From NCBI GenBank assembly GCA_039801245.1, contig JBDRUF010000004.1, positions 1 to 60,544 on the forward strand: DNA of 60,544 nt. The letters are read 5' to 3'. Position 1 is the stretch's first letter; each line of letters opens with the position of its first letter. The translations under genes were made by a program, and so were the position numbers. Below are positions 1 to 60,544 of the stretch, piece after piece. The notes below the pieces were generated by a model. That model saw only the letters and a list, made by a program, of their open reading frames with translations. It was not told where the DNA came from and did no database searches. Source of the DNA: a candidate division WOR-3 bacterium. GTDB lineage: Bacteria > Hydrothermota > Tepidihabitantia > Tepidihabitantales > Tepidihabitantaceae.

Positions 1-16
1 GAGTCATTATTGATTT

Positions 17-47
17 GTCTGAAACCTGTCCCTGACTTAAAAGGGAT
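17..47. repeat. 31-bp direct repeat, copy 1
   Basis: The 31 bases here recur exactly at 98-128 (core GACTTAAAAGGGAT). The 3' half of the unit recurs a third time at 564-580. This is a short intergenic repeat of unknown function; three copies do not make a CRISPR array because spacing is irregular (about 50 and 435 bp). Confidence 0.85.
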
Positions 48-97
48 TGCGACTTCCAAACCAGTCGCAAGCCTCAACCCAAGCCGCTTTGGTTTCC

Positions 98-161
98 GTC
101 TGAAACCTGTCCCTGACTTAAAAGGGATGTTAAGTCCGTGCCCGTGACCGTTGACCGTAAA
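98..161. repeat. 31-bp repeat copy 2 joined to 51-bp direct repeat copy A
   Basis: Bases 98-128 duplicate 17-47. Bases 111-161 form a 51-bp unit (ending in GACCGTTGACCGTAAA) that recurs identically at 564-614. The two 51-bp copies bracket the small gene at 179-523, and copy A ends just before its Shine-Dalgarno AAGGAGG. Confidence 0.85.
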
Positions 162-178
162 ATGAAAAGGAGGACTAT

Positions 179-523
179 ATGAGAGTTGAGGACCTGGATG
201 TTTTTAAGTTGTCACATAAGTTGTCGCTTGAGGTCTATAAGTTAACCGAGAGGTTCCCTGAGAGCGAACGGTTCGGGTTGACTGTGCAGATGAGGCGAGC
301 GGCGGTCTCCATTCCGATGAACCTAATGGAGGGTGCCCATCGGGTGAGCAAGCGGGAGTTTCAACATTTTGTGAGTATAGCAAAAGGTTCCTGTGGCGAG
401 ATAAGGTATCAGCTTTTATTAGCAAAGGACCTTAAATATCTTAAAGAAGAGCAGTATAACGAACTGGAAAGTGAGTATGAGCGGGTAAGTATGATGCTTA
501 CCAAACTTCATAAGTCCCTATAA
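179..523 (+). CDS. Four-helix bundle protein (S23 / 23S rRNA intervening-sequence type)
   Basis: A 114-residue, charged, all-helical protein matching the S23/IVS four-helix bundle family, which folds as a small bundle and is often found as stand-alone genes or inside 23S rRNA intervening sequences. Its molecular function is not established. Visible family features are the N-terminal DLxVxKxSHKL stretch, the central QMRRAAVSIPMNLMEGA segment (about 38-54) and a C-terminal helix. The ATG at 179 follows AAAAGGAGG at a good distance. No rRNA lies nearby. The gene sits between two identical 51-bp direct repeats (111-161 and 564-614), which suggests it was carried or duplicated with repeat DNA. Confidence 0.85.
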   Translation: MRVEDLDVFKLSHKLSLEVYKLTERFPESERFGLTVQMRRAAVSIPMNLMEGAHRVSKREFQHFVSIAKGSCGEIRYQLLLAKDLKYLKEEQYNELESEYERVSMMLTKLHKSL

Positions 524-563
524 AGTGCGGAAGCCGGTAAACGGACACGGCTAACGGCTTTCT

Positions 564-614
564 CCCTGACTTAAAAGGGATGTTAAGTCCGTGCCCGTGA
601 CCGTTGACCGTAAA
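564..614. repeat. 51-bp direct repeat copy B
   Basis: Identical over 51 bases to 111-161. It lies 40 bp after the four-helix-bundle gene and runs straight into a REP-like tract at 615-730. Confidence 0.85.
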
Positions 615-730
615 TGGAAAAGGGATTCCTCCGCTTCGGTCGGAATGACGAGGAGGCAAGCGCGGAATGACAGAAAGGGATTTCTCGACAAGCTCGAAAT
701 GACAGAATCGGCTGCGCTCGGAATGAGAAT
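615..730. repeat. REP-like dispersed repeat tract with GGAATGAC motifs
   Basis: Contains GGAATGAC at 642-649 and 664-671, and near-copies CGAAATGAC at 695-703 and GGAATGAG at 719-726, with GATTCCTCCGCTTCGGTCGG at its left edge. Related sequence occurs at 10135-10270 (inside the 5' end of ftsW) and 47575-47630. Read on the minus strand it encodes V-I-P-T-E-A-E-E-S, close to the FtsW extension. The 250-bp interval 524-773 holds only repeats and a promoter. Confidence 0.7.
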
Positions 731-738
731 GGGGCAAG

Positions 739-767
739 TTGCCCCGCCCATTTCTTTGTTGTAATAT
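739..767 (+). promoter_or_regulatory. Putative promoter of the radical SAM gene
   Basis: TTGCCC (739-744), a 17-bp spacer and TAATAT (762-767). The ATG at 774 is only 6 nt downstream of the -10 box and no Shine-Dalgarno is present, so the transcript may start at or near the start codon (leaderless). Confidence 0.45.
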
Positions 768-773
768 AAATAT

Positions 774-1652
774 ATGGTCTGTAACGCCTGTCCTTTTGAG
801 TGTAATATTGACCGCGCGGTGAAGCCGGGCAGGTGCCGGGCAACCGACGAGATTGAGATTGCGCAGGCGCAACTCCATTTCTGGGAGGAGCCGCCCATCT
901 CTGGCACCCGCGGCTCGGGCACCATCTTTTTCTCCCATTGCAACCTGCGCTGCAGGTTCTGCCAGAACTATGACATCTCCCAGGAGGGGTTTGGTAAGAG
1001 GGTGAGCCCGGAAAGGCTTTTGGAGATTATGCTCAATCTTGAAAGGCAGGGCGCACACAACATCAATCTGGTCTCCCCAACCCATTACAGCCTGCAACTG
1101 CTGCCGGTGTTAAAGAGGGCAAAAAAGGAACTGAAAATCCCCTTGCTCTGGAACTCCAATGGCTATGAGAAGGTGGAGACCCTGCGCCTTTTTGATGGTG
1201 TTGTCTCCATCTATCTCCCGGATTTGAAATACTTTTCTGATGAACTTGCCCAAAAATTTTCCTCTGCCCCGAACTATTTTAAATACGCATCGCAGGCAAT
1301 TTTGGAGATGAAGCGGCAGGTGGGGAGAAACATTTATGACCGGAATGGGATAATCCAGCAGGGGCTAATCATCAGACATCTGGTCCTGCCCGGTCAGATT
1401 GAGGACTCAAAGAAAATCCTCTCCTGGATTAAGGAGAACCTTGGTGTTGATACCCATATCAGTTTGATGGCGCAGTATTATCCAACCTATCGGGCAGGCG
1501 AACTGCCCGGAATGAACCGGCGCCTCTTGCCATCGGAATATGCTGAGGTGAGGGCTTATTTTGAGAGCCTGGGGTTTGAACAGGGCTTCTGTCAGGAACT
1601 TTCATCAGCCTCGCCCGATTTCACCCCCGATTTTGAGGGCAAAGGGATATAA
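774..1652 (+). CDS. Radical SAM protein, PflA/PflX-like (COG1313 type)
   Basis: A 292-residue radical SAM protein. The [4Fe-4S]-binding CxxxCxxC motif is Cys56-Cys60-Cys63 (CNLRCRFC), after the family's GTIFFSHC lead-in, followed by CQNYDIS. An N-terminal cysteine group (Cys3, 6, 10, 21) is typical of this COG1313 subfamily and may bind a second metal. Later conserved stretches are NLVSPTHY and RHLVLPG. The family resembles pyruvate formate-lyase activase, but its substrate is unknown here and no glycyl-radical enzyme lies nearby. The ATG at 774 has no ribosome-binding site. purF follows 41 bp downstream with its own promoter-like sequence. Confidence 0.85.
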   Translation: MVCNACPFECNIDRAVKPGRCRATDEIEIAQAQLHFWEEPPISGTRGSGTIFFSHCNLRCRFCQNYDISQEGFGKRVSPERLLEIMLNLERQGAHNINLVSPTHYSLQLLPVLKRAKKELKIPLLWNSNGYEKVETLRLFDGVVSIYLPDLKYFSDELAQKFSSAPNYFKYASQAILEMKRQVGRNIYDRNGIIQQGLIIRHLVLPGQIEDSKKILSWIKENLGVDTHISLMAQYYPTYRAGELPGMNRRLLPSEYAEVRAYFESLGFEQGFCQELSSASPDFTPDFEGKGI

Positions 1653-1659
1653 ACTGAAT

Positions 1660-1687
1660 TTGCATTCTAAGTATTGGTGGTTAAAAT
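1660..1687 (+). promoter_or_regulatory. Putative promoter of purF
   Basis: TTGCAT (1660-1665), 16-bp spacer, TAAAAT (1682-1687). The purF ATG (1694) is 6 nt after the -10 box with no Shine-Dalgarno, again compatible with leaderless transcription. Confidence 0.45.
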
Positions 1688-1693
1688 AGTTTT

Positions 1694-3202
1694 ATGTGCG
1701 GTGTCTTAGGTCTTTTTAACTACCAGCAAGAGGTTGGACCAGAACTGGTTGAAGGGCTGCTCGCACTTCAGCACCGGGGTCAGGATTCTGCCGGTATTAT
1801 GACCTCTGATGTTACCCTGCATCTGAAGAAGGGAAACGGCTTGGTGAGCCGGGTTTTTAATGAGAAGAACCTTGCCCGGCTGACCGGCACACTTGGCATC
1901 GGTCATACCCGGTATCCGACAATCGGACCGGGCTCAAGCGAGGACGCCCAGCCATTTTATGTGAATCACCCTTATGGTATTGCGATGGTGCACAACGGGA
2001 ATCTGACCAATTACTTTCACCTGCGCCAGGAACTGGAGACAAAGGACCTGCGCCAGTTGTCCAGTTTCTGCGATGTTGAGCCGATTCTCAATGTGTTCGC
2101 CCTGGAACTGGAGCGCGCCCGCGCGATACCGCTCAAACCGGAGCACATCTATCAGGCGGTCAAGGGTGTCTTTCGCCGGGCAAAGGGTGCCTATTCGGTT
2201 GTCGCCCTGATTCATCAGCAGGGGTTAGTTGCCTTTCGTGACCCGAAAGGGATAAGACCGTTGGTTATCGGCAAACGCCCGGTCTCCATTAAGCCTGATG
2301 TCACCAGTATGCGCCAAAGCGCATTGAGAAAAAGACCGATTTACGAGTATTGCATCGCCTCGGAAAGTGTGGCGCTTGACCTTTTAGGGTTTGATGATTT
2401 CCGAGACATTAATCCGGGTGAGGTAATCTTTATTGACCGGCACCATCACCTGCATCATCACCAGATTGAACAGGGTGACCTGCACACCTGTATCTTTGAA
2501 TATGTCTATTTTGCCCGTCCTGACTCGGTGATAGACGGCATTGAGGTCTATTCTGCCCGGCTCCGCCTTGGTGAAAGGCTGGCAGCCGAGGTCAAGCGAG
2601 CAGGTCTGGAGCCTGATATTGTGATCCCCGTGCCTGATACCGCCCGTCCTGCCGGCGCTGCTCTGGCAAAGGTGCTTGGTCTGGAGATGAGGGAAGGATT
2701 GATAAAAAATCGCTACATCGCCAGAACCTTTATCACACCAAGAACGGTCAACCGTGCAGCATCGGTGCGCCAGAAACTTAATCCGGTCCGATCCCAGATT
2801 CAGGGTAAGGATGTGCTTTTGGTTGATGATTCTATCGTCCGTGGTACAACCTCAAAGGAGATTGTCCAGTTGGTCAGGGATGCGGGTGCCCATCGGGTTT
2901 ATCTGGCAGTAACCGCGCCACCATTGCGTCACCCTTGCGTTTATGGAATTGATATGATGACCCGCGGGGAGTTCATTGCCAAAGGCAGGACCGTGGATGA
3001 AATCCAAAAGATTATCGGCGCTGACGCCTTAATCTATCAGACATTTGATGGGCTCACTAAAGGTGTCCAGGGTGAAAATGGTAATCGGAAATTCTGCACC
3101 GCCTGCTTTAACGGCGATTATCCGACTGGAATAAGCGAAAGGGATTTAAGACAACTTGAAGCCGAGCGCCAGCGCTGGATTAAGAAACAGGTTAAGGCAT
3201 AG
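1694..3202 (+). CDS. purF: Amidophosphoribosyltransferase (PurF)
   Basis: Catalyses the first committed step of purine synthesis, converting PRPP and glutamine to 5-phosphoribosylamine in the cytosol. At 502 residues it has the usual length. The N-terminal glutaminase domain starts MCGVLGLF, so Cys2 becomes the nucleophile once Met is removed, and HRGQDSAG follows. The C-terminal phosphoribosyltransferase domain carries the PRPP loop VLLVDDSIVRGTT (about 375-387). Cysteines in CIFEYVYFARPDS, RHPCVYG and FCTAC match the four [4Fe-4S] ligands of the Bacillus-type enzyme, so an oxygen-sensitive cluster is likely. There is no propeptide, unlike in Bacillus. It is convergent with ftsZ. No other pur gene adjoins it, though purA is elsewhere in the window. 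Confidence 0.97.
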   Translation: MCGVLGLFNYQQEVGPELVEGLLALQHRGQDSAGIMTSDVTLHLKKGNGLVSRVFNEKNLARLTGTLGIGHTRYPTIGPGSSEDAQPFYVNHPYGIAMVHNGNLTNYFHLRQELETKDLRQLSSFCDVEPILNVFALELERARAIPLKPEHIYQAVKGVFRRAKGAYSVVALIHQQGLVAFRDPKGIRPLVIGKRPVSIKPDVTSMRQSALRKRPIYEYCIASESVALDLLGFDDFRDINPGEVIFIDRHHHLHHHQIEQGDLHTCIFEYVYFARPDSVIDGIEVYSARLRLGERLAAEVKRAGLEPDIVIPVPDTARPAGAALAKVLGLEMREGLIKNRYIARTFITPRTVNRAASVRQKLNPVRSQIQGKDVLLVDDSIVRGTTSKEIVQLVRDAGAHRVYLAVTAPPLRHPCVYGIDMMTRGEFIAKGRTVDEIQKIIGADALIYQTFDGLTKGVQGENGNRKFCTACFNGDYPTGISERDLRQLEAERQRWIKKQVKA

Positions 3203-3244
3203 GTCAAGGGAAAGAATTCTCAGCCTCGACCTCAACCTATGCCT
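3195..3244. other. Inverted repeat between convergent purF and ftsZ
   Basis: AGGCATAGGT (3195-3204, overlapping the purF stop codon) is perfectly complementary to ACCTATGCCT (3235-3244, just beyond the ftsZ stop). It could fold in either transcript and act as a two-way terminator or 3'-end stabiliser, but the loop is 30 nt and there is no T-run, so terminator function is only a possibility. Confidence 0.4.
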
Positions 3245-3246
3245 AA

Positions 3247-4341
3247 TTAATCCAGCTGCCTGCGGATAAAGGTTGGTATCTCCAGGTCAGATTTGTCTAT
3301 TAAAGGCTCGCCTTTACCACCTGAGCGCCGTTTCAATGGAATCAGCTCGGTTGAGGTGATGAACTCGGTAATATCCTCAAGTTTGGGCAATGGCTCATTA
3401 AGACCGGTGGCAATCATCGTTACCTTCATTGCCGATTTTAGAGTGTCCAGCCGCGCCGCTCCCATCCTGATATCCGCCTGCCCATTGGTGGCGTGATAAA
3501 TAATCTGCGCCGCCTCATCAACCTCCTTGAGCGTCATCGACTCATCTCCCGAGATGTTTAACAAAACCCGCCGGGCACTTTCAATTGACACATCCTCAAT
3601 CAATGGTGAACGCAGAGCCCGGTGCGCCGCCTCTGTTGCCCTGCCTTCCCCGCTGGCGATGCCGACAGACATTACCGCTCCGCCGCGCTCGCGCATCACC
3701 GTTCTCACATCGGCAAAGTCAATGTTGATGAGTTGCTTGGTGGTGACAATCTCTGAGATGCTGCTAACCGCATGCAACAGAACCTCATCTGCGAGCCGGA
3801 ACGCCTCAAAACAGGGCTGGGCACCATAAACCTCCAGAATGCGCTGATTCGGTATGACAATCAGGGTGTCAACATTTGGACGGAGGGCATCAATCCCTGC
3901 CTGCGCCTTCTCCTGTCGCTTGCGACCCTCAAATTCAAATGGACGGGTGACAACCGCAACAACCAGTGCACCTTGTTGTTTTGCCTCCTGGGCAACAACG
4001 GGTGCGGCACCGGTACCGGTCCCACCACCTTCGCCCGCGGCAATAAAGACCATATCAAATCCGGCAAGGTTCTCTCGGAGTGTTTGTATTGACTCCTCTG
4101 CCGCCTGCCTGCCAATCTTCGGGTCCCCGCCCGAACCAAGCCCACCAGTCAACTGGGCGCCAATCTGAATCTTGTTGGGGGCCAAGGACATCCCCAGCGC
4201 CTGCAGGTCGGTGTTTACGGCAAACAGTTCCACGCCGTTCAGGCGGGCAAGAGCCATATGATTAACCGCATTGCATCCTGCACCACCAATCCCAAACACG
4301 CCGATGCGTGTGAGGTTTCTTTCCTCTACCGGTTCAATCAC
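3247..4341 (-). CDS. ftsZ: Cell division GTPase FtsZ
   Basis: Tubulin-like GTPase that assembles the Z-ring. At 364 residues it shows the nucleotide-binding IGGAGCNAVNHM segment near the N-terminus, the tubulin signature GGGTGTGA (about 105-112), the T7-loop region NIDFADV, and a C-terminal tail ending DLEIPTFIRRQLD, the conserved peptide that binds FtsA and other partners. The start is GTG at 4341-4339, preceded by AAGGAGG. It is the last gene of the dcw cluster, 67 nt after ftsA. The gap contains an ACTAAAAACTATAAACT-type sequence related to the 5' end of murG. Confidence 0.97.
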   Translation of the reverse strand: MIEPVEERNLTRIGVFGIGGAGCNAVNHMALARLNGVELFAVNTDLQALGMSLAPNKIQIGAQLTGGLGSGGDPKIGRQAAEESIQTLRENLAGFDMVFIAAGEGGGTGTGAAPVVAQEAKQQGALVVAVVTRPFEFEGRKRQEKAQAGIDALRPNVDTLIVIPNQRILEVYGAQPCFEAFRLADEVLLHAVSSISEIVTTKQLINIDFADVRTVMRERGGAVMSVGIASGEGRATEAAHRALRSPLIEDVSIESARRVLLNISGDESMTLKEVDEAAQIIYHATNGQADIRMGAARLDTLKSAMKVTMIATGLNEPLPKLEDITEFITSTELIPLKRRSGGKGEPLIDKSDLEIPTFIRRQLD

Positions 4342-4408
4342 CTATGCCTCCTTTTTGATAGTTTATAGTTTTTAGTTAGTAGTTGGTAGTTCAAAAACCA
4401 ATAACTAA

Positions 4409-5635
4409 TCATGAAAACCAGCCTTTAATCTCATCCCAGAGACGCTGCCCCAAGCTTGGGGGCGGCAACTGGTGAAACTGGTTAGCCCTGCCCTCAACCG
4501 CACAACGAATCAGCCCTACCGCGGTGGCAAACGCCGGGTTGGCAACCACCTCTTTGGGACCATTCACCCGTTCTGGTCTTCCAACCTTTACTGGCATCCC
4601 AAAAATCTGCTCAGCAAGGATGTCAATCCCAGGCAAGAGCGCGCCCCCACCGGTGAGGATTACACCGCTCGAGAGCCCATCAGCCAATTGGGATTTGCGA
4701 ATCTCACTGTCGGCAAGGTTCAAAAGCTCCTCGACCCGTGGCTGAATGATGGACGCCAAAAGCCGCCGGGAAACCTGTTTTGGTCCCCTGCCTGAGGCAT
4801 CAGCAATTGTCAGCGGTTCATCCCGTTCAATCATACTGGCCAACGCCACCCCGAATTGGCGTTTGACCGCCTCCGCCTCTTGATATGATGTCCGCAAACC
4901 AATCGCCACATCCTTAGTGATGTTTTGAGCACCCACCGGCAGCATCTTGGTAAATCTGATCTCCCCTTCTCGATAAAGGGAAATATCCAATACCCCACCG
5001 ATATCAACAACCGCTACACCCAAATCCTTTTCCTCTTCATCACAAACCGCAAAGGATGTCGCCAGCGATCCCAGGATGAGAGAACGGTTTTTGAGGCCGA
5101 TTCTGTCTAAGACCCGGTAGGTGTTCTCAATCGCGGTAACCGCACCGATGATTAAAAGCGCCTCCACCTCCAGTCGGATCCCAAAAAGCCCAATGGGGTT
5201 GCGCACACCCTTCTGACCATCAACAATGAACTGAGTGGGAATGCAATGGAGTATCCCCTCGTCCGAGGGTAAGCGGATGGTCTGAGCCTGACGAATCACA
5301 TCACTGACATCACGGGGCTGAATACCACGGGTGGGACGCGCCACGGGTACCGCACCAAGACCCGATAGGTGCTTGATGTGGTCGCCGGTAATGCTCGTAA
5401 ACACCGGACAGGCACCAAAGCGGCACTGCGCCATCCTCTCAGCCTCCCCAATCGCACCCGCAACCGATTCGGTCGCTTTGTCCAGGCTCGTGACCACCCC
5501 AAGCCGGAAACCATCAGGCGGCGCGGTGCCAAACCCCTTTATCTCGGTCTTGCCCATCCCATCCACCTCCGCAATGAGGCAGGCAATTTTCGTTGCACCA
5601 ATATCAATCGCGGCAAGACGTTTTATTTTTGCCAT
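4409..5635 (-). CDS. ftsA: Cell division protein FtsA
   Basis: Actin-fold protein that tethers FtsZ to the membrane. The start chosen is the ATG at 5635, preceded by AAAGGAGG that overlaps the murB stop; this gives 408 residues starting MAKIKRLAAIDIGATK. A longer in-frame reading adds 19 residues lacking family character. The phosphate-1 loop is DIGATK, an adenosine-type motif TGGGALLPG lies near residue 335, and the C-terminus ends LWDEIKGWFS, an amphipathic membrane-targeting helix. The phosphate-2 loop reads DIGGVLDIS, one residue shorter than the usual DIGGGTTDI, so ATP binding may be altered. Thermotoga FtsA also departs from consensus here. Confidence 0.95.
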   Translation of the reverse strand: MAKIKRLAAIDIGATKIACLIAEVDGMGKTEIKGFGTAPPDGFRLGVVTSLDKATESVAGAIGEAERMAQCRFGACPVFTSITGDHIKHLSGLGAVPVARPTRGIQPRDVSDVIRQAQTIRLPSDEGILHCIPTQFIVDGQKGVRNPIGLFGIRLEVEALLIIGAVTAIENTYRVLDRIGLKNRSLILGSLATSFAVCDEEEKDLGVAVVDIGGVLDISLYREGEIRFTKMLPVGAQNITKDVAIGLRTSYQEAEAVKRQFGVALASMIERDEPLTIADASGRGPKQVSRRLLASIIQPRVEELLNLADSEIRKSQLADGLSSGVILTGGGALLPGIDILAEQIFGMPVKVGRPERVNGPKEVVANPAFATAVGLIRCAVEGRANQFHQLPPPSLGQRLWDEIKGWFS

Positions 5636-5639
5636 AAGA

Positions 5640-6554
5640 TTACCTCCTTTCTGGACCGACCGGCAAAAACCGGACCTCCTCCTCCAGCTCAATCCCTGTC
5701 CTCTCTTCCACCTCTGCCTTGACTATCTGCGCCAGTTCATACACATCGCCAAAACGGGCAGAACCTTTGTTCACAATAAAATTGGCATGGAGTTCGGAAA
5801 TACAGGCATCACCAACCCTTAAGCCCTTTAAGCCGCACTCCTCAATCAATCTTCCCGCAGGGATCCCAGGCGGGTTTTTAAAGAAGGAGCCGGCTGATGG
5901 TTCTGGGGGGTGTTTTGACCTGCGCTCTTCTCGAATTGCTTTAACAGGCTTGGTCTCACCCTTTGAGAGAATCAAAACCAGCCGTAATGCCCAGAACTCA
6001 CCGGGAATAACTGGCTGGCGGTATTGGTTTTTGAGCTCTTCTTTCCTCAACACCCTGATGTTGCCGATAGCATCCATCACTGTTACCTCAAGGGTGATCG
6101 CTGACAGACTTTTCCCATACGCCCCGGCATTGGTCACGAGTCCTCCCCCCACTGTTCCCGGAATCCCGGCTAAAAATTCCGCACCGGCAAGCCCGTTTGC
6201 CTCGGCAATTTCACTAATATCATCAAGACTGGCCGCAGCACCAGCCATTATCTTATCCCCCTGAACATCAATAAGACCGAATTCACCCCCAAGTTTCACC
6301 ACCACCCCAGGTATGCCCTGGTCGGAAATTAAGACATTTGTCCCTTTCCCTAAAATCTCCACCAAGAGCCTGTTTTCGGTACAGAACTGACGAACTTTTC
6401 TTAAACCCAGCTCCTTATTTACAACAACCATTAATGCTGCTTTACCCCCTATGCGGAAACTGGTATGTTGGGCAAGGGGCTCATCAGGAACTACGAACGA
6501 GTCGCTTCCCTTTAAAATCTCCTTTAGACGGTAACACCACTCCCCTGGTCTCAT
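5640..6554 (-). CDS. murB: UDP-N-acetylenolpyruvoylglucosamine reductase (MurB)
   Basis: FAD- and NADPH-dependent reductase making UDP-N-acetylmuramate, the second committed step of peptidoglycan precursor synthesis. At 304 residues it shows HTSFRIGGKA, the FAD-binding FLAGIPGTVGGGLVTNAGAYG region (about 124-144), and SAGSFFKNP with the catalytic Ser, followed by ELHANFIVN. The compact C-terminal half resembles the short type II MurB of Gram-positives rather than the E. coli form. The ATG overlaps the murC stop (ATGA). The gene is directly followed by ftsA; the usual ftsQ is absent. Confidence 0.95.
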   Translation of the reverse strand: MRPGEWCYRLKEILKGSDSFVVPDEPLAQHTSFRIGGKAALMVVVNKELGLRKVRQFCTENRLLVEILGKGTNVLISDQGIPGVVVKLGGEFGLIDVQGDKIMAGAAASLDDISEIAEANGLAGAEFLAGIPGTVGGGLVTNAGAYGKSLSAITLEVTVMDAIGNIRVLRKEELKNQYRQPVIPGEFWALRLVLILSKGETKPVKAIREERRSKHPPEPSAGSFFKNPPGIPAGRLIEECGLKGLRVGDACISELHANFIVNKGSARFGDVYELAQIVKAEVEERTGIELEEEVRFLPVGPERR

Positions 6555-7927
6555 TTTAGCCTCGCTAATATCTCATCAGCAAGAAGGGTAATGCTCCCCG
6601 CCCCAAGTGTTAGCACTACATCATTCTCTTTGAGGCGTGGGAGAAGAAAATCTAAAACATCCTGCAACTCGGGGACGTGATAGAGGATAAGGTCTTTTTT
6701 GCCAAGTCTTTTAATTGCATCAATGATCAAAGTTTCGTCAACGCCGGGTATCGGCGGTTCTGCTGCTGCATAGATTCCTGTTATTACCACCTCATTTGCC
6801 TCATCAAAGGCTGTCCCAAAATCATTCGCCAAGAGTTTGGTCCTGGTGTAGCGATGGGGTTGGAAGACAACAATGATTCTGTTATCTGGGTAGGCGCGAC
6901 GTAAACTCTTGATAGTAACCGCAATCTCTGTAGGATGGTGACCATAATCGTCATACACCACAATTCCTCTCGCCTCCCCTTTTTTCTCGAGACGGCGATG
7001 TACCCCGGCAAATGTCGCCATTGCCTGCCCGATTCTCGCAAAGTCGATTCCTAATTCCATCCCTACCGCTATGGCTGCCAAGGCGTTCTGAATGTTGTGG
7101 AGCCCTGCCATTCCTAAATTGTATCTGCCAACATCCTTACCTTGATAGACCAAGGTGAATGCCGAACTGAAACGATAAAGAGAAACGTCACGAACAGTCA
7201 GGTCTGCCTGTGTTTCGAGAGCATAAGTAACAACTCTACGCTTTACCCTGCTGCGAATTTGGCGGACAGCAGGGGAATCAAGGCAGAGGATAACCGTGCC
7301 GTAAAAGGGAACACGGTTAACGAAACGGAGAAACTCCTTCTTCAGGTCGTTGAGATTGTGGTAATAATCAAGATGCTCGGGTTCAATATTGGTAACGACA
7401 GCAATTGATGGATACAACAGTACAAAGGACCGATCGCTCTCGTCTGCCTCCGCAACAAGATACTCCGACCTCCCCACCCGGGCACCAGCATTGGCGCCTA
7501 ATATTCTCCCGCCAATTACTGCAGTCGGGTCAAAGCCAACACGGGTAAGGATGTGGGTAACAAGGGAGGTGGTGGTGGTTTTGCCATGACTGCCAGAAAT
7601 GGCGATCGAGAATTTGAGCCGCATCAGTTCGGCAAGCATCTCTGCCCTTTTGATTACCGGGACTCCTTTGCTAAGAGCATACTGGAGTTCGGGGTTATCC
7701 TGGGGAACCGCAGTTGAATAGACCAACACCTCTGCATCAAAGCAATTTTCTATTTTATGACCGATATTGACCTTGATTCCTTTGGTTACGAGTAGACGAG
7801 TGATGTCGGACTCTTTTAGGTCTGAACCAGAAACCTCAAAGCCCAATTCCTTTAATAGGAGCGCGATACCGGACATTCCTACGCCACCGATGCCTACAAG
7901 ATGAATGCGTTTTAGCCTACCGAACAT
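6551..7927 (-). CDS. murC: UDP-N-acetylmuramate-L-alanine ligase (MurC)
   Basis: ATP-dependent ligase that adds L-Ala to UDP-MurNAc. It has the family length of 458 residues. It shows the N-terminal HLVGIGGVGMSGIA Rossmann motif, the ATP loop SGSHGKTTTTSLV (about 112-124), EADESDRSF, and NIEPEHLDYY. The C-terminal domain has DDYGHHPTEI and FQPHRYTRT. It overlaps the murG 3' end by 16 bp and murB by 4 bp, so translation is probably coupled along the operon. Confidence 0.96.
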   Translation of the reverse strand: MFGRLKRIHLVGIGGVGMSGIALLLKELGFEVSGSDLKESDITRLLVTKGIKVNIGHKIENCFDAEVLVYSTAVPQDNPELQYALSKGVPVIKRAEMLAELMRLKFSIAISGSHGKTTTTSLVTHILTRVGFDPTAVIGGRILGANAGARVGRSEYLVAEADESDRSFVLLYPSIAVVTNIEPEHLDYYHNLNDLKKEFLRFVNRVPFYGTVILCLDSPAVRQIRSRVKRRVVTYALETQADLTVRDVSLYRFSSAFTLVYQGKDVGRYNLGMAGLHNIQNALAAIAVGMELGIDFARIGQAMATFAGVHRRLEKKGEARGIVVYDDYGHHPTEIAVTIKSLRRAYPDNRIIVVFQPHRYTRTKLLANDFGTAFDEANEVVITGIYAAAEPPIPGVDETLIIDAIKRLGKKDLILYHVPELQDVLDFLLPRLKENDVVLTLGAGSITLLADEILARLK

Positions 7928-9015
7928 ACCGCTTTGGATTTTTGGTTATTACGAGATAAGTCGGCGATTATCGCTTGAGCAATTGTGTGCGCACCATCAG
8001 GATGGGCGAGAGTGCGCGCCCTCTTTGACATTTCAAGAAGTTTCTGTGTGTCAAAGACGAGATTCTGAATAATATCTGGGAGTCGTGAGAGATCCGCCTG
8101 GGAGAGTCGCAGCGCTGCGCCGTTCGATTCAAGGTAACGGGCGTTGGCATCCTGGTGGTTATCACGAGCATGGGGAAAGGGAATTACCACTAGCGGAATG
8201 CCGAAAAGGAGAAGTTCGGATAGAACAAGACCTCCAGCACGGGTGATCGCGAGAGAAGCCTGTATGTAGAATTCTTCGGGATGGTCTGTCCATTGGACGA
8301 GTTCACAGTTAGAAGGTGGGTTAAGGTTTTTGAGTGCATGATAATCACGCCTGCCGGTGAGAAGGATGAAACGGAGATCTTTTAAGAGCGCTGCCATTTT
8401 TATTGCAGCAATGTTTAATGGACGGGCACCTTGACTGCCACCAAGTATAAGGACAGTCCTGTCAATCCTACCATGAGTGGGGGGATACGAAAATTCTTTA
8501 GCTTTCTGGATGATGCTTTTCCTGAGAGGAGTGCCGGCAACGGTGAAAGGAACGGGAAAGTGTGATTGTAAGGGAAACGTCAGGAAGGTTTGGCGGGCAT
8601 AAGGGGCAAAGAGTCTCACCACCCTGCCGGGTATGCGGTTCTGTTCAAGAAGATAGAAAGGAACCTTTTTTATCATTGCCGCGAGGAGAAGCGGCGCGCT
8701 GACATAGGCGCCTGTGGCAATCACCCCTTTAGGCTGAAGGCGATTGATGAGTGCTATGCTCTGAAGAAGACCAGCGAGGGCTGAGGGGAGTCTGCTAATC
8801 GCTGAGGGTAGTGGAAAGGCATTAATTGGGTGAAATTTGAACTTATTCTTCGAAGCAATCCCCTTTTCCAGACCTGAGTTCCTGCCTACCCAAATAATTT
8901 GCGCCCCGATGGTGCGCAATTCAGTGGCAAGCGCAAGTCCAGGAAAGATGTGCCCACCGGTTCCCCCGGCACATAAAATTAGTTTATAGTTTGCAGTTTT
9001 TAGTTGGAGACTCAT
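7912..9015 (-). CDS. murG: Lipid II synthase glycosyltransferase MurG
   Basis: Peripheral inner-membrane GT28 enzyme that transfers GlcNAc to lipid I to make lipid II. At 367 residues it shows the glycine-rich AGGTGGHIFPGLALA loop (about 16-30), the second GGSQGARPLN loop, and the donor-binding TRAGGLVLSELLLFGIPLVVIPFP region. The first 12 codons (MSLQLKTANYKL) are encoded by sequence resembling a repeat also present between ftsA and ftsZ (4360-4390), so the N-terminus may have grown by repeat insertion. It is 3 nt downstream of ftsW. Confidence 0.95.
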   Translation of the reverse strand: MSLQLKTANYKLILCAGGTGGHIFPGLALATELRTIGAQIIWVGRNSGLEKGIASKNKFKFHPINAFPLPSAISRLPSALAGLLQSIALINRLQPKGVIATGAYVSAPLLLAAMIKKVPFYLLEQNRIPGRVVRLFAPYARQTFLTFPLQSHFPVPFTVAGTPLRKSIIQKAKEFSYPPTHGRIDRTVLILGGSQGARPLNIAAIKMAALLKDLRFILLTGRRDYHALKNLNPPSNCELVQWTDHPEEFYIQASLAITRAGGLVLSELLLFGIPLVVIPFPHARDNHQDANARYLESNGAALRLSQADLSRLPDIIQNLVFDTQKLLEMSKRARTLAHPDGAHTIAQAIIADLSRNNQKSKAVCSVG

Positions 9016-9018
9016 AGT

Positions 9019-10299
9019 TCAAGAACGGAAACGAAGAGGTAACGGTTGAAGTTTAGGTAGAGGATTAGGATTCTGATAGCGGGAAATATTTAATATTAAA
9101 CCAGCCGCAAGGAGATTGCTGGTTAGTGCCGAGCCTCCATAGGAGATAAAAGGCAAAGGCTGACCAGTCGTTGGCAAAATGCTTAATGAGACCGCAATAT
9201 GGGTAAGGGCATAAAGTATTATCATCGTGCCTATCCCGCCACTTAGGAGCATGCCGAATTCGGTAGTAGCCCTTTCGGCAACGCGCAGACATCGAAGGAA
9301 GAAAAGCACATAAAGAAGCATCACTAAGAAACAGCCTGAAAAACCAAAGTCCTCCCCGAGCGCAGAGAAGATAAAGTCTTTGTGAAGTTTGGGGATGAAG
9401 TAATATTTCTGCCTCCCCTCACCAAGCCCCCTGCCAAATGGTCCACCTGAACCTAAGGCGATGAGCGCCTGAGTCTGATGATAACGGTCACCAGACCAGA
9501 ATTTATCCCAACGTTCTGGGATGTAGCGATATCTGGTGTTACGAAGAAGGGGCATTGTTGTCAGACCAATAGCGCCAAGCAACCCCGCAATACTTAAGAT
9601 TACAAGCATGTACCGCCACTTGACACCAGCGAGGAAAAAAACCACAAGAGCGGATATCGAAATTAACAGGCTGGTACCAACAGCGGGTTGGAGGAGCACG
9701 AGACAGGCTACGGTGGCAACGGCTGAACCAGGAATGAGGGTAGATTTTATAAAGCTAGGTCTAATACTCTCCTCCTTGAGGGCTGAGAAGTAGGCGGCAA
9801 GGTAGATGAGCGTACCGAGTTTAGCAAATTCTTGAGGTTGAAATAGGAGTATCTGCCGTCTGGCAACACCCAGGACCTTGCCGAAGAACAGCGTAAGCGC
9901 CATTAAGGCAATGGTCATAAGGAGGATAACCCAAGCGACAGGTTTTTGACCAAGCCGGTGGATGTTGATTTTTGTACCGAGGTAGAGGGCAAAAAGGCCT
10001 CCCAGTCCCCTGAGAAGTTGCCATTTTAAGTATCGGAATCCCAAGTGGTATGTAGCGGCATACACCAAAATAAGTCCGATGAGTACGAGGGTTACTACGA
10101 TGAAAAGCAAGGGGTAGTCAATTGGAGATTGAGGGAGGGGCCTGCCCCGAGCGAAGGGATTTCTCCACTCCCCGAATCCTGCCCTGATGGAGGAAATCCC
10201 TCGAATCGCCTTCGCTTCGCTCGGAATAACGGAAGTCGAGACACCTCGACCTGAATGACCGAAGTCGACGGGTGGAGGGTTATAGTTTTTTGACCTCAT
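9019..10299 (-). CDS. ftsW: SEDS peptidoglycan glycosyltransferase FtsW (repeat-extended N-terminus)
   Basis: Polytopic SEDS-family lipid II polymerase that works with FtsI at the septum. The ATG at 10299 lies inside the murD 3' end and follows a weak GAAAGG; this gives 426 residues. Residues about 57-420 carry ten or so hydrophobic segments. Signatures include RRQILLFQPQEFAKL, FSALGEDFGFSG and the C-terminal TGQPLPFISYGGSALTSNLLA loop. The first 55 or so residues are unusual: they are a hydrophilic tract translated from REP-like DNA (10135-10270). No ATG or GTG lies in frame between the repeat and the first membrane segment, so the extension is probably translated unless an ATT or TTG start is used. 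Calling it FtsW rather than RodA rests on its dcw location. Confidence 0.92.
   Translation of the reverse strand: MRSKNYNPPPVDFGHSGRGVSTSVIPSEAKAIRGISSIRAGFGEWRNPFARGRPLPQSPIDYPLLFIVVTLVLIGLILVYAATYHLGFRYLKWQLLRGLGGLFALYLGTKINIHRLGQKPVAWVILLMTIALMALTLFFGKVLGVARRQILLFQPQEFAKLGTLIYLAAYFSALKEESIRPSFIKSTLIPGSAVATVACLVLLQPAVGTSLLISISALVVFFLAGVKWRYMLVILSIAGLLGAIGLTTMPLLRNTRYRYIPERWDKFWSGDRYHQTQALIALGSGGPFGRGLGEGRQKYYFIPKLHKDFIFSALGEDFGFSGCFLVMLLYVLFFLRCLRVAERATTEFGMLLSGGIGTMIILYALTHIAVSLSILPTTGQPLPFISYGGSALTSNLLAAGLILNISRYQNPNPLPKLQPLPLRFRS
10135..10270. repeat. REP-like repeat inside the 5' end of ftsW
   Basis: Contains CTTCGCTTCGCTCGGAATAA and CTCGACCTGAATGACCG, related to the tracts at 615-730 and 47575-47630. 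Read in the ftsW frame it gives S-V-I-P-S-E-A-K and, further on, E-W-R-N-P-F-A-R; the 615-730 locus gives V-I-P-T-E-A-E-E-S in the same orientation. The insertion keeps the reading frame open. Confidence 0.7.
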
Positions 10300-11656
10300 G
10301 TTTGAATGCCTTTCCCCGTTCTTGGAAGTCCACAAACATATCAAAGGAGGCATATCCCGGGGAGAATAGGACGATGTCGCCCTGACGGGCGATGGTGTAC
10401 GCCTCCAGGACAGCGGTACGCATTGTATAAGCGATTTTACAGCGTTGGTACCCCATTTTCATAAGGTTACGGGCAAGCCTGTCACTGTTTTCCCCTAAGA
10501 GAATCACCTGTTTTGCCTTCTTTTTAATCGCCCGAAGGTATGGGGTGTCCGGTAGGTTCTTCTCTTTGCCGCCACATATTAGTATGACCTTCTTTTTAAA
10601 AGCCATTAGCGACCGAACTCCCGCCTGAGGGTTGGTACACATTGAGTTGTTGATATAATAAACCCCATTAAGCTGTCTAACTAGTTCCAGCCTGTGCTGT
10701 AAGGGATGGAAGGTTTTTAAGCCTTGCCTTATGAGATGAGGGGGTACTCCACAGAGACGAGCACAAACAATTGCGGCAAGGGCGTTTTCAACCAGAGGGT
10801 TGAAGTGCGGGAGAAGACCAGGGACAGTGTTAATAGTTGCTATTGGAGCAATCTTTTCGCCACCAAAGTAGAAATGGTCGCGGATTATGTAAGCACAATT
10901 CGGCTCCCTCATTCCGGTTGGTTTGCGCGAAAAGAAAGCTCTCTTGGCTCGTACTGATTTTAAGATTTTTTTGGTAACAGTGTCATCTCTGTTAAGAACC
11001 GCCCAGTCCGAAGAAGTCTGGCGAGCGAAGATTTTTGCCTTTGTGCGCACATAATCAGTAAATGTCTTATGCCGGTTTAGGTGGTCAGGGGTGATGTTCA
11101 ATAGAACCGCAATCTTTGGGGCAAGAAAAATTGAGCGCTCAAGTTGAAATGAGGAAACCTCAACACAGTAGTAGTCCTTTGGAGGAAGAAGTAGCGCCTC
11201 TGAGAGTGGTCTCCCAGGAAGGATGTTGCCGCCGAGAAATACCTTTTCACCTGCGTGTTTCAAGAGCGCCGCAATCAGGGCAACGGTAGTTGACTTCCCA
11301 TTGGTGCCAGTAATAGCAATCACTTGACCGGGCAAAAACTGGCTGGCAAAATCAAGTTCATCAACCACTCTTAACTTTAACTTTCGGAATTCGGATATAA
11401 TTTTGTGGGTTTGTGGAAAGCCCGGGCTTGTAATAATGCCTGATAGGGGAGGATGAACGCCTGAGATGAAGGGTCTTAAGCCTTGTTGAATTAAAGATTT
11501 AACCGCAGGGGTTCGCCACACCATCTGATTATCGTCATATGCCCAAACCGAGGCATTTGCGTGGAGCAAAGCATTGGCTACCCCTCTGCCTGCCCTCCCA
11601 AGTCCAAGAACTAAAAAATGTTTTCCTTGGACGGTGGATATGAGTTTATCATTCAT
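10280..11656 (-). CDS. murD: UDP-N-acetylmuramoyl-L-alanine-D-glutamate ligase (MurD)
   Basis: ATP-dependent ligase adding D-Glu to UDP-MurNAc-L-Ala. At 458 residues it has the N-terminal VLGLGRAGRGVANAL nucleotide motif, the ATP loop AITGTNGKSTTVALI (about 114-128), a VEVSSFQLE motif typical of MurD, NITPDHLNRH, and the C-terminal NNSMCTNPQAGVRSL and ICGGKEKN segments. The last 20 bp overlap ftsW. A 45-nt gap separates it from mraY upstream. Confidence 0.95.
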   Translation of the reverse strand: MNDKLISTVQGKHFLVLGLGRAGRGVANALLHANASVWAYDDNQMVWRTPAVKSLIQQGLRPFISGVHPPLSGIITSPGFPQTHKIISEFRKLKLRVVDELDFASQFLPGQVIAITGTNGKSTTVALIAALLKHAGEKVFLGGNILPGRPLSEALLLPPKDYYCVEVSSFQLERSIFLAPKIAVLLNITPDHLNRHKTFTDYVRTKAKIFARQTSSDWAVLNRDDTVTKKILKSVRAKRAFFSRKPTGMREPNCAYIIRDHFYFGGEKIAPIATINTVPGLLPHFNPLVENALAAIVCARLCGVPPHLIRQGLKTFHPLQHRLELVRQLNGVYYINNSMCTNPQAGVRSLMAFKKKVILICGGKEKNLPDTPYLRAIKKKAKQVILLGENSDRLARNLMKMGYQRCKIAYTMRTAVLEAYTIARQGDIVLFSPGYASFDMFVDFQERGKAFKHEVKKL

Positions 11657-11701
11657 ATCTGATCTTTAAGGTTGATGGTGTAAACCTTAAACTTGACCTC
11701 A

Positions 11702-12790
11702 TCAGCGCACCTTCAATGTCGCCAGTGCTGCCATCGCCATCAGAACCGCAATAATGACAAATCTGGTGACAATCTTCGATTCCTGCCAACCTTTGAGTTC
11801 ATAGTGGTGGTGAAGTGGCGCCATCTTGAAAAGCCTTCTGCCGCCGGTGGAGTGGAAAACGACAACCTGCAGGAGTACCGAAACGGCTTCAAGGAGAAAG
11901 ACCCCACCGATAAGAGGCAGTAGGAGCTCATGCTTTGAGATAATCGCGGCAAGAGCAAGTGCACCACCCAGCGGTAATGAGCCGGTGTCGCCCATAAAGA
12001 TTTCTGCGGGATGTGCGTTGAACCAGAGAAAACCAAGGGTGGCGCCGGTCAGCGCAAGGCAGTAAACGGTCATCTCACCTGAAAAGGAAACATACTGGAT
12101 GTTGAGGTACTGGGCAATTTTGAAGTGCCCGGAAACATAAGAGAGAAAGGCATAGGCGCCAAGCGCCACCGCGAGTAAAGAGGCAGCCAGACCATCCAAC
12201 CCATCAGTTAGGTTGACCGCATTGGAGCACCCGATAATTATGAGGATAACGAGAGGAATGTAAAATGGGCCGAAGTCAATGAGGATGTTTTTGAAGAAAA
12301 GGAAGTTAGTTTTTGTTTTTAAGAATGGGTCGTTTGGAAAGAAGTAAAGGACCGCAGAGATACCGGCTGCGACCATAAGTTGAAACAGAAGTTTCGTGCG
12401 TTTTTTGATTCCCCGCGCCTTGCCTTTTTTGACCTTGACATAGTCATCATATAGACCCAATAGTCCAAGGAGAACAAGAAGCGCGATACCAAGTTGGACA
12501 CCCTGATTAGTTAGGTCCCCGAACAATAGAATGCCAAGGATTGCGGACACAAGGATTAAGACCCCGCCCATTGTAGGTGTCCCTGCCTTTTGCCGGTGCC
12601 TCTCTGGAACCTCTTCGCGGATATTTTGACCGAGTTGGAGTTTTTTGACCAGTTTGATTAGCGGAGCCCCAAGGATCAGAGTGAGGATTATTGCCGCGGC
12701 ACCTGCCATTGCCGCCCTGAAGGTTATATAGCGAAAAAGATTAAAGGGACTGTATATCCGAGCAAGTGGCGTCAAAAAGTGGTAGAGCAT
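11702..12790 (-). CDS. mraY: Phospho-MurNAc-pentapeptide transferase (MraY)
   Basis: Integral inner-membrane enzyme that moves phospho-MurNAc-pentapeptide onto undecaprenyl phosphate to make lipid I. At 362 residues it has about ten hydrophobic segments and the family motifs GTPTMGGVLIL, the Asp-Asp Mg site in LYDDYVKV, SNAVNLTDGLDGLA, FMGDTGSLPLGGALA and PLHHHYELKGW. It lies 3 nt after murE; in most dcw clusters murF would intervene here. Confidence 0.97.
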   Translation of the reverse strand: MLYHFLTPLARIYSPFNLFRYITFRAAMAGAAAIILTLILGAPLIKLVKKLQLGQNIREEVPERHRQKAGTPTMGGVLILVSAILGILLFGDLTNQGVQLGIALLVLLGLLGLYDDYVKVKKGKARGIKKRTKLLFQLMVAAGISAVLYFFPNDPFLKTKTNFLFFKNILIDFGPFYIPLVILIIIGCSNAVNLTDGLDGLAASLLAVALGAYAFLSYVSGHFKIAQYLNIQYVSFSGEMTVYCLALTGATLGFLWFNAHPAEIFMGDTGSLPLGGALALAAIISKHELLLPLIGGVFLLEAVSVLLQVVVFHSTGGRRLFKMAPLHHHYELKGWQESKIVTRFVIIAVLMAMAALATLKVR

Positions 12791-12793
12791 AAC

Positions 12794-14401
12794 TCAGATA
12801 GATATTGAATTAGAGGAAGCTTTAACAATCTTCTCAATTATCCCCTTTGCAACCTCGCGGTCGTCAAAATGTCTTTTCTCACCCCCGATAATCTGGTAGG
12901 TCTCATGACCTTTACCAGCAATTACCACAGTATCACTGGGTTGGGCAGAAATAATTGCCTGCCTTATTGCCTTCTCTCTATCCTCCTCCACGATTATGAC
13001 TCGTTCACTGTGAGAAGACCTACGAACCTCTTGGGGAATGCCTTGAATGATTTCTTCAATTATTACCCTCGGCTCTTCTGTACGCGGGTTGTCAGAGGTA
13101 ATAATAACAACATCGGCAAGTTGGGCGGCTATTTTCCCCATTAATGGTCTTTTTGTCCGGTCCCGGTCACCACCGCATCCAAAAACAACAATCACTCGTC
13201 CATGTGTGAACTCATGAACGGTTGTTAAAACCTGTTTTAAGGCATCAGGTGTATGTGCGTAGTCAACAAACAGGTTGAAACCCAATTTACCAGTATTAAC
13301 CTTTTCGAGTCTACCCGGGACCATTTCAAGTTTGTTAACACCGGTAAGAACATCGGGCAGACCCCAACCCATCGCATAAGCCACACCAACGGTTGCCAAG
13401 AGATTCATCAGGTGATGCCTACCTACCAAGCGCAGTTCGACAGGAAAGGCAAGAGAAGACGCGGTACCTCCCCCAGAGAAATTTATTTCTTCTGTCCTTA
13501 TTATCTGCACCCGACACTCAAGACCAGAAGAGTCGCTTCTGACGACCTCTCCCTGGATATAGGCGCTAACATTGCGCTCGCGGGTAAAAAAAGGTTCTAA
13601 TTCTCTCTTTGTGCCGTAGGCAATTACTTTGGCTTTGGTGAAGCGGGGAATCATCATTCCAGTTGGATCATCAATGTTCGTTACTGCCCAAGATGTGGGT
13701 GTAAGAGACTCAAACAGTTTCATTTTGGCGCGTCGATAGTTATCCATTGTCCGATGAAAATCAAGATGGTCCTGGGTGAGGTTTGTAAAGACCGCAACCT
13801 TGAAGTCAATGTCAAAAACCCGATCCAGTTCAAGGGCATGGGAAGAGACCTCGCTTATGCATACCGGCACATTACTTTCCACCATCCGGGAAAGCATCTC
13901 TACCAACTCCAGGCTTTCAGGTGTTGTATGACCCGCCGGTTTTCTCTCGACACCATCCCAGTACTCAATCGTACCGATAAACCCAGGCTCAAACCCCAAT
14001 TGCCGGCAGATCGACCGCAAAAGATAGCAGATGGATGTCTTGCCATTAGTACCAGTGACTCCGATTAGATTCAACCTCCTTGCTGGAAAGTCGTAGAATC
14101 TGTTCGCTACCTGGGCAAGGAACCGTCTGGGCATCTGGGTCTGAATCGCTGTAACCCAGGTCTTCTTCACTTCGCGAACGTCGGTTGTCGCCACCGCCAC
14201 CGCACCCCGGTTAATCGCCTCGTCAATGAAGTTCCTCCCCGAGACCGTTAACCCTTCAATAGCGACAAACAAAAAACCAGGTTTAACTTGTGAGGAGTGG
14301 CATGCAATGCCTTTAATATTAATGTCAGTTTTCCCCCGAATTTCACACGGAATGCCAGTGATAAGGTCTGCGAGCCGCCTTACCCTCTCACCTGCGGGCA
14401 T
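12794..14401 (-). CDS. murE: UDP-MurNAc-tripeptide synthetase (MurE), probably meso-diaminopimelate specific
   Basis: ATP-dependent ligase adding the third stem residue. The start chosen is ATG 14401 (MPAGERVRRL), preceded by GCAGGAGG; this gives 535 residues. A 40-residue upstream extension is open but overlaps ftsI and is not family-like. Motifs: LIGVTGTNGKTSICYL, TTPESLEL, SEVSSHALELDRV, NLTQDHLDFH, GCGGDRDRTKRP and, decisive for the substrate, the DNPR motif (TSDNPRTEEP), the signature of meso-diaminopimelate-adding MurE. Peptidoglycan is therefore probably A1gamma type. Confidence 0.95.
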   Translation of the reverse strand: MPAGERVRRLADLITGIPCEIRGKTDINIKGIACHSSQVKPGFLFVAIEGLTVSGRNFIDEAINRGAVAVATTDVREVKKTWVTAIQTQMPRRFLAQVANRFYDFPARRLNLIGVTGTNGKTSICYLLRSICRQLGFEPGFIGTIEYWDGVERKPAGHTTPESLELVEMLSRMVESNVPVCISEVSSHALELDRVFDIDFKVAVFTNLTQDHLDFHRTMDNYRRAKMKLFESLTPTSWAVTNIDDPTGMMIPRFTKAKVIAYGTKRELEPFFTRERNVSAYIQGEVVRSDSSGLECRVQIIRTEEINFSGGGTASSLAFPVELRLVGRHHLMNLLATVGVAYAMGWGLPDVLTGVNKLEMVPGRLEKVNTGKLGFNLFVDYAHTPDALKQVLTTVHEFTHGRVIVVFGCGGDRDRTKRPLMGKIAAQLADVVIITSDNPRTEEPRVIIEEIIQGIPQEVRRSSHSERVIIVEEDREKAIRQAIISAQPSDTVVIAGKGHETYQIIGGEKRHFDDREVAKGIIEKIVKASSNSISI

Positions 14402-16109
14402 AAAAACCTCCTGCAAAAAAAGTGCTACGAAGCTGTTCAAGACGAAGGAGCCTCTCCCCAATCTCTTTGAAGACTGGACAGGCAGCACTCCCGGCAAAAC
14501 GAACCTGAGTTGGTTCATCAAGCATCACCGCAATCGTATATCTCGGATCTTCTTTCGGGAAAAACCCCACAAAAGTCATTAAGGAACGGGTGCTGGAATA
14601 CCCACCCCAGGGCTCTACCTTTTGGGCAGTTCCGGTTTTGCCACACACCCGTGTATTAGGAATTGCAGCAAGTTTACCAGTCCCGTTCCGAACAACCCGC
14701 TCAAGTATATCCTTTATCCGAACCGCCGTCTCGGGATGGAGCGCTCGTCTCACTTCTATCTTTTTACCTAAGACGATTGTACGACCATTACCTTTTAATG
14801 ATTGTATCAGATAAGGCTTGAGATAGACGCCGTCATTGGCAACACAAAGATACGCGCAGGCAAGTTGCAAAAGGGTAACCATCACCCCTTGACCAAAGGA
14901 AATGGTGGCAAACCTGAGTCGGTTTTTTAACGCCTTGGGTTTATCCAGGCGACCGGAGCCCTCATCAGGTAAACCGATATCAACCTTTTGCCCGAAGCCA
15001 AGTCCCCGGGCGACTGAATAATAAAGCTCCGGATTAACATCAAAAGAAAGAAGCACACAGCCAAGATTAGAGGATTGGATGAAGATACTGTCAAAAGAAA
15101 GAACGCCATTAGGATGAACATCCTTAATCTTATGGCTGCCAATCTCAATAAAACCCCTCGAAACATCGTAAAGCCTTTCTGTAAAACGATGCAGCGCCGA
15201 ATCCTCAAGACTTGCGGCACAAATAACAATCTTGAAACTTGAACCAGGCTCAAACTGGTCGGCAACCGCTGCTAACTTATACCGTTCGGGAGGAAACTCG
15301 GCATACCTTTCTGGATTGTATCCTGGGTAATCAACTGCAGCAAGAATCGCACCGGTCTGGGCATCCAATACTACTACTGAACCCCGTTGGGCACCGCTCC
15401 GCACCACCCCATCCTCAAGCGCTCGATAACATATCTCCTGAATATCAACATCAATCGTTAACTGCACATCAAAACCGGGCATTGCCTTTTTCATCGGATA
15501 ACTTGGATAGGGAAAAGTCCAGCCCAGCGCATCCTTCTGCAACAAAACCCAGCCCGGCTTCCCACGCAGCACCCCATCCAACTCCCACTCCAGCCCCGCC
15601 CTTCCGCCATCACTCACTGCAAATCCAACAATATCAGCGCATAACTCTCCATAAGGATAGACTCGCTCAAAAACATCCTGGACCACCACCGCATTGCTGA
15701 ATTGTCTTTTGGTCAACACCTTGCGCAACGAATCACCGAGAGTGGCTTCAAGCCCCTTCCAAAATGTAAAAAACCCTTTGTGGGCACTGATTACTCGCCG
15801 ATTTTCCCTCATTCCGCCCAAACCAAAATCCGATAGAATCTCGGCGAGGGTATCCATATCTCGCACATAACGAGGGTGAATTCTAATCGCACAAGAGGAA
15901 CGATTGAAAGCAACCAATCTGCCGTTTCTATCATAAATTTTACCCCTCTCACCGGGAATTTCAACCCTCATCCAGTGCTGTCCCTTTGCCCGTTCTTGAT
16001 AATAACGCCATTTCCCTATCTGCACCTCACCGAGTCTAATCAATAAACCCACCCAGCCCAAAAATATCCCAAGACCCAAAATCCTTCCCCGCCGCACCCC
16101 CGACCTCAT
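14388..16109 (-). CDS. ftsI: Septal penicillin-binding protein (FtsI/PBP2B-like transpeptidase)
   Basis: Class B PBP cross-linking septal peptidoglycan with FtsW. At 573 residues it has a single N-terminal membrane anchor (about 10-28), the PBP dimerisation region (GERGKIYDRNGRLVA) and a transpeptidase domain with all three active-site motifs: SxxK at Ser290-Lys293 (GSSFK), SxN at Ser346-Asn348 and KTG at 491-493. No PASTA domain is seen. Its ATG overlaps the ftsL-like stop (ATGA) and its 3' end overlaps murE by 14 bp. Confidence 0.94.
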   Translation of the reverse strand: MRSGVRRGRILGLGIFLGWVGLLIRLGEVQIGKWRYYQERAKGQHWMRVEIPGERGKIYDRNGRLVAFNRSSCAIRIHPRYVRDMDTLAEILSDFGLGGMRENRRVISAHKGFFTFWKGLEATLGDSLRKVLTKRQFSNAVVVQDVFERVYPYGELCADIVGFAVSDGGRAGLEWELDGVLRGKPGWVLLQKDALGWTFPYPSYPMKKAMPGFDVQLTIDVDIQEICYRALEDGVVRSGAQRGSVVVLDAQTGAILAAVDYPGYNPERYAEFPPERYKLAAVADQFEPGSSFKIVICAASLEDSALHRFTERLYDVSRGFIEIGSHKIKDVHPNGVLSFDSIFIQSSNLGCVLLSFDVNPELYYSVARGLGFGQKVDIGLPDEGSGRLDKPKALKNRLRFATISFGQGVMVTLLQLACAYLCVANDGVYLKPYLIQSLKGNGRTIVLGKKIEVRRALHPETAVRIKDILERVVRNGTGKLAAIPNTRVCGKTGTAQKVEPWGGYSSTRSLMTFVGFFPKEDPRYTIAVMLDEPTQVRFAGSAACPVFKEIGERLLRLEQLRSTFFAGGFYARR

Positions 16110-16414
16110 CGCACCACGAACCTCCCCTGTGCCATAGCCGCCACCCTCAACGACTCAACCGCCGTTATCTCCTCCGCAACGAGCATATCCCGATTTGCCA
16201 CCCAAAGTGATTCGAGCCGGCAGAAGCTCTTTAACCGCTCCACCTCTACCTGGAGACTCTCAACTCGCTCCTCTTCCAGACGGTAATTCTCTTCAAGGAG
16301 TAACAGCCTCTGCGTCGCTCTCACACTACAGGAGTGCTGATAAAGATACACGAGTGCCAATATAGAAAGCGCCACCACTATCATTATACCCTTGATACTC
16401 CACCTGCCGCTCAT
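16106..16414 (-). CDS. ftsL: FtsL-like cell division protein
   Basis: A 102-residue bitopic protein: short basic cytoplasmic tail, one membrane helix (about 9-26), then a heptad-rich helix (about 32-65) likely to form a coiled coil, and a short C-terminal part. FtsL sequences are poorly conserved, so the call rests on size, topology and position between rsmH and ftsI. It would bridge FtsI/FtsW and the FtsQB complex, although no ftsQ or ftsB is recognised in the window. ATGA overlaps occur at both ends. Confidence 0.75.
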   Translation of the reverse strand: MSGRWSIKGIMIVVALSILALVYLYQHSCSVRATQRLLLLEENYRLEEERVESLQVEVERLKSFCRLESLWVANRDMLVAEEITAVESLRVAAMAQGRFVVR

Positions 16415-17373
16415 AAAACCTTCTCCAGCGCCCGCAGGCGCGCACTGCGCGCTCGCGGATTTAAACCTACCTCACCGAGGCTTGGGCGCAAAGGCTTCGG
16501 CGTCAAGTTCCGCAAACACCCCTTATGCCGGCGCAAAATCTCCTTGACACAACGGTCCTCACCCGACTGATAACAGATAACCACCAGCCTCCCTCCAGGA
16601 GCCAGAATTCTCACCGCCGCCTCCAGCCCACACCTGAGACTCTCAATCTCCCGATTGACAACTATCCTTAACGCCTGAAACACCCGGGCGAGCGTCCTGT
16701 GCCTTCGCCGCGCCGGTACCAAACTGGCAACCAAATCTGCCAAATCCCTTGTCGTATTTATCCTCCTGCGCCAAGAGTAAATGCGCCTGCCTATTCTCCT
16801 TGCCGCTGGCTCATCACCGTAATCCTTCAGCCATCGTTCCAAATCCCGCACGGACGCGCGCCGAATGATATCAAGACAGCTCTTTCCTCCACCGGTGCGG
16901 TCAAATCGCATATCCAACGGACCGTCAGCATCAAAGGAAAACCCCCGCTCCGGCTGCAATTGAATTGATGAAATACCCAAATCCATCAAAACACCCTTAA
17001 TGGGCTTAAACCCAAGCCGATTCACAACAGTTGCCATATCTGCATAATTTGCCTTAACCAAACAAACCAATGGGGTTGCGCTACCACGCTTACTCCCCGC
17101 ATCAATATCAATCATCTGACAGCCAAAACCCTCCAGCCGCGAAAAGGCGATGGCTAACGACTCCGGGTCCAAATCAATCCCTAAGATTTGAACCCCAGGA
17201 TTTCCTTTGCTTCCCTCTTTTTCCAAAAATGCGCGCACCAGCGCGCTGGTATGCCCACCCCCACCAACCGTCGCATCCACAATGACGCCGGTTCCCAGGC
17301 ATGGGTTAAAAATCTCACAAACCTCATTCACCAGAACCGGCACATGACCTATCATCTCCGGAACCGCTGCCAA
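16411..17373 (-). CDS. rsmH: 16S rRNA m4C1402 methyltransferase RsmH (MraW)
   Basis: SAM-dependent methyltransferase modifying C1402 in the ribosomal P-site. It has GHVPVLVNEV, the SAM loop VDATVGGGGHTSALV (about 32-46), ILGIDLDPESL, GVLMDLGISSIQL, FSFDADGPLDMRFD and FQALRIVVNREI. At 320 residues it has normal length. The first codon may be TTG (17373) or ATG seven codons in (17355); both overlap the mraZ 3' end. Cysteine and lysine content looks ordinary. Confidence 0.95.
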   Translation of the reverse strand: MAAVPEMIGHVPVLVNEVCEIFNPCLGTGVIVDATVGGGGHTSALVRAFLEKEGSKGNPGVQILGIDLDPESLAIAFSRLEGFGCQMIDIDAGSKRGSATPLVCLVKANYADMATVVNRLGFKPIKGVLMDLGISSIQLQPERGFSFDADGPLDMRFDRTGGGKSCLDIIRRASVRDLERWLKDYGDEPAARRIGRRIYSWRRRINTTRDLADLVASLVPARRRHRTLARVFQALRIVVNREIESLRCGLEAAVRILAPGGRLVVICYQSGEDRCVKEILRRHKGCLRNLTPKPLRPSLGEVGLNPRARSARLRALEKVL

Positions 17374-17845
17374 AATCCCTCATCCTTTCCCAGCCCTGCC
17401 GTGTTGCCTCATCCCGGTCTTTTTGATACCTTGGCATGGATTCGGCAACAAAACGGCGGTACCGTTCCGGCTCCCATATCAGAAAAAACCTGCCTGCGCC
17501 GGTAATAACAACCTCATTGTCAATCCCTGCCCATTCCCGCAGATGCTTTGGCAAAAGAATCCTGCCCTGAACATCTAAGGTCGCCTCACCTGCCTGGGAA
17601 TACAACAAAATGGAAAACCGCTGCGCCTCCTCAGTATGTTCAGGTTGATGACGCAGGACGCGGTCCTCGTAGTCATTCCATTCATTGTAGGGGTGGACTT
17701 CTATTGTTTGGAATCGTCCCGGGACGAATATAAAACTGTCTTCGTCCGGTCCGAGTTTCTTTCTGAATGCTACGGGGACCGCGAGCCTGCCCTTCGCATC
17801 AATCGTATACTCAAACTTACCAAAAAACCTGCCCTTTGCCAACAC
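17324..17845 (-). CDS. mraZ: Transcriptional regulator MraZ
   Basis: AbrB-like ring-forming DNA-binding protein that usually represses its own dcw operon. It shows the two tandem half-domains, each with a DxxGR core: YTIDAKGRLAVP near the N-terminus and ATLDVQGRILLP in the second half. GTG 17845 is preferred because GGAGGGG precedes it by about 6 nt, giving 173 residues; a GTG nine codons further upstream overlaps a possible operator. The tail after about residue 140 is longer than the usual 143-residue protein. It is the first gene of the dcw cluster. Confidence 0.93.
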   Translation of the reverse strand: MLAKGRFFGKFEYTIDAKGRLAVPVAFRKKLGPDEDSFIFVPGRFQTIEVHPYNEWNDYEDRVLRHQPEHTEEAQRFSILLYSQAGEATLDVQGRILLPKHLREWAGIDNEVVITGAGRFFLIWEPERYRRFVAESMPRYQKDRDEATRQGWERMRDFGSGSGDDRSCAGSGE

Positions 17846-17866
17846 CCTTCTACCCCTCCATCTTTT

Positions 17867-17893
17867 CCACACAAATCCACATATTTAACCACA
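17867..17893 (-). promoter_or_regulatory. Candidate MraZ operator: three TGTGG repeats
   Basis: On the minus strand TGTGG occurs at 17893-17889, 17881-17877 and 17871-17867 (periods 12 and 10), between the predicted promoter and the mraZ start. MraZ in E. coli and mycoplasmas binds tandem G-rich repeats spaced by about one helical turn upstream of its own gene, so autoregulation is a reasonable inference. The exact box differs from E. coli TGGG. Confidence 0.45.
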
Positions 17894-17910
17894 TATTCAT
17901 TTCTTTCATT

Positions 17911-17938
17911 ACTATATCCCCACCGAAGCCTTTGTCAA
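17911..17938 (-). promoter_or_regulatory. Promoter of the dcw cluster (mraZ)
   Basis: TTGACA (17938-17933), 16-bp spacer, TATAGT (17916-17911) on the minus strand. The 530-bp interval 17881-18412 also contains A+T-rich DNA, small hairpins (for example TCTGGC/GCCAGA near 18078-18095) and the divergent promoter at 18377; no gene was recognised in it. Confidence 0.7.
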
Positions 17939-18376
17939 GAAAAACTTTAATGAAATCAAAAATTGCTGGTGAAACATATTAACATATTGAATTACATATA
18001 CTTAACAAATATTTTCCCTATTGTATCGCATCATAAAATCAAAATTTTAATTTTCTATCTCTTTTAGGGGTGTTATTTCTGGCCGCTTCGCCAGAGGCTT
18101 AAGTTCCGAGCAACTGCTACCTTTTTAAAACAATTCCAAACAACCCTTAACTGGCTCCATTCCCTCCTGTAATATTTATCCGTTTTGGCAGATATTTTTA
18201 TTTCGCATCAGACCAGATTGGAAAACAATAGACTTAAACCACTTAAACCGCCGCTTTCGGCTTAAAACCGCACCAGTAACCTAATACCGGAGTGGTGGAG
18301 GGGACCATCCCTGGGTTCAAGCGTTCTCATCCGATTTTTGCTGTTAGTACAAAAGTATCATTTAACCCTTGTTTGC

Positions 18377-18407
18377 TTGACAGTTCACTTTCTCTGTCTA
18401 TTATAAT
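18377..18407 (+). promoter_or_regulatory. Promoter of the 18413-22266 operon
   Basis: TTGACA (18377-18382) and TATAAT (18402-18407) with a 19-bp spacer, or ATTATA (18400-18405) with 17 bp. The ATG at 18413 begins 5 nt after TATAAT and has no Shine-Dalgarno, so the mRNA is probably leaderless. Confidence 0.65.
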
Positions 18408-18412
18408 TCGGT

Positions 18413-19534
18413 ATGGCACATGCATATACACCAGGTTTGAAGGTTACCAGCCGGACCCACATCCGTAAGGTCCGGCGTTTGCCCCTGCCCGGCGAGACCC
18501 TTGTCCAAAAGGGACAGTCAGTAAAAGGAGATGATATTGTTGCCCGCACCCAAGTTCCGGGAAATGTGCAGACGGTAAATGTTGCTGGACTCTTAGGTGT
18601 CCCCCCCGAAGACATCCCCAATCTTATGGTTAAGAATGTTGGCGACCCAGTAAAAAAGGATGAGGTAATTGCCCGTTCCAAAGGTCTATTTGGTCTGTTC
18701 AAGAGCGAGGTGCGCGCGCCAGTAACCGGCACCATCGAAAGTGTCTCACCAGTAACAGGTCAGGTTATTCTCCGCGAACCACCCCAACCTGTCCAGGTTG
18801 ACGCCTATATTGAGGGTACAGTTGACGAGGTTATTGAACGGGAGGGGGTGGTCGTCGCCAATGATGTCAGCCTGGTGCAAGGGATATTTGGAGTGGGTGG
18901 CGAGACCCGCGGGGTATTGAAACTTATCGCCTCCTCGCCAGAGGAGGTTGTCACCCCTGAAAGGATAACCCCTGATTGCCAGGGCAAGGTTTTGATTGCG
19001 GGTGCACTCATCACCTATGAGGTTATTGAAAAGGCGCGGGCGGTTGGCGCCAGGGCGATTGTCGGCGGCGGGATTGAGGATTCAACCTTAAGAAAATTCT
19101 TGGGCTATGATATCGGTGTTGCCATCACCGGTTCAGAAAGAAAAGGCTTGACAGTAATCGTCACTGAAGGCTTTGGCAAAATGAGGATGGCGAAAAGGAC
19201 CTTTGAACTGCTCGCCTCTCTTGAAGGCAAGATGGCATCGGTAAACGGCGCCACCCAGATTCGTGCGGGTGTCATCCGCCCAGAGGTCATTGTCCCTTGC
19301 GACGGCACTGGCGGGGAGGCAAAACCTTCCCAGGCAGAAGGTGGGCTCTCCTTAGGTATGGCGGTGCGCATCATCCGCCAGCCCCACTTTGGCAAGATTG
19401 GCAAGGTTACCGCCCTGCCGATTGAACTCCAGACAATTGAGACCGAAGCCAAGGTGCGGGTCCTCGAGGTAGAACTGGAAACCGGTGAACGCATCCTTTT
19501 GCCTCGGGCTAATGTTGAGATAATTGAAGAATGA
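18413..19534 (+). CDS. Unrecognised protein with barrel-sandwich (lipoyl-like) and KOW-like parts
   Basis: A 373-residue soluble protein that I could not assign to a characterised family. Residues about 20-150 are beta-rich with motifs of sandwich-barrel-hybrid folds: LPGETLVQKGQSVKGDDIVA, then GDPVKKDEVIARSKGLFG and VRAPVTGTIESVSPVTGQV, like lipoyl/biotinyl or RnfC/RpoC insert domains, but without a lysine hairpin for lipoylation. The middle (about 190-290) is alpha/beta with a glycine-rich RAIVGGGIED. The C-terminus (HFGKIGKV, then VEIIEE at the end) resembles a KOW/translation-type beta barrel. There is no signal peptide. It overlaps the PorV/PorQ-like gene by 4 bp, so it may serve the envelope or that gene's regulation. 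Confidence 0.6.
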   Translation: MAHAYTPGLKVTSRTHIRKVRRLPLPGETLVQKGQSVKGDDIVARTQVPGNVQTVNVAGLLGVPPEDIPNLMVKNVGDPVKKDEVIARSKGLFGLFKSEVRAPVTGTIESVSPVTGQVILREPPQPVQVDAYIEGTVDEVIEREGVVVANDVSLVQGIFGVGGETRGVLKLIASSPEEVVTPERITPDCQGKVLIAGALITYEVIEKARAVGARAIVGGGIEDSTLRKFLGYDIGVAITGSERKGLTVIVTEGFGKMRMAKRTFELLASLEGKMASVNGATQIRAGVIRPEVIVPCDGTGGEAKPSQAEGGLSLGMAVRIIRQPHFGKIGKVTALPIELQTIETEAKVRVLEVELETGERILLPRANVEIIEE

Positions 19535-20430
19535 ACCGGCAACTATTTATTTTACCTATTGTCCTCTGCCTACTGTCCTCTGGTGCATCAGGTGCCCGCC
19601 AGGTTGGTTGCGCTTGGCTGCAAATCCCGGTCAGCGCCCGCGAGGCAGCGATGGCAGGCACCGGCACTGCAACTGGATTCGGTCCCCAGGCGGTTGCCTT
19701 TAATCCGGCAGCGAGCGCAGGAGTTTCGCCCTTTTCGGTCCAAGCCGGTTATACCAAGTGGCTTCTTGACACCCATCACCAAACAGTCTTTGCCTGTCGT
19801 GACCTCCGCCACTTTGTCCTCGGAATAGGTATTGTTACTTTTGCTAACGGCAGATTTGAGTATCGTGATGAAAGACCAACCGCAGAACCACGGGGAACAT
19901 TTTTCCCCCTTGACTTAACCGGCTATCTCAACCTTTCTCGACGCCTGGCACCTATTGCCGATTTCGGGATCAGTGGTCGTTACTTCTATTCCAAAATTAT
20001 GCAGAGTGAAGCCGCCGGGTTTGGTGGCGATATCGGCTGCCGGTTCTACCCAATCAAAAATCTGACACTTGGTACTGCTATTATTGACTTTGGCAAAACC
20101 ATGTCGTACAGCTACGAAATCTTCTGGCTGCCGACGCGGGCAAATATCGGCGCCGGTTACAACCTGCCGCTGGGAAGCCATCTGATAAACCTTGCTATTG
20201 ACTGCTCCTACCTATTTTACACTAAGAAACTTAACTACGCCCTTGGAACCGAATTTACCCTCGCAGATATAATCTCCTTCCGCGCCGGTTACAACTTCAC
20301 AAACAGAACCAATAATCTCAACTTCGGTCTGGGTATCAGCCGGGGACTTTTCCACCTTGACTATGCGTTCTCGCCACTGGGCTTCAACCTCGGTTCGGCT
20401 CATCGCATCACCCTCGGTTTCGGCTACTAA
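19531..20430 (+). CDS. PorV/PorQ-family outer membrane protein
   Basis: A 299-residue predicted outer membrane beta-barrel. A signal peptide (about 1-21, ending SGA) is followed by the family's typical N-terminal stretch WLQIPVSAREAAMAGTGTA and FNPAASAG, then alternating amphipathic strands and a terminal GFGY, as in many barrel proteins. In type IX secretion PorV shuttles substrates to the PorU sortase; other family members are uncharacterised. A second, longer family member lies at 42493-43608 beside porU, so this copy may serve another role. Confidence 0.75.
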   Translation: MNRQLFILPIVLCLLSSGASGARQVGCAWLQIPVSAREAAMAGTGTATGFGPQAVAFNPAASAGVSPFSVQAGYTKWLLDTHHQTVFACRDLRHFVLGIGIVTFANGRFEYRDERPTAEPRGTFFPLDLTGYLNLSRRLAPIADFGISGRYFYSKIMQSEAAGFGGDIGCRFYPIKNLTLGTAIIDFGKTMSYSYEIFWLPTRANIGAGYNLPLGSHLINLAIDCSYLFYTKKLNYALGTEFTLADIISFRAGYNFTNRTNNLNFGLGISRGLFHLDYAFSPLGFNLGSAHRITLGFGY

Positions 20431-20435
20431 ACTTT

Positions 20436-21389
20436 ATGCCCTCTGCCCCTTCTCCAGGCTGGCTCGATTTTGAGCAGCCGTTGGTGGAACTCCTTGACCG
20501 TTTAGAAGAGGTGACCGCCATTGGTGCCCAACAGGAAATAGCACGCCTCCAGAGGCAGATTGAAGAACTGAAGGTTAAACTTTACTCCAATCTCACACCT
20601 TGGCAGCGGGTCCAACTCGCCCGCCATCCTCGGCGCCCCTATACCCTTGACTATATTGAAAGGATGGTTACCGAATTCGTTGAACTGCATGGTGACCGTA
20701 CCTTTGGCGATGACCCAGCAATTGTCGCCGGCCTGGGCAAGATTGACGACATCCCATTCGCAATTATCGGTCACCAGAAGGGTAGGGATACAAAAGAGAA
20801 ACTGGCGCGTAACTTCGGCATGCCACATCCTGAAGGCTATCGCAAGGCCCTCCGGGTTATGGAACTGGCTGCTCGCTACAATGTCCCTATACTATCACTT
20901 GTTGATACACCAGGGGCATATCCTGGTGTGGGTGCTGAGGAACGGGGCCAAGCAGAGGCAATCGCCCGCAACCTGCGAGAGATGGCGCTCCTGGAGGTAC
21001 CGATTATTGTTGTCGTCACCGGGGAAGGTGGCTCTGGTGGTGCACTGGCAATTGCGGTTGGTGACCGCATTCTGATGCAGGAAAATGCGGTCTATTCGGT
21101 CATTTCTCCTGAAGGCTGCGCCGCCATCCTCTGGCGTGACGGGTCAAAAGCTGAGGAGGCGGCAAGGGTTTTGAAACTCACCGCCCCTGACCTCCTTTCT
21201 CTCGGGGTGATTGATGAAATTGTCCCTGAACCACCTGGAGGCGCCCATCAGGACCCGGACGAGGCGGCACGACTTCTAAAAAAAGCGGTCCTTGCCAACT
21301 ATTATGTCTTAAATACCCTGCCTGGTGATGAACTGGTCGCCCGCCGGATAGCAAAATTCAATCGCATCGGTGTATTTGGGGAATCTTAA
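20436..21389 (+). CDS. accA: Acetyl-CoA carboxylase carboxyltransferase subunit alpha
   Basis: With AccD transfers the carboxyl group from biotin-BCCP to acetyl-CoA for fatty-acid synthesis. At 317 residues it shows the N-terminal coiled-coil helix (EIARLQRQIEELK), the LARHPRRPYTLDYI motif, HGDRTFGDD, and the crotonase-core stretches GHQKGRDTKEK, FGMPHPEGYRKA, DTPGAYPG, GEGGSGGALAI and SPEGCAAILW. No accD adjoins. The start codon follows the previous stop by 5 nt without a ribosome-binding site, so translation may depend on coupling. Confidence 0.95.
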   Translation: MPSAPSPGWLDFEQPLVELLDRLEEVTAIGAQQEIARLQRQIEELKVKLYSNLTPWQRVQLARHPRRPYTLDYIERMVTEFVELHGDRTFGDDPAIVAGLGKIDDIPFAIIGHQKGRDTKEKLARNFGMPHPEGYRKALRVMELAARYNVPILSLVDTPGAYPGVGAEERGQAEAIARNLREMALLEVPIIVVVTGEGGSGGALAIAVGDRILMQENAVYSVISPEGCAAILWRDGSKAEEAARVLKLTAPDLLSLGVIDEIVPEPPGGAHQDPDEAARLLKKAVLANYYVLNTLPGDELVARRIAKFNRIGVFGES

Positions 21390-21390
21390 A

Positions 21391-22266
21391 GTGTCCGAGA
21401 AAGAATCCTTTCGTGCCGGTTATGTGGCAATTATCGGACGACCAAACGCCGGCAAATCCACTCTCCTTAATCGCCTCTTAGGTCAACGCCTCGCCATCGT
21501 CACCCCCAAACCCCAAACAACCCGTCATCGCGTCCTCGGCATCCTCAATGGCAACGGTTATCAGATGCTTCTCCTTGACACACCCGGAATCCTTGACCCC
21601 AAGTATGTGCTCCAGGAGATGATGAAAAAAGAGATTCAAAAGGCGCTTGCAGATGCCGATGTCATCCTCCTTCTCATTGACGCCACTGAACCTGTATACG
21701 AAGACTTAATGATATTTGAACCCGAAAAAGGGGCCATCGCCATTAACAAGATTGATGCCATCCCGAAAAAAAATCTTCTCCCGATTGCCGAACGCTGCGC
21801 AAAAGCAGGCTTTGACAAGATATTTATGATTTCTGCCCTCACCGGTGAAGGCGTTGAAGACCTGAAAAATGGACTAATTGAACTCCTGCCCCAGGCACCA
21901 CCGTTTTACCCGCTGAATACAATTTCCGATCGCCCGGAGCGCTTCTTTGTTGCCGAACTCATCCGGGAGGCAATCTTTAACCGCTATGGTGCTGAGGTTC
22001 CCTACTCAACCACAGTGGAAATTGAAGAGTTCAAGGAAAGACCGGGCAAAAAGGACTACATACGGGCGGTAATCTATGTTGAACGCGAATCACAGAAGGC
22101 GATTCTAATTGGTGAAGAAGGCAAAGCACTTAAAAAGGTGGGCGAAATTGCCCGGAAATCAATTGAACAGTTCTTAGCCAGACCGGTCTACTTGGAACTG
22201 TGGGTCAAAGTTTCGAAGGACTGGCGTAAGAACGAATCTTTTATCCGCAGAACCGTTTACGGCTGA
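21391..22266 (+). CDS. era: GTPase Era
   Basis: Essential GTPase and RNA chaperone that binds the 3' end of 16S rRNA during 30S maturation. G1 is GRPNAGKS, G2 is in KPQTTRHRV, G3 is DTPG, G4 is NKID, and the C-terminal KH domain includes the IGEEGKALKKVGEIARK loop. GTG 21391 with an upstream GGGGA is preferred (291 residues); a GTG seven codons earlier overlaps accA. The 3' end overlaps the convergent epimerase gene by 10 bp. Confidence 0.95.
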   Translation: MSEKESFRAGYVAIIGRPNAGKSTLLNRLLGQRLAIVTPKPQTTRHRVLGILNGNGYQMLLLDTPGILDPKYVLQEMMKKEIQKALADADVILLLIDATEPVYEDLMIFEPEKGAIAINKIDAIPKKNLLPIAERCAKAGFDKIFMISALTGEGVEDLKNGLIELLPQAPPFYPLNTISDRPERFFVAELIREAIFNRYGAEVPYSTTVEIEEFKERPGKKDYIRAVIYVERESQKAILIGEEGKALKKVGEIARKSIEQFLARPVYLELWVKVSKDWRKNESFIRRTVYG

Positions 22267-22670
22267 TGCCTTGGTGGCTGACTTAACTCAATCAAAACCC
22301 CACCGGTTGATTTCGGGTGGATAAAGAAGGCTTTTGTGCCGCCGGCACCTTTTTGCGGTTCAGGGTCAACAATTTTCACACCCGCTGCCTTCAGCCGCCT
22401 AAACTCTTCGTCAATATCATCAACCTCAAAACAGATGTGATGCAGTCCGGGACCGCGCTCGGATAAAAATTTCGCCACCGGTGCATCCGGTGCATCCGGC
22501 TGAACAAACTCTATCTTTGTCTCCCCAATCTGAATGAAACCGACCGTGACTCTCCGATGAGGAACAGTTTCCCTACCCTCCAGTTTCAACCCAAGGTTTT
22601 CGGCATAAAAATTTGCTGCTTCATCAATATTGTTTACGGCAATCGCAATATGAGCAACCTTTTTAATCAT
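22257..22670 (-). CDS. mce: Methylmalonyl-CoA epimerase
   Basis: A 137-residue vicinal-oxygen-chelate enzyme interconverting (R)- and (S)-methylmalonyl-CoA. Visible are two beta-alpha-beta-beta-beta halves, metal-ligand histidines in VAHIAIAV and LHHICFEVDD, and a final glutamate ligand in GVLIELSQP. The gene lies 11 nt downstream of the mutase gene and completes the propionyl-CoA/succinyl-CoA interconversion steps found in this operon. Confidence 0.93.
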   Translation of the reverse strand: MIKKVAHIAIAVNNIDEAANFYAENLGLKLEGRETVPHRRVTVGFIQIGETKIEFVQPDAPDAPVAKFLSERGPGLHHICFEVDDIDEEFRRLKAAGVKIVDPEPQKGAGGTKAFFIHPKSTGGVLIELSQPPRHQP

Positions 22671-22681
22671 AATAAAACCTC

Positions 22682-24346
22682 CTATCCCCTTATCCGGTCA
22701 TACTCACCAAATACGCTTCTTAAGGCATCGCTGATTTCCCCTAAGGTTGCGCCCGTGCGCACCGCCTCAACAATCACTGGCATCATATTATTATCGCCTC
22801 TCGCAGTCTCTTTCACCGCCGATAGCACCCTTTCAACCGCAGCATTGTCCCGATTTGCCCGATAATGGCTGAGTTCTTCTTTGCGCCTGCTCGCCAGCCC
22901 TTCATCCACCTTCAAAAGTTTCAACTTCGGCTCAGCCGCATCGCAAAAACGGTTAACACCGACAACTATCCGCTCTCCCTTTTCCACCTCCTGCTGATAC
23001 CGATATGCGCTTTCCGCAATTCTTTCTTGAACAAACCCCTGTTCAATCGCCTTCACCGCACCTCCCCGTCTTTCAATCTCATCAATCAGCGCCCGCGCCC
23101 TTTTTTCAATCTCATCGGTCAGGCTCTCAACAAAATAGGAGCCTGCAAGCGGGTCAACGGTATCACCAATCCCGGTTTCATATGCTAAAATCTGCTGGGT
23201 GCGCAGGGCAATCGTCACTGACTCCTCGGTCGGCAATGAGAGCGCCTCATCCCGCGAATTGGTATGCAGACTCTGGGTCCCGCCTAAAACTGCTGCCAAA
23301 GCCTGATATGCCACCCGGATAATGTTATTCTCCGGCTGCTGCGCGGTCAGGGTGACACCACCAGTCTGGGTGTGAAAGCGCAACTTGCACGAGTCATCAG
23401 CGGCATTGAACCGCTCACGCAAAAGTTTTGCCCAGAGCCTTCTTGCCGCCCGGAACTTTGCCACCTCCTCAAGGATATTGGAATGCGCGGCAAAGAAGAA
23501 AGAAAGCCGCGGCGCAAATCTGTCAACCTCAAGCCCACGCTCCTTAGCCGCCTGCACATACTCCAGCCCGTTAGCCAAAGTGAACGCCACCTCTTCAACC
23601 GCGGTCGCCCCTGCCTCGCGGATGTGGTACCCAGAAATGGATATCGTATTCCACTTCGGCACCTCCTTTGCGCACCAGGCAATGATGTCTGTCACCAGGC
23701 GCAAAGACTCCCTTGGCGGAAAGATGTATGTTCCCCTTGCCACATACTCCTTCAGGATGTCATTCTGAATCGTGCCCTGCAGTTTTGAAAACTCCACCCC
23801 TTGTCTTTCCGCAACAACGCAATACATCGCCAGGACAATTGCCGCAGTTGCATTTATTGTCATTGATGTGGAAACCTTATCCAAAGGAATACCTGCAAAA
23901 AGCCTTTCCATATCCTTTAATGTGGAAATCGCAACCCCAACCTTGCCCACCTCACCCTTTGCCCAGGGGCTGTCAGAGTCATAACCCATCTGCGTTGGTA
24001 AATCAAAAGCCACTGAAAGCCCGGTCTGACCCTGTTTTAAAAGATAGTGGTAGCGGGCGTTGGTCTCCTCTGCTGAACCGAAGCCCGCATACTGGCGCAT
24101 TGTCCAGAACCTTGAGCGATACATTGTCGGTTGCACCCCGCGGGTAAAGGGAAAATTTCCAGGCATACCCACTTTCTCAATATAACTCCCCTCCTCCTGG
24201 TCAAGCGGTGTATAAACCCGTTTAACTGGGATTCCGGAAACGGTCTTGAACTCATCGCTCCTCTCGGGCATTTTTTTCAGCGCCGGCTCAACCGTCTCCT
24301 TTTCCCAGCGCTCAATCTCCTCTCTTAACCTTTCCTTCTCATCCAT
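22682..24346 (-). CDS. Methylmalonyl-CoA mutase, catalytic (N-terminal) subunit
   Basis: A 554-residue B12-dependent mutase TIM-barrel subunit. Family stretches are [61 protein letters not shown], and [13 protein letters not shown]. The protein ends after the catalytic domain: the DxHxxG cobalamin-binding domain is missing, so a separate small subunit must be encoded elsewhere, as in archaea and many anaerobes. Assignment to methylmalonyl-CoA rather than isobutyryl-CoA rests on the neighbouring epimerase and carboxyltransferase. It runs with those genes in one operon with gaps of 3-11 nt. Confidence 0.92.
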
Positions 24347-24349
24347 ATT

Positions 24350-25903
24350 TTACAAAGGAATGCAGCCGTGCTTTTTCCACGGATTGGTCAAAACCTTATT
24401 CTCTAAAATCCTCAGGCTCTGAATAATCTTTCTCCGCGTCTCCTTGAACTCAATCACCTCATCCACATAACCCAATTCTGCCGCCTTAAAGGGATTGCCA
24501 AACTTCTTCTCATACTCAGAAACCAGTTTTCGCCTTGTCCCCTCCGGGTCAGAAGACTCGGCAATCTCCTTGCGAAAGATGATATTCACCGCCCCTTCTG
24601 AACCCATCACCGCAATCTCTGCTGTTGGCCAGGCAAAGTTAAAGTCACCCCGGATATGCTTTGACGACATCACATCATAAGCACCGCCATAAGCCTTGCG
24701 CGTAATCACCGTCACTTTCGGCACCGTTGCCTCGCAATAGGCATAGAGTAGTTTTGCACCGTGCCTGATGATGCCGCCATACTCCTGACCGGTTCCGGGC
24801 AGAAAACCGGGCACATCCACAAAGGTAACTATCGGGATATTAAAGGCATCGCAGAACCGCACAAACCTTGCCCCCTTTACCGAGGCGTCAATATCAAGAC
24901 AACCGGCAAGAAACTTCGGCTGATTCGCCACAATCCCAACAACCTGCCCGTCCATCCTTGCAAAACCGATGATGATATTCTTTGCCCAGTGCTGTTGCAC
25001 CTCAAAAAAACTCCCGGTATCAACAACCCTTAAAATCACCTGCAGCATATCATAGGGCTTGCGCGGGTCATCAGGCATAATCTCCTCAATCCCATCAACA
25101 TCCCTTTCCGGCAAATCCCTTGGCTCAACCCTTGGCGGCCTCTCCCTATTATTCTGCGGCAGATAACCCATCAACCTCCTGATGCGCAAGAGCAAATCCT
25201 TATCATCAATGTCCTTGAAATGGGCAACCCCGGAAACCGCATTGTGCGTATCCGCACCACCCAACTTCTCCTTTGTCACCTCCTCCTTTGTAACCGCCTT
25301 GATTACCTCAGGACCGGTGATGAACATATAACTTGTCCTTTCAGTCATAAAGATAAAATCGGTCAGTGCCGGCGAATAAACCGCACCACCGGCGCACGGA
25401 CCCATAATCGCCGAAATCTGCGGAATCACACCTGAAGCCAGGGTATTGCGCAGAAAGATGTCAGCATAACCGCCCAGACTCACCACCCCCTCCTGAATCC
25501 TTGCCCCACCCGAATCGTTCAACCCTATTACCGGCATCCCGACCTTCATCGCCAAGTCCATAATCTTGCAAACCTTCTCGGCAAAAACCTTAGAAAGCGT
25601 GCCACCAAAAACGGTAAAATCCTGGGAAAAAACCGCCACCGGTCTGCCGTTAATTTTGCCGTAGCCGGTAACAACCGCATCACCAAAAAACTTCTTCTTC
25701 TCCATCCCGAAATCGGTGCAGTCGTGGACCCGGAGCCGGTCAAGTTCAACAAAACTTCCCTTATCCAGGAGAATCTCCAGCCGCTCCCGCGCGCTCAGTT
25801 TCCCCTCCTCATGCTGCTTCTTAATCCGCTCCTCTCCCCCGCCCAAAAGCGCCTCCTGATTCCGCCGCGCCAGTTCCTTTCTCACATCATCAAGATGGGA
25901 CAT
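24350..25903 (-). CDS. Propionyl-CoA carboxylase-type carboxyltransferase (beta chain)
   Basis: A 517-residue biotin-dependent carboxyltransferase with the two crotonase-like halves. Motifs include [20 protein letters not shown] at the N-terminus, [71 protein letters not shown] and [12 protein letters not shown]. It may carboxylate propionyl-CoA or act in methylmalonyl-CoA decarboxylation or transcarboxylation; biotin carrier and carboxylase partners are not in the window. It is the first gene of the minus-strand operon with mutase and epimerase. The ATG has no obvious Shine-Dalgarno. Confidence 0.92.
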
Positions 25904-25931
25904 AAAATCTATCTAATTAAAATTCTTTCTT

Positions 25932-26765
25932 TCATTTTGTTATCAGCAATACCTTACTAACCGCAGTATATGTCTTTCTCCCAAATGTGAAGACAATCTC
26001 GTCTTTTGCTGAAACCTTCTCCCTTTCAAAGAAATCGTCAATCTGTCGGAACACAAGCGGAAAATTTCGCTTCAACTCCCAGCTCTTTTCTGGGTTCTCT
26101 TTATCTAACAGTACTACAAATAACCTGTTATCTGCTCCAAATCTCTGTGCCCCTTGATGCTCATACATCCAGACCGCTAAATCCGTCGGGTTCCTTATCG
26201 CCTCTGCTGGTTCGTATTCTCTTGGTAAATATGTTACCTTTAAATCAAATGGCTGTCCATCAAAGAAAATATCAACTCCCTTTATGTTCTTGATGGTGGG
26301 AATAATTTTTTTATGAGTACTTATGTGTTCCTCAATTAATACTGTGGTCCAGTGGTTAAACCAAGTGCAGATTACATAGTTAGTAACATCCTGATGAAGA
26401 CGCGCACGAACACTATCTAATAACTCCTCATATCGCACAATTCTGCGGACATATTCAGTTTGTATTTTCTGGTCTAATTGCCCCTGAACCACGCCCCAAG
26501 AAAATGTTTGAACTTTTAGCAATTCTTTCTTTAAGTCTTCATCAGAAATAATCGCTCTCCGCTCCTGAATTCTCTCGCTATATTTTAGTTTTATAAATTC
26601 ATCAATTACTTTTTCATTTATGTGCTTTTCTAAAATCCTCTTAACAATCTCCGCTGCAGAACCAGTGTTAGAAATACCCAAATTTAATGCAAGTGTTTTT
26701 AATTGTATGAGCGGAATGCAACTTAACTTCAACTTCAAAACCTCTTTTTGACTTAATAATGGCAT
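25932..26765 (-). CDS. Putative type II restriction endonuclease (SAP-like plus PD-(D/E)XK)
   Basis: A 277-residue protein with no close relative that I recognise. Residues about 15-48 (LIQLKTLALNLGISNTGSAA and IVKRILE) fit a SAP-type DNA-binding helix-loop-helix. The region GVDIFFDGQPFDLKVTY has the spacing of a PD-(D/E)XK core, Asp165 then Asp174-x-Lys176, preceded by a helix with Glu145/Glu146. It lies 11 nt downstream of a DNA methyltransferase on the same strand, and both are more A+T rich than their neighbours. These points suggest a restriction-modification pair acquired by transfer. Nuclease activity and recognition site are inferences. Confidence 0.65.
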   Translation of the reverse strand: MPLLSQKEVLKLKLSCIPLIQLKTLALNLGISNTGSAAEIVKRILEKHINEKVIDEFIKLKYSERIQERRAIISDEDLKKELLKVQTFSWGVVQGQLDQKIQTEYVRRIVRYEELLDSVRARLHQDVTNYVICTWFNHWTTVLIEEHISTHKKIIPTIKNIKGVDIFFDGQPFDLKVTYLPREYEPAEAIRNPTDLAVWMYEHQGAQRFGADNRLFVVLLDKENPEKSWELKRNFPLVFRQIDDFFEREKVSAKDEIVFTFGRKTYTAVSKVLLITK

Positions 26766-26776
26766 AATTTTGTCTC

Positions 26777-27904
26777 CTATTTTTTCTTAAATAGCATAAT
26801 ATATTCATGCTTAAAAACATAAAATCCACCAACCAATGCTCTATATCGCCATAGTTCTTTCTGATTTCTCTTTCCTCTTGTTTCCTCAAAATTTTTCACA
26901 ATTATGCTTTTTAACATATAACTTCTTCTCAAAGCCTCATTCATACAATAAAATCCTAAAGGAACCCACGCACCTTGGGAGTATTTATCCCCGATGACTA
27001 AGGCAAAATATCTTCCTTTCTCTAAATATGGTGTCGCATTATCAATTACTTCACCAAACATCTCCAAAAATTCTTCGGTATTTCTTGCATTTGACAGGTC
27101 GTTTTTATCTTTTGAAAACTTAATTATGTCATGATATGGTGGATGCATAATCAGCAATTGCACCTGCTTTATGTTATATCGTGCAAGTATTTCCTGAAGA
27201 TTTATTTTTCGGCTATCGCCAACAACTACCTCGCTTACTACATTGTAAACATTGGGCTCTTTCTGAATTAATTCCCTTGCCCTATCGGCAACCTCTTGGT
27301 TTAACTCAATACCAATTCCGTTCCTGCCTAATCTGCGACACTCAATTAATGTCGTCCCACTACCAACAAATGTATCCAAAACCCAGTCATCTTTCTTTGT
27401 GTATCTTAACATCATCTGGCGTGGAATCTGGGGTATGAAATTCCCCCAATACCAGCCTATATGGGCGCCAGAAGTGTCTCGTTTGTCTAAAACCCAAAGG
27501 CTGTCGGTGATAATCTCATTGTATTCTTTCCATCTTGAAAGATTTATATCATTAATTTTCCCTGTCTTTACTTTCTGAACCCCCTCCAATAACCTCTTTG
27601 TATAATACTTGGCTCGTTCCGCTGTCTTGGACTTAAGGACCTGATCTAATTCAGAAATCAGCACATCTCTGCGCAAAGATACTGTGCCTCCGTTTTCATC
27701 TATATTTAATATACCATCTCGGTCATTCTGACAATCTCTAACAATATTCTTCAACCGAACCATTTTATTTTTTATGGACCCCAGGTCATTCAGAGTGATA
27801 ATTTCGCTTAAAACCTCAATAAATTTTTCCTTATTCAATATAACTTTAGAATGAGAAATTTCCTTGGGGCTTTCTATGGGCAATTGGAGAGTAATCTTAC
27901 TCAT
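26777..27904 (-). CDS. Site-specific DNA methyltransferase (N4-cytosine or N6-adenine)
   Basis: A 375-residue amino-methyltransferase starting at ATG 27904 (a TTG 11 codons upstream lies within the -10 region and is unlikely). The SAM-binding motif I, LDTFVGSGTT (about 176-185), is preceded by the FIPQIPRQMMLRYTKKDD segment typical of motif X, and followed by GRNGIGIELN. The catalytic motif IV is HPPY (about 254-257), in the unusual form MHPPYHD. Motif I precedes IV, unlike the order in common beta-class enzymes. It presumably protects host DNA against the nuclease encoded next to it. Low G+C and codon use suggest horizontal acquisition. Confidence 0.85.
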   Translation of the reverse strand: MSKITLQLPIESPKEISHSKVILNKEKFIEVLSEIITLNDLGSIKNKMVRLKNIVRDCQNDRDGILNIDENGGTVSLRRDVLISELDQVLKSKTAERAKYYTKRLLEGVQKVKTGKINDINLSRWKEYNEIITDSLWVLDKRDTSGAHIGWYWGNFIPQIPRQMMLRYTKKDDWVLDTFVGSGTTLIECRRLGRNGIGIELNQEVADRARELIQKEPNVYNVVSEVVVGDSRKINLQEILARYNIKQVQLLIMHPPYHDIIKFSKDKNDLSNARNTEEFLEMFGEVIDNATPYLEKGRYFALVIGDKYSQGAWVPLGFYCMNEALRRSYMLKSIIVKNFEETRGKRNQKELWRYRALVGGFYVFKHEYIMLFKKK

Positions 27905-27913
27905 CTTTCTTTG

Positions 27914-27928
27914 GTATCTATTAGATAC
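27914..27928. promoter_or_regulatory. Palindromic operator-like site upstream of the methyltransferase
   Basis: GTATCTA-T-TAGATAC, perfect 7-bp arms around one base, overlapping the -10 box and ending 10 nt before the ATG. A dimeric repressor, or the methyltransferase itself, could bind here to control the restriction-modification pair. Confidence 0.5.
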
Positions 27929-27953
27929 TAAAAACAACCCTTACTTGTGTCAA
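27925..27953 (-). promoter_or_regulatory. Promoter of the restriction-modification pair
   Basis: TTGACA (27953-27948), 17-bp spacer, TAGTAT (27930-27925) on the minus strand, 20 nt before the ATG at 27904. The -10 is overlapped by the palindrome at 27914-27928. Confidence 0.65.
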
Positions 27954-27963
27954 ATAAAGTAAT

Positions 27964-28620
27964 TCATCTGCTCATCTGTGCCATTATCCATTCTGCGGTT
28001 GTTACAAAGGCAAAGCCAAAGGCAAGGTTCAAGAGGCTCGCCAGATGCATCTCCTCGTTGATTGTCCCGGTGCCATCAGCAAGAAAAAAGACCCTATAGT
28101 CCCGATAATAGGCATCACGCGCAGTTGATTCACAGCACATATTGGTCATTATCCCGGTTATTACCAAATCCTCAATCTTCAGACAGCGCAGAACCGTCTC
28201 CAAATCGGTGTTGTAGAATGCGGAATAGCGATGCTTGTAAACTATCTTCTCATCTTGCAAAGGTGCAATCTCATCAATCACCCTGCTTTCCGGCGTCCCT
28301 TCAATGCACATCCCCTGCCACCACCACTTCATAATCCCAGCATCTATCCCTTCCGGATGGTGCACATGGCAGGTGTAAATAACCGGACGATTGGCTTGGC
28401 GAAACTCTCTGATCAACATTTTCAGGTTCGGCACAATCGCCATTCCACCAGAGGTAAATGTTGGCGATGAAGGGTCAAGAAAGAATTTCTGCATATCAAT
28501 AACAAGGAGTGCCGACCTCTCCTTATTAAGTTTCATCTCGTGCTGATTGAATGGCGCAATCTTCCCAAGCCACTCTTGCGCCTTCTCCTTTAAATTATCT
28601 TGCGTTACATATAAATCCAT
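27964..28620 (-). CDS. Isochorismatase-family cysteine hydrolase
   Basis: A 218-residue protein from ATG 28620, which follows GGGAGAGG; a longer reading adds 13 non-conserved residues. The catalytic triad is visible: Asp in LVIDMQKFF, Lys in VYKHRYSAF and Cys in MTNMCCESTARDAYY. Members cleave isochorismate, nicotinamide or other amides and ureides; the substrate cannot be told from sequence here. It stands alone between the restriction-modification pair and tRNA-Leu. Confidence 0.88.
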   Translation of the reverse strand: MDLYVTQDNLKEKAQEWLGKIAPFNQHEMKLNKERSALLVIDMQKFFLDPSSPTFTSGGMAIVPNLKMLIREFRQANRPVIYTCHVHHPEGIDAGIMKWWWQGMCIEGTPESRVIDEIAPLQDEKIVYKHRYSAFYNTDLETVLRCLKIEDLVITGIMTNMCCESTARDAYYRDYRVFFLADGTGTINEEMHLASLLNLAFGFAFVTTAEWIMAQMSR

Positions 28621-28656
28621 AAAACCTCTCCCTTCTTTCGTTTGACCATTGTCATA

Positions 28657-28685
28657 CAACTACACCAAAACCTTGAACCTGTCAA
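28657..28685 (-). promoter_or_regulatory. Putative promoter of the isochorismatase-family gene
   Basis: TTGACA (28685-28680), 17-bp spacer, TAGTTG (28662-28657), about 37 nt before the ATG. The -10 match is weak. Confidence 0.4.
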
Positions 28686-28743
28686 TTTTCCCAAATTCAA
28701 TCCCAAAGAAAAGGTTGGACGAAAATCAACAACCAAAACCACC

Positions 28744-28758
28744 GGGGGAGTGACCCCC
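28744..28758. repeat. 15-bp hairpin repeat GGGGGAGTGACCCCC, copy 1
   Basis: A 5-bp GC stem with 5-nt loop. The same 15-mer occurs in reverse orientation at 52349-52363, also in an intergenic region. It lies in the 295-bp gap 28660-28955, which otherwise holds two promoters. Confidence 0.6.
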
Positions 28759-28901
28759 TAAGTAAAAATGGAATCTGGCTAAGTTATGAAATTGCGTAGG
28801 ATAGCCCATTTTTACCCAATGTATTTAGTATATTTTTATGTATACTTTATCTTCGCCTATCGATACAGGCAATCAGCGCTAACAAGGAATGGCGGTTAGG
28901 A

Positions 28902-28929
28902 TTGACTTTTTTCTATCCTCCTCTAAAAT
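28902..28929 (+). promoter_or_regulatory. Promoter of tRNA-Leu and the tig-clpP-clpX unit
   Basis: TTGACT (28902-28907), 16-bp spacer, TAAAAT (28924-28929), 26 nt before the tRNA 5' end. The short gap from tRNA to tig (33 bp) suggests cotranscription. Confidence 0.55.
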
Positions 28930-28955
28930 TACCTTTGTAGGCTGATAAAATGATT

Positions 28956-29038
28956 GCGAGGATGGCGGAACTTGGCAGACGCGCCAGACTTAGGATCTGG
29001 TCCCGAAAGGGATGGGGGTTCAACTCCCCCTCCTCGCA
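28956..29038 (+). tRNA. tRNA-Leu (anticodon TAG)
   Basis: Acceptor arms GCGAGGA/TCCTCGC pair fully, with discriminator A and no encoded CCA. The anticodon stem CCAGA/TCTGG encloses the loop CTTAGGA, with anticodon TAG at 28991-28993 (reads CUA and, by wobble, other CUN codons). A long variable arm (TCCCGAAAGGGA) marks a class II tRNA, and the T-arm is GGGGGTTCAACTCCCCC. Confidence 0.96.
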
Positions 29039-29071
29039 GAGATGTTGCATCATAGATAAAAGGAGCAGGAT

Positions 29072-30289
29072 TTGGAGATTGCGGTAAAATCGCCCAAGGA
29101 TTGGCTGCGTGAATTTGAGGTGGAAATTGAGCCCGAGCGCCTGAAGGCAAAGATGGAGGCGCTCCTTGATGAATACAAGGACAAGGCGCAGGTTCCAGGC
29201 TTTCGCCGCGGTCGGGTTCCAAAATCAATTCTTGAAAGGCGGCTCGGAGGTGCACTGGAGTCGGCTGCGGTTGAAGAGCTGATTGAAGAGGCGCTGGATG
29301 AGGCGCTGGAAAAAAACGGTGTAAAACCCGCATCCAAGGTCAAGATTGAGGATTTGGATGTTGCGCCGGACAAGACCGTTCGTTTCCGGGCAGCGATTGA
29401 AGTGGTGCCTGAATTTGAACTGAAGCCCTATACCGGTCTTGAACTCAAGCGCCTTTCGCCCACCGGTTTTGACGAGGAGTTTGAAAAGCGGCTCAAGGCA
29501 CTTCAGGAGCGCTGTGCCCTTTATAAGCCGGTTACGCGCCCTGCCCAGAATGGCGACTTTGTGGTGGTTGACTATGTCCTGCACGAAGGTGAAAAGGTTG
29601 TTGCTGGACCAAAGAAGAATGTCACCCTCCAGGTGGGTGCTGAAGGCAACCATCCCCAGATAAACGAGGCGCTCCTCAATGTTAAACCCGGCGATGAACG
29701 CTCAGCCGCCATCACCTTCCCCCCTGACCATCCGGACAAATCCCTTGCCGGCAGGACCATCAACTATTCAATAACCGTGCGCGCGGTCAGGGAAAGAATC
29801 CTGCCCGAAATCAATGAGGAGTTTGCCCAGGATTTGGGTTATGAAAACCTTGATGCCCTGCGCAAGGCGATCAACGAGGAAATCCTTACCGAGCGTGACG
29901 AAGAGATTCAGGATGATTTGCGCCGGCAGGTGATTGAACATTTGACCAAGAGTTATGATTTTGAACCGCCCCAGTCCTGGATAGAAGCCCACCTCAAGCG
30001 CCTATTGACCGAGTTCAACCTGCCCGACTCTGCCGAGACCAGGGAAAAACTGTTGCCGGTTGCCACAAAGTCTGCCCGGTTTGACTGCATTGCGCTGCGC
30101 ATCGCCCAGAAGGAAAACATCACCGTTACCGATGATGAGATTGAAAACCAGATTCAGGAACTGGCGCGCACCAGCGGGCGCCGGCCTGAGGAAATCGCCC
30201 CTCTCCTTGACAACTCCTCATACCGCTTCCACACCCTGCAGAAAAAGGTCCTGCAACTGATAATTGACAAGGCGGAGATTAAGGGCTAA
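29072..30289 (+). CDS. tig: Trigger factor
   Basis: Ribosome-bound chaperone that meets nascent chains at the exit tunnel. The start is TTG 29072, preceded by AAAGGAG. At 405 residues it has the ribosome-binding loop [15 protein letters not shown] (about 43-57), a central FKBP-like domain beginning NGDFVVVDY (about 160-245), and a helical C-terminal chaperone domain with [11 protein letters not shown] and [16 protein letters not shown]-like regions. It forms the usual tig-clpP-clpX set and overlaps no neighbour. Confidence 0.94.
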
Positions 30290-30293
30290 CAGT

Positions 30294-30917
30294 ATGACAA
30301 GAGAGGCAAACAAAGAACCAGAGGAGGTCCCAGTGTTAGTACCAATGGTAATTGAACAGACCGGTCGGGGTGAGAGAGCCTATGACATCTACTCCCGGCT
30401 GTTAAAGGAAAGAATCATCTTCTTAGGACAACCGGTTGATGACACGGTCGCCAACCTGGTTGTTGCCCAGTTACTATACCTTGAGGCTGAAGACCCGGAA
30501 AAGGACATCTTCCTTTACATCAACTCGCCTGGTGGTGTGGTCTCTTCCGGACTGGCAATCTACGACACGATGCAGTACATCCGTCCCAAGGTTTCCACCA
30601 TCTGCGTTGGTGAGGCGGCATCAATCGCTGCGCTCCTATTGGCTGCCGGTGAAAAGGGCAAGCGGTTTGCCCTGCCCCGTTCCCGGATGATGATTCACCA
30701 GCCTGCGGCTTACGGACTCAGCGGTCAGGCAACCGACATTGAGATCCACGCCCGGGAACTGGTGCGGGCAAAGGAACTGCTTGCTGAAATCCTTGCCAAA
30801 CACACCGGTCAGCCCGTGGAAAAAATCCTGCGCGACTCTGACCGCAACTTCTTTATGTCCGCGCAGGAGGCAAAAAGTTACGGTCTTATTGACGAGGTGA
30901 TTGAAAAAAGGAAATGA
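30294..30917 (+). CDS. clpP: ClpP protease subunit with Asn in place of the catalytic Asp
   Basis: Barrel-forming serine peptidase that degrades substrates unfolded by ClpX. ATG 30294 with upstream AAGGG is chosen (207 residues); an earlier start would overlap tig. The fold is fully conserved: [35 protein letters not shown], the nucleophile Ser110 (GEAASIAA) and His135 (MIHQP). The third triad position, Asp in the usual RDxF motif, reads DSDRNFFMS, so it is Asn185 (AAC at 30846-30848). Listeria ClpP1 has the same Ser-His-Asn triad and works only with a second ClpP, so activity here may need a partner. Confidence 0.95.
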
Positions 30918-32164
30918 GCTCCCATCGCCGGCAGGCAAAGCCAAAACTACCCGATTTGTGCTCATTCTGCGGCACACCTGAGACCATCCATAACCGCCTG
31001 GTCAGGGGCAGACACGGCATGATTTGCAAGCAATGTGCCCGTCTTGCCCTCACCCTATTTGAAGAGCAAAATGAGGTAATTGAACCCCTCAAGGAGATCC
31101 CCAAACCGCCCGATATCAAAGCCTTCCTTGATGAGTTCGTCATCGGTCAGGAGTATGCGAAAAAGGTGATTGCGGTTGCGGTTTACAACCACTACAAGCG
31201 CATCACCGCCCCGCGCACCGCACCTCCTCTTGATAAAAGTAACATCCTCCTGATTGGACCAACCGGTGTGGGCAAGACCTTAATTGCCGAAACCCTGGCT
31301 CAGTGCCTGAAGGTCCCATTTGCCATCGCCGATGCCACCCCGTTAACCGAAGCCGGCTATGTTGGTGAGGATGTGGAGAACATCCTCCTGCGCCTGCTCC
31401 AGGCGGCACAGGGTAACATCCGCCGGGCAGAAATTGGCATTGTCTATATCGACGAAATCGACAAGATTGGCAGAAAGTCCGACTCCCCCTCAATCACCCG
31501 TGATGTCTCCGGCGAGGGTGTTCAGCAGGCGCTCCTCAAAATCCTTGAAGGTACGATTGCCAATGTCCCTCCCCAAGGGGGCAGAAAGCATCCGGAGCAG
31601 CAGTTCATACCGATAAACACCAAAAACATCCTCTTTATCTGTGGAGGCACATTTGACGGACTGGAAAAAATAATAGAAAGACGGGTGCACGCCAGCGCTC
31701 TGGGATTTGCCGCTCACATCGGCAAGAGTAAAGGCATGAACACCGATGAACTGCTACAACTTGTTCAGCCAGACGATTTAATCCGCTTTGGCATGATCCC
31801 GGAGTTCATCGGTCGCCTGCCGGTGATTGCCCCACTCCACAGCCTTTCCCGCACCGCCTTGATTGACATCCTCACCAAACCCCGCAACGCCCTCTTGAAA
31901 CAGTACTCCTACTACTTTGAACTTGAGGGGGTGAAACTGACCTTCACACCTGAGGCGCTTGCCGCGGTTGCCGACCGTGCCCTTGCCCTCGGCACTGGTG
32001 CCCGGGGGTTACGGGCTGTCCTTGAAGAGACGATGCTTGACATTATGTTTGAACTCCCCACCAGAGAAAATGTCTCCGAATGCATCATCACCCCCGAGGT
32101 CGTCATAGAAAAAAAGCCGCCCGTTTACATCTACGAGCGGCTCCAAGCACGCAGGGCGCAATAG
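30914..32164 (+). CDS. clpX: ATP-dependent unfoldase ClpX
   Basis: AAA+ hexamer that unfolds and feeds substrates into ClpP. At 416 residues it has the N-terminal zinc-binding domain (Cys16, Cys19, Cys38, Cys41), Walker A GPTGVGKT (116-123), Walker [11 protein letters not shown], pore loop AGYVGED, the RKH loop ([10 protein letters not shown]), and sensor 2 in [13 protein letters not shown]. The ClpP-docking IGF-type loop appears as ALGF. The ATG overlaps the clpP stop (ATGA) and AAAGGA precedes it. Confidence 0.96.
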
Positions 32165-32179
32165 CCCCGATTTTATCGC

Positions 32180-32896
32180 TCAGCTCCCCTCTGGTTCAAA
32201 CTGGTCCTTGCCTGCTCCGCAAACCGGGCACACCCAGGTGTCGGGTAAACTCTCAAACGGCGTTCCCGGAGGAATGCCATTTTCACTATCCCCGACCGCC
32301 GGGTCATAAACATAGCCGCAGACCGAACAGACATACCGCTGCATCTTTTTGCTCCCTTCTTTCTTTTCACCCTGCCTTTCTTCACGATAGGTAGGCGCGC
32401 CCTTACCGGTCTTACCCTTCTTTACCTCATGATAATAGGCATAGGTCAAAGGTTCTCCGGCTTTTATCCGCCGTGCCGCCACCACTTCACCAACAAAAAG
32501 GGTATGGGTGCCACAGTCAACCTTCTCTCGCAGTTTCGCCTCAATAACCGCAATCCCATGCTGGCTGACAATCGGCGCGCCGGTTATGCCGGTCTCATAA
32601 CCTAACCCCTGAAACTTGTCAAACTCCCTGCCTGAACGAAAACCAAATCTACCAATAAACTCAAGGGGCGTCTCCTTTTCCAAAACCGTTATTGCGAAGA
32701 CACCGCTTTTATTGATAAACTCATTGGTGAGGCTGTTTTTGTTTATCGCCACCGTCACCAGGCACGGCTCAAGTGCAACCTGAACCACGGTGTTAACAAT
32801 CAACCCGTTTAAACGATTGTTATCCCGGCTCGTGACAAGATAAAGGCCGTAAGTGAAACTGTCAAGCGCCTTAAAATCTATTTGTGCTGCCATCAT
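32180..32896 (-). CDS. Flavin reductase-rubredoxin fusion (high-molecular-weight rubredoxin type)
   Basis: A 238-residue two-domain electron carrier. Residues about 1-165 form an FMN-binding flavin reductase domain ([31 protein letters not shown]), and residues about 187-238 form a rubredoxin with [10 protein letters not shown] and [13 protein letters not shown], giving four iron-binding cysteines. Such proteins carry electrons from NAD(P)H to A-type diiron flavoproteins. The gene overlaps its FprA partner by 4 bp (ATGA), supporting that role. It is the last gene of the detoxification operon and convergent with clpX. Confidence 0.92.
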
Positions 32897-34095
32897 CCAA
32901 CCCTTTCCTTCAACCGGCGGGCAATCTCCTTACCCAAGGCTCGGCAACTTTTTAACCCATCAACATCAGGGACATATTTTACCTTTAAAGGTTCGCCAAC
33001 CATCTCCATTCCTATTCCTTTCAATTCATTGAAAATGATAGTTGGCGCCTCACCACTCCAGCCATAAGAACCGAATGCCGCGCCAAATTTATTTTTCGGT
33101 TTCAGCCCCTTAAGATACACCAGCATATCCGCCACTGTGGGAAAAATGCCATTGTTTAATGTCGGCGAACCAATAATAATCGCGCCCGCATCAAGCACCT
33201 CTGTCATTACATCGCTGCGGTCGGTTGCCCTCAACCTCATCACCTTCACCTCAATACCATCTCCTGCCAGACCATCCGCAATCGCCCGCGCCATCAAATC
33301 GGTGCTCTGCCACATCGTATCATAAACCACTACCGCCTTTTGCCTCGGCTTTTGTTCTGCCCACTCCTGATACCAGGAAAGGATTTTGCCAACATCACTA
33401 CGCCAGATTGGTCCATGGTCAGGTGCGATAATATCTATTGCTATCCCGAGCGTCTTTATCCGCTCGATAAGTTTCAGAATCAGCTGCGAATAAGGCAAAA
33501 TTATATTTGCATAGTATTTCGCCGCCTGATTCCTTAAAAGAACCGGGTCAAGTTCATCGGCAAACCGCTCACCAGTTGCCAGGTGCATCCCAAACCCGTC
33601 CTGAGAAAAAAGTAACCGTTCTTCTACCAGATATGTCACCATACTGTCAGGCCAGTGCAGCATCCGTGTTTCCAGAAACTTGAGGCTAAGATTGCCCAGA
33701 CTGAGCGTATCACCATCCCTCAAAGGAACAATCTCATAATCAAGATGGAAATGCTCCTTCAACGCCTTTACCCCCATCACCGAGGCAAACACCTTTTCTG
33801 GCTTTACCGCTGCTATCACCTGGGGCAGTGCGCCCGAGTGGTCCATCTCAGCATGATCGGAAATAATATAATCAATCTTTTCAGGATTAATAACCGCTGC
33901 AATTCGCGCAAGCAACTCCTCACAAAATGGAGCCTTGACCGTATCAATAAGTGCGATCTTATCCCCGAGTATCAGATAGGCGTTATAGGTAGAACCCCGC
34001 TCAGTTGAATAGCCGTGAAAGTCACGAATGTTCCAGTCGACCGCACCTACCCAGTAAACTCGCTCCGTCACCTTGACAGGAGTGAACTCCATCAC
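32893..34095 (-). CDS. fprA: A-type flavodiiron protein (FprA; O2 and/or NO reductase)
   Basis: About 400 residues: an N-terminal metallo-beta-lactamase-like domain with all diiron ligands, His81-x-Glu83-x-Asp85-His86 ([10 protein letters not shown]), His147, Asp166 and His227, then a C-terminal flavodoxin domain from about 255 ([14 protein letters not shown]) with the FMN loop near [10 protein letters not shown]. Numbering is from the GTG at 34095; ATG one codon later is also possible. In anaerobes these enzymes reduce O2 to water or NO to N2O without releasing radicals. Electrons likely come from the adjacent rubredoxin fusion. Confidence 0.95.
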
Positions 34096-34115
34096 TATCC
34101 CTCTTTACTCACCTG

Positions 34116-34661
34116 CTAATCTGCCGCTTGAGCTTGTTGCGCATATAAATCCGCAAGTTCTAAAGGTAAAACAAACACCCGCTGCCCCAGTTCTCGGTCA
34201 AGCATCAAAAGTCCGCGACCATCATCCCCAACCAGTTTCAGATCCTGGACAATCTTTAAAGTGCTCTCCTCCTCTTCGACCTGTTCATCAACAAACCACT
34301 GCAGAATTGAATTAGAGGCGTAATCCCCTTCAGCCTGAACCAGTTTCATCAATTCGTTTATCTTGCTGGTGATGAACTGCTCATGTTCATACGCCGCCTC
34401 AAACGCCTTTAACGGCGACTCCCATTTCTGTTCAAGGATGTTAAGCGGGGAAAACCTTATCTCTCCACCTCGCTCAAGAATGTGCTTGTAGAAACGCATC
34501 GCATGGGTTAACTCCTCCTGAGCCTGTGCCCGCATCCATCTTCCCATCCCCGGATATCCCGCACTGTCAAAATATGCCGCCATCCCCAGATAAAGATATG
34601 CCGACTCAAGTTCGTGCTTTATCTGCTGATTGAACCCATCCTCAACCTTTTTTGGTATCAT
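34116..34661 (-). CDS. Ferritin
   Basis: A 181-residue non-haem ferritin from ATG 34661, preceded by AAAGGGG. The diiron ferroxidase ligands are visible as Glu in QQIKHELESAYLYLGMAAY, the EELTHAMRFY motif, and Glu/Gln in the fourth helix (WFVDEQVEEEESTLKI). It oxidises Fe2+ and stores it, limiting Fenton chemistry, which fits its place within an oxidant-defence operon. It overlaps no neighbour; the superoxide reductase stop lies 3 nt upstream. Confidence 0.95.
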   Translation of the reverse strand: MIPKKVEDGFNQQIKHELESAYLYLGMAAYFDSAGYPGMGRWMRAQAQEELTHAMRFYKHILERGGEIRFSPLNILEQKWESPLKAFEAAYEHEQFITSKINELMKLVQAEGDYASNSILQWFVDEQVEEEESTLKIVQDLKLVGDDGRGLLMLDRELGQRVFVLPLELADLYAQQAQAAD

Positions 34662-34663
34662 AA

Positions 34664-35041
34664 TTAAACCCCTTTCCAAAGCCCGTGGATATTGCAGTAC
34701 TCTCGGGCATAGACATCCTTTGCCTCAACAGAAAAGAACGCCTCTGGCATCTGCCCCGGGCTCAAAAACTGCCGGAAAGACCGTCCATCCGCAACCAGTT
34801 GAATCCACTCAATATAATGCTTCTCCTCCATCGGATGGGGCACACTACCCACCTTCACCTTATAACCCTCTGGAGTCTTTTCAATCACGGGGACATGCCT
34901 CTCTTTCCCCGTATCACTTGTCTTTTCCTCCATTAGTTTCATCGGTTGTCCGCAGCAAACCAATTGGCCAGCACCAGGATGCAAAACCTCAACAACATTG
35001 CCACACACTTCACACTTATATACTTCCAGTTTTTTTGTCAT
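34664..35041 (-). CDS. dfx: Desulfoferrodoxin (superoxide reductase, 2Fe type)
   Basis: A 125-residue enzyme that reduces superoxide to hydrogen peroxide without making O2. The N-terminal desulforedoxin domain has CEVCG and CCGQPM (FeS4 site). The catalytic domain has the Fe(His4)Cys ligands: His in [10 protein letters not shown], two in [11 protein letters not shown], and the C-terminal CNIHGLW Cys and His, plus the conserved Lys of EEKH. Peroxide made here can be removed by the neighbouring rubrerythrin and thiol peroxidase. Confidence 0.96.
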
Positions 35042-35054
35042 ATCTCTCTCCTTT

Positions 35055-35366
35055 CTATTTTATCAACCTGCTATCCACCCCGGAGAATCCACATTCCGGG
35101 ATATAACAGCTCACATCTATAAATTGACAAGCCTGCCCACAGGACGGACAAATATCGGGCGGCTGTAGCGCCTGTAATATATAATGGCAGTTGGAGCAAC
35201 TCCAGTAAGGAACATTAACCAGAGTTTGTGTGCTTGCACTCTTTTCCTCGGTTCTACCCTTTTGCATCACCTTGTTGCAGCACACTAACGCCCCACCGCC
35301 TTTATGTAAAAGCGTTACTATTTGCCCGCAAACGCTGCAACTGTAAATTGCTGCTTCTTTATCCAT
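35055..35366 (-). CDS. Small two-ribbon iron/zinc protein (desulforedoxin-like plus rubredoxin-like)
   Basis: A 103-residue cysteine-rich protein of unestablished function. Residues 1-35 match the FeS4 desulforedoxin domain ([10 protein letters not shown] then LVCCNKVM). Residues 50-85 carry [10 protein letters not shown] and ICPSCGQ, like the rubredoxin/rubrerythrin ribbon, and the tail has a further CYIPECGF pair. It lacks the superoxide-reducing domain. Its place between tpx and dfx suggests an electron carrier or metal protein for the peroxide/superoxide enzymes; a zinc ribbon without redox role is also possible. Confidence 0.75.
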
Positions 35367-35378
35367 TATCGCTCCTTT

Positions 35379-35897
35379 TTATTTCAAACTATCTATCGCC
35401 TTCAGCACCGACTGGTAATCAGGCTCCTCTCCCGCCTCTTTTACCAGCTGAATGTAACGGATAACTCCTTCCCGGTCAACGATAAAAATTGCCCTTGCCA
35501 ATAGCCTCAACTCTTTAACCAACACCCCATAGCCTGAACCAAAGGATGCCTCCCGATGGTCAGAAGCGGTTATAACCCGCTCGATGCCGTTAGCCCCGCA
35601 CCAGCGTCTCTGCGCAAAAGGTAAATCCATACTGATAACAAGCACCACCACATCATCACCCAATTTTTGCGCCTCTGAGTTGAAACGCCGCGCCTCAAGG
35701 TCGCATACCGGGGTATCGAGTGAAGGCACCGCAACCAAAACCAAAATTTTGCCTTGAAAATCAGTTAGTTTCAGCGGTTGCAGATTGTTGCCGATGACAG
35801 TAAAATCAGGTGCCTTATCCCCAACCTTAAGAGCCGGACCAATGAGCGTTACCGGTTTCCCTTGAAAGGTTACCTCGCCTGTTCTTTCACTAATCAC
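35379..35897 (-). CDS. tpx: Thiol peroxidase (Tpx-type peroxiredoxin)
   Basis: A 172-residue atypical 2-Cys peroxiredoxin reducing H2O2 and alkyl hydroperoxides. The peroxidatic Cys lies in [13 protein letters not shown] with the conserved Thr, and a second Cys in [10 protein letters not shown] is the likely resolving residue. SDHREASFG and GYGVLVKEL are Tpx-like. The start is GTG 35897, which overlaps the rubrerythrin stop by 4 bp (GTGA), implying coupled translation. Confidence 0.94.
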
Positions 35898-36466
35898 CAG
35901 TTCTCTCCCAAGATTTCAAAATATGCCTGCGGATGTGCACAGGAAGGGCAAATCTCCGGCGCCTCTGTTCCTTCGTGGATATAGCCGCAGTTAATACACC
36001 GCCAGACCACCGGTTTATCCCTTCTGAAAACCCTGCCATTTTCAATGTTTGCCTTCAAAGCCTGATACCGTTTCTCATGCTGCCTCTCCGCAATTGCAAT
36101 CGCGCGGAAAATTGCGGCGATGTTGGCAAACCCCTCCTCTTCCGCAACCTGGGCAAACTCCGGATACATCTGCGTCCATTCGTAATGCTCGCCTCCTGCC
36201 GCCTCTTTAAGATTATCAAGAGTTGTGCCGATTACCCCTGCGGGAAAAGATGCCTTAATCTCCACCATACCACCCTCCAAAAGTTTAAAAAGCCTCTTGG
36301 CATGCTCCTTCTCCTGATTTGCGGTCTCCTCAAAAATCTGGGCAATCTGGATATAACCCTCATCGCGTGCCTTACTCGCAAAATAGGTATACCGGTTCCT
36401 TGCCTGCGACTCGCCGGCAAAGGCGGTTAATATGTTTTTTTCGGTCTTACTGCCTTTTAACTGCAT
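35894..36466 (-). CDS. rbr: Rubrerythrin
   Basis: A 190-residue peroxidase with an N-terminal ferritin-like diiron domain ([44 protein letters not shown]) and a C-terminal rubredoxin-type Fe(Cys)4 site ([20 protein letters not shown]). It reduces hydrogen peroxide to water in anaerobes. It is the first gene of the operon rbr-tpx-ribbon-dfx-ferritin-fprA-rubredoxin fusion. The ATG follows AAAGGAGG, with a promoter upstream. Confidence 0.96.
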
Positions 36467-36483
36467 AAATTTTCCTCCTTTCT

Positions 36484-36512
36484 CTTATACTCTTTAATTA
36501 GACCTATCACAA
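36484..36512 (-). promoter_or_regulatory. Promoter of the oxidant-defence operon
   Basis: TTGTGA (36512-36507), 17-bp spacer, TATAAG (36489-36484) on the minus strand, 17 nt before the rubrerythrin ATG. I see no clear PerR/Fur box. Confidence 0.45.
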
Positions 36513-36538
36513 AAAAATTTCGATTCAAAATTCCTATT

Positions 36539-37279
36539 TCAACGAAAAATCCTTAACCGAAAGTAGTTTTCCGGATGCTCTTTTATATCCGCCATCAACT
36601 CCTGTAACTGCCGGCTGGTTTTGAGCAACTCATCATAAAGTTCGGCAGAGCTCAAAAGTTTGCGGGCGGTTGACTCCTGGTTAAGCAACCTCGTCAGGCT
36701 GTCAACAACCCCTGCCATTCGCTCAATACTTGCGCTGGTGATAACAAAACCCGAATCCATACCCCGCAACCGCTGGTTAATCAAACCGAGGAGTTCTGCC
36801 CGCATTGAGCGCAACTCCTGGGTCAAATCCTCGGGGTGAATCGCTGCCAAGAGCCGGTCAAGCCTCAGAAACGTTGTCTCCAAATCTAAAACTTCATTAA
36901 AACCGGAAAATGTGGTTGTGTCATCTGCGACCTCACCGTAACCAGGATGAACCGTTAGATAACGGTCAGAACCAAGATAACTCAAGGAGCGAACCGCAAA
37001 TCGGGCATCCTTTCTTAACAAAACATCGCCACTTAACGCCACTAAAACCTTTACCCTCTTATCCTCCAGTTTCATCCCCGCAATCCTGCCTTTGGTAATT
37101 CCCAAAACCTCAACCCTATCCCCGGTCTTCAGTCCGGAAACATCAGGAAAATAGACGGTAACAAACTTTTTATACCTTGTTCCCATCCTCCCAGAAAACC
37201 AGAAATAGGCAAATATTCCTAAAAACACCCCGAAAATCACAAACAGCGTTACAACAAAATCACGAATCCGCCGGTTCAT
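36539..37279 (-). CDS. mlaD: MlaD-family (MCE domain) substrate-binding protein
   Basis: A 246-residue protein from ATG 37279, preceded by AAAGGAGG inside the end of the ATPase gene. One membrane anchor (about 8-28) is followed by the MCE domain (KFVTVYFPDVSGLKTGDRVEV, YLGSDRYLTVHPG) and a helical C-terminal tail. Such proteins form hexameric rings linking the inner membrane permease to periplasmic lipid carriers. With the ATPase and permease upstream it forms an Mla-like lipid transport system, implying a diderm envelope. mlaC and mlaB are not seen. Confidence 0.9.
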   Translation of the reverse strand: MNRRIRDFVVTLFVIFGVFLGIFAYFWFSGRMGTRYKKFVTVYFPDVSGLKTGDRVEVLGITKGRIAGMKLEDKRVKVLVALSGDVLLRKDARFAVRSLSYLGSDRYLTVHPGYGEVADDTTTFSGFNEVLDLETTFLRLDRLLAAIHPEDLTQELRSMRAELLGLINQRLRGMDSGFVITSASIERMAGVVDSLTRLLNQESTARKLLSSAELYDELLKTSRQLQELMADIKEHPENYFRLRIFR

Positions 37280-37958
37280 AATCCTCCTTTTTAATATCCC
37301 CAGGGGCAAAAAGCCGACAGCCCTTCAGGATATAAAGCCGGTCTGTCAAACCCTTTGCGCTCTCCAGGTCATGGGTAACAATCACCACTGACCGCTCCTT
37401 TCCTGTCACCATTCTCTTAATAATAGCACAAACCCGCTCACGCAGGATTGGGTCGAGCCCGCTTGTTGGCTCATCAAGGAGGACATATTTGGGCTCGGTG
37501 ACAAGGGCACGGGCAATTGCCACGAGCCGCACCATCCCTCCAGAAAGTTCATTTATCCGCAACCATTTGTTTGCGCCCATCCCCACCTCCTCCAAGACCG
37601 CTCCAACCCTTTTCTCAATCTCTGTTCTTGCAAGACCGGCCCGTTCCATTAAAGGCAAAGCCACATTCTCCACCACATTCAGCGAGTCAAATAGCGCACC
37701 GCCCTGAAAGACAAACCCAACTTTACCAAGTTTATCCCGGTTGTCTGCAAACCTGCCATAACTCAGCTCCGCACCATCATAAAAAACCCTGCCCGAATCA
37801 GGCGGGATAATTCCGGCAACAATCTTCAAAAGCACGCTCTTGCCCGCACCTGAAGGACCGAGAATGGCAATAACACCGGCATCAGGTATCTTAAGGTTGA
37901 CCTTATCAAGAACCACCTGACCGCGCAACCTCTTAGAAACCTCTTGGAGTTCAATCAT
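37260..37958 (-). CDS. mlaF: ABC transporter ATPase, MlaF type
   Basis: A 232-residue ATPase with Walker A GPSGAGKS (about 33-40), Q-loop FVFQGGALFDSLNV typical of the MlaF family, signature ELSGGMVRLVAIARAL, Walker B VLLDEPTSGLDP and switch His in VTHD. It powers lipid movement through the MlaE permease. It overlaps the permease gene by 4 bp upstream and the MlaD gene by 20 bp downstream. Confidence 0.94.
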   Translation of the reverse strand: MIELQEVSKRLRGQVVLDKVNLKIPDAGVIAILGPSGAGKSVLLKIVAGIIPPDSGRVFYDGAELSYGRFADNRDKLGKVGFVFQGGALFDSLNVVENVALPLMERAGLARTEIEKRVGAVLEEVGMGANKWLRINELSGGMVRLVAIARALVTEPKYVLLDEPTSGLDPILRERVCAIIKRMVTGKERSVVIVTHDLESAKGLTDRLYILKGCRLFAPGDIKKEDYEPADS

Positions 37959-38692
37959 CTTGAGAAAAACAAAACGGCAAGAACAAAGTCAAAAACCAAT
38001 ATCAAGACCGCAGAAAGAACCACCGCATTGGTTGTTGCCCTACCCACCTCCCGCGCCCCGCCCTCAACCCCAAAACCGAAATAACAGCCGCTCGTGCCAA
38101 TCAAAAGACCAAAAACAACCGCCTTAACAATCCCGCCAAAAAAATCACGCACCTGCACAAAGTGCAGAAGACCGTAAAGAAAAGTCTCCCGGGAAACGCC
38201 CAAAGAGGCTGCCACTAAGAGCGCGGTCAGACTGGCAACCACCTCCATCAGGACCACCAGAATCGGCAGGCTGATAACTGTGGCAAGAATCCTCGGCAGG
38301 CATAAAAACCGGTAAGGGTCAATCCCCATCACCTTGAGCGCATCCACCTGCTCGGAGATGCGCATCGTCCCAATCTCGGCTGCCATCGCTGCTGCCGAAC
38401 GGCTGGCAACAATAAATGCGGCAAAGACCGGACCCAGTTCAATCAAAAGCATCCTGCCAACACCCATCCCGATAAAGTAGTTTGGCACCATCCCCAAAAG
38501 TTGATAACTGGTCTGGACCGCGGTTGTCAAACCAACGAACACACTGGCAAAAAGAACTATCGGCACCGCTGCCGCGCCATTATGGAAAATCTCATCACTC
38601 AACCTCGGCAGGGTTCTGCGCAGATCCCAAGGAAAACTGAGACTGCGCACCATAAACCAAAGAAAATCCAATACCGCGCTCACCAGCCTCAT
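37955..38692 (-). CDS. mlaE: ABC transporter permease, MlaE type
   Basis: A 245-residue polytopic inner membrane permease with five or six hydrophobic segments and MlaE family stretches: FASVFVGLTTAVQTSYQL, ELGPVFAAFIVASRSAAAMAAEIGTMRISEQVDALKVMGIDP, and GCYFGFGVEGGAREVGRATT. It is the first gene of the operon. The ATG has no Shine-Dalgarno and lies 5 nt after the -10 box. Confidence 0.94.
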   Translation of the reverse strand: MRLVSAVLDFLWFMVRSLSFPWDLRRTLPRLSDEIFHNGAAAVPIVLFASVFVGLTTAVQTSYQLLGMVPNYFIGMGVGRMLLIELGPVFAAFIVASRSAAAMAAEIGTMRISEQVDALKVMGIDPYRFLCLPRILATVISLPILVVLMEVVASLTALLVAASLGVSRETFLYGLLHFVQVRDFFGGIVKAVVFGLLIGTSGCYFGFGVEGGAREVGRATTNAVVLSAVLILVFDFVLAVLFFSR

Positions 38693-38697
38693 AAAAA

Positions 38698-38725
38698 ATC
38701 ATATCCACCAACCTCTACCAGTCAA
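38698..38725 (-). promoter_or_regulatory. Promoter of the mlaEFD operon
   Basis: TTGACT (38725-38720), 16-bp spacer, TATGAT (38703-38698) on the minus strand. The mlaE ATG starts 5 nt later, suggesting a leaderless mRNA. The rest of the 239-bp gap 38693-38931 shows no recognisable gene. Confidence 0.55.
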
Positions 38726-38931
38726 CACCTTTACCACCATTCCTGCACAATCACCTCTCCGGCTCTCCCCCGGGGATGGTGGGGTGGACCTACCCTAACT
38801 CCAAAAGCCTCAAAATGGTTCAATACATTAACATTCTGATAATCTGGAACTTAAACAAATCTATTCAATCACAAAAGATTTTACGCGTTAATTTCTGCCA
38901 ATTTTGGGGTCTAAATGAAAGAAAAAAGGGC

Positions 38932-40533
38932 TTATATATCCCTCCGCCTTGCCCGCCAGGTTTTGACGATACGCTCAATGTCCATCTCACCCGGACCTTT
39001 TGTCCACCATCTGGCAAACTCAACCCCGCCCCCTCTCGGCTTGGGATCAGGCATATCAACCATCATTCTCGTGGGCATCGCCACCGCCTCACCCAAAATC
39101 AAGGCCTCACCGGTCCTCAATGCCGGCAGGATATTCATCAAACCGCTAAGGGAGTCTGGAACAAGACGCCGGATATAGTTCTGGTCTTCAGGGTTGGTGA
39201 GCCGCATCGCGATAAAGGTGTTGCACTGGGAAAGGACCGTTTCCGAAACATCTTTCGGACGCTGGCTCACCACAATCATCCCGATGCCATACTTTCTGCC
39301 CTCCTTTATCACCCTTTCCACCGCGTTACGCGCCGCGCTGAAACGGACATCGCTTTTATTCGGCACATAATTGTGCGCCTCCTCCAGAACCAAAACTATC
39401 GGGCAGCGCTCCCTTTCCTCGTTCCAGAGGTTAAACTCAAAAACAACCCTCGTGATCAGCGCAACAACAACCCCAACCGCATCATAAGGGACACCGCTCA
39501 AATCAACAACCGTCATCCGATGGGAGGTGCCCACTGAAAGATAGCTGCGCAAAAGTTCAGGCAGGGTTGAACTCCTATCATATCTCTTTGGCTTGAACAT
39601 AAAGTTGTACCTTGGGTCAGAAAGTTTGCTGTCCAGGCGCAAAAGGAAGTGGTCAAAAACCCCATGAAGCGGACCCTGCACCTGCCTGCCCGCATGGTCA
39701 TAAACAACCTGAATGTTCCAGTCCCGAATCATCGCCACCATCTCATCAAGGTCAAAATAGACCGGCGAGTCTGCGGTAATCAAACCTCCCAACCCCAGCA
39801 TTTCGCGCGTATCCCATGCCTGCCTGCTCCTGACCAGCGAATCGTGCAGAACGGTAAGCTGGTTTTTCGCAGTAGGCTCGTTCATATCAATGCACAAATC
39901 CACAAACTCATCAAAGTTCAAAAGCCAATAGGGCAGCTCGAGGTTATCTGAATTTATCAGATTGACATCTTGGGAAAAGGCAGCCGCATATTCGCCGTGA
40001 AGGTCCAAGACAACAATGTGGGGGTGAGGATACTTTTTTACCGCCTGCTGGAGAATACTCACCACCGTGCAGGACTTGCCGCAACCGGTCGCACCTAAAA
40101 CCGCAATGTGCCCACCAAAGAACCTGTCCAACTGGACATAAACCCGCTGCCCCGGTGCATTGCTCGGGCTTCCAAAGGAAAAACCAAATTCGCTGAACTC
40201 GGAAAAGATTGTGTCCAGTTCCTCATTTCCCACCATCTGGACCATCTGCCCGACATTGGGGTAAACCACCACCCCGCGGAAAAACCTGCCTGCCTGCGTC
40301 AGGGTGCCAACCAAAAAACAGTCCGCAATACCTCTGCCTTCCCCTGCGCCTTTAACACCGGCCACAATTCCGACAACCTCCTGATTGTGAAAGGGAATCT
40401 TCACATAGGAACCAGGCTGACCCGGATAGTAATCACCAACCAAAGGCTTGGCGGTATCAACCGTCAGTTCCACCAGCGCCCTTTCACCATTGACCTCAAC
40501 CACCCTCCCAATATTATGCTCTATCTTCCGCAT
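38932..40533 (-). CDS. herA: HerA-like ATP-binding protein (FtsK/HerA superfamily)
   Basis: A 533-residue ATPase with an N-terminal HAS-barrel-like beta domain (about 1-100), Walker A GATGCGKS (147-154), LDLHGEYAAAF, and Walker B VLVLEEAHNYVP, followed by the arginine-finger region EGRKYGIGMIVVSQRP and QCNTFIAMRLTNPEDQ. HerA hexamers translocate DNA in end resection, usually with the NurA nuclease, or in defence systems with SIR2 or other partners. No nurA, mre11 or rad50 is nearby. It overlaps hypB by 13 bp at the end of the porV-purA-hypB-herA gene run. Confidence 0.88.
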   Translation of the reverse strand: MRKIEHNIGRVVEVNGERALVELTVDTAKPLVGDYYPGQPGSYVKIPFHNQEVVGIVAGVKGAGEGRGIADCFLVGTLTQAGRFFRGVVVYPNVGQMVQMVGNEELDTIFSEFSEFGFSFGSPSNAPGQRVYVQLDRFFGGHIAVLGATGCGKSCTVVSILQQAVKKYPHPHIVVLDLHGEYAAAFSQDVNLINSDNLELPYWLLNFDEFVDLCIDMNEPTAKNQLTVLHDSLVRSRQAWDTREMLGLGGLITADSPVYFDLDEMVAMIRDWNIQVVYDHAGRQVQGPLHGVFDHFLLRLDSKLSDPRYNFMFKPKRYDRSSTLPELLRSYLSVGTSHRMTVVDLSGVPYDAVGVVVALITRVVFEFNLWNEERERCPIVLVLEEAHNYVPNKSDVRFSAARNAVERVIKEGRKYGIGMIVVSQRPKDVSETVLSQCNTFIAMRLTNPEDQNYIRRLVPDSLSGLMNILPALRTGEALILGEAVAMPTRMMVDMPDPKPRGGGVEFARWWTKGPGEMDIERIVKTWRARRRDI

Positions 40534-41210
40534 CCACTCCCTCCTTTTCCCTTACCGCCCCGGGAATGAAGAGCCCTTTTCAACCAACAAAGCCACCCAT
40601 CAAGCCCTTTGCCGTTCCGCAGTGACAAGGGGATAACTGGAACCTTGGGCTTGAGCCTTCTCACCGAACGGGTAAAACCCCTGATGTCAAAATCAACATA
40701 GGGCAAAAGGTCGATCTTGTTAATGACAATCACATCCGACCTTTGAAACATCAAGGGATACTTTATCGGCTTGTCGCTCCCCTCCGGGGTCGAAACAATC
40801 GTGACATTATAATGGACCGGCAGCCTAAACTCAGCCGGACACACAAGATTACCCACATTCTCAATCAAGAGCAGATCAAGACCCTCAAAATCAATCTGCG
40901 CAAACACCGGTGAAAGCATCAACCCATCAAGATGGCAGGCGCCCTGGGTATTAATCTGGGTGCAACCGACACCCTGAGCTAAAACCCGCCGCGCATCCAA
41001 ATCACCCTGGATATCACCTTCAATCACCCAGATGCGCCAGCGGTCTTTCAATGCGGCGACCGTCCTCTCAATCAAAGTGGTCTTGCCCGCACCCGGTCCT
41101 GACATTATATTGACACCCAAAACGCCGTAACGGTCAAGGAGCCGCTTCTCCTCAAGGGCAAGGGCGTCATTGGAGGCAAGAACCCGGCGCAACAGTTTTA
41201 TCTCAGCCAT
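40521..41210 (-). CDS. hypB: Hydrogenase nickel-incorporation GTPase HypB
   Basis: A 229-residue SIMIBI-class GTPase delivering nickel to [NiFe] hydrogenase or urease-like enzymes. It has Walker A SGPGAGKTT (about 38-46), the DIQGDLDARR switch region, the metal-binding Cys/His of TQINTQGACHLD, the ENVGNLVCPAEF signature, and NKIDLLPYVDFD as the base-recognition motif. It lacks the N-terminal CxxCGC metal motif and any His-rich stretch. No hydrogenase or other hyp gene is in the window. It overlaps purA (13 bp) and herA (13 bp), so it is translated within a housekeeping gene run. Confidence 0.93.
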   Translation of the reverse strand: MAEIKLLRRVLASNDALALEEKRLLDRYGVLGVNIMSGPGAGKTTLIERTVAALKDRWRIWVIEGDIQGDLDARRVLAQGVGCTQINTQGACHLDGLMLSPVFAQIDFEGLDLLLIENVGNLVCPAEFRLPVHYNVTIVSTPEGSDKPIKYPLMFQRSDVIVINKIDLLPYVDFDIRGFTRSVRRLKPKVPVIPLSLRNGKGLDGWLCWLKRALHSRGGKGKGGSGCGR

Positions 41211-42490
41211 TTCAGACTCTTGGTATCAACCGCAACCATCTCATTCCGCTCACTACCAACCGAAACCAAAGCCACCGGGCAGTCTACCAGTTCTGCAATC
41301 CTTTCAATGTACCTTTTTGCCCGCAGCGGCAAATCCCCAAACCGCCGGCACCCTGGTGTCTTTTCCCGCCAGCCGGGCAAGGAGACAATTCTTGGCTCCA
41401 ACTTTTCGGCTAAAAATGGGTCAAACTCCCTAATCCTCTTACCCTGATAGCGATACCCGGTACAGATTTTAATTGTCTCCAAAGAATCAAGGACATCCAG
41501 TTTGGTAATAACCAAGGCTGAGAGCCGATTGAAACGCACCGCCGCCCTCACAACTCCAGCATCAAACCAACCACACCGCCGCGGTCTACCGGTCGTTGCA
41601 CCATACTCATTCCCCAACTCGCGCAGCATCCCCGCCTCCTTCTCCTCCAGTTCTGAAGGAAACGGTCCTGCCCCAACCCTGGTGGTATAAGCCTTGGCCA
41701 CACCAACCACCTCCTCAAGCCAGAGCGGGCTTATCCCGCTGCCCACCGCAGCACCTCCAGCCACGGTTGACGAGGTGGTAACAAAGGGATAGGTTCCCAG
41801 GTCAATGTCAAGATGACTACCCTGCGCCCCTTCAAACAGAACCCGCCTCCCCTGCCTCAACGCCTTCTCAATCAAACGCGAGCCATCAGCAATCATCTCG
41901 CTCAATGGTCTACTTATCAACCAGTATTCTAAACTCAACTCTTGGAATGATAATGGCTCAGCTTTGTAAACCTCCATCAGTCGGAAGTTGGCAGCAGCGA
42001 GGTTGCGGCGCAACTTCTCCTTGAAGACATCCTCGTTAAGCAAATCCCCAACCCTGATGCCCACCCGGGCAATCTTATCCTGATAGGCGGGTCCGATTCC
42101 CCTGCCGGTTGTGCCGATTTTTTTCTCGGCGAGTTGTTCCTCCTGCAAATTGTCAAGGAGTCGGTGATAGGGTAGAATCAGATGGGCTCGACGGTCAACG
42201 AACAGCCGCCGGGAGAGTTTCACACCGCCCTTCTTAAGCTCTGCCAGCTCCTCGTTGAGCCGGTAGGGGTCAACAACACAGCCACAACCGATGACACCGA
42301 CAGTGTTGGGATTAAGAATCCCGGAAGGAATCTGATGAAAGGTGAAGCGCCCTTTTCCGCAGCAAACCGTATGCCCCGCATTCGGTCCACCTTGGAACCG
42401 AACAACCACCTGGGCGCGCTGGGAAAGAAAATCGACCACCTTACCCTTGCCCTCATCCCCCCATTGCGCACCGACAACAACGATGTTCAT
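41198..42490 (-). CDS. purA: Adenylosuccinate synthetase
   Basis: GTP-dependent enzyme joining IMP and aspartate on the way to AMP. At 430 residues it has the N-terminal GAQWGDEGKGKVVD loop with catalytic Asp, GGPNAGHTV with catalytic His, GTTGRGIGPAYQDK, FEGAQGSHLDIDLGTYPFVTTSS, and TTGRPRRCGWFD. It starts 2 nt after the upstream porV stop and overlaps hypB by 13 bp. Confidence 0.96.
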   Translation of the reverse strand: MNIVVVGAQWGDEGKGKVVDFLSQRAQVVVRFQGGPNAGHTVCCGKGRFTFHQIPSGILNPNTVGVIGCGCVVDPYRLNEELAELKKGGVKLSRRLFVDRRAHLILPYHRLLDNLQEEQLAEKKIGTTGRGIGPAYQDKIARVGIRVGDLLNEDVFKEKLRRNLAAANFRLMEVYKAEPLSFQELSLEYWLISRPLSEMIADGSRLIEKALRQGRRVLFEGAQGSHLDIDLGTYPFVTTSSTVAGGAAVGSGISPLWLEEVVGVAKAYTTRVGAGPFPSELEEKEAGMLRELGNEYGATTGRPRRCGWFDAGVVRAAVRFNRLSALVITKLDVLDSLETIKICTGYRYQGKRIREFDPFLAEKLEPRIVSLPGWREKTPGCRRFGDLPLRAKRYIERIAELVDCPVALVSVGSERNEMVAVDTKSLKWLR

Positions 42491-42492
42491 TA

Positions 42493-43608
42493 TTAGAACT
42501 GATAGGAGAAGGAAAATTTGTAATTGGAGGTTGAAAAGTCGTAGATGAACTGGTCCACACCTAAGTCAAATTGGAAACGCTGAAATCTTATTCCTCCACC
42601 AAATGTCCAGCCCAGTGACTTGAAAGAACCAAGATTGCGTCGCGTCAAAACATCCCCAAGGCTGTAATGGTAGGTCAAACCATCCTTCTCCATTACAATC
42701 CCCCCGCGCTGACCGGTGATATCCTCAAAATAACCCAGGCGGAGAAACCCACTCACCACACCAAGGTTCAACTCCCCTTCCACACCCAAACTCTTCCAGG
42801 CGTCCCGCCACTCCTCAGAAAACTGCTCACCAAAACTCTTGGTGGTGTCAGAAAACATCCCCACCATAATCTTAGTTATCTCTGGGCTTATGCCCAGCCG
42901 AAATATCTCCCTTTGCACCGGATAATAGGCAACCCCAACTCGCAGCATCCTCGGCAAGGGGTCGGACTCGCCTGAGGAGGTATAGGAGATATTCGGACCG
43001 ATATTGGTTACCGCCAGACCAGCGTTCAAAAATGAAAAAGGTTTATAAAGCACCCCAGCATCAAAAGCCCAGGTGATACCGGTGCCCCCACGTTCAATTC
43101 CCAACTCCGGCATAACCTTCCAAACCCAATCCGGGACAAGAAAGGAATAAATCAACTTTGCCCCAAGTCCAACACCAAGGTTAGGTAGCACCGCAAACCC
43201 ATAACCCAATCCTGGGGAGACATCAAAAGTGGTATATCGACCAAGAAATTCACCTCTTTCATTAATAACATCGGTTTCCCCAGTAGTTAGATATATGACA
43301 TTGAGCCCGGGAGTTCCCATACCTTTGAGATTATGTGTCACCGCTAAATATTCATAATACATACCCGGCCAGAGTCCTGGCAGCCAGTTACAATGCATCA
43401 AGGTAGCATTGGTGCGCTCTAAAAAAGCCAATCCGCCCAGATTGTAATACAGACAAGAGGCATCGTTACTGATAGCGGTAAAGGCACCAGCAAGTGATGT
43501 GGGTCTGGCTCCAGGCCAAATCATCAGAAAAACTGCACCGGGGTTCTGACTGGCAGAAACCATCCCGAATACGAGGATAATCGCCAGCCACCAGACTGTT
43601 CGCTTCAT
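42493..43608 (-). CDS. porV: PorV-like outer membrane protein
   Basis: A 371-residue predicted outer membrane barrel. A signal peptide (about 1-20, ending in SAS) precedes the family N-terminus FLMIWPGARPTSLAGAFTAISNDASCLYYNLGG; alternating strands follow and the protein ends with the aromatic FSFSYQF terminus. In type IX secretion PorV binds sorted proteins and works with PorU, whose homologue lies immediately upstream, supporting this identity over PorQ or unrelated members. It is the first gene of the run porV-purA-hypB-herA; the ATG follows AAGGAGG. Confidence 0.82.
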   Translation of the reverse strand: MKRTVWWLAIILVFGMVSASQNPGAVFLMIWPGARPTSLAGAFTAISNDASCLYYNLGGLAFLERTNATLMHCNWLPGLWPGMYYEYLAVTHNLKGMGTPGLNVIYLTTGETDVINERGEFLGRYTTFDVSPGLGYGFAVLPNLGVGLGAKLIYSFLVPDWVWKVMPELGIERGGTGITWAFDAGVLYKPFSFLNAGLAVTNIGPNISYTSSGESDPLPRMLRVGVAYYPVQREIFRLGISPEITKIMVGMFSDTTKSFGEQFSEEWRDAWKSLGVEGELNLGVVSGFLRLGYFEDITGQRGGIVMEKDGLTYHYSLGDVLTRRNLGSFKSLGWTFGGGIRFQRFQFDLGVDQFIYDFSTSNYKFSFSYQF

Positions 43609-43636
43609 TAAAAAGCCTCCTTATTCAATTTCAATT

Positions 43637-43665
43637 ATTATAAACCATCCATTATCTTAGGTCAA
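43637..43665 (-). promoter_or_regulatory. Promoter of porV-purA-hypB-herA
   Basis: TTGACC (43665-43660), 17-bp spacer, TATAAT (43642-43637) on the minus strand, 28 nt upstream of the porV ATG. It overlaps the last bases before the porU stop, so porV need not depend on porU transcription. Confidence 0.7.
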
Positions 43666-43672
43666 GAATACC

Positions 43673-46600
43673 TTAACGGGAAACAAGAAACTTATCCCTG
43701 AGCACAACTCGCTGCCTGTTCTTCATGTCTAACCTATTCTCTGCAATAAAAATAAATAAGTATACCCCGTTCCCAAGAGGTTTACCAGCCTGGTCTTTAC
43801 CATCCCAGAAAATCTGATTATACCCAAAATTAGCACTCATTTCACCTAGGTCCCGCACAAGTCTGCCAGACAGGGTGTAAATCTTGATGCGCACGGTTGC
43901 CGGTTGATTTAAATTAAAGGTAAAGAACCCAGAACCGCGCAGAGGGTTGGGGTAAACAAGCAAGTTATTAACCTCGAGACCTTTGTTCCCCACGGACTGG
44001 AGGGTGATTTTTTTCAATCCCCGGTTAAGAAAATTGTCAGCAACCGCTACAAATACCGAATCAAGCGGGCCGGCAAGATTTATCTGCACTCGGCAACGGG
44101 CAACAGTAAAAGAACTGTCGTCAAACATGAAATAATCCCCAATCTCCCTTTTACCCCGCTGGTCATTTACAAATAAACAAGGGGTAAACCCGCTCACAGG
44201 TGCAATCAAAATCCCTGATGGATCCTCAACCACCACCTCCAGTTCAAATAGGGATGGAACAAAACTACTATCCTGCAGTTTACGCCCGGAATAGTAGAAG
44301 GACACCTCCGGAGGGATTTGGTCTGAACTGTTTGCAAGAAGGGTATCGAATAGAAGGCTATCGGCAAGATAGGCAATGTTTTCTTTGTTATTTAGGCTGT
44401 TTTGAACAACCGCACTGAACCGGCAGGAACGAGGTATAGGCACATAGTAGCCGTTACCAACAAAAAGGGTATCCAGCCTTAATAACGGGAATAAACCCTG
44501 GCAAAAAAATCTGCCATCTTTTACCTGAAAGTTACCCCGGCCCACCGGAAATCCATGGAGAAGGTAGTTTGTTGACGAACCCAGTGGTGAGCGGTACAGA
44601 CGTGCCCGCATCGGACCAAACAGATGCCATTCGGCAAGACCTCGCTCGGTTTCTATTTGAGAACGGGCGGTGAAGGTAAGACCGGGTGTGAGAGCTTCAG
44701 GTTTGACAAGCGGGTGTTGATTTGACACTCTGGGGAGCCGCAATACAGTTGCCGGGTCACCGAAGAGGTGATAGGTCCGGTCGGTTGGCCACGCAGCAAA
44801 AAAGCAGGAACCGATTGTCTTAAGACTCTCAGGAAGAGTAAATAGTGGTGTTAGGAGGTTGCGGACGAAGATAAGGTTGTTACCGGATGGTGTTGCGGTG
44901 GAAGCGGCAACGCTAAGAACCGCCCCCCCTGACATCCGTACCAGTTCCTCACCAATGCATTCGTTGCGGGTATCGTCAAATCTGCCAACAGAACAGGAGG
45001 CCAATATTGAGAAAGGGATGCGGTCGCCATTGCTGATTTCGTTAAGCCGGTTTACGGTTAAAACCTCTTCATGGGTTAATGCATTGCTTGAGCCATGACC
45101 GAAAAAAATCCAGATGAGCGCACCCAAATTTAACTGGCGCAGAAGTTCGTTGTTAGCATCAGGTTTGCTCTTTGGACCCTCAAAAGGAAATTCGGTGAGG
45201 TATACCTTAACCAAGTCAAGCAAATCTCCGGCTAAAGCGCCCATCCCTTCGCATTGCTCAATGTGCCGAAACCTCAACTCATCGGGGTCATCAGGATATT
45301 TCTTGAATTCGTCGTCAGCAAGGAGTAAGAAACGCCGGATCCAGTATCCCGCAGGTCCGGTTTCATAATATATTAACTTATCAACAAACATTTTAAACTC
45401 ATAAGCGCTCCGCACGGTCACCCGACCCAAAATCAAATCTGGACTTGAACCTTCACCTTCCCAATCGGCGAACCAGGCGTCAATTGCCAATGTTCTGCGG
45501 TCACCTGACTCAGGATTGAGACCGAAGCCGGTCTCGTAAGCCGGCACCCCTGGTGTTTTTGTGCGGTTGAGATTGTTTTTGTAATCATAAGTGGCATCAC
45601 CGACAAGAAGTGCATATCCAGGACGCTTTGACTCAAGAAAATGCTTTACCGCCCACGGCTCCTCAAGACCAAAACAGAAGTCGTTATATAGGTCCTCAAG
45701 AGCGACCGCAAGGACTCGGGCACCTGGAATACCGGGAATGCGACCAGTACGATAACGAGCTAATTCCTGAGCCACAGTAATAAATTCCTGCGGTGCGATG
45801 ATAAAGTAGTCTGCGGCAATGTCTTGACGCCACAACCTTCCCGGCGATTTAAGTTCTAATGCTACGGGCTTACGAAGGTCTTTGGCCGCGGCAATGGCAA
45901 ATTCAGTACGGCCAGAGATGCGATAGGAAAACCTGATGCTGTCTTTAAAAACCTCAAAATCAACACATGCCTTAGGCGCATAAGGGTCACTGACATCAAG
46001 GATAAAGGGAGTCGAGGGGCAATCAATTACGGTGAAGCGAAATACGCCTGTGTCATCCCAAAAGAAGTGCAATTGACCATTTTTTAGGGAAAGCCGGCGG
46101 AGGTATTGGGCTTCAATATAGTCAAGGTAAACCTTTTTGTCGCCTTGTCCCCTAAGTTCTATTTGAAAGGTATTCTCTTTAGAATCCAGGGGGATAACGG
46201 TATCAATTGTGAAGTCGTAAGGAGTAGGATATGGGGTTTGACCGAATTGAAAAGAACCAATGGTCCTGTTGTTAAGACGGATAGAGATTTCGTTGTCCGC
46301 GGACTCGTTATAGAGTCTGCCGGTAAGTCTCTGTAGTCGACTCGGATATTTCAAGTTTAGGGGGCAGGAGAATTGGGTTGCGGGTGTAGCGGCAGGTTTA
46401 AACAACGTTGCCCAGATCCATAAGAGCCCTGCTCGTGCCGGACAGTCGGCATCAATCTCCTGATGAAGCACATCTCTGGCAAATTGGATGATTTTTGTGC
46501 CGGTGGTATCAGGTCCGAAGCCCTCTTTCATCCTTTCGCCTCTTAAGCCACCCCAGGTGAGCCAGTAGACATTGTAGCGCGTGTAAAGGTTTTTAAAGTA

Positions 46601-47509
46601 GGTTGAGCAGCAATTAGTCCAGTGGTCAGCCCCCAATCCATAAAAGATCAAAGTATCACCAGGGTCAAAGTTGCCATCCTCTGCCCCTTTGATGAGGAGC
46701 GCAACCGGTCTTAAGGAATCAGGATATTTAACATTGGGCTCATGCTCACCCAAAGTCCAGAGAGCAAGCGTTTTTGGGTCAATCCCGTAGAGGGGCACAC
46801 CCGCCTGGAGAAGTTCTATGCCGGTAATGCGATAGATGCCGGTGGAATCAATTTTTATCTTGAGCCAGACCGGTGCTTTTTGATAAGGGCTTTCTCGGAA
46901 TGTGGGACTGGGGGTGATTTTCCAGTTTACCGCCTTTTCCCCATTTAAGAGCATCCGTTTGATTACCCCATCAAGCGGGTCCGGTTGTAAATTCAATTTC
47001 GGCTCATGCTCAAACTGCAGTTCAGCCTCAATATCATCGTACCAGGAAAGCCTTCTTGCCTTAGGGTCGTACTGGACCGGGTTAAACTTGAGTGTGACAA
47101 ACCGAACCGAACGCAGAACTTCAACAGAACCAATTTCCACGGGAAAAGAAGTAGAGAGAGTGGCCGAAGAAGCAGAATTAGAGGATGCTATACCTGTCAC
47201 TATCACCCGCGCTGGCTCAACATCATCCAAGACTCCGCCCGCTCGCGTTTTGAAGCGTAACCGGACACCCCCTGTTTGCGGAATACCAATCCGGACAAGT
47301 TTTGCTGGCAGGTCAAACTCGCCAATACCAGCGATGTATTCGGCATCATCGCAATAAATTGTAACCCTTCCGTCGTCACGGTTAAGATATGAAACCTTTC
47401 CTGGCTGGTAATGGATTACTACCCCTACACTATCTGACCTTATAATCCTTATCTCCGCCAAGAGAAAACCGGGGATTAAAAGAAACAGAACCTTTGCGTA
47501 CCAAGACAC
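43673..47509 (-). CDS. porU: PorU-like C25 (gingipain-family) peptidase with C-terminal sorting-type domain
   Basis: A 1278-residue secreted protein. A signal peptide (about 1-18) is followed by beta-rich N-terminal domains and a C25 caspase-fold peptidase whose catalytic His is in WIFFGHGSSN (about residue 804) and Cys in LASCSVGRFDD (about 839). The C-terminal part has an Ig-like domain and a FlgD-like/sorting-type domain: VYPNPLRGSGFF, IKIYTLSGRLVRDL, FWDGKDQAGKPLGNGVYLF. In type IX secretion PorU is the outer-membrane sortase that removes such tails and attaches substrates. The GTG start at 47509 has no Shine-Dalgarno. Confidence 0.85.
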   Translation of the reverse strand: MSWYAKVLFLLIPGFLLAEIRIIRSDSVGVVIHYQPGKVSYLNRDDGRVTIYCDDAEYIAGIGEFDLPAKLVRIGIPQTGGVRLRFKTRAGGVLDDVEPARVIVTGIASSNSASSATLSTSFPVEIGSVEVLRSVRFVTLKFNPVQYDPKARRLSWYDDIEAELQFEHEPKLNLQPDPLDGVIKRMLLNGEKAVNWKITPSPTFRESPYQKAPVWLKIKIDSTGIYRITGIELLQAGVPLYGIDPKTLALWTLGEHEPNVKYPDSLRPVALLIKGAEDGNFDPGDTLIFYGLGADHWTNCCSTYFKNLYTRYNVYWLTWGGLRGERMKEGFGPDTTGTKIIQFARDVLHQEIDADCPARAGLLWIWATLFKPAATPATQFSCPLNLKYPSRLQRLTGRLYNESADNEISIRLNNRTIGSFQFGQTPYPTPYDFTIDTVIPLDSKENTFQIELRGQGDKKVYLDYIEAQYLRRLSLKNGQLHFFWDDTGVFRFTVIDCPSTPFILDVSDPYAPKACVDFEVFKDSIRFSYRISGRTEFAIAAAKDLRKPVALELKSPGRLWRQDIAADYFIIAPQEFITVAQELARYRTGRIPGIPGARVLAVALEDLYNDFCFGLEEPWAVKHFLESKRPGYALLVGDATYDYKNNLNRTKTPGVPAYETGFGLNPESGDRRTLAIDAWFADWEGEGSSPDLILGRVTVRSAYEFKMFVDKLIYYETGPAGYWIRRFLLLADDEFKKYPDDPDELRFRHIEQCEGMGALAGDLLDLVKVYLTEFPFEGPKSKPDANNELLRQLNLGALIWIFFGHGSSNALTHEEVLTVNRLNEISNGDRIPFSILASCSVGRFDDTRNECIGEELVRMSGGAVLSVAASTATPSGNNLIFVRNLLTPLFTLPESLKTIGSCFFAAWPTDRTYHLFGDPATVLRLPRVSNQHPLVKPEALTPGLTFTARSQIETERGLAEWHLFGPMRARLYRSPLGSSTNYLLHGFPVGRGNFQVKDGRFFCQGLFPLLRLDTLFVGNGYYVPIPRSCRFSAVVQNSLNNKENIAYLADSLLFDTLLANSSDQIPPEVSFYYSGRKLQDSSFVPSLFELEVVVEDPSGILIAPVSGFTPCLFVNDQRGKREIGDYFMFDDSSFTVARCRVQINLAGPLDSVFVAVADNFLNRGLKKITLQSVGNKGLEVNNLLVYPNPLRGSGFFTFNLNQPATVRIKIYTLSGRLVRDLGEMSANFGYNQIFWDGKDQAGKPLGNGVYLFIFIAENRLDMKNRQRVVLRDKFLVSR

Positions 47510-47517
47510 AATTAGAA

Positions 47518-47546
47518 ATTTTAAGGATAAGACAAAAATAAGTCAA
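47518..47546 (-). promoter_or_regulatory. Promoter of porU
   Basis: TTGACT (47546-47541), 17-bp spacer, TAAAAT (47523-47518) on the minus strand. The GTG is 8 nt beyond the -10 box, so the transcript probably begins at or just before the start codon. Confidence 0.6.
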
Positions 47547-47574
47547 GCGGAAGAGACGCAATGCAAAGCCTAAC

Positions 47575-47630
47575 CCGAGCGAAAAAACAATGGATTCCTC
47601 CACTTGAGTCGGAACGACCGGAGCCAATGG
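47575..47630. repeat. REP-like repeat, third locus
   Basis: AATGGATTCCTCCACTTGAG and GTCGGAACGACCGG match the tract at 615-730 (GGATTCCTCCGCTTCGGTCG, GGAATGAC). It lies in the divergent region between porU and the beta-flower-like gene. Confidence 0.55.
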
Positions 47631-47648
47631 ATGCAAATTGCATTGGAT

Positions 47649-47676
47649 TTGACTTTAGCATTTGAATAAGGATAAT
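47649..47676 (+). promoter_or_regulatory. Promoter of the 47691 gene
   Basis: TTGACT (47649-47654), 16-bp spacer, GATAAT (47671-47676), or TAATAT two bases later. The ATG at 47691 follows after 14 nt, with only a weak AGGAA site. Confidence 0.5.
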
Positions 47677-47690
47677 ATTTAGGAACTTTA

Positions 47691-48083
47691 ATGGAGAAAG
47701 TCTTTTCTGAGAAGGTGCTGTATAACCGCTACGGTAAGGCGGTGTTTCGCGTGCGCGGCACGGTCATTTACGATTATTTAGGCAAGCCGCGCGGCTTTGT
47801 GGTCGGGAAGACCGTGTATGATATTTTAGGGCAACACCGCGGGTTTCTCGTCGATAAGGTTCTCCTGGACAGGGGCGGCAGGGTAATTGGTTATGAGGTG
47901 GGGGCTGTGGTTAACGGTCTTAATTTGCCACCGGTAGAGGTTCCGCCGGTGGCTTATAAGGATTTACCACCACCCGAGCCACCGGAAAATGCGGTTGACC
48001 TAGAATGCCCAAACCGCATCCCGCTCTGGTCAATAATGCAACTGGAGAACTTTCTGCCCGCATACCAGCAGGGAAAAAAATAA
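47691..48083 (+). CDS. Beta-flower-like repeat protein
   Basis: A 130-residue protein of unknown function. Residues about 8-72 contain four imperfect copies of a short unit, each with Y/L-x-x-x-G-K/R/Q-x-x-G/A-F/Y (for example YDYLGKPRGFVVGK, YDILGQHRGFLVDK, LDRGGRVIGYEVG), resembling the 4-fold beta-flower fold. A Pro-rich linker (PPVEVPPVAYKDLPPPEPP) and a short tail follow. There is no signal peptide. The next gene is 10 bp downstream and they probably share a transcript. Confidence 0.6.
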   Translation: MEKVFSEKVLYNRYGKAVFRVRGTVIYDYLGKPRGFVVGKTVYDILGQHRGFLVDKVLLDRGGRVIGYEVGAVVNGLNLPPVEVPPVAYKDLPPPEPPENAVDLECPNRIPLWSIMQLENFLPAYQQGKK

Positions 48084-48093
48084 AGGGGGAACT

Positions 48094-48693
48094 ATGCGTC
48101 AGCGTCTGATAGCCCTTGCCATGTTTTTCTGCCTATTTACTGTCAAAGCGCCAGGCTTTGAAATCAAAGGTAAGGTTACACCCCTCTGGGATGAGAACAG
48201 TTTCACGATTGAAACCCGTTCAGAACAGACGATCTTATTCTTTAACCTTCTCACCCAAGGTAGGATTGCAATCAAGGCTGCAGGAAGTGACGGAACGATT
48301 AAAAATTTACTTCTTGAAGGCAGTGAGCCGCTTACGCTCATCGGTATGAAGGAATGGAAAATAACCGTTCTGTGGGATTCGCTCGACTGCCTGTGGGGTT
48401 GCCGGCTTGTCAGTGGTGAAGAGCCAATATTAAAACGGGTTGAGGGCTATGCTGATACCGGTTATGTATTTCGCTTCAGCCTTGTGACCGAAGAAGAGTT
48501 GGAAATCTGGAATTTCACCGCTCCTAAGGAGGCAACCTTTATCGTCAGACAAAGTTCGCCCGGCGCGCGGGGTTATGAGGAGCAGGACCTTGCCGACGAC
48601 CCGAAAATCAAACTCATTGGCGCGGGTGTGTTCAACATTGAGGTTGACCCGGTTGATGGCGGCGGCGAGTTTGTTGCCGAAAGGGTAAAATAG
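48094..48693 (+). CDS. Hypothetical secreted protein
   Basis: A 199-residue protein with a signal peptide (about 1-21, MRQRLIALAMFFCLFTVKAP) and a beta-rich mature part; no family was recognised. The RBS is GGGGG at 48086-48090. The second half carries an acidic stretch (EEQDLADDPKIKLIGAG, then FNIEVDPVDGGGEF) that could form a small beta-sandwich of the kind that binds surfaces or ions. It lies between the beta-flower-like gene and a membrane methyltransferase whose reading frame overlaps its end. Confidence 0.7.
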   Translation: MRQRLIALAMFFCLFTVKAPGFEIKGKVTPLWDENSFTIETRSEQTILFFNLLTQGRIAIKAAGSDGTIKNLLLEGSEPLTLIGMKEWKITVLWDSLDCLWGCRLVSGEEPILKRVEGYADTGYVFRFSLVTEEELEIWNFTAPKEATFIVRQSSPGARGYEEQDLADDPKIKLIGAGVFNIEVDPVDGGGEFVAERVK

Positions 48694-48764
48694 CCTGTTC
48701 TGTCAACAAATTAGGGGAAATTCTCTTCCGTGCGCGTGCCATCACCGGCTTATTTGCCTTTATC

Positions 48765-49214
48765 GTGGTTTACATCTTTGCCCGACCAACCATTACCTCC
48801 TGCCTTGAAAGCCTCCTCCTCATTTTCAGCGGACTCGCCTTAAGATTCTGGGCTGCAGGCTATATCGGCAACGATGCCCGGTCAAAGACAATCTCTGCCC
48901 AAAGAATAATCACAAATGGTCCTTACCGCTATTTCCGTCATCCGCTTTATCTTGGCAACTTTGCCATTGTTGCTGGTATGCTCGTTGCGCTCAAACCTCC
49001 ACTCACAATCGCCCTCTTGATAATCCTCGGCTTCATCCTGATGTATGGGCTCATTGCCCGCTCAGAAACCCGATTTCTTGAGGGGTCTGACTTGGAAATA
49101 GCGGCTGCCCATTTCAGCCTGCAAAAGGCAATATCTGAATGGCAAACCTGGCTTGTTACCGCCCTTGCGCTGATCTTGACTTTCGCCAAGGCGCTCTTTT
49201 TATCTCAAAGGTAA
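48765..49214 (+). CDS. Isoprenylcysteine carboxyl methyltransferase-family membrane protein
   Basis: At least 149 residues with four or so membrane helices and the family signature GPYRYFRHPLYLGNFAIVAG (about 52-71), which binds SAM, followed by a second conserved helix ending ARSETRFLEG. Bacterial members methylate unknown substrates (lipids or small molecules). GTG 48765 gives a truncated first helix; the frame stays open upstream to about 48690 with a plausible N-terminus (GEILFRARAITGLFAFIV) but only ATT/ATC/ATA codons, so the true start may be non-standard near 48720. The 3' end overlaps the convergent GWxTD gene by 15 bp. Confidence 0.75.
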   Translation: MVYIFARPTITSCLESLLLIFSGLALRFWAAGYIGNDARSKTISAQRIITNGPYRYFRHPLYLGNFAIVAGMLVALKPPLTIALLIILGFILMYGLIARSETRFLEGSDLEIAAAHFSLQKAISEWQTWLVTALALILTFAKALFLSQR

Positions 49215-50504
49215 AATCTTGAACTGCGCGGTAAGGCTGACCTCACGACTGTTGTTCAAATCCTTGACCCGAACGAACAAAAGGTAATTGCCAGGATTCA
49301 AATCCATTGTGTGAATCCGCTCCACCCCGACTCCGGTTGTCCCTGAGCCGGTAATAAACCTCGCAGGTGTGGGAATAACTGCCAGTTGTCTGGTAACTAA
49401 ATCCATTATCTCATACCTCGCCTCTGCCCGATGCCGGTTCAGGCTGTCGGCTGTCAGATGGTAAATTTCGTAAAGGATATAAAAGGTTGAACCGGTTTTC
49501 ACCTCCGGCACAACCAGCGGCACAACCCGAGACCAGTCCTGCCGCGCAAACTGCGGACTCTGAAAATGGGAATCAACCAAGGCATAAAAAATAATGTCAG
49601 AACAGGGCTGACTCCGTCTGATATAGTCAATCAGGTTCAGTTCTGCCCTGCGCATGCCCAATGCCTTCCCATCCCTAATAATGGCATTTGCCGTAACCTG
49701 ATAGATATCTGCGGGCAGGAAAAACCTCTGCCTGCCAACAACCAAACCAGCAGTCGTATCGGCTCTAAAACCATACCAGCCCGCACTCCTAATCGTGCCG
49801 TACCGCTTTGAGGAGAACTGAAACTCAAGGTGAATCAGATTCTCCGCTATAGCTGCTAAGGTCTGCTGATCAAAGGCAATGCCATAATGCAGTTCCACCT
49901 CAACCGAATCCTCGCGCTGACCTAAACGGTAAAGGGCAATGGCAAGGTCAAGTTTTTTTGCCGCAGGGCTGGGCTTTGGTGGCGGCTTGCCATAGTCCAC
50001 CTCCTCAAACGCCCTTGGTATCCAGGCTTTGCCAAACCGGGAATTGCCCACCTCCTTGAACCCGACCCCTTTCTTGACAAAGTCAAACTGCAGCCCGAGT
50101 GAATCATATGTCCAGATTTCTGCCGGATTGACAAAAAGCCGTGAGCTCTCGGTCACCACCGGCCTTGGTTCATACTCCTCCCGGCGTGGCGGACCATAGC
50201 GGATATAAACCGGAATGCGCTCATCACCAAGCAGGTCCAGTTTACCAAACATCTCCCCTGCCTTTACCGCCCTGAGGTAAAACCGCTCATGCTCCTCCTT
50301 GCCCCTTTGCTGCCAGAACCAGTCAAGAAACTCCCTTCTGGCGCTGGTATTGGCAAGGCTGAGAAACTCCTTTGCCGCATCCTCGTCAAGGGCAAAAAGA
50401 ATCAGATACTCTATCTTCTCCTCTGGGCTCAGCCGGTCAGCGCGCGTTAAAGGACGAATCTGGCCGCAGGCGCAGCAGAGCAGGAAAACAAGGAAAAGGC
50501 GCAT
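49200..50504 (-). CDS. GWxTD-domain lipoprotein
   Basis: About 434 residues. A lipoprotein signal (LVFLLCCACG) with lipobox Cys is followed by a helical SPEEKIEYLILFALDEDAAKEFLSL segment and the GWxTD-type region REFLDWFWQQRG, DERIPVYIRYGPPRREEY, with the family's VYIRYGPP core, and then beta-sandwich modules. Family members are common in FCB and deep-branching diderms; their function is unknown. ATG 50504 is preferred to the TTG just before it. It directly follows hutU with no gap, so the two are likely cotranscribed, although no functional link is apparent. Confidence 0.82.
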   Translation of the reverse strand: MRLFLVFLLCCACGQIRPLTRADRLSPEEKIEYLILFALDEDAAKEFLSLANTSARREFLDWFWQQRGKEEHERFYLRAVKAGEMFGKLDLLGDERIPVYIRYGPPRREEYEPRPVVTESSRLFVNPAEIWTYDSLGLQFDFVKKGVGFKEVGNSRFGKAWIPRAFEEVDYGKPPPKPSPAAKKLDLAIALYRLGQREDSVEVELHYGIAFDQQTLAAIAENLIHLEFQFSSKRYGTIRSAGWYGFRADTTAGLVVGRQRFFLPADIYQVTANAIIRDGKALGMRRAELNLIDYIRRSQPCSDIIFYALVDSHFQSPQFARQDWSRVVPLVVPEVKTGSTFYILYEIYHLTADSLNRHRAEARYEIMDLVTRQLAVIPTPARFITGSGTTGVGVERIHTMDLNPGNYLLFVRVKDLNNSREVSLTAQFKILPLR

Positions 50505-50507
50505 CAA

Positions 50508-52217
50508 TCATTCGCTCATCGGTATCCTGATGCCCTTAGCCCGCGCCACTCTTATCGCCTCATCATAACCAGCATCGGCATGACGGCAAACACCTATCCC
50601 GGGGTCATTGGTCAGCACCCTTTTGATGCGCTCCTCCATCTCAAAACTGCCATCGCACACCGTCACCTGCCCGGCATGAACCGAATAACCAATCCCAACA
50701 CCACCACCAGAATGAATCGAAACCCAGGATGCACCTGATGCCACATTGAGCATCGCATTCAAAAGCGGCCAGTCGGCAATGGCATCGGAGCCGTCAAGCA
50801 TCGCCTCGGTCTCGCGGTTGGGCGAGGCAACCGAACCACTGTCAAGATGGTCGCGCCCGATCACAATCGGACCCTTAAGCCTCCCCTCCCGCACCGCCCT
50901 GTTAAAGGCAAGACCAACCCGGTCCCGCTCACCATAGCCCAGCCAGCAGATTCTTGCCGGTAACCCCTGAAAGGGCACCTCCGCCTCAGCCTTTTTCAGC
51001 CAGTTGATTAGCGCCTGATTTTCAGGGAAAAGCTCCATCACAATCCTGTCGGTCTCAATGATGTCATCAGGTTCACCGGAAAGCGCCACCCAGCGGAAAG
51101 GACCCATCCCCTGGCAGAAAAGCGGTCGGATATAGGCAGGGACAAACCCAGGATATTTCCACGAGCCGATTTTCCCTGGAGTCCTGATCTCCTCCTCCTT
51201 GAGAAATCCACCCTCAACCGCCTTGCCCCGCAGGTTATTGCCGTAGTCAAATGTCACCGCTCCCCTTGACTGCAGTTTCAGCATCAACCGCACATGCTCA
51301 GCCATTGTCTGATAAGAACGCCTCCGATACTCAGCCGGGTCCAATTTGCGCAGCCTTAGCGCATCTTCAAAACTCATCCCCCTCGGCACATACCCATTCA
51401 ACTCATCATGGGCAGATGTCTGGTCGGTCAAAAGGTCAGGTGTCACATCTCTTGCAAGCAGCCGCTCCAAAAGGTCAACAATATTCCCACACCAGGCAAT
51501 AGACTTTGCCTGACGATGGGCCTTTGCCTCCAGTGCGGCATCAATCGCCCTATCCAAATCATCAATCCGCTCATCCAGATAACGCGGCCTTTTTGAGGCA
51601 AGCCTGCGCTCAATCCTTGATGGGTCAACCTCGGCACCAAGATAGACCGCATTTGCCATCGTTGCCGCCAACGGCTGCGCACCGCTCATCCCGCCCAGAC
51701 CACCGGAAACAACCAGCCTGCCAGAAAGGTCAGGGCTGCCAAAATGCTTTATCCCCGCACTGACAAATGTCTGATGCGTCCCCTGCAAAATCCCCTGGGT
51801 TCCGATGTAAATCCAGGAACCTGCCGTCATCTGCCCGAACATTATCAGACCCTGCGCCTCAAGTTCATCAAAATAGGCTTTATTTGCCCAGTGCGGCACC
51901 AAATTGGAGTTGGCAATCAAAACCCTCGGCGCATACTCAAATGTCTTGAAAACCCCTACCGGCTTGCCCGACTGCACTAAAAGCGTCTCATCATTCTCAA
52001 GCTCCTTAAGACACTTCACAATCGCCTGAAAACATTCCCAGTTCCTTGCCGCCCTGCCGGTGCCGCCATAAACGATTAACTCCTCTGGTCTTTCTGCCAC
52101 CTCCGGGTCAAGGTTGTTCATAAGCATCCTCAGCGCCGCCTCCTGATGCCAGCCCTTACAGGATAAACTCTTTCCCCGCGGTGCCTTTACTGGCTGATAC
52201 TGGTAACCTTTATTCAT
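50508..52217 (-). CDS. hutU: Urocanate hydratase
   Basis: Second enzyme of histidine breakdown: adds water to urocanate to give imidazolonepropionate, using NAD+ as an electrophile. At 569 residues it has normal length. Motifs include [78 protein letters not shown], and the C-terminal [19 protein letters not shown] with NAD-binding residues. No hutH, hutI or hutG is in the window. The ATG at 52217 follows GAGGTGA. Confidence 0.96.
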
Positions 52218-52235
52218 ATCAAATCACCTCAGAAA

Positions 52236-52263
52236 ATAATATCCCTCCATCAACTATTGTCAA
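52236..52263 (-). promoter_or_regulatory. Promoter of hutU
   Basis: TTGACA (52263-52258), 16-bp spacer, TATTAT (52241-52236) on the minus strand; 18-nt leader with GAGGTGA before the ATG at 52217. Confidence 0.65.
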
Positions 52264-52348
52264 CCTTTATAACCATATCCCTCCTCACAACCAAACCAGC
52301 CAACCAAGGGAATTTACCTGCCATCAATTCCATTAACAGATCCACCCC

Positions 52349-52363
52349 GGGGGTCACTCCCCC
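52349..52363. repeat. 15-bp hairpin repeat, copy 2 (inverted)
   Basis: GGGGGTCACTCCCCC is the reverse complement of the 15-mer at 28744-28758. It lies between hutU and korC. Confidence 0.6.
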
Positions 52364-52415
52364 TCTCGAATCCGTTTCAAGGTGTCAATTTAACAACCTG
52401 TTGAAAAACTGTTAC

Positions 52416-52970
52416 TTATCTCTTATTTCCTACACCAATTGTCCTGTCTGCCAAATCCCAGCCCAACTTTAGCGCCTTTAAGTTAATCTCAAGAAACTGC
52501 CTTGGCACCCTTTTCTCAACCGCACTTTGCAATGATTCAAGTTTTACCCAACCGGTAATACGACCAACCGCACCCAAGGTCAGGATATTGGTAAAAAGCT
52601 CCCTGCCCAACTGTTCCCGAGCGGTGCTTGAAAGTGGCAAACAAAGGGTATTGGGATGGGGACACTCACGGACATAAAAATCATCAATCACCGCCAGCCC
52701 CCTTACCTTCAAATCAACAAGGTATTTACTAACCGCCGCCTGACTCAAACCAACGAGCAAATCCAGTTTCCGGCACTTCGGATAGAGTATCGGCTCATCA
52801 CTGATGATGACATCTGCCCTTGACGCACCGCCCCTTGCCTCAGGTCCATAACTCTGGGTCTGAACCGCAAAAAACCCCTCATAAACACCTGCCGCCTCAG
52901 CGAAAATCACGCTCGCCAGAATCACACCCTGCCCGCCTGTTCCTGCCAGCCTGATTTCAATCTTCTTCAT
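52416..52970 (-). CDS. korC: 2-oxoacid:ferredoxin oxidoreductase, gamma subunit
   Basis: A 184-residue gamma subunit that closes the active site of 2-oxoacid:ferredoxin oxidoreductase. It begins with the family motif IRLAGTGGQGVILAS, then SYGPEARGGASRADVIISDEPI. It overlaps korB by 4 bp upstream and is the last gene of the kor operon. No Shine-Dalgarno is needed if coupled. Confidence 0.93.
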   Translation of the reverse strand: MKKIEIRLAGTGGQGVILASVIFAEAAGVYEGFFAVQTQSYGPEARGGASRADVIISDEPILYPKCRKLDLLVGLSQAAVSKYLVDLKVRGLAVIDDFYVRECPHPNTLCLPLSSTAREQLGRELFTNILTLGAVGRITGWVKLESLQSAVEKRVPRQFLEINLKALKLGWDLADRTIGVGNKR

Positions 52971-53791
52971 CCCTTTGCCCGGTTTCTTACCTCCTGGTAG
53001 AGTTCGGTATAGGGCGGAATTTCCTCTTGGTCGTGCAGAACACCAATCACAAACTTGTCCTTCACCTGCCAGGGGTCTTTAACCTTCTTGACATCAACCG
53101 AACTGCCCTTCAGCCACTCCAGCATCTTCACCGCATCACCGATACCCTGGTGCCGACCGTAAAACGTCGGGCACTGACTGATCACCTCAACAACGCTGAA
53201 CCCCTTCTTTGTCAGTGCCAGTTCAATCATCCTCTTCATATGCAAGACATGAAAGGTGGTGCTCCGGGCAACAAACATCGCCCCTGCTGCCTTGGCGATA
53301 AAGCAGATATCAAAACTCCTTTCCACATTGCCATAAGGAGCGGTTGTCGCCTTTTCATGGGTTGGGGTTGTTGGTGAATACTGACCACCGGTCATACCAT
53401 AGGTGAAGTTATTGACCACAATCACGGTGATATCAAGGTTGCGCCTGGCGGTATGGATGAAATGGTTGCCGCCAATCGCCATAATGTCACCATCACCGCC
53501 AATAACCACCACCCTCATCTCCGGCTTTGCCAGTTTCACCCCGGTTGCTGCGGGCAATGCCCGGCCGTGCAAAGTGTGAAATGTGTCGCAGTCAAGATAT
53601 CCCGGCACCCTTGAAGAGCAGCCGATCCCAGAGACAACGCACAGCTCATCCTGACCGATTCCCAAATCAATAAATGCGCGCACCATTGTTGCCATTATCG
53701 TGCCAATCCCGCAACCAGGACAGAGAATATGGGGAAACCGCTCATCAAGCCGGAAATAGTCAAGAAACCGGTCTTCTTTAATTTCAATCAT
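52967..53791 (-). CDS. korB: 2-oxoacid:ferredoxin oxidoreductase, beta (TPP-binding) subunit
   Basis: A 274-residue thiamine diphosphate-binding subunit. The TPP motif is GDGDIMAIGGNHFIHTARRN with the Asn-containing VNNFTYGMTGGQYSPTT. The LCPGCGIG motif near the N-terminus provides a Cys pair (about 24-27) seen in this subunit class. It acts with the alpha, gamma and ferredoxin-type delta subunits; the substrate is most likely 2-oxoglutarate. It overlaps korA and korC by 4 bp each. Confidence 0.93.
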   Translation of the reverse strand: MIEIKEDRFLDYFRLDERFPHILCPGCGIGTIMATMVRAFIDLGIGQDELCVVSGIGCSSRVPGYLDCDTFHTLHGRALPAATGVKLAKPEMRVVVIGGDGDIMAIGGNHFIHTARRNLDITVIVVNNFTYGMTGGQYSPTTPTHEKATTAPYGNVERSFDICFIAKAAGAMFVARSTTFHVLHMKRMIELALTKKGFSVVEVISQCPTFYGRHQGIGDAVKMLEWLKGSSVDVKKVKDPWQVKDKFVIGVLHDQEEIPPYTELYQEVRNRAKG

Positions 53792-54894
53792 AGCGCCTGA
53801 ATAATCTCCTCAGGCGTGAGCATCTCACCATCATAACGCTGGACTGACACCACTCCAACCTGCAGATTCACGGTTCGCTCCACCTCCCGATAAAGTTGCC
53901 CCTGATTCATCTCCGGCACAATCACCCGCCGCGCGCTCCGCAAAAGCCCGATAAGCCTCTCAGTGGGAAACGGCCATATCATCCTTAACCTCAAAATGCC
54001 GACCCTTTTGCCACTCTTGCGCTCAAACTGATACTTTGCCTCCATCGCCGAGCGTGCCGCACTGCCATAACAGACAATCACCGTTTCCGAACCCAAATCC
54101 TGATAATCCAAATCCCAGAGCCAGGAGCGGTTATCCTCAATCTTCTTTCTCAGCCGGTCAAGGTTCCATTTGATAATCTCCGGTTCATCTGTTGGAAAAC
54201 CATCCTTGCGATGGGTCAGACCGGTAAGGTGAATCCGATAACCCTCACCAAAACTGGCAATCCGGGCATCATAGTTGTTTTGGTCGTCATAATGAAAATA
54301 CTCCTCCCTCGGAGGCTTGGGCTTTTCTGGCTGCCACAACCTCACCTCTGCTGGCAGCTCCACCACCTCCCGCATATGACCGACAATCTCATCCATCAGA
54401 ACAATCACCGGCAGGCGCAACCGCTCCGAGATATTGACCGCCGCCACCGTCAAATCAAAACACTCCCTCACACTCCAGGGGCAGAGGGCAACAATCGGAT
54501 GGTCACCATGGGTTCCGAACCTTGCCTGCATTACATCCGCCTGGGATGTCCTTGTTGGTGTGCCGGTTGCCGGTCCGCCCCGCATCACATTCACAATCAC
54601 GCACGGCAACTCCGCCATTACTGAATAGCCAATCCCCTCCTGCATCAAGGAAAAACCCGGACCGGATGTTGCGGTCATCGCCTTCAGACCCGCAGCGGTT
54701 GCTCCGTTCATACAGGAGATTGAACCAATCTCATCCTCCATCTGAATGTATGTCCCGCCAACCTTGGGCAACTCCCTGGCGAGGTATTCTGCAATCTCGG
54801 TTGAAGGGGTTATCGGATAACCGGCAAAGAACCTGACCCCTGCCCTGATTGCGCCGATTGCACAAGCCTCATTACCGGATAAAAGCTGCCTCAC
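53788..54894 (-). CDS. korA: 2-oxoacid:ferredoxin oxidoreductase, alpha subunit
   Basis: A 368-residue alpha subunit from GTG 54894, which overlaps the korD stop (GTGA); a longer reading would run 25 codons into korD. It starts with the family's LLSGNEACAIGAIRAGVRFF and PITPSTEIAEYLA, then MEDEIGSISCMNGATAAG, TATSGPGFSLMQEGIGY, and RGGPATGTPTRTSQADVMQ. The sequence matches KorA-type 2-oxoglutarate enzymes better than pyruvate enzymes. The kor complex makes succinyl-CoA and reduced ferredoxin, which links with the methylmalonyl-CoA genes elsewhere in this window. Confidence 0.93.
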   Translation of the reverse strand: MRQLLSGNEACAIGAIRAGVRFFAGYPITPSTEIAEYLARELPKVGGTYIQMEDEIGSISCMNGATAAGLKAMTATSGPGFSLMQEGIGYSVMAELPCVIVNVMRGGPATGTPTRTSQADVMQARFGTHGDHPIVALCPWSVRECFDLTVAAVNISERLRLPVIVLMDEIVGHMREVVELPAEVRLWQPEKPKPPREEYFHYDDQNNYDARIASFGEGYRIHLTGLTHRKDGFPTDEPEIIKWNLDRLRKKIEDNRSWLWDLDYQDLGSETVIVCYGSAARSAMEAKYQFERKSGKRVGILRLRMIWPFPTERLIGLLRSARRVIVPEMNQGQLYREVERTVNLQVGVVSVQRYDGEMLTPEEIIQAL

Positions 54895-55139
54895 TCCCCT
54901 TTTCCTCCCTTGGTAACAAATATTGCCAAATCCGGACAACGCATTTCGCAAAGCCTGCACCCGATACACCTCTCCGGATGAAGAACCGCGACTTTAAACC
55001 GTTCATCGAGCCCGAGTGTCTGGGTAGGACAAAACTCAACGCATATCCGGCAACCCTTGCAGAAATGTTTGATGATTTTGTGTCTATGTCCTTTCGGACC
55101 GGTAATCTCCACCGGCTCTTCAAGCAGAAACTTCTTCAT
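54891..55139 (-). CDS. korD: 2-oxoacid:ferredoxin oxidoreductase, delta (ferredoxin) subunit
   Basis: An 82-residue 2[4Fe-4S] ferredoxin-type subunit with the motifs CKGCRICVEFCP and CIGCRLCEMRCP. It carries electrons from the TPP site to soluble ferredoxin. The ATG at 55139 lacks a clear Shine-Dalgarno. It is first in the order D-A-B-C with 4-bp overlaps at each junction. Confidence 0.93.
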   Translation of the reverse strand: MKKFLLEEPVEITGPKGHRHKIIKHFCKGCRICVEFCPTQTLGLDERFKVAVLHPERCIGCRLCEMRCPDLAIFVTKGGKGE

Positions 55140-55186
55140 TATATTAACAAAGGAAACAAACCTTTTATCATCTTCATCATTAGACC

Positions 55187-55227
55187 CATCAGCAATAAAC
55201 TTCTACCCAAACATCAGCAATTGTCAA
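55187..55227 (-). promoter_or_regulatory. Putative kor promoter with flanking 10-bp direct repeats
   Basis: TTGACA (55227-55222), 16-bp spacer, TAGAAG (55205-55200) on the minus strand. ATTGCTGATG occurs twice, at 55221-55212 (abutting the -35 box) and 55196-55187 (just past the -10), with a 25-bp period. This could be a regulator site, but the -10 match is weak and the ATG is about 60 nt away. Confidence 0.4.
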
Positions 55228-55237
55228 ACCTCACCTT

Positions 55238-55266
55238 AAAAAAACGGGCAGGTCAGAACCTGCCCG
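55238..55266 (-). terminator. Rho-independent terminator of the 55286-56935 gene
   Basis: On the minus strand CGGGCAGGT-TCTG-ACCTGCCCG (55266-55245) has a perfect 9-bp stem followed by a run of seven T (55244-55238). It lies 20 nt past the stop codon and separates this gene from the kor operon. Confidence 0.85.
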
Positions 55267-55285
55267 CCTTTCAATCCCGGTTATT

Positions 55286-56935
55286 CTAATAACGCACCAG
55301 TTTAGCGGTCGCCATCTCCCTGCCAGCATTTGCCCGCACAAAATAGACACCATCAGCAACTCCTTCAGGCACTTTTATCCTGTTTCTACCCGGATTCAGG
55401 TCCATTTTTATTAGTTCTGATACCACTCTGCCATCAACTCCCAAAATGGTCAGATTAACCTGCGCTGCCCTGCTCAATTCCAACTCCAGTTCTCTACCAA
55501 CAACTCGTAAAGACAAAGACTGGCGATAATGTCCAAAAGAACCCTGCTTGACTCCTCCACCACTCGTATCATAGCAGACCGAGTCGTATTGGACTTCAAT
55601 GTCTTCAAAAGAGATGAAGCTAACTACCGGCTGATAACCTGAGTCGGCAACCTCACCTTGGACCCAGACCATCACCCCGCTCTCAGGGAGCTGGGAATCT
55701 GCACAAACCGGACGATTGCCCCGCGCATCAAATGTCGAAAGGATGAAGTTGTAGCCACGAAGCCGCTGGGGATAACTGTTGGTGTAACCAGCAACCGCAT
55801 AACCACCCCAACTTAACCGAGCAATTGGCAAAGGCACATCATTCAGATAACCAGGGTCATAAGCGCTTGGATGCGACCTCGCCCAGATAATTCCTCCACC
55901 AAGATTAATCTTCATAACCAGGAAATTCGGATTTGGCGTTCCCGGACCGACACTGGTGGTTGGACCACAGACCACCATTGTCGTATCTGGAGCGGCGATC
56001 AAAGACCTGTCGTTAATAACCTTTTCCGAACCGCCAGGCCAGCCATAATTCCACGAACCCTGTAGTGCGCCTGCATAATTAAATATCCCTACAAAAAGAT
56101 TTGCCGGATCTTGGGATGGCGTATAACTATTTGTCCACCCTGCAACAAAGATGTTGCGCATATTGTCAATCGCCACTGAGGACGCCTCCTCATTAGAATC
56201 GCCCGGAACAACCCGAACCCAAGAAGGGCGCCCCGCACCGTTCAACTTCAAGAGATAGGCATCAAAATTAGATGGGCTTGTCACCTTTGCCCGACCACAA
56301 ATCACATAACCAGAATCCAATGTCTGCACAATTGACCTGCCCTCATCCTCCCTATGATTGGGAGACATCCAGTAAACTCGAAACCACTGAAAAAGCCCGG
56401 TGGAGTCCAGTTTCAGGACGAAGATATTGGGTGTTGGCAAAGGTCCATAACTGTGTGTCAACCCGGTAAGGGCAAAACCGCGGTCAAAGGTCTCAACGAT
56501 TGACAAAGGGATATCCTCCTCTTCACCCCCATAAACATAACTCCAGAGTAAGCTGCCGTTCGCAGAAAATTTGGCAACAAAGATGTTGGCGGCTGGCAAA
56601 CCCACTCCAAAACTCCTTGTCATCCCGCAAAGGGTGTAACCGTTGTCATAGGTCTTCACCATCGAATACGCCTCATCATCAGCCCATCCGATGGAAATCT
56701 TCGCCCAGACCGGTGCACCTTGCGGGTCGGTCTTGATAACCAGCACATTACTGGCATTTGGTGTCCCTGGACCGTAACTCTTAGTCCAGCCTGCAATACA
56801 GAAACCGCTGTCTGCCGCCTCAACGAGTGCATGCGCCTGTTCATCCAAACTGTCGCCATAAAGACGCACCGGCAACGGCTGCGCCTGCACTGTCACGGCG
56901 GCTAATACCGCCAAAATCACCAAAACACCTTTCAT
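55286..56935 (-). CDS. Secreted beta-propeller-like protein with type IX-style sorting domain
   Basis: A 549-residue exported protein. A signal peptide (1-18, ending VQA) is followed by six or so repeats of about 50 residues, each with a pattern like DxGFxxxGxTxSYGPxxPNxFVxKLDxxGxxxWxxxY, as in SBBP/delta-type beta-propeller proteins. The C-terminal domain (NLTILGVDGRVVSEL, GRNRIKVPEGVADGVYFVRA, ATAKLVRY) is the type A sorting signal used by type IX secretion, so the protein is a candidate PorU substrate. Its role (adhesin or surface enzyme) is unknown. A strong terminator follows. Confidence 0.8.
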   Translation of the reverse strand: MKGVLVILAVLAAVTVQAQPLPVRLYGDSLDEQAHALVEAADSGFCIAGWTKSYGPGTPNASNVLVIKTDPQGAPVWAKISIGWADDEAYSMVKTYDNGYTLCGMTRSFGVGLPAANIFVAKFSANGSLLWSYVYGGEEEDIPLSIVETFDRGFALTGLTHSYGPLPTPNIFVLKLDSTGLFQWFRVYWMSPNHREDEGRSIVQTLDSGYVICGRAKVTSPSNFDAYLLKLNGAGRPSWVRVVPGDSNEEASSVAIDNMRNIFVAGWTNSYTPSQDPANLFVGIFNYAGALQGSWNYGWPGGSEKVINDRSLIAAPDTTMVVCGPTTSVGPGTPNPNFLVMKINLGGGIIWARSHPSAYDPGYLNDVPLPIARLSWGGYAVAGYTNSYPQRLRGYNFILSTFDARGNRPVCADSQLPESGVMVWVQGEVADSGYQPVVSFISFEDIEVQYDSVCYDTSGGGVKQGSFGHYRQSLSLRVVGRELELELSRAAQVNLTILGVDGRVVSELIKMDLNPGRNRIKVPEGVADGVYFVRANAGREMATAKLVRY

Positions 56936-56982
56936 CTGACCCTCCTTTTTACTATCTGCTGTTCTAATTCAGTTCCTGTTAA

Positions 56983-57441
56983 CTACTTTTTTGTATGAGT
57001 CAGATTCAGCGTTGTCTTGCCATTCTCACTGCCGACAACAACAATCACCATCTCCTTCTCATCCGGACTGGCAAAAGCCATTGTTGTTGCCTCGGGGGTC
57101 TCGCTGGTCATTGACTTCTTCCAGGAACTGAGGGCGTTCTTATAGAACTCAATCACAGCTGCCTTCGGGTCGGTGGTTTCAAAACTGTAGTTGGTGCCCG
57201 TGCCCTCATCGGTGGAAATCTCCCACTTCGCCTTGGCAACCGCATTGGGATAGCGCAGGTTTGCCGGCAGGCTCGAGATGTCAACACTGCCGACATCAAC
57301 CTTTGCCTTGCCCCCGCTTGCCGCCTGCACCGCCCTTTCGGCAATCTTCTCCCCTGCCCTTTCACCGCACTTCATACAACCACTGTTCAAACCAACTATT
57401 GCGGCGAAAACTACCACTCCTAACAAACTGACATACCGCAT
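56983..57441 (-). CDS. Putative lipoprotein of unknown function
   Basis: A 152-residue protein. A lipobox (LNSGC, Cys22) is followed by an alpha-helical linker, then a domain with sequence like NYSFETTDPKAAVIEFYKNALSSWKKS, typical of small secreted domains that pair a beta-hairpin with one helix. No specific family was recognised. It is anchored in the inner leaflet of the outer membrane or in the inner membrane. The RBS is AAAGGAGG and the start is the ATG at 57441. Cotranscription with the neighbours is unclear. Confidence 0.75.
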   Translation of the reverse strand: MRYVSLLGVVVFAAIVGLNSGCMKCGERAGEKIAERAVQAASGGKAKVDVGSVDISSLPANLRYPNAVAKAKWEISTDEGTGTNYSFETTDPKAAVIEFYKNALSSWKKSMTSETPEATTMAFASPDEKEMVIVVVGSENGKTTLNLTHTKK

Positions 57442-57527
57442 AAGATACCTCCTTTCTTATTGAATCAGGCTATACCCAAATTAAAAGAAGTCAAGCGAAA
57501 TTTTAATTCGGCAGTTTGACCAACCGT

Positions 57528-58031
57528 TTACCGGTTGCAGTGGCACTCAACCTCGTTGCGATTTGCCCCGCAAACCGGACAGATTCCCTTGCAGTCATCA
57601 CGGCATCTCGGCGCAATCGGTATTGCCAGATGGATCGCATCCCGGATGAGCTGACTCAGGTCAATGAAGTCGGCATCAATCGGCACCCGGTCAAGCTCCT
57701 CCGGCTCAAGCTCTTTAGCATAAACCAGCCGCTCCCTTTTCAGCATCGTAAACTCGGCAACCATCTCCTCGTCAAATATCCTTTCATAATCACGGGCGCA
57801 GATGGCGCACTTAAGCCTTGCCCGGAATGAAAGCCTTCCCCTCACCAGAAACCGCTGACCGCTCCTCGTGATGACCACCATAACCTTTATCCCGTCAATG
57901 AGCCCTTGGAATAATGGGTTCTCCTTGACCTCCTGCACCTCGCACCCAAAATCCCGTGCCTCACCCGAAAGCTCAAACCGGTTATCCCCTGGTTTCAGGC
58001 TGGCGAGGGGCACCAGCCCAAGCCTTCTCAT
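57528..58031 (-). CDS. DUF177/YceD-like protein
   Basis: A 167-residue protein with the YceD/DUF177 pattern: an N-terminal beta domain with FRARLKCAICARDY, ELDRVPIDADFIDLSQLIRDAIHLAIP, and the C-terminal CKGICPVCGANRNEVECHC zinc-binding motif. The family usually precedes rpmF and plays an uncertain part in 50S/23S rRNA accumulation. Here no rpmF or plsX follows; instead it lies directly downstream of moxR, overlapping it by 4 bp. Confidence 0.85.
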   Translation of the reverse strand: MRRLGLVPLASLKPGDNRFELSGEARDFGCEVQEVKENPLFQGLIDGIKVMVVITRSGQRFLVRGRLSFRARLKCAICARDYERIFDEEMVAEFTMLKRERLVYAKELEPEELDRVPIDADFIDLSQLIRDAIHLAIPIAPRCRDDCKGICPVCGANRNEVECHCNR

Positions 58032-59035
58032 CCCCGCCCCTCAGGACATTCGGCGATGAGCCGGCGGATGATGTCCTCAACCTTGACATTCTCCGCCTCG
58101 GCGGTGAAGTTGGCGATAATCCGGTGCCGCAAAACCGGCAATGCCACCGCCTTGACATCAGCAATCGTCGGCGTATACCTGCCCGCAAGGACTGCCCTGG
58201 TCTTTGCCCCCAAGACCAGATACTGCGATGCCCGCGGTCCTGCGCCCCAGCTCACCCAGTCATTGATAAACTTAGGCGCCTTGCTCCCGGGTCGGCTCAT
58301 CCCCACCAGCCTGATGGTATAATCAATCACCTCATCGGCGACCGGCACCCGGCGCACCAGTTCCTGCAGAACTTTTATCTCCTCGGCGGAAAGCACCTTT
58401 GCCAAGTCCGGCACATAAGCCGAGGTTGTGCTCTTGACAATCTCCTTCTCCTCCTCCGCGCTCGGATAGTCAACAATCACCGAGAACATAAACCGGTCAA
58501 GTTGCGCCTCGGGCAGGGGATAGGTCCCCTCCAGTTCAATCGGGTTCTGGGTCGCCAGGACAAAGAAAGGTGCGGGCAACTCGTAGGTCTGGCCTGCCAC
58601 CGTGACCCGGTACTCCTGCATCGCCTGCAAAAGCGCCGCCTGGGTCTTGGGTGGGGTTCTATTGATCTCATCTGCCAGGACAACATTGGCAAAGACCGGA
58701 CCGGGCACAAACCGAAACCGCCTTCCCTTTGTCTCGGGGTCATCCTCAATTATCTCGGTGCCGGTGATGTCTGATGGCATCAAATCGGGCGTGAACTGAA
58801 TCCGGTTAAAGGACAAATCCAAGACCTGTGCCAGGGTATTGACCAGAAGCGTCTTGGCAAGCCCGGGCACACCAATCAAAAGCGCATGCCCGTGTGCCAG
58901 AAGGCAGATAAGGACCTGCTCTAAAACCTCCTTCTGCCCGACGATGACCTTACCAACCTCAGCCTCAATCCGCTCCCTTGCCTCTGCCAGGCGTGCCACC
59001 GCCAGAACATCATCTCCTAAGACATCCCTGACCAC
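58028..59035 (-). CDS. moxR: MoxR-family AAA+ ATPase
   Basis: A 335-residue AAA+ ATPase with Walker A GVPGLAKT (about 55-62), Walker B VVLADEINRTPPKTQAALLQAMQE, sensor 1 FVLATQNPIE, and the C-terminal lid with RASQYLVLGAKTRA. MoxR proteins act as chaperones for metal insertion or maturation, usually with VWA-domain partners; no DUF58 or VWA gene lies in the window. The start is GTG 59035 with an AAAGG upstream. YceD-like gene overlaps its 3' end by 4 bp. Confidence 0.93.
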   Translation of the reverse strand: MVRDVLGDDVLAVARLAEARERIEAEVGKVIVGQKEVLEQVLICLLAHGHALLIGVPGLAKTLLVNTLAQVLDLSFNRIQFTPDLMPSDITGTEIIEDDPETKGRRFRFVPGPVFANVVLADEINRTPPKTQAALLQAMQEYRVTVAGQTYELPAPFFVLATQNPIELEGTYPLPEAQLDRFMFSVIVDYPSAEEEKEIVKSTTSAYVPDLAKVLSAEEIKVLQELVRRVPVADEVIDYTIRLVGMSRPGSKAPKFINDWVSWGAGPRASQYLVLGAKTRAVLAGRYTPTIADVKAVALPVLRHRIIANFTAEAENVKVEDIIRRLIAECPEGRG

Positions 59036-59084
59036 AATGCGCCTTTCTTTTTCTCGGCAGAGGTAAATAACCCTCTACCTTAAA

Positions 59085-60197
59085 CTATTTCTTCCCTTCC
59101 CTTTCCAGAAGTTTCTTCAAGACCAAAGGCAGGGTGGTGTATTCCATCTCCCTCAAACCCAACCGGTGCGGCTCAAAAGGTCCGTGCCGGCGCATAAAAT
59201 CGGCGATTATGTTCGCCTCCTGCCTTGCCCGATCAAAACCCGGGTCGGCAAACATATCCCGTGGTCCGATCAGCTTGCCATTGCTCAACTGAAACCCGAG
59301 GGCAATCACCCTTGGCGGTCCATCAAACCTTGATGGTGTTGCCTCCGCTTGCGCCACCGGCATCAAAGGACCGTAGTGCGAACCCCGCATCCAGCCGGAA
59401 ACCATATGCGGAAAGACAAAAGCCTCCAAAACCTCACCAACCGCCGGAAAGCCGGACTGGCACCTAACCATCATCACCGGGTCATCCTTGCCCACATACC
59501 TGCCCGCAATCAAAGCCAGCTTCTGGGTTGAACTGGTAGCGGCAATCTCGCCGTTCTTCTTAAACACATTCTTAATCACATAGTTCTCCGGCGAGCCAAT
59601 CAAAACGAGCAAATCGTACATCTCCTCAGGACAGGAAAGAACGATATCCCTGCCCTCAAAAACATCGTGCACCTCAAACCTGAACCCGTCGTGCATTGAA
59701 GGGTCAATCACCAAGCCAATCGTATTGAACGGGTCCGCAAAAATCTTAAACAGCGGCAGGTTCCAGGCACCGGGCGCACACTTGTCCCCGCAGAAAACCA
59801 GAACCGGCTCTGACTGGCGCTCAACAAAACTCATCTCCGCCACACCCGGACCCATTCCCTTGACATTACCGGAAAAGGCATCTGCAAGCATATCCTGCCC
59901 CGCGCCATAGAGCTTCAGCTCTCTCGCAAGCGAGGTGCACTCCATAAATGTATCCCAGGCAAGTTTGTGAATTTTCTCACTATCCTTGCCCTGGTGATGG
60001 GTCATAATCAACTCCAAATCATCCCCGCAACTGGTAACATAAAAATCAACCAAAAGCCCGCTCTGCTGCGCCTTAGCAAGACTTTCCTGGGCACGCTTGA
60101 TAATCTCGGGATGGCTTGCCGAATGACCGACATAGCCGCCGATATCAGCCTTGATAACCGAGAGCGTTATCATTGACTGGGAATCTGATTTACTCAT
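59085..60197 (-). CDS. Fructose-1,6-bisphosphate aldolase/phosphatase (FBPA/P, type V)
   Basis: Bifunctional gluconeogenic enzyme that condenses triose phosphates to fructose-1,6-bisphosphate and dephosphorylates it. It has the family features ISLVIKADIGGYVGHSASHPE-like N-terminus (seen as TLSVIKADIGGYVGHS), MECTSLARELKLYGAGQDMLADAFSGNVKGMGPGVAEM, PVLVFCGDKCAPGAWNLP, and SGWMRGSHYGPLMPV. ATG 60197 has AAAGGAGG about 10 nt upstream and is preferred over one three codons earlier; this gives 370 residues. It is found mainly in archaea and deep-branching bacteria, consistent with an anaerobic or thermophilic lineage. Confidence 0.93.
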   Translation of the reverse strand: MSKSDSQSMITLSVIKADIGGYVGHSASHPEIIKRAQESLAKAQQSGLLVDFYVTSCGDDLELIMTHHQGKDSEKIHKLAWDTFMECTSLARELKLYGAGQDMLADAFSGNVKGMGPGVAEMSFVERQSEPVLVFCGDKCAPGAWNLPLFKIFADPFNTIGLVIDPSMHDGFRFEVHDVFEGRDIVLSCPEEMYDLLVLIGSPENYVIKNVFKKNGEIAATSSTQKLALIAGRYVGKDDPVMMVRCQSGFPAVGEVLEAFVFPHMVSGWMRGSHYGPLMPVAQAEATPSRFDGPPRVIALGFQLSNGKLIGPRDMFADPGFDRARQEANIIADFMRRHGPFEPHRLGLREMEYTTLPLVLKKLLEREGKK

Positions 60198-60230
60198 ATC
60201 TGCCATTCCTCCTTTGGGTTTAAGTTTTTA

Positions 60231-60258
60231 ATTATACCCACCAATCTCCTCAGGTCAA
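60231..60258 (-). promoter_or_regulatory. Promoter of the FBP aldolase/phosphatase gene
   Basis: TTGACC (60258-60253), 16-bp spacer, TATAAT (60236-60231) on the minus strand, about 33 nt before the ATG at 60197. The remainder to the window end (60259-60544) holds G- and C-runs and a doubtful 69-codon frame only. Confidence 0.7.
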
Positions 60259-60544
60259 GAAATGGAGAACTCACCCAAAAACAACTCTCAATCCGACCTC
60301 AACCGCAACCTAAAAAATCACCATCCCCTCTCCCCCTGACTCCAAACTCATCATCACCATCATCGCCCCCGAAAATACCACCAGAAAGCCAACGCCCAAT
60401 ATCCCATCCCAGACGACATTAAAAACAGCCCAAAAGGCAACCTGCAAAACCCTTAGGGGGACGGTATAGGGGGTGGGGTCTAAAATTGTTAAATTTATTG
60501 ATAACACATTGAAATTCAAAGAAATATCCCGATTTTCCCAGCAC

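Follow-up and report, generated by a model that had tools for sequence, protein, structure and literature searches.

The 5′ end of ftsW in this candidate division WOR-3 bacterium very probably carries a degenerate, two-unit insertion of a dispersed repeat resembling the CGTC-tagged REPs, set inside a cytoplasmic N-terminal tail of FtsW that was already there and that is variable and predicted disordered. The window analyzed, 60,544 nucleotides, comprises contig C4 in full; the genome (G000) totals 1.70 Mb in 70 contigs. Its closest relatives, used for comparison, are two congeners of other species (G001 and G002) and G003, G009, and G013 of the neighbouring genus. The preliminary description of this DNA held that a dispersed repeat had made the N-terminal extension of FtsW; we find the repeat in the gene, but the extension itself is older.

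The ftsW locus and the FtsW tail

The ftsW gene lies on the minus strand directly 3′ of murD (10280..11656, minus strand), whose last 20 bases overlap the ftsW start. The open frame spans 9019–10353, and the favoured start in this frame is the ATG at 10299–10297, giving a coding sequence of 426 residues (9019..10299) that matches PF01098 (E = 3.1e-70). A weak Shine–Dalgarno-like sequence, GGGGAAAGG (-5.7 kcal/mol), is located upstream of this ATG. The first 59 codons (10123..10299, minus strand) form the N-terminal tail and precede the conserved IDY at which the first helix begins. The N-terminus of FtsW is cytoplasmic, and the tail is predicted to be disordered: the AlphaFold pLDDT is below 50 for residues 4–50 apart from isolated positions, and the membrane core is confidently modeled. 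A special RNA hairpin at the ftsW 5′ end was considered and rejected (folding z-score of -0.12), and positions 1–12000 of the window contain no Rfam matches. Two AT-rich, irregular TAGTTTATAGTTTTTAGTTAGTAGTT tracts that are 72% alike occur at 4359–4405, upstream of ftsZ, and at 8980–9026, around the ftsW–murG junction.

Repeat DNA in the FtsW tail

We searched ftsW with a 40-nt profile built from ~100 copies of the repeat, sister-genome copies included and ftsW masked. The profile matches in two places, on the same strand and in order: positions 10227–10199 correspond to model positions 4–32, and positions 10171–10154 to model positions 23–40. The first match is unit A (10193..10230, minus strand), GTTATTCCGAGCGAAGCGAAGGCGATTCGAGGGATTTC, which is read as VIPSEAKAIRGIS and scores 22.2 bits (E = 2.3e-4 genome-wide); the second is the 3′ half of unit B (10154..10171, minus strand), GGAGTGGAGAAATCCCTT, with 15.2 bits (E = 0.036). 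In 3000 dinucleotide shuffles, the best single match reached 10.9 bits and the best summed score 11.2 bits, and the reversed-genome control returned a single match, at E = 3.2. By BLAST, unit A shares 31 of 35 bases with G001 copies (E = 3e-6), and unit B is identical to several G001 copies at 18 of 18 bases. Next to unit B lies a tract, CGCTCGGGGCAGG (10141..10153, minus strand), that also adjoins the copies at C20:15807 and C48:12688 (BLAST E = 0.01 with C20).

The demonstrable repeat in ftsW amounts to ~56 nt (38 + 18) plus this 13-nt tract common to other copies. The ~45 repeat-built codons initially proposed are reduced to these pieces: codons 1–22 have no proven repeat match, and codons 7–22 and 37–42, about half of the extra tail, have no demonstrable one. 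Residues 20–55 include the peptide stretch STSVIPSEAKAIRGISSIR. A likeness to peptides from two intergenic tracts at 615–730 and 47575–47630 had been noted (V-I/V-P-T/S-E/Q), and it holds as VIPSEA / VIPTEA / VVPTQ because those tracts contain units of the same repeat family.

A dispersed, structured repeat family

A first model, made from the copies of this genome, detects ~30 copies in the genome; the wider model, which includes sister-genome copies, yields the 40-nt consensus GTCATTCCGAGCGAAGCGAAGCGGAGTCGAGGAATCCCTT. The repeat is far more numerous in the sister species. Most copies in this genome lie between genes, outside conserved coding sequences. In the window, the intergenic tract at 614..726 (minus strand) contains two clear units and a weak one (614–649, 670–704, and 708–726; E = 6.7e-10, 1.1e-6, and 0.1), and a single intergenic unit is found at 47587..47614 (minus strand; E = 3e-4 with the own-genome model and 0.11 with the wider model). 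A head tag, CGTC or TGTC, precedes ATTCC in 16 of 18 seed copies as judged by eye.

The repeat has a covarying stem. Across 37 different 26-mers, 94.6% of cells are paired, with 31 double changes, a result equaled by none of 500 shuffles and lost in slid controls. The stem comprises five pairs, G-A and A-G mismatches, one variable pair, and a 6-nt loop; its first pairs, A-U and U-A, are invariant in the 37 sequences, and compensatory changes occur at two inner pairs, with one further single case.

Intergenic arrays whose units alternate between minus and plus orientation occur in G001 and G002. At loci L188, L202, L203, and L206 of these genomes, such arrays recur every 2–4 kb between genes, and several loci are near-identical in layout. 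The neighbouring genus is nearly free of the repeat (no copies in G003 and G013, one in G009). In our genome, REP clusters are located near the ends of contigs C4, C41, C45, C48, C60, and C70; it is therefore probable that the assembly is interrupted at arrays and that ~30 copies is an undercount. Direct repeats of 61 nt, 97% identical, occur at 110–170 and 563–623 of the window (also 17–47 and 98–128). They flank a 23S_rRNA_IVP four-helix-bundle gene (179–523, PF05635, E = 1.5e-40) that adjoins the REP tract at 614–726, and this repeat-flanked gene may be a mobile or duplicated unit.

The tail is older than the repeat

The preliminary description had suggested comparing ftsW 5′ ends in related genomes, with an extension free of repeat similarity as the outcome that would speak against its reading. 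This is what we see. An ATG overlapping murD is found at the homologous place in all five closest relatives, which have tails of 39, 39, 31, 31, and 21 residues (G001, G002, G003, G009, and G013, respectively), against 59 here, the longest among the six close genomes compared. The repeat profile matches none of these five tails. The tails align at both ends: the start reads MRSKNY / MRSGNY / MRSGNW, and the junction with the first helix reads PLPQSPIDY here versus LPNSPIDY and RPNAPIDY in relatives. In a family-wide search, the FtsW query aligns only from residues 23–58 onward, and the five closest sequences of that search align from residues 48–54, that is, past unit A.

The relatives' tails lack repeat similarity, and the tail extension is therefore older than the repeat. 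We considered whether the congeners' tails are decayed copies of the same insertion and rejected this reading, as no profile match rises above chance. The G001 and G002 tails differ by six synonymous changes (28.7 sites) versus one nonsynonymous change (88.3 sites), an excess absent from the other two frames; thus, the tail is translated in the congeners. Judged from sequence comparison, the ftsW tail is old, translated, and variable, and in this species it houses the repeat. The net gain over the congeners is 60 nt, or 20 residues, whereas the repeat region spans ~90 nt, so an insertion accompanied by loss or divergence must be assumed.

Probable translation across the repeat

A reader of the locus could place the repeat in a 5′ leader, outside the protein, with translation starting late at a non-standard codon (ATT 10122 or TTG 10110) and the frame being open by chance. 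REPs situated at ORF N-termini are in many cases probably extragenic (PMC3733652), and ATG 10299 has no more than a weak to moderate ribosome-binding site. The frame is, as originally reported, open across the repeat. We nevertheless regard the leader reading as improbable, for three reasons. First, after codon 1 the next ATG, GTG, or TTG in the frame is TTG codon 64, which falls inside the start of helix 1, and the stretch from the repeat to the conserved PxxPIDY motif has none. Second, neither TTG 10110 (+0.7 kcal/mol) nor ATT 10122 (-1.5 kcal/mol) is preceded by a Shine–Dalgarno-like sequence. Third, ftsW begins at the homologous ATG in both congeners and in the neighbouring genus, coding constraint acts on the congener tail, and the G013 tail offers no alternative ATG, GTG, or TTG.

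A start downstream of the repeat, the outcome that the preliminary description had named as refuting its claim, is thus unlikely: it lacks a ribosome-binding site and runs against the conserved flanks. Translation in this species most likely runs through the repeat, since the conserved PxxPIDY lies beyond it with no ATG, GTG, or TTG in between. The suggestion of an in-frame, RPE-like insertion in an essential division gene stands in this form, and its translation is very probable.

Other in-frame copies

A genome search for further in-frame copies, also advised at the outset, uncovered two more conserved genes. At C12:13808–13837 (L057), a REP copy occupies the variable linker before the Por_Secre_tail domain of a 909-residue conserved exported protein. 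The linker reads GPVIPSEAEESLP; the copy itself gives VIPSEAEESLP, translated in the frame that yields VIPSEA in ftsW. At C20:15778–15806 (L065), a conserved small membrane protein takes its last residues and its stop codon from a copy, and it ends ACPERRERDSSASSE where orthologues end NRRR. In-gene copies in conserved genes total three genes of ~30 copies, all in a tail or linker, and each of the three has orthologues without the repeat insert. Six sampled repeat-bearing ORFs of G001 and G002 were set aside: they look spurious because they have no Pfam domain and several consist of repeats.

Comparison with known repeat systems

Most descriptions of REP insertions within genes come from Proteobacteria, above all Rickettsia. 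The preliminary description likened the ftsW case to the palindromic elements of that genus, and the parallel holds in part. In the Rickettsia palindromic elements of the RPE-1 type (Ogata 2000), inserts were found in 19 reading frames (reviewed in PMC2229807); as there, repeat DNA is in frame and tolerated within conserved proteins that have orthologues without the insert. The RPE, however, are 105–146 bp long with terminal inverted repeats, whereas the WOR-3 unit measures ~26–40 nt. The nearest class is instead that of the CGTC-tagged REPs, which include Rickettsia conorii RPE-4 and RPE-6 and Neisseria dRS3, admit TGTC and CCTC as variants of the head tag, have no dedicated transposase, and encode 20–30 residues as in-gene dimers (PMC3733652).

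The WOR-3 repeat shares with this class the CGTC/TGTC head, the A-T then T-A first stem pairs, and the C-rich end after the stem, as well as alternating units in clusters, a mostly intergenic location with occasional in-frame copies, and no dedicated transposase detected. It differs in its WOR-3 host, in the long alternating arrays of G001, and in its stem, which is imperfect with a 6-nt loop in contrast to the perfect 8–9 bp stem and 4–5 nt loop of CGTC-tagged REPs. We call it REP-like and not a member of the class because it lacks the uninterrupted 8–9 bp stem.

RAYT-linked (GTAG) REPs possess a RAYT and a terminal GTAG, and the WOR-3 repeat has neither: GTAG is missing at either end of the consensus GTCATTCCGAGCG...GAGGAATCCCTT, and searches with positive controls gave no match to the RAYT (Y1) transposase PF01797 in G000, G001, or G002. 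A RAYT was accordingly rejected as the mover of the repeat. The enterobacterial RU-1/ERIC and the Yersinia RU-2/YPAL are likewise intergenic repeats fused in frame to genes (PMC2229807), but by their description there they are longer (103–168 bp) and unrelated in sequence.

Repeats of this type in genes are already known (PMC3733652, PMC2229807). Our literature search for the repeat sequence, FtsW insertions, and WOR-3 palindromes returned nothing relevant, and the main text of PMC3733652 contains no ftsW case. None of the papers searched yielded the WOR-3 repeat family, the FtsW case, or comparative evidence that a tail was there before the repeat.

Proposed course of events and significance

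In the ancestor, a tail of 20–40 residues was already translated from the ATG overlapping the end of murD. The repeat, which presumably spreads as a non-coding intergenic element, would have entered the FtsW tail in frame after the split from the known congeners and expanded the existing, predicted-disordered tail to 59 residues. Read in this frame, the units contain no stop codon, and the tail does not depend on a fixed sequence or length. The insertion would have been tolerated because it altered neither the start site nor the PxxPIDY junction nor the transmembrane core. The presence of the repeat in FtsW is most likely neutral or slightly costly, and it may persist in the tolerant tail as nearly neutral baggage.

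The repeat-derived peptide could alternatively have been recruited and now be functional, perhaps in regulating FtsW or in binding a partner, and a frame open over 59 codons in the longest tail of six close genomes is in keeping with this. We give the idea very little credence: the segment is predicted disordered, degenerate, and confined to a single species, and the relatives lack it and have highly variable tails. Similarly very doubtful is the proposition that the stretch derived from the REP supplies an essential divisome enzyme with new functional tail sequence, as one instance of a general WOR-3 route by which such repeats would remodel protein termini and linkers. Chance resemblance of ordinary low-constraint coding DNA to the repeat is scarcely credible. 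Each piece is short and degenerate, but none of the 3000 shuffles reaches the scores, the two pieces lie in order on one strand with 27 nt between them, the reversed genome is empty to E = 3.2, and the relatives' tails do not match.

With a repeat insertion in a tail that predates it as the favoured reading, ftsW provides a REP-in-gene case from an uncultured phylum, in a presumed essential gene, where orthologues display both the repeat-free state and the ancestral start. The case cautions against automatically treating an N-terminal REP copy as an error in start-site annotation, and it illustrates that coding insertions survive in disordered tails and linkers.

Follow-up and report, generated by a model that had tools for sequence, protein, structure and literature searches.

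The stretch of DNA analysed here, 60,544 nucleotides in length and referred to as the window, carries on its minus strand what is very likely a horizontally acquired operon of type II restriction-modification, consisting of a DNA methyltransferase (M) and a PD-(D/E)XK-type nuclease (R), with CATG as the probable recognition site. The features of the locus are compiled in Table 1. The pair itself is real: both open reading frames of the original prediction are present, and tblastn detected a homologue of M in 34 of the 40 loci that encode relatives of R, mostly directly before R. In the window, M precedes R with a gap of 11 bases; a gene for a PccB-like carboxyltransferase lies 28 bases downstream of R and an isochorismatase-like ORF upstream of M, both names having been assigned by eye from the sequence. 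The G+C content of the pair is 36.8%, compared with 51.2% for the downstream PccB-like gene and 50.0% for the window, in agreement with the A+T richness that had been noted. The ORF listing opens M at TTG 27937; because this codon falls inside the best promoter match, between its two hexamers, ATG 27904 is probably the start of M.

Table 1. Features of the M-R locus; positions are those of the window.
Feature	Position	Strand	Description	Basis
R, putative restriction endonuclease	25932..26765	-	277 aa incl. stop	ORF, 40 relatives, model
SAP-like N-terminal part of R	26628..26765	-	residues 1-46	model helices; Pfam SAP in relatives
Putative PD-(D/E)XK core of R	26106..26393	-	residues 125-220	invariant residues; model
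M, DNA methyltransferase	26777..27904	-	375 aa from ATG 27904, incl. stop	PF01555, PADLOC MTase_II
Optional N-terminal domain of M	27572..27847	-	residues 20-111	model + alignment
M motif I	27341..27382	-	VLDTFVGSGTTLIE, residues 175-188	sequence + alignment
M motif IV	27134..27145	-	HPPY, residues 254-257	invariant in 31 sequences (alignment)
Promoter-like site	27925..27953	-	TTGACA-17-TAGTAT	10/12 matches
15-bp palindrome	27914..27928	.	GTATCTATTAGATAC	exact

Judged from its sequence, M is an N6/N4-type DNA methyltransferase. It matches PF01555 of Pfam (6.3e-22) and the PADLOC model PDLC03351 MTase_II (5.2e-147), the latter spanning 357 of 375 residues. The predicted order of motifs, with motif I (VLDTFVGSGTTLIE) before the HPPY motif IV, is seen in the sequence as well as in the alignment. 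The N-terminal domain is predicted by the model to consist of two strand-helix-helix units, and the alignment contains short forms of M which do not possess it. A fold search with M returned the general methyltransferase fold and nothing more specific.

R had been described as a nuclease of no nameable family, and this description holds for the libraries searched: Pfam gave nothing better than E 0.08, and neither NCBIfam nor PADLOC gave a match at E 1. The proposed core D165-...-D174xK176 is present; these three residues and, in addition, E145 are invariant among 30 aligned relatives, so that the acidic-acidic-x-lysine active site of the PD-(D/E)XK superfamily is conserved in the family. An AlphaFold2 model computed from the 30 sequences (mean pLDDT 90.3, pTM 0.89) begins with three short helices (residues 6-15, 19-28, and 37-46), an arrangement compatible with a SAP domain. 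The Pfam SAP model (PF02037) matches 9 of the 30 family members, the best at 1.2e-6, and gives no match to the window copy itself; together, helices and matches bear out the postulated SAP-like N-terminus. The core of the model is composed of a helix (125-149), the strands 154-161, 164-168 (with D165), and 171-179 (with D174 and K176), helices between 186 and 202, and a final strand 214-220. This order of elements fits a PD-(D/E)XK fold. A predicted structure lacking such a fold, which the original prediction had named as its refutation, was not obtained, but neither was a significant match to a solved fold. Foldseek produced nothing significant (best E 0.31), a search of the R profile against the sequences of solved structures yielded chance matches only, and the VIA-align scores of AvaII (Z 3.2), PspGI (3.0), and EcoO109I (2.9) are also reached by unrelated proteins. 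As there is no significant fold match, the assignment of R to the PD-(D/E)XK-type nucleases, which the invariant residues and the layout of the core support, is deduced from residues and topology. Among the papers listed for SAP domains together with restriction endonucleases, none described a restriction enzyme that contains a SAP domain, and the accessible text of one review (PMC4081073) does not contain SAP as a whole word.

The M-R loci keep adjacent genes for a methyltransferase and a nuclease together, as is characteristic of type II systems. The six R loci in which no M was detected are all truncated: L041, L044, and L047 end inside R, whereas L013, L018, and L023 end 0.3-1.2 kb upstream, and at the contig edge of L013 there are residues that by eye resemble the end of an M. 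Over the 23 loci in which both R and M were usable, the distances of R and of the M core are correlated (Mantel r 0.67, a value that 0 of 5000 permutations reached). For R, dN/dS is about 0.04-0.10 in the seven pairs, out of eight, that allowed an estimate of dS, the latter being close to saturation. Thus, R and M co-vary and are under purifying selection. The decay of the pair follows the order predicted for a live restriction pair, i.e. R breaks before M: the R frame has an interruption or a changed end while M is open in seven loci (L019, L024, L034, L035, L036, L045, with a possible shift near the start of M, and L046), against none with the opposite state and no substitute M, although errors in draft assemblies could produce the same picture. 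A broken M next to an intact R occurs only in L010, where a second complete homologue of M exists. In L031 both genes are broken, and in L048 M has a changed end and the contig stops within R.

The 40 relatives of R were collected in one scan of genome contigs, and the full-length ones are 53-83% identical. According to the record titles, they stem from Ignavibacteriae, Altarchaeum, Bacteroidetes, Omnitrophota, Caldiserica, Atribacteria, Elusimicrobia, Brevinematales, Patescibacteria, Chloroflexi, Cloacimonetes, Aenigmarchaeota, Methanophagales, Sedimentisphaerales, and others. In the tree of R, the window copy forms a group, with support 98/81, together with the copy of the archaeal L010 and one from Ignavibacteriae. 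Over the 29 rows of this tree, the phylum labels need 15 changes, against a mean of 14.7 after shuffling, and so show no excess clustering, with the qualification that genome bins may contain foreign contigs. R is absent from both same-genus and all 15 same-family genomes examined; a genome of the same order (G024) has a broken copy of R plus fragments of M. PccB, on the other hand, is conserved at 92% in both same-genus genomes, and because R is missing from these kin while PccB was kept, horizontal acquisition of the pair, as originally proposed, is supported, in line with its wide distribution among phyla. The downstream side of the locus (PccB and the following genes) aligns in four relatives, whereas the upstream side aligns in none; for the isochorismatase-like gene (27964-28659), a search run without a positive control gave no match in five relatives. 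No relatives of R were found in plasmids, phages, or viral contigs.

Relatives of M do occur in viral contigs: eight such loci, with 31-77% identity, were found, and tblastn detected R in none of them. In four of the eight (L059-L062), ten proteins near M were scanned against PHROGs and nine of them matched; among the families are an endolysin and an integrase (L059), a nucleotide kinase (L060), a DNA polymerase clamp (L061), and a clamp loader (L062). M has one internal stop each in L060 and L062. Phage methyltransferases that stand alone might confer protection from systems of this type. The viral locus L059, which combines M with a gene for an EVE-like nuclease, may represent a separate pair; a separate scan of viral contigs for the EVE-like nuclease gave no hit, although L059 has one. 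Two viral relatives of M (L065:959-2785, 608 aa; L066:3011-5011, 666 aa) have a long extra N-terminus, which is ParB-like by eye. In the Fusobacterium locus with a relative of M (L067, 31% identity), a profile search gave no R.

A hint at the recognition site came from the Altarchaeum locus L010, which contains, in this order, a homologue of M (56% identity to window M), a small gene without family, an ICEA gene (PF05315, 4e-114), what is left of a second M, and an R that is intact; the M homologue and the ICEA part lie within the block 2323-4999. In the viral locus L189, a fragment of M, which over 121 columns is 49.6% identical to window M, stands directly before an IceA relative that is 70% identical to the ICEA of L010. 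Via these two homologues, M belongs to the group of methyltransferases that stand next to IceA/NlaIII nucleases, a link which is new here. M.HpyI of the iceA system methylates C-m6A-TG (PMC10423294) and iceA1 resembles NlaIII (PMC13340068, PMC2749054). In L010, R is intact while the ICEA-linked M is the sole complete one; this single locus is consistent with a common site for both nucleases. R and its relatives gave no match to PF05315 (ICEA/NlaIII nuclease), and no ICEA gene was found in the genome of the window.

Of the three lines of evidence for CATG, none of which is decisive, the third after these two is the depletion of palindromic 4-mers, for which the counts of 16 words were scored against a Markov expectation. 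The observed/expected ratio of CATG is 0.27 in the genome of the window, compared with 0.68 and 0.64 in two same-genus genomes without R; it is 0.19 in a Chloroflexi carrier, compared with 0.95, 0.84, and 0.60 in three kin without M; and it is 0.35 in a Sedimentisphaerales carrier and 0.44 in a relative with M, compared with 0.70, 1.04, 0.93, and 0.58 in four kin without a close M. Of the 16 words, none but CATG is lowered 2.3-fold or more relative to kin in every one of the three lineages, and its status as the 4-mer most consistently depleted against kin is likewise a new finding. This comparison covers three of the five intended lineages (the Ignavibacteriae and Methanophagales carriers were left out), and the samples from some kin were as small as 12-20 kb. 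An unpaired test of 12 carriers against 11 non-carriers was not significant for CATG (p 0.051, uncorrected), with lower p for CCGG and GCGC; two carriers show little loss of CATG (0.73, 0.81) and four non-carriers a strong one (0.26-0.43). No 6-mer palindrome was conspicuous. As a separate observation, the Chloroflexi carrier G161 is nearly devoid of AGCT (0.06 of expectation); since its kin are not depleted, G161 probably harbours another restriction system.

Taking together neighbourhood and depletion, we consider it rather probable that CATG is the site of M and R. It counts against CATG that the genome of the window is low in several words, namely CTAG (0.10 of expectation), GGCC (0.12), GATC (0.14), ACGT (0.24), and CATG, and in each of them it is more depleted than its same-genus relatives. 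A pair of the same kind that acts on another 4-base site, chiefly GATC, and in which the tie of M to the IceA group dates far back and the specificity has since changed, is an unlikely alternative. In its favour, GATC is low in the genome of the window, as just given, and is depleted against kin in all three lineages, with a mean log ratio of -1.24 versus -1.08 for CATG. However, in the Chloroflexi carrier GATC is down just 1.7-fold and CATG 4.5-fold, values of GATC below 0.5 occur in 6 of 11 non-carriers versus 4 of 11 for CATG, and the neighbourhood of M and ICEA in two loci argues against GATC. A competing interpretation of R itself is that it is not the restriction partner of M but another nuclease which travels with M, for example a repair or structure-specific one, SAP nucleases of such types being known. 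The missing fold match to restriction enzymes would be in accord with this, as would the nuclease-like genes of other types that adjoin M in some loci. Moreover, the N-terminal helices of R align weakly to the helical part of the repair nuclease FAN1 (Z 3.0, 56 residues, rmsd 2.2). FAN1 has a SAP domain; however, it has no methyltransferase partner, and the similarity may reflect a common helical arrangement. We judge this interpretation very improbable, because R directly follows M in most loci, co-varies with it, and is lost before it, as a restriction partner should be, and because R is the sole recognised nuclease in most of the intact loci.

The remaining alternative concerns control: M might regulate its own transcription by binding a palindrome over the promoter, which would replace a control protein. 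A perfect 15-bp palindrome, GTATCTATTAGATAC, does exist at the predicted position, with the arms GTATCTA and TAGATAC around a central T, and M has a good promoter match upstream, the top-scoring one among 10 sites of the scanned stretch, where 6.7 were expected by chance. The palindrome covers four of the six bases of the -10 hexamer, so that the earlier statement that the -10 is covered is partly right. In simulated 60-base stretches of the same composition a palindrome with 7-base arms arose in 0.8% of cases (spacer 0-1) or 2.5% (spacer 0-8), so that chance would rarely place one in an intergenic region of this small size (P 0.008); among simulated stretches of operon length, 32% hold one somewhere. 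Nevertheless, the exact palindrome occurs in none of the 40 related loci, the regions before M in 29 loci showed no palindrome common to them, and the extra domain at the N-terminus of M, which the short forms lack, is no recognised HTH. Self-regulation via the palindrome, as suggested in the original prediction, is therefore unsupported and improbable. In agreement with that prediction, the ORF list shows no gene for a separate control protein next to the pair. Immediately before short-form M, broken Cro/C1-like frames are found in L028 (upstream of 476) and L033 (upstream of 4189), which suggests that a control protein was once present in this short-M branch; a control gene as a general part of the system was rejected.

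Returning to the acquired type II pair, its mode of action would be as follows. M would methylate these sites in the DNA of its host, most probably at the adenine of CATG by analogy with the IceA/NlaIII-linked methyltransferases, and R, bearing a SAP DNA-binding N-terminus, is predicted to cut the same site when unmethylated, with E145, D165, D174, and K176 holding the metal ions. Adenine as the target of M and a role of the pair in defence are what we infer from these data.

The nuclease behind this methyltransferase group is not always the same; at least three types, R, ICEA, and an EVE-like one, stand there. The EVE-like gene, whose product is also PD-(D/E)XK-like, is located with the M group or directly before R (L023:51-1187, L031:3973-5004, L048:2171-3199, and, in the viral locus, L059:4683-5843). 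Its N-terminus gives weak matches to EVE-type models and its C-terminus weak ones to YhcG_C, NucS, or PDC-S02, none above the curated cut-off; an ID...ELK stretch is, by eye, common to all four copies. In L031, this gene precedes an R without the first 81 residues, i.e. without the SAP part. One CATG methyltransferase lineage may be a fixed seat at which unrelated nucleases replace one another, accumulate, or disappear while the methylation is kept, a tentative reading that in our estimation falls a little short of an even chance; if it is true, R is an unrelated counterpart of NlaIII, convergent for the same site. A further small gene of about 165-186 aa lies before ICEA in L010 (3453-3947) and before R in L018 (40-591) and L039 (4457-5014); it has no match in Pfam, PADLOC, or NCBIfam (the L039 copy: Pfam only).

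If our interpretation is right, R founds a family of SAP-domain restriction enzymes that has no name in the libraries searched and is probably an unrelated counterpart of NlaIII. The M group would then be a natural test of how a nuclease can be changed without death of the host, as the specificity stays in M while nucleases of different kinds are gained and lost. With bacterial and archaeal copies more than 80% identical, the pair can serve to trace gene transfer between uncultivated lineages, and the phage copies consisting of M only offer a ready test case for counter-defence.

Among known systems, PspGI, AvaII, and EcoO109I resemble R in the order of core elements, the D...DxK residues, and the weak structural scores given above, and differ from it by the lack of a significant sequence or Foldseek match and by the SAP-like N-terminus of R. 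UpaP162 of Ureaplasma parvum, described by its authors (PMC6191088) as a CATG nuclease plus methyltransferase which they found to have no homology to known enzymes, is comparable to the M-R pair by this description. NlaIII/HpyI (iceA1-hpyIM), whose site is CATG, shares the methyltransferase group: homologues of M stand directly or nearly directly before ICEA genes in L010 and L189, whereas R of the window is unrelated to the ICEA nuclease and M of the window has the extra N-terminal domain. The pair thus appears to be an ordinary kind of system, type II restriction-modification, with an unusual nuclease and a methyltransferase from a group that seems to have changed its nuclease partners repeatedly.
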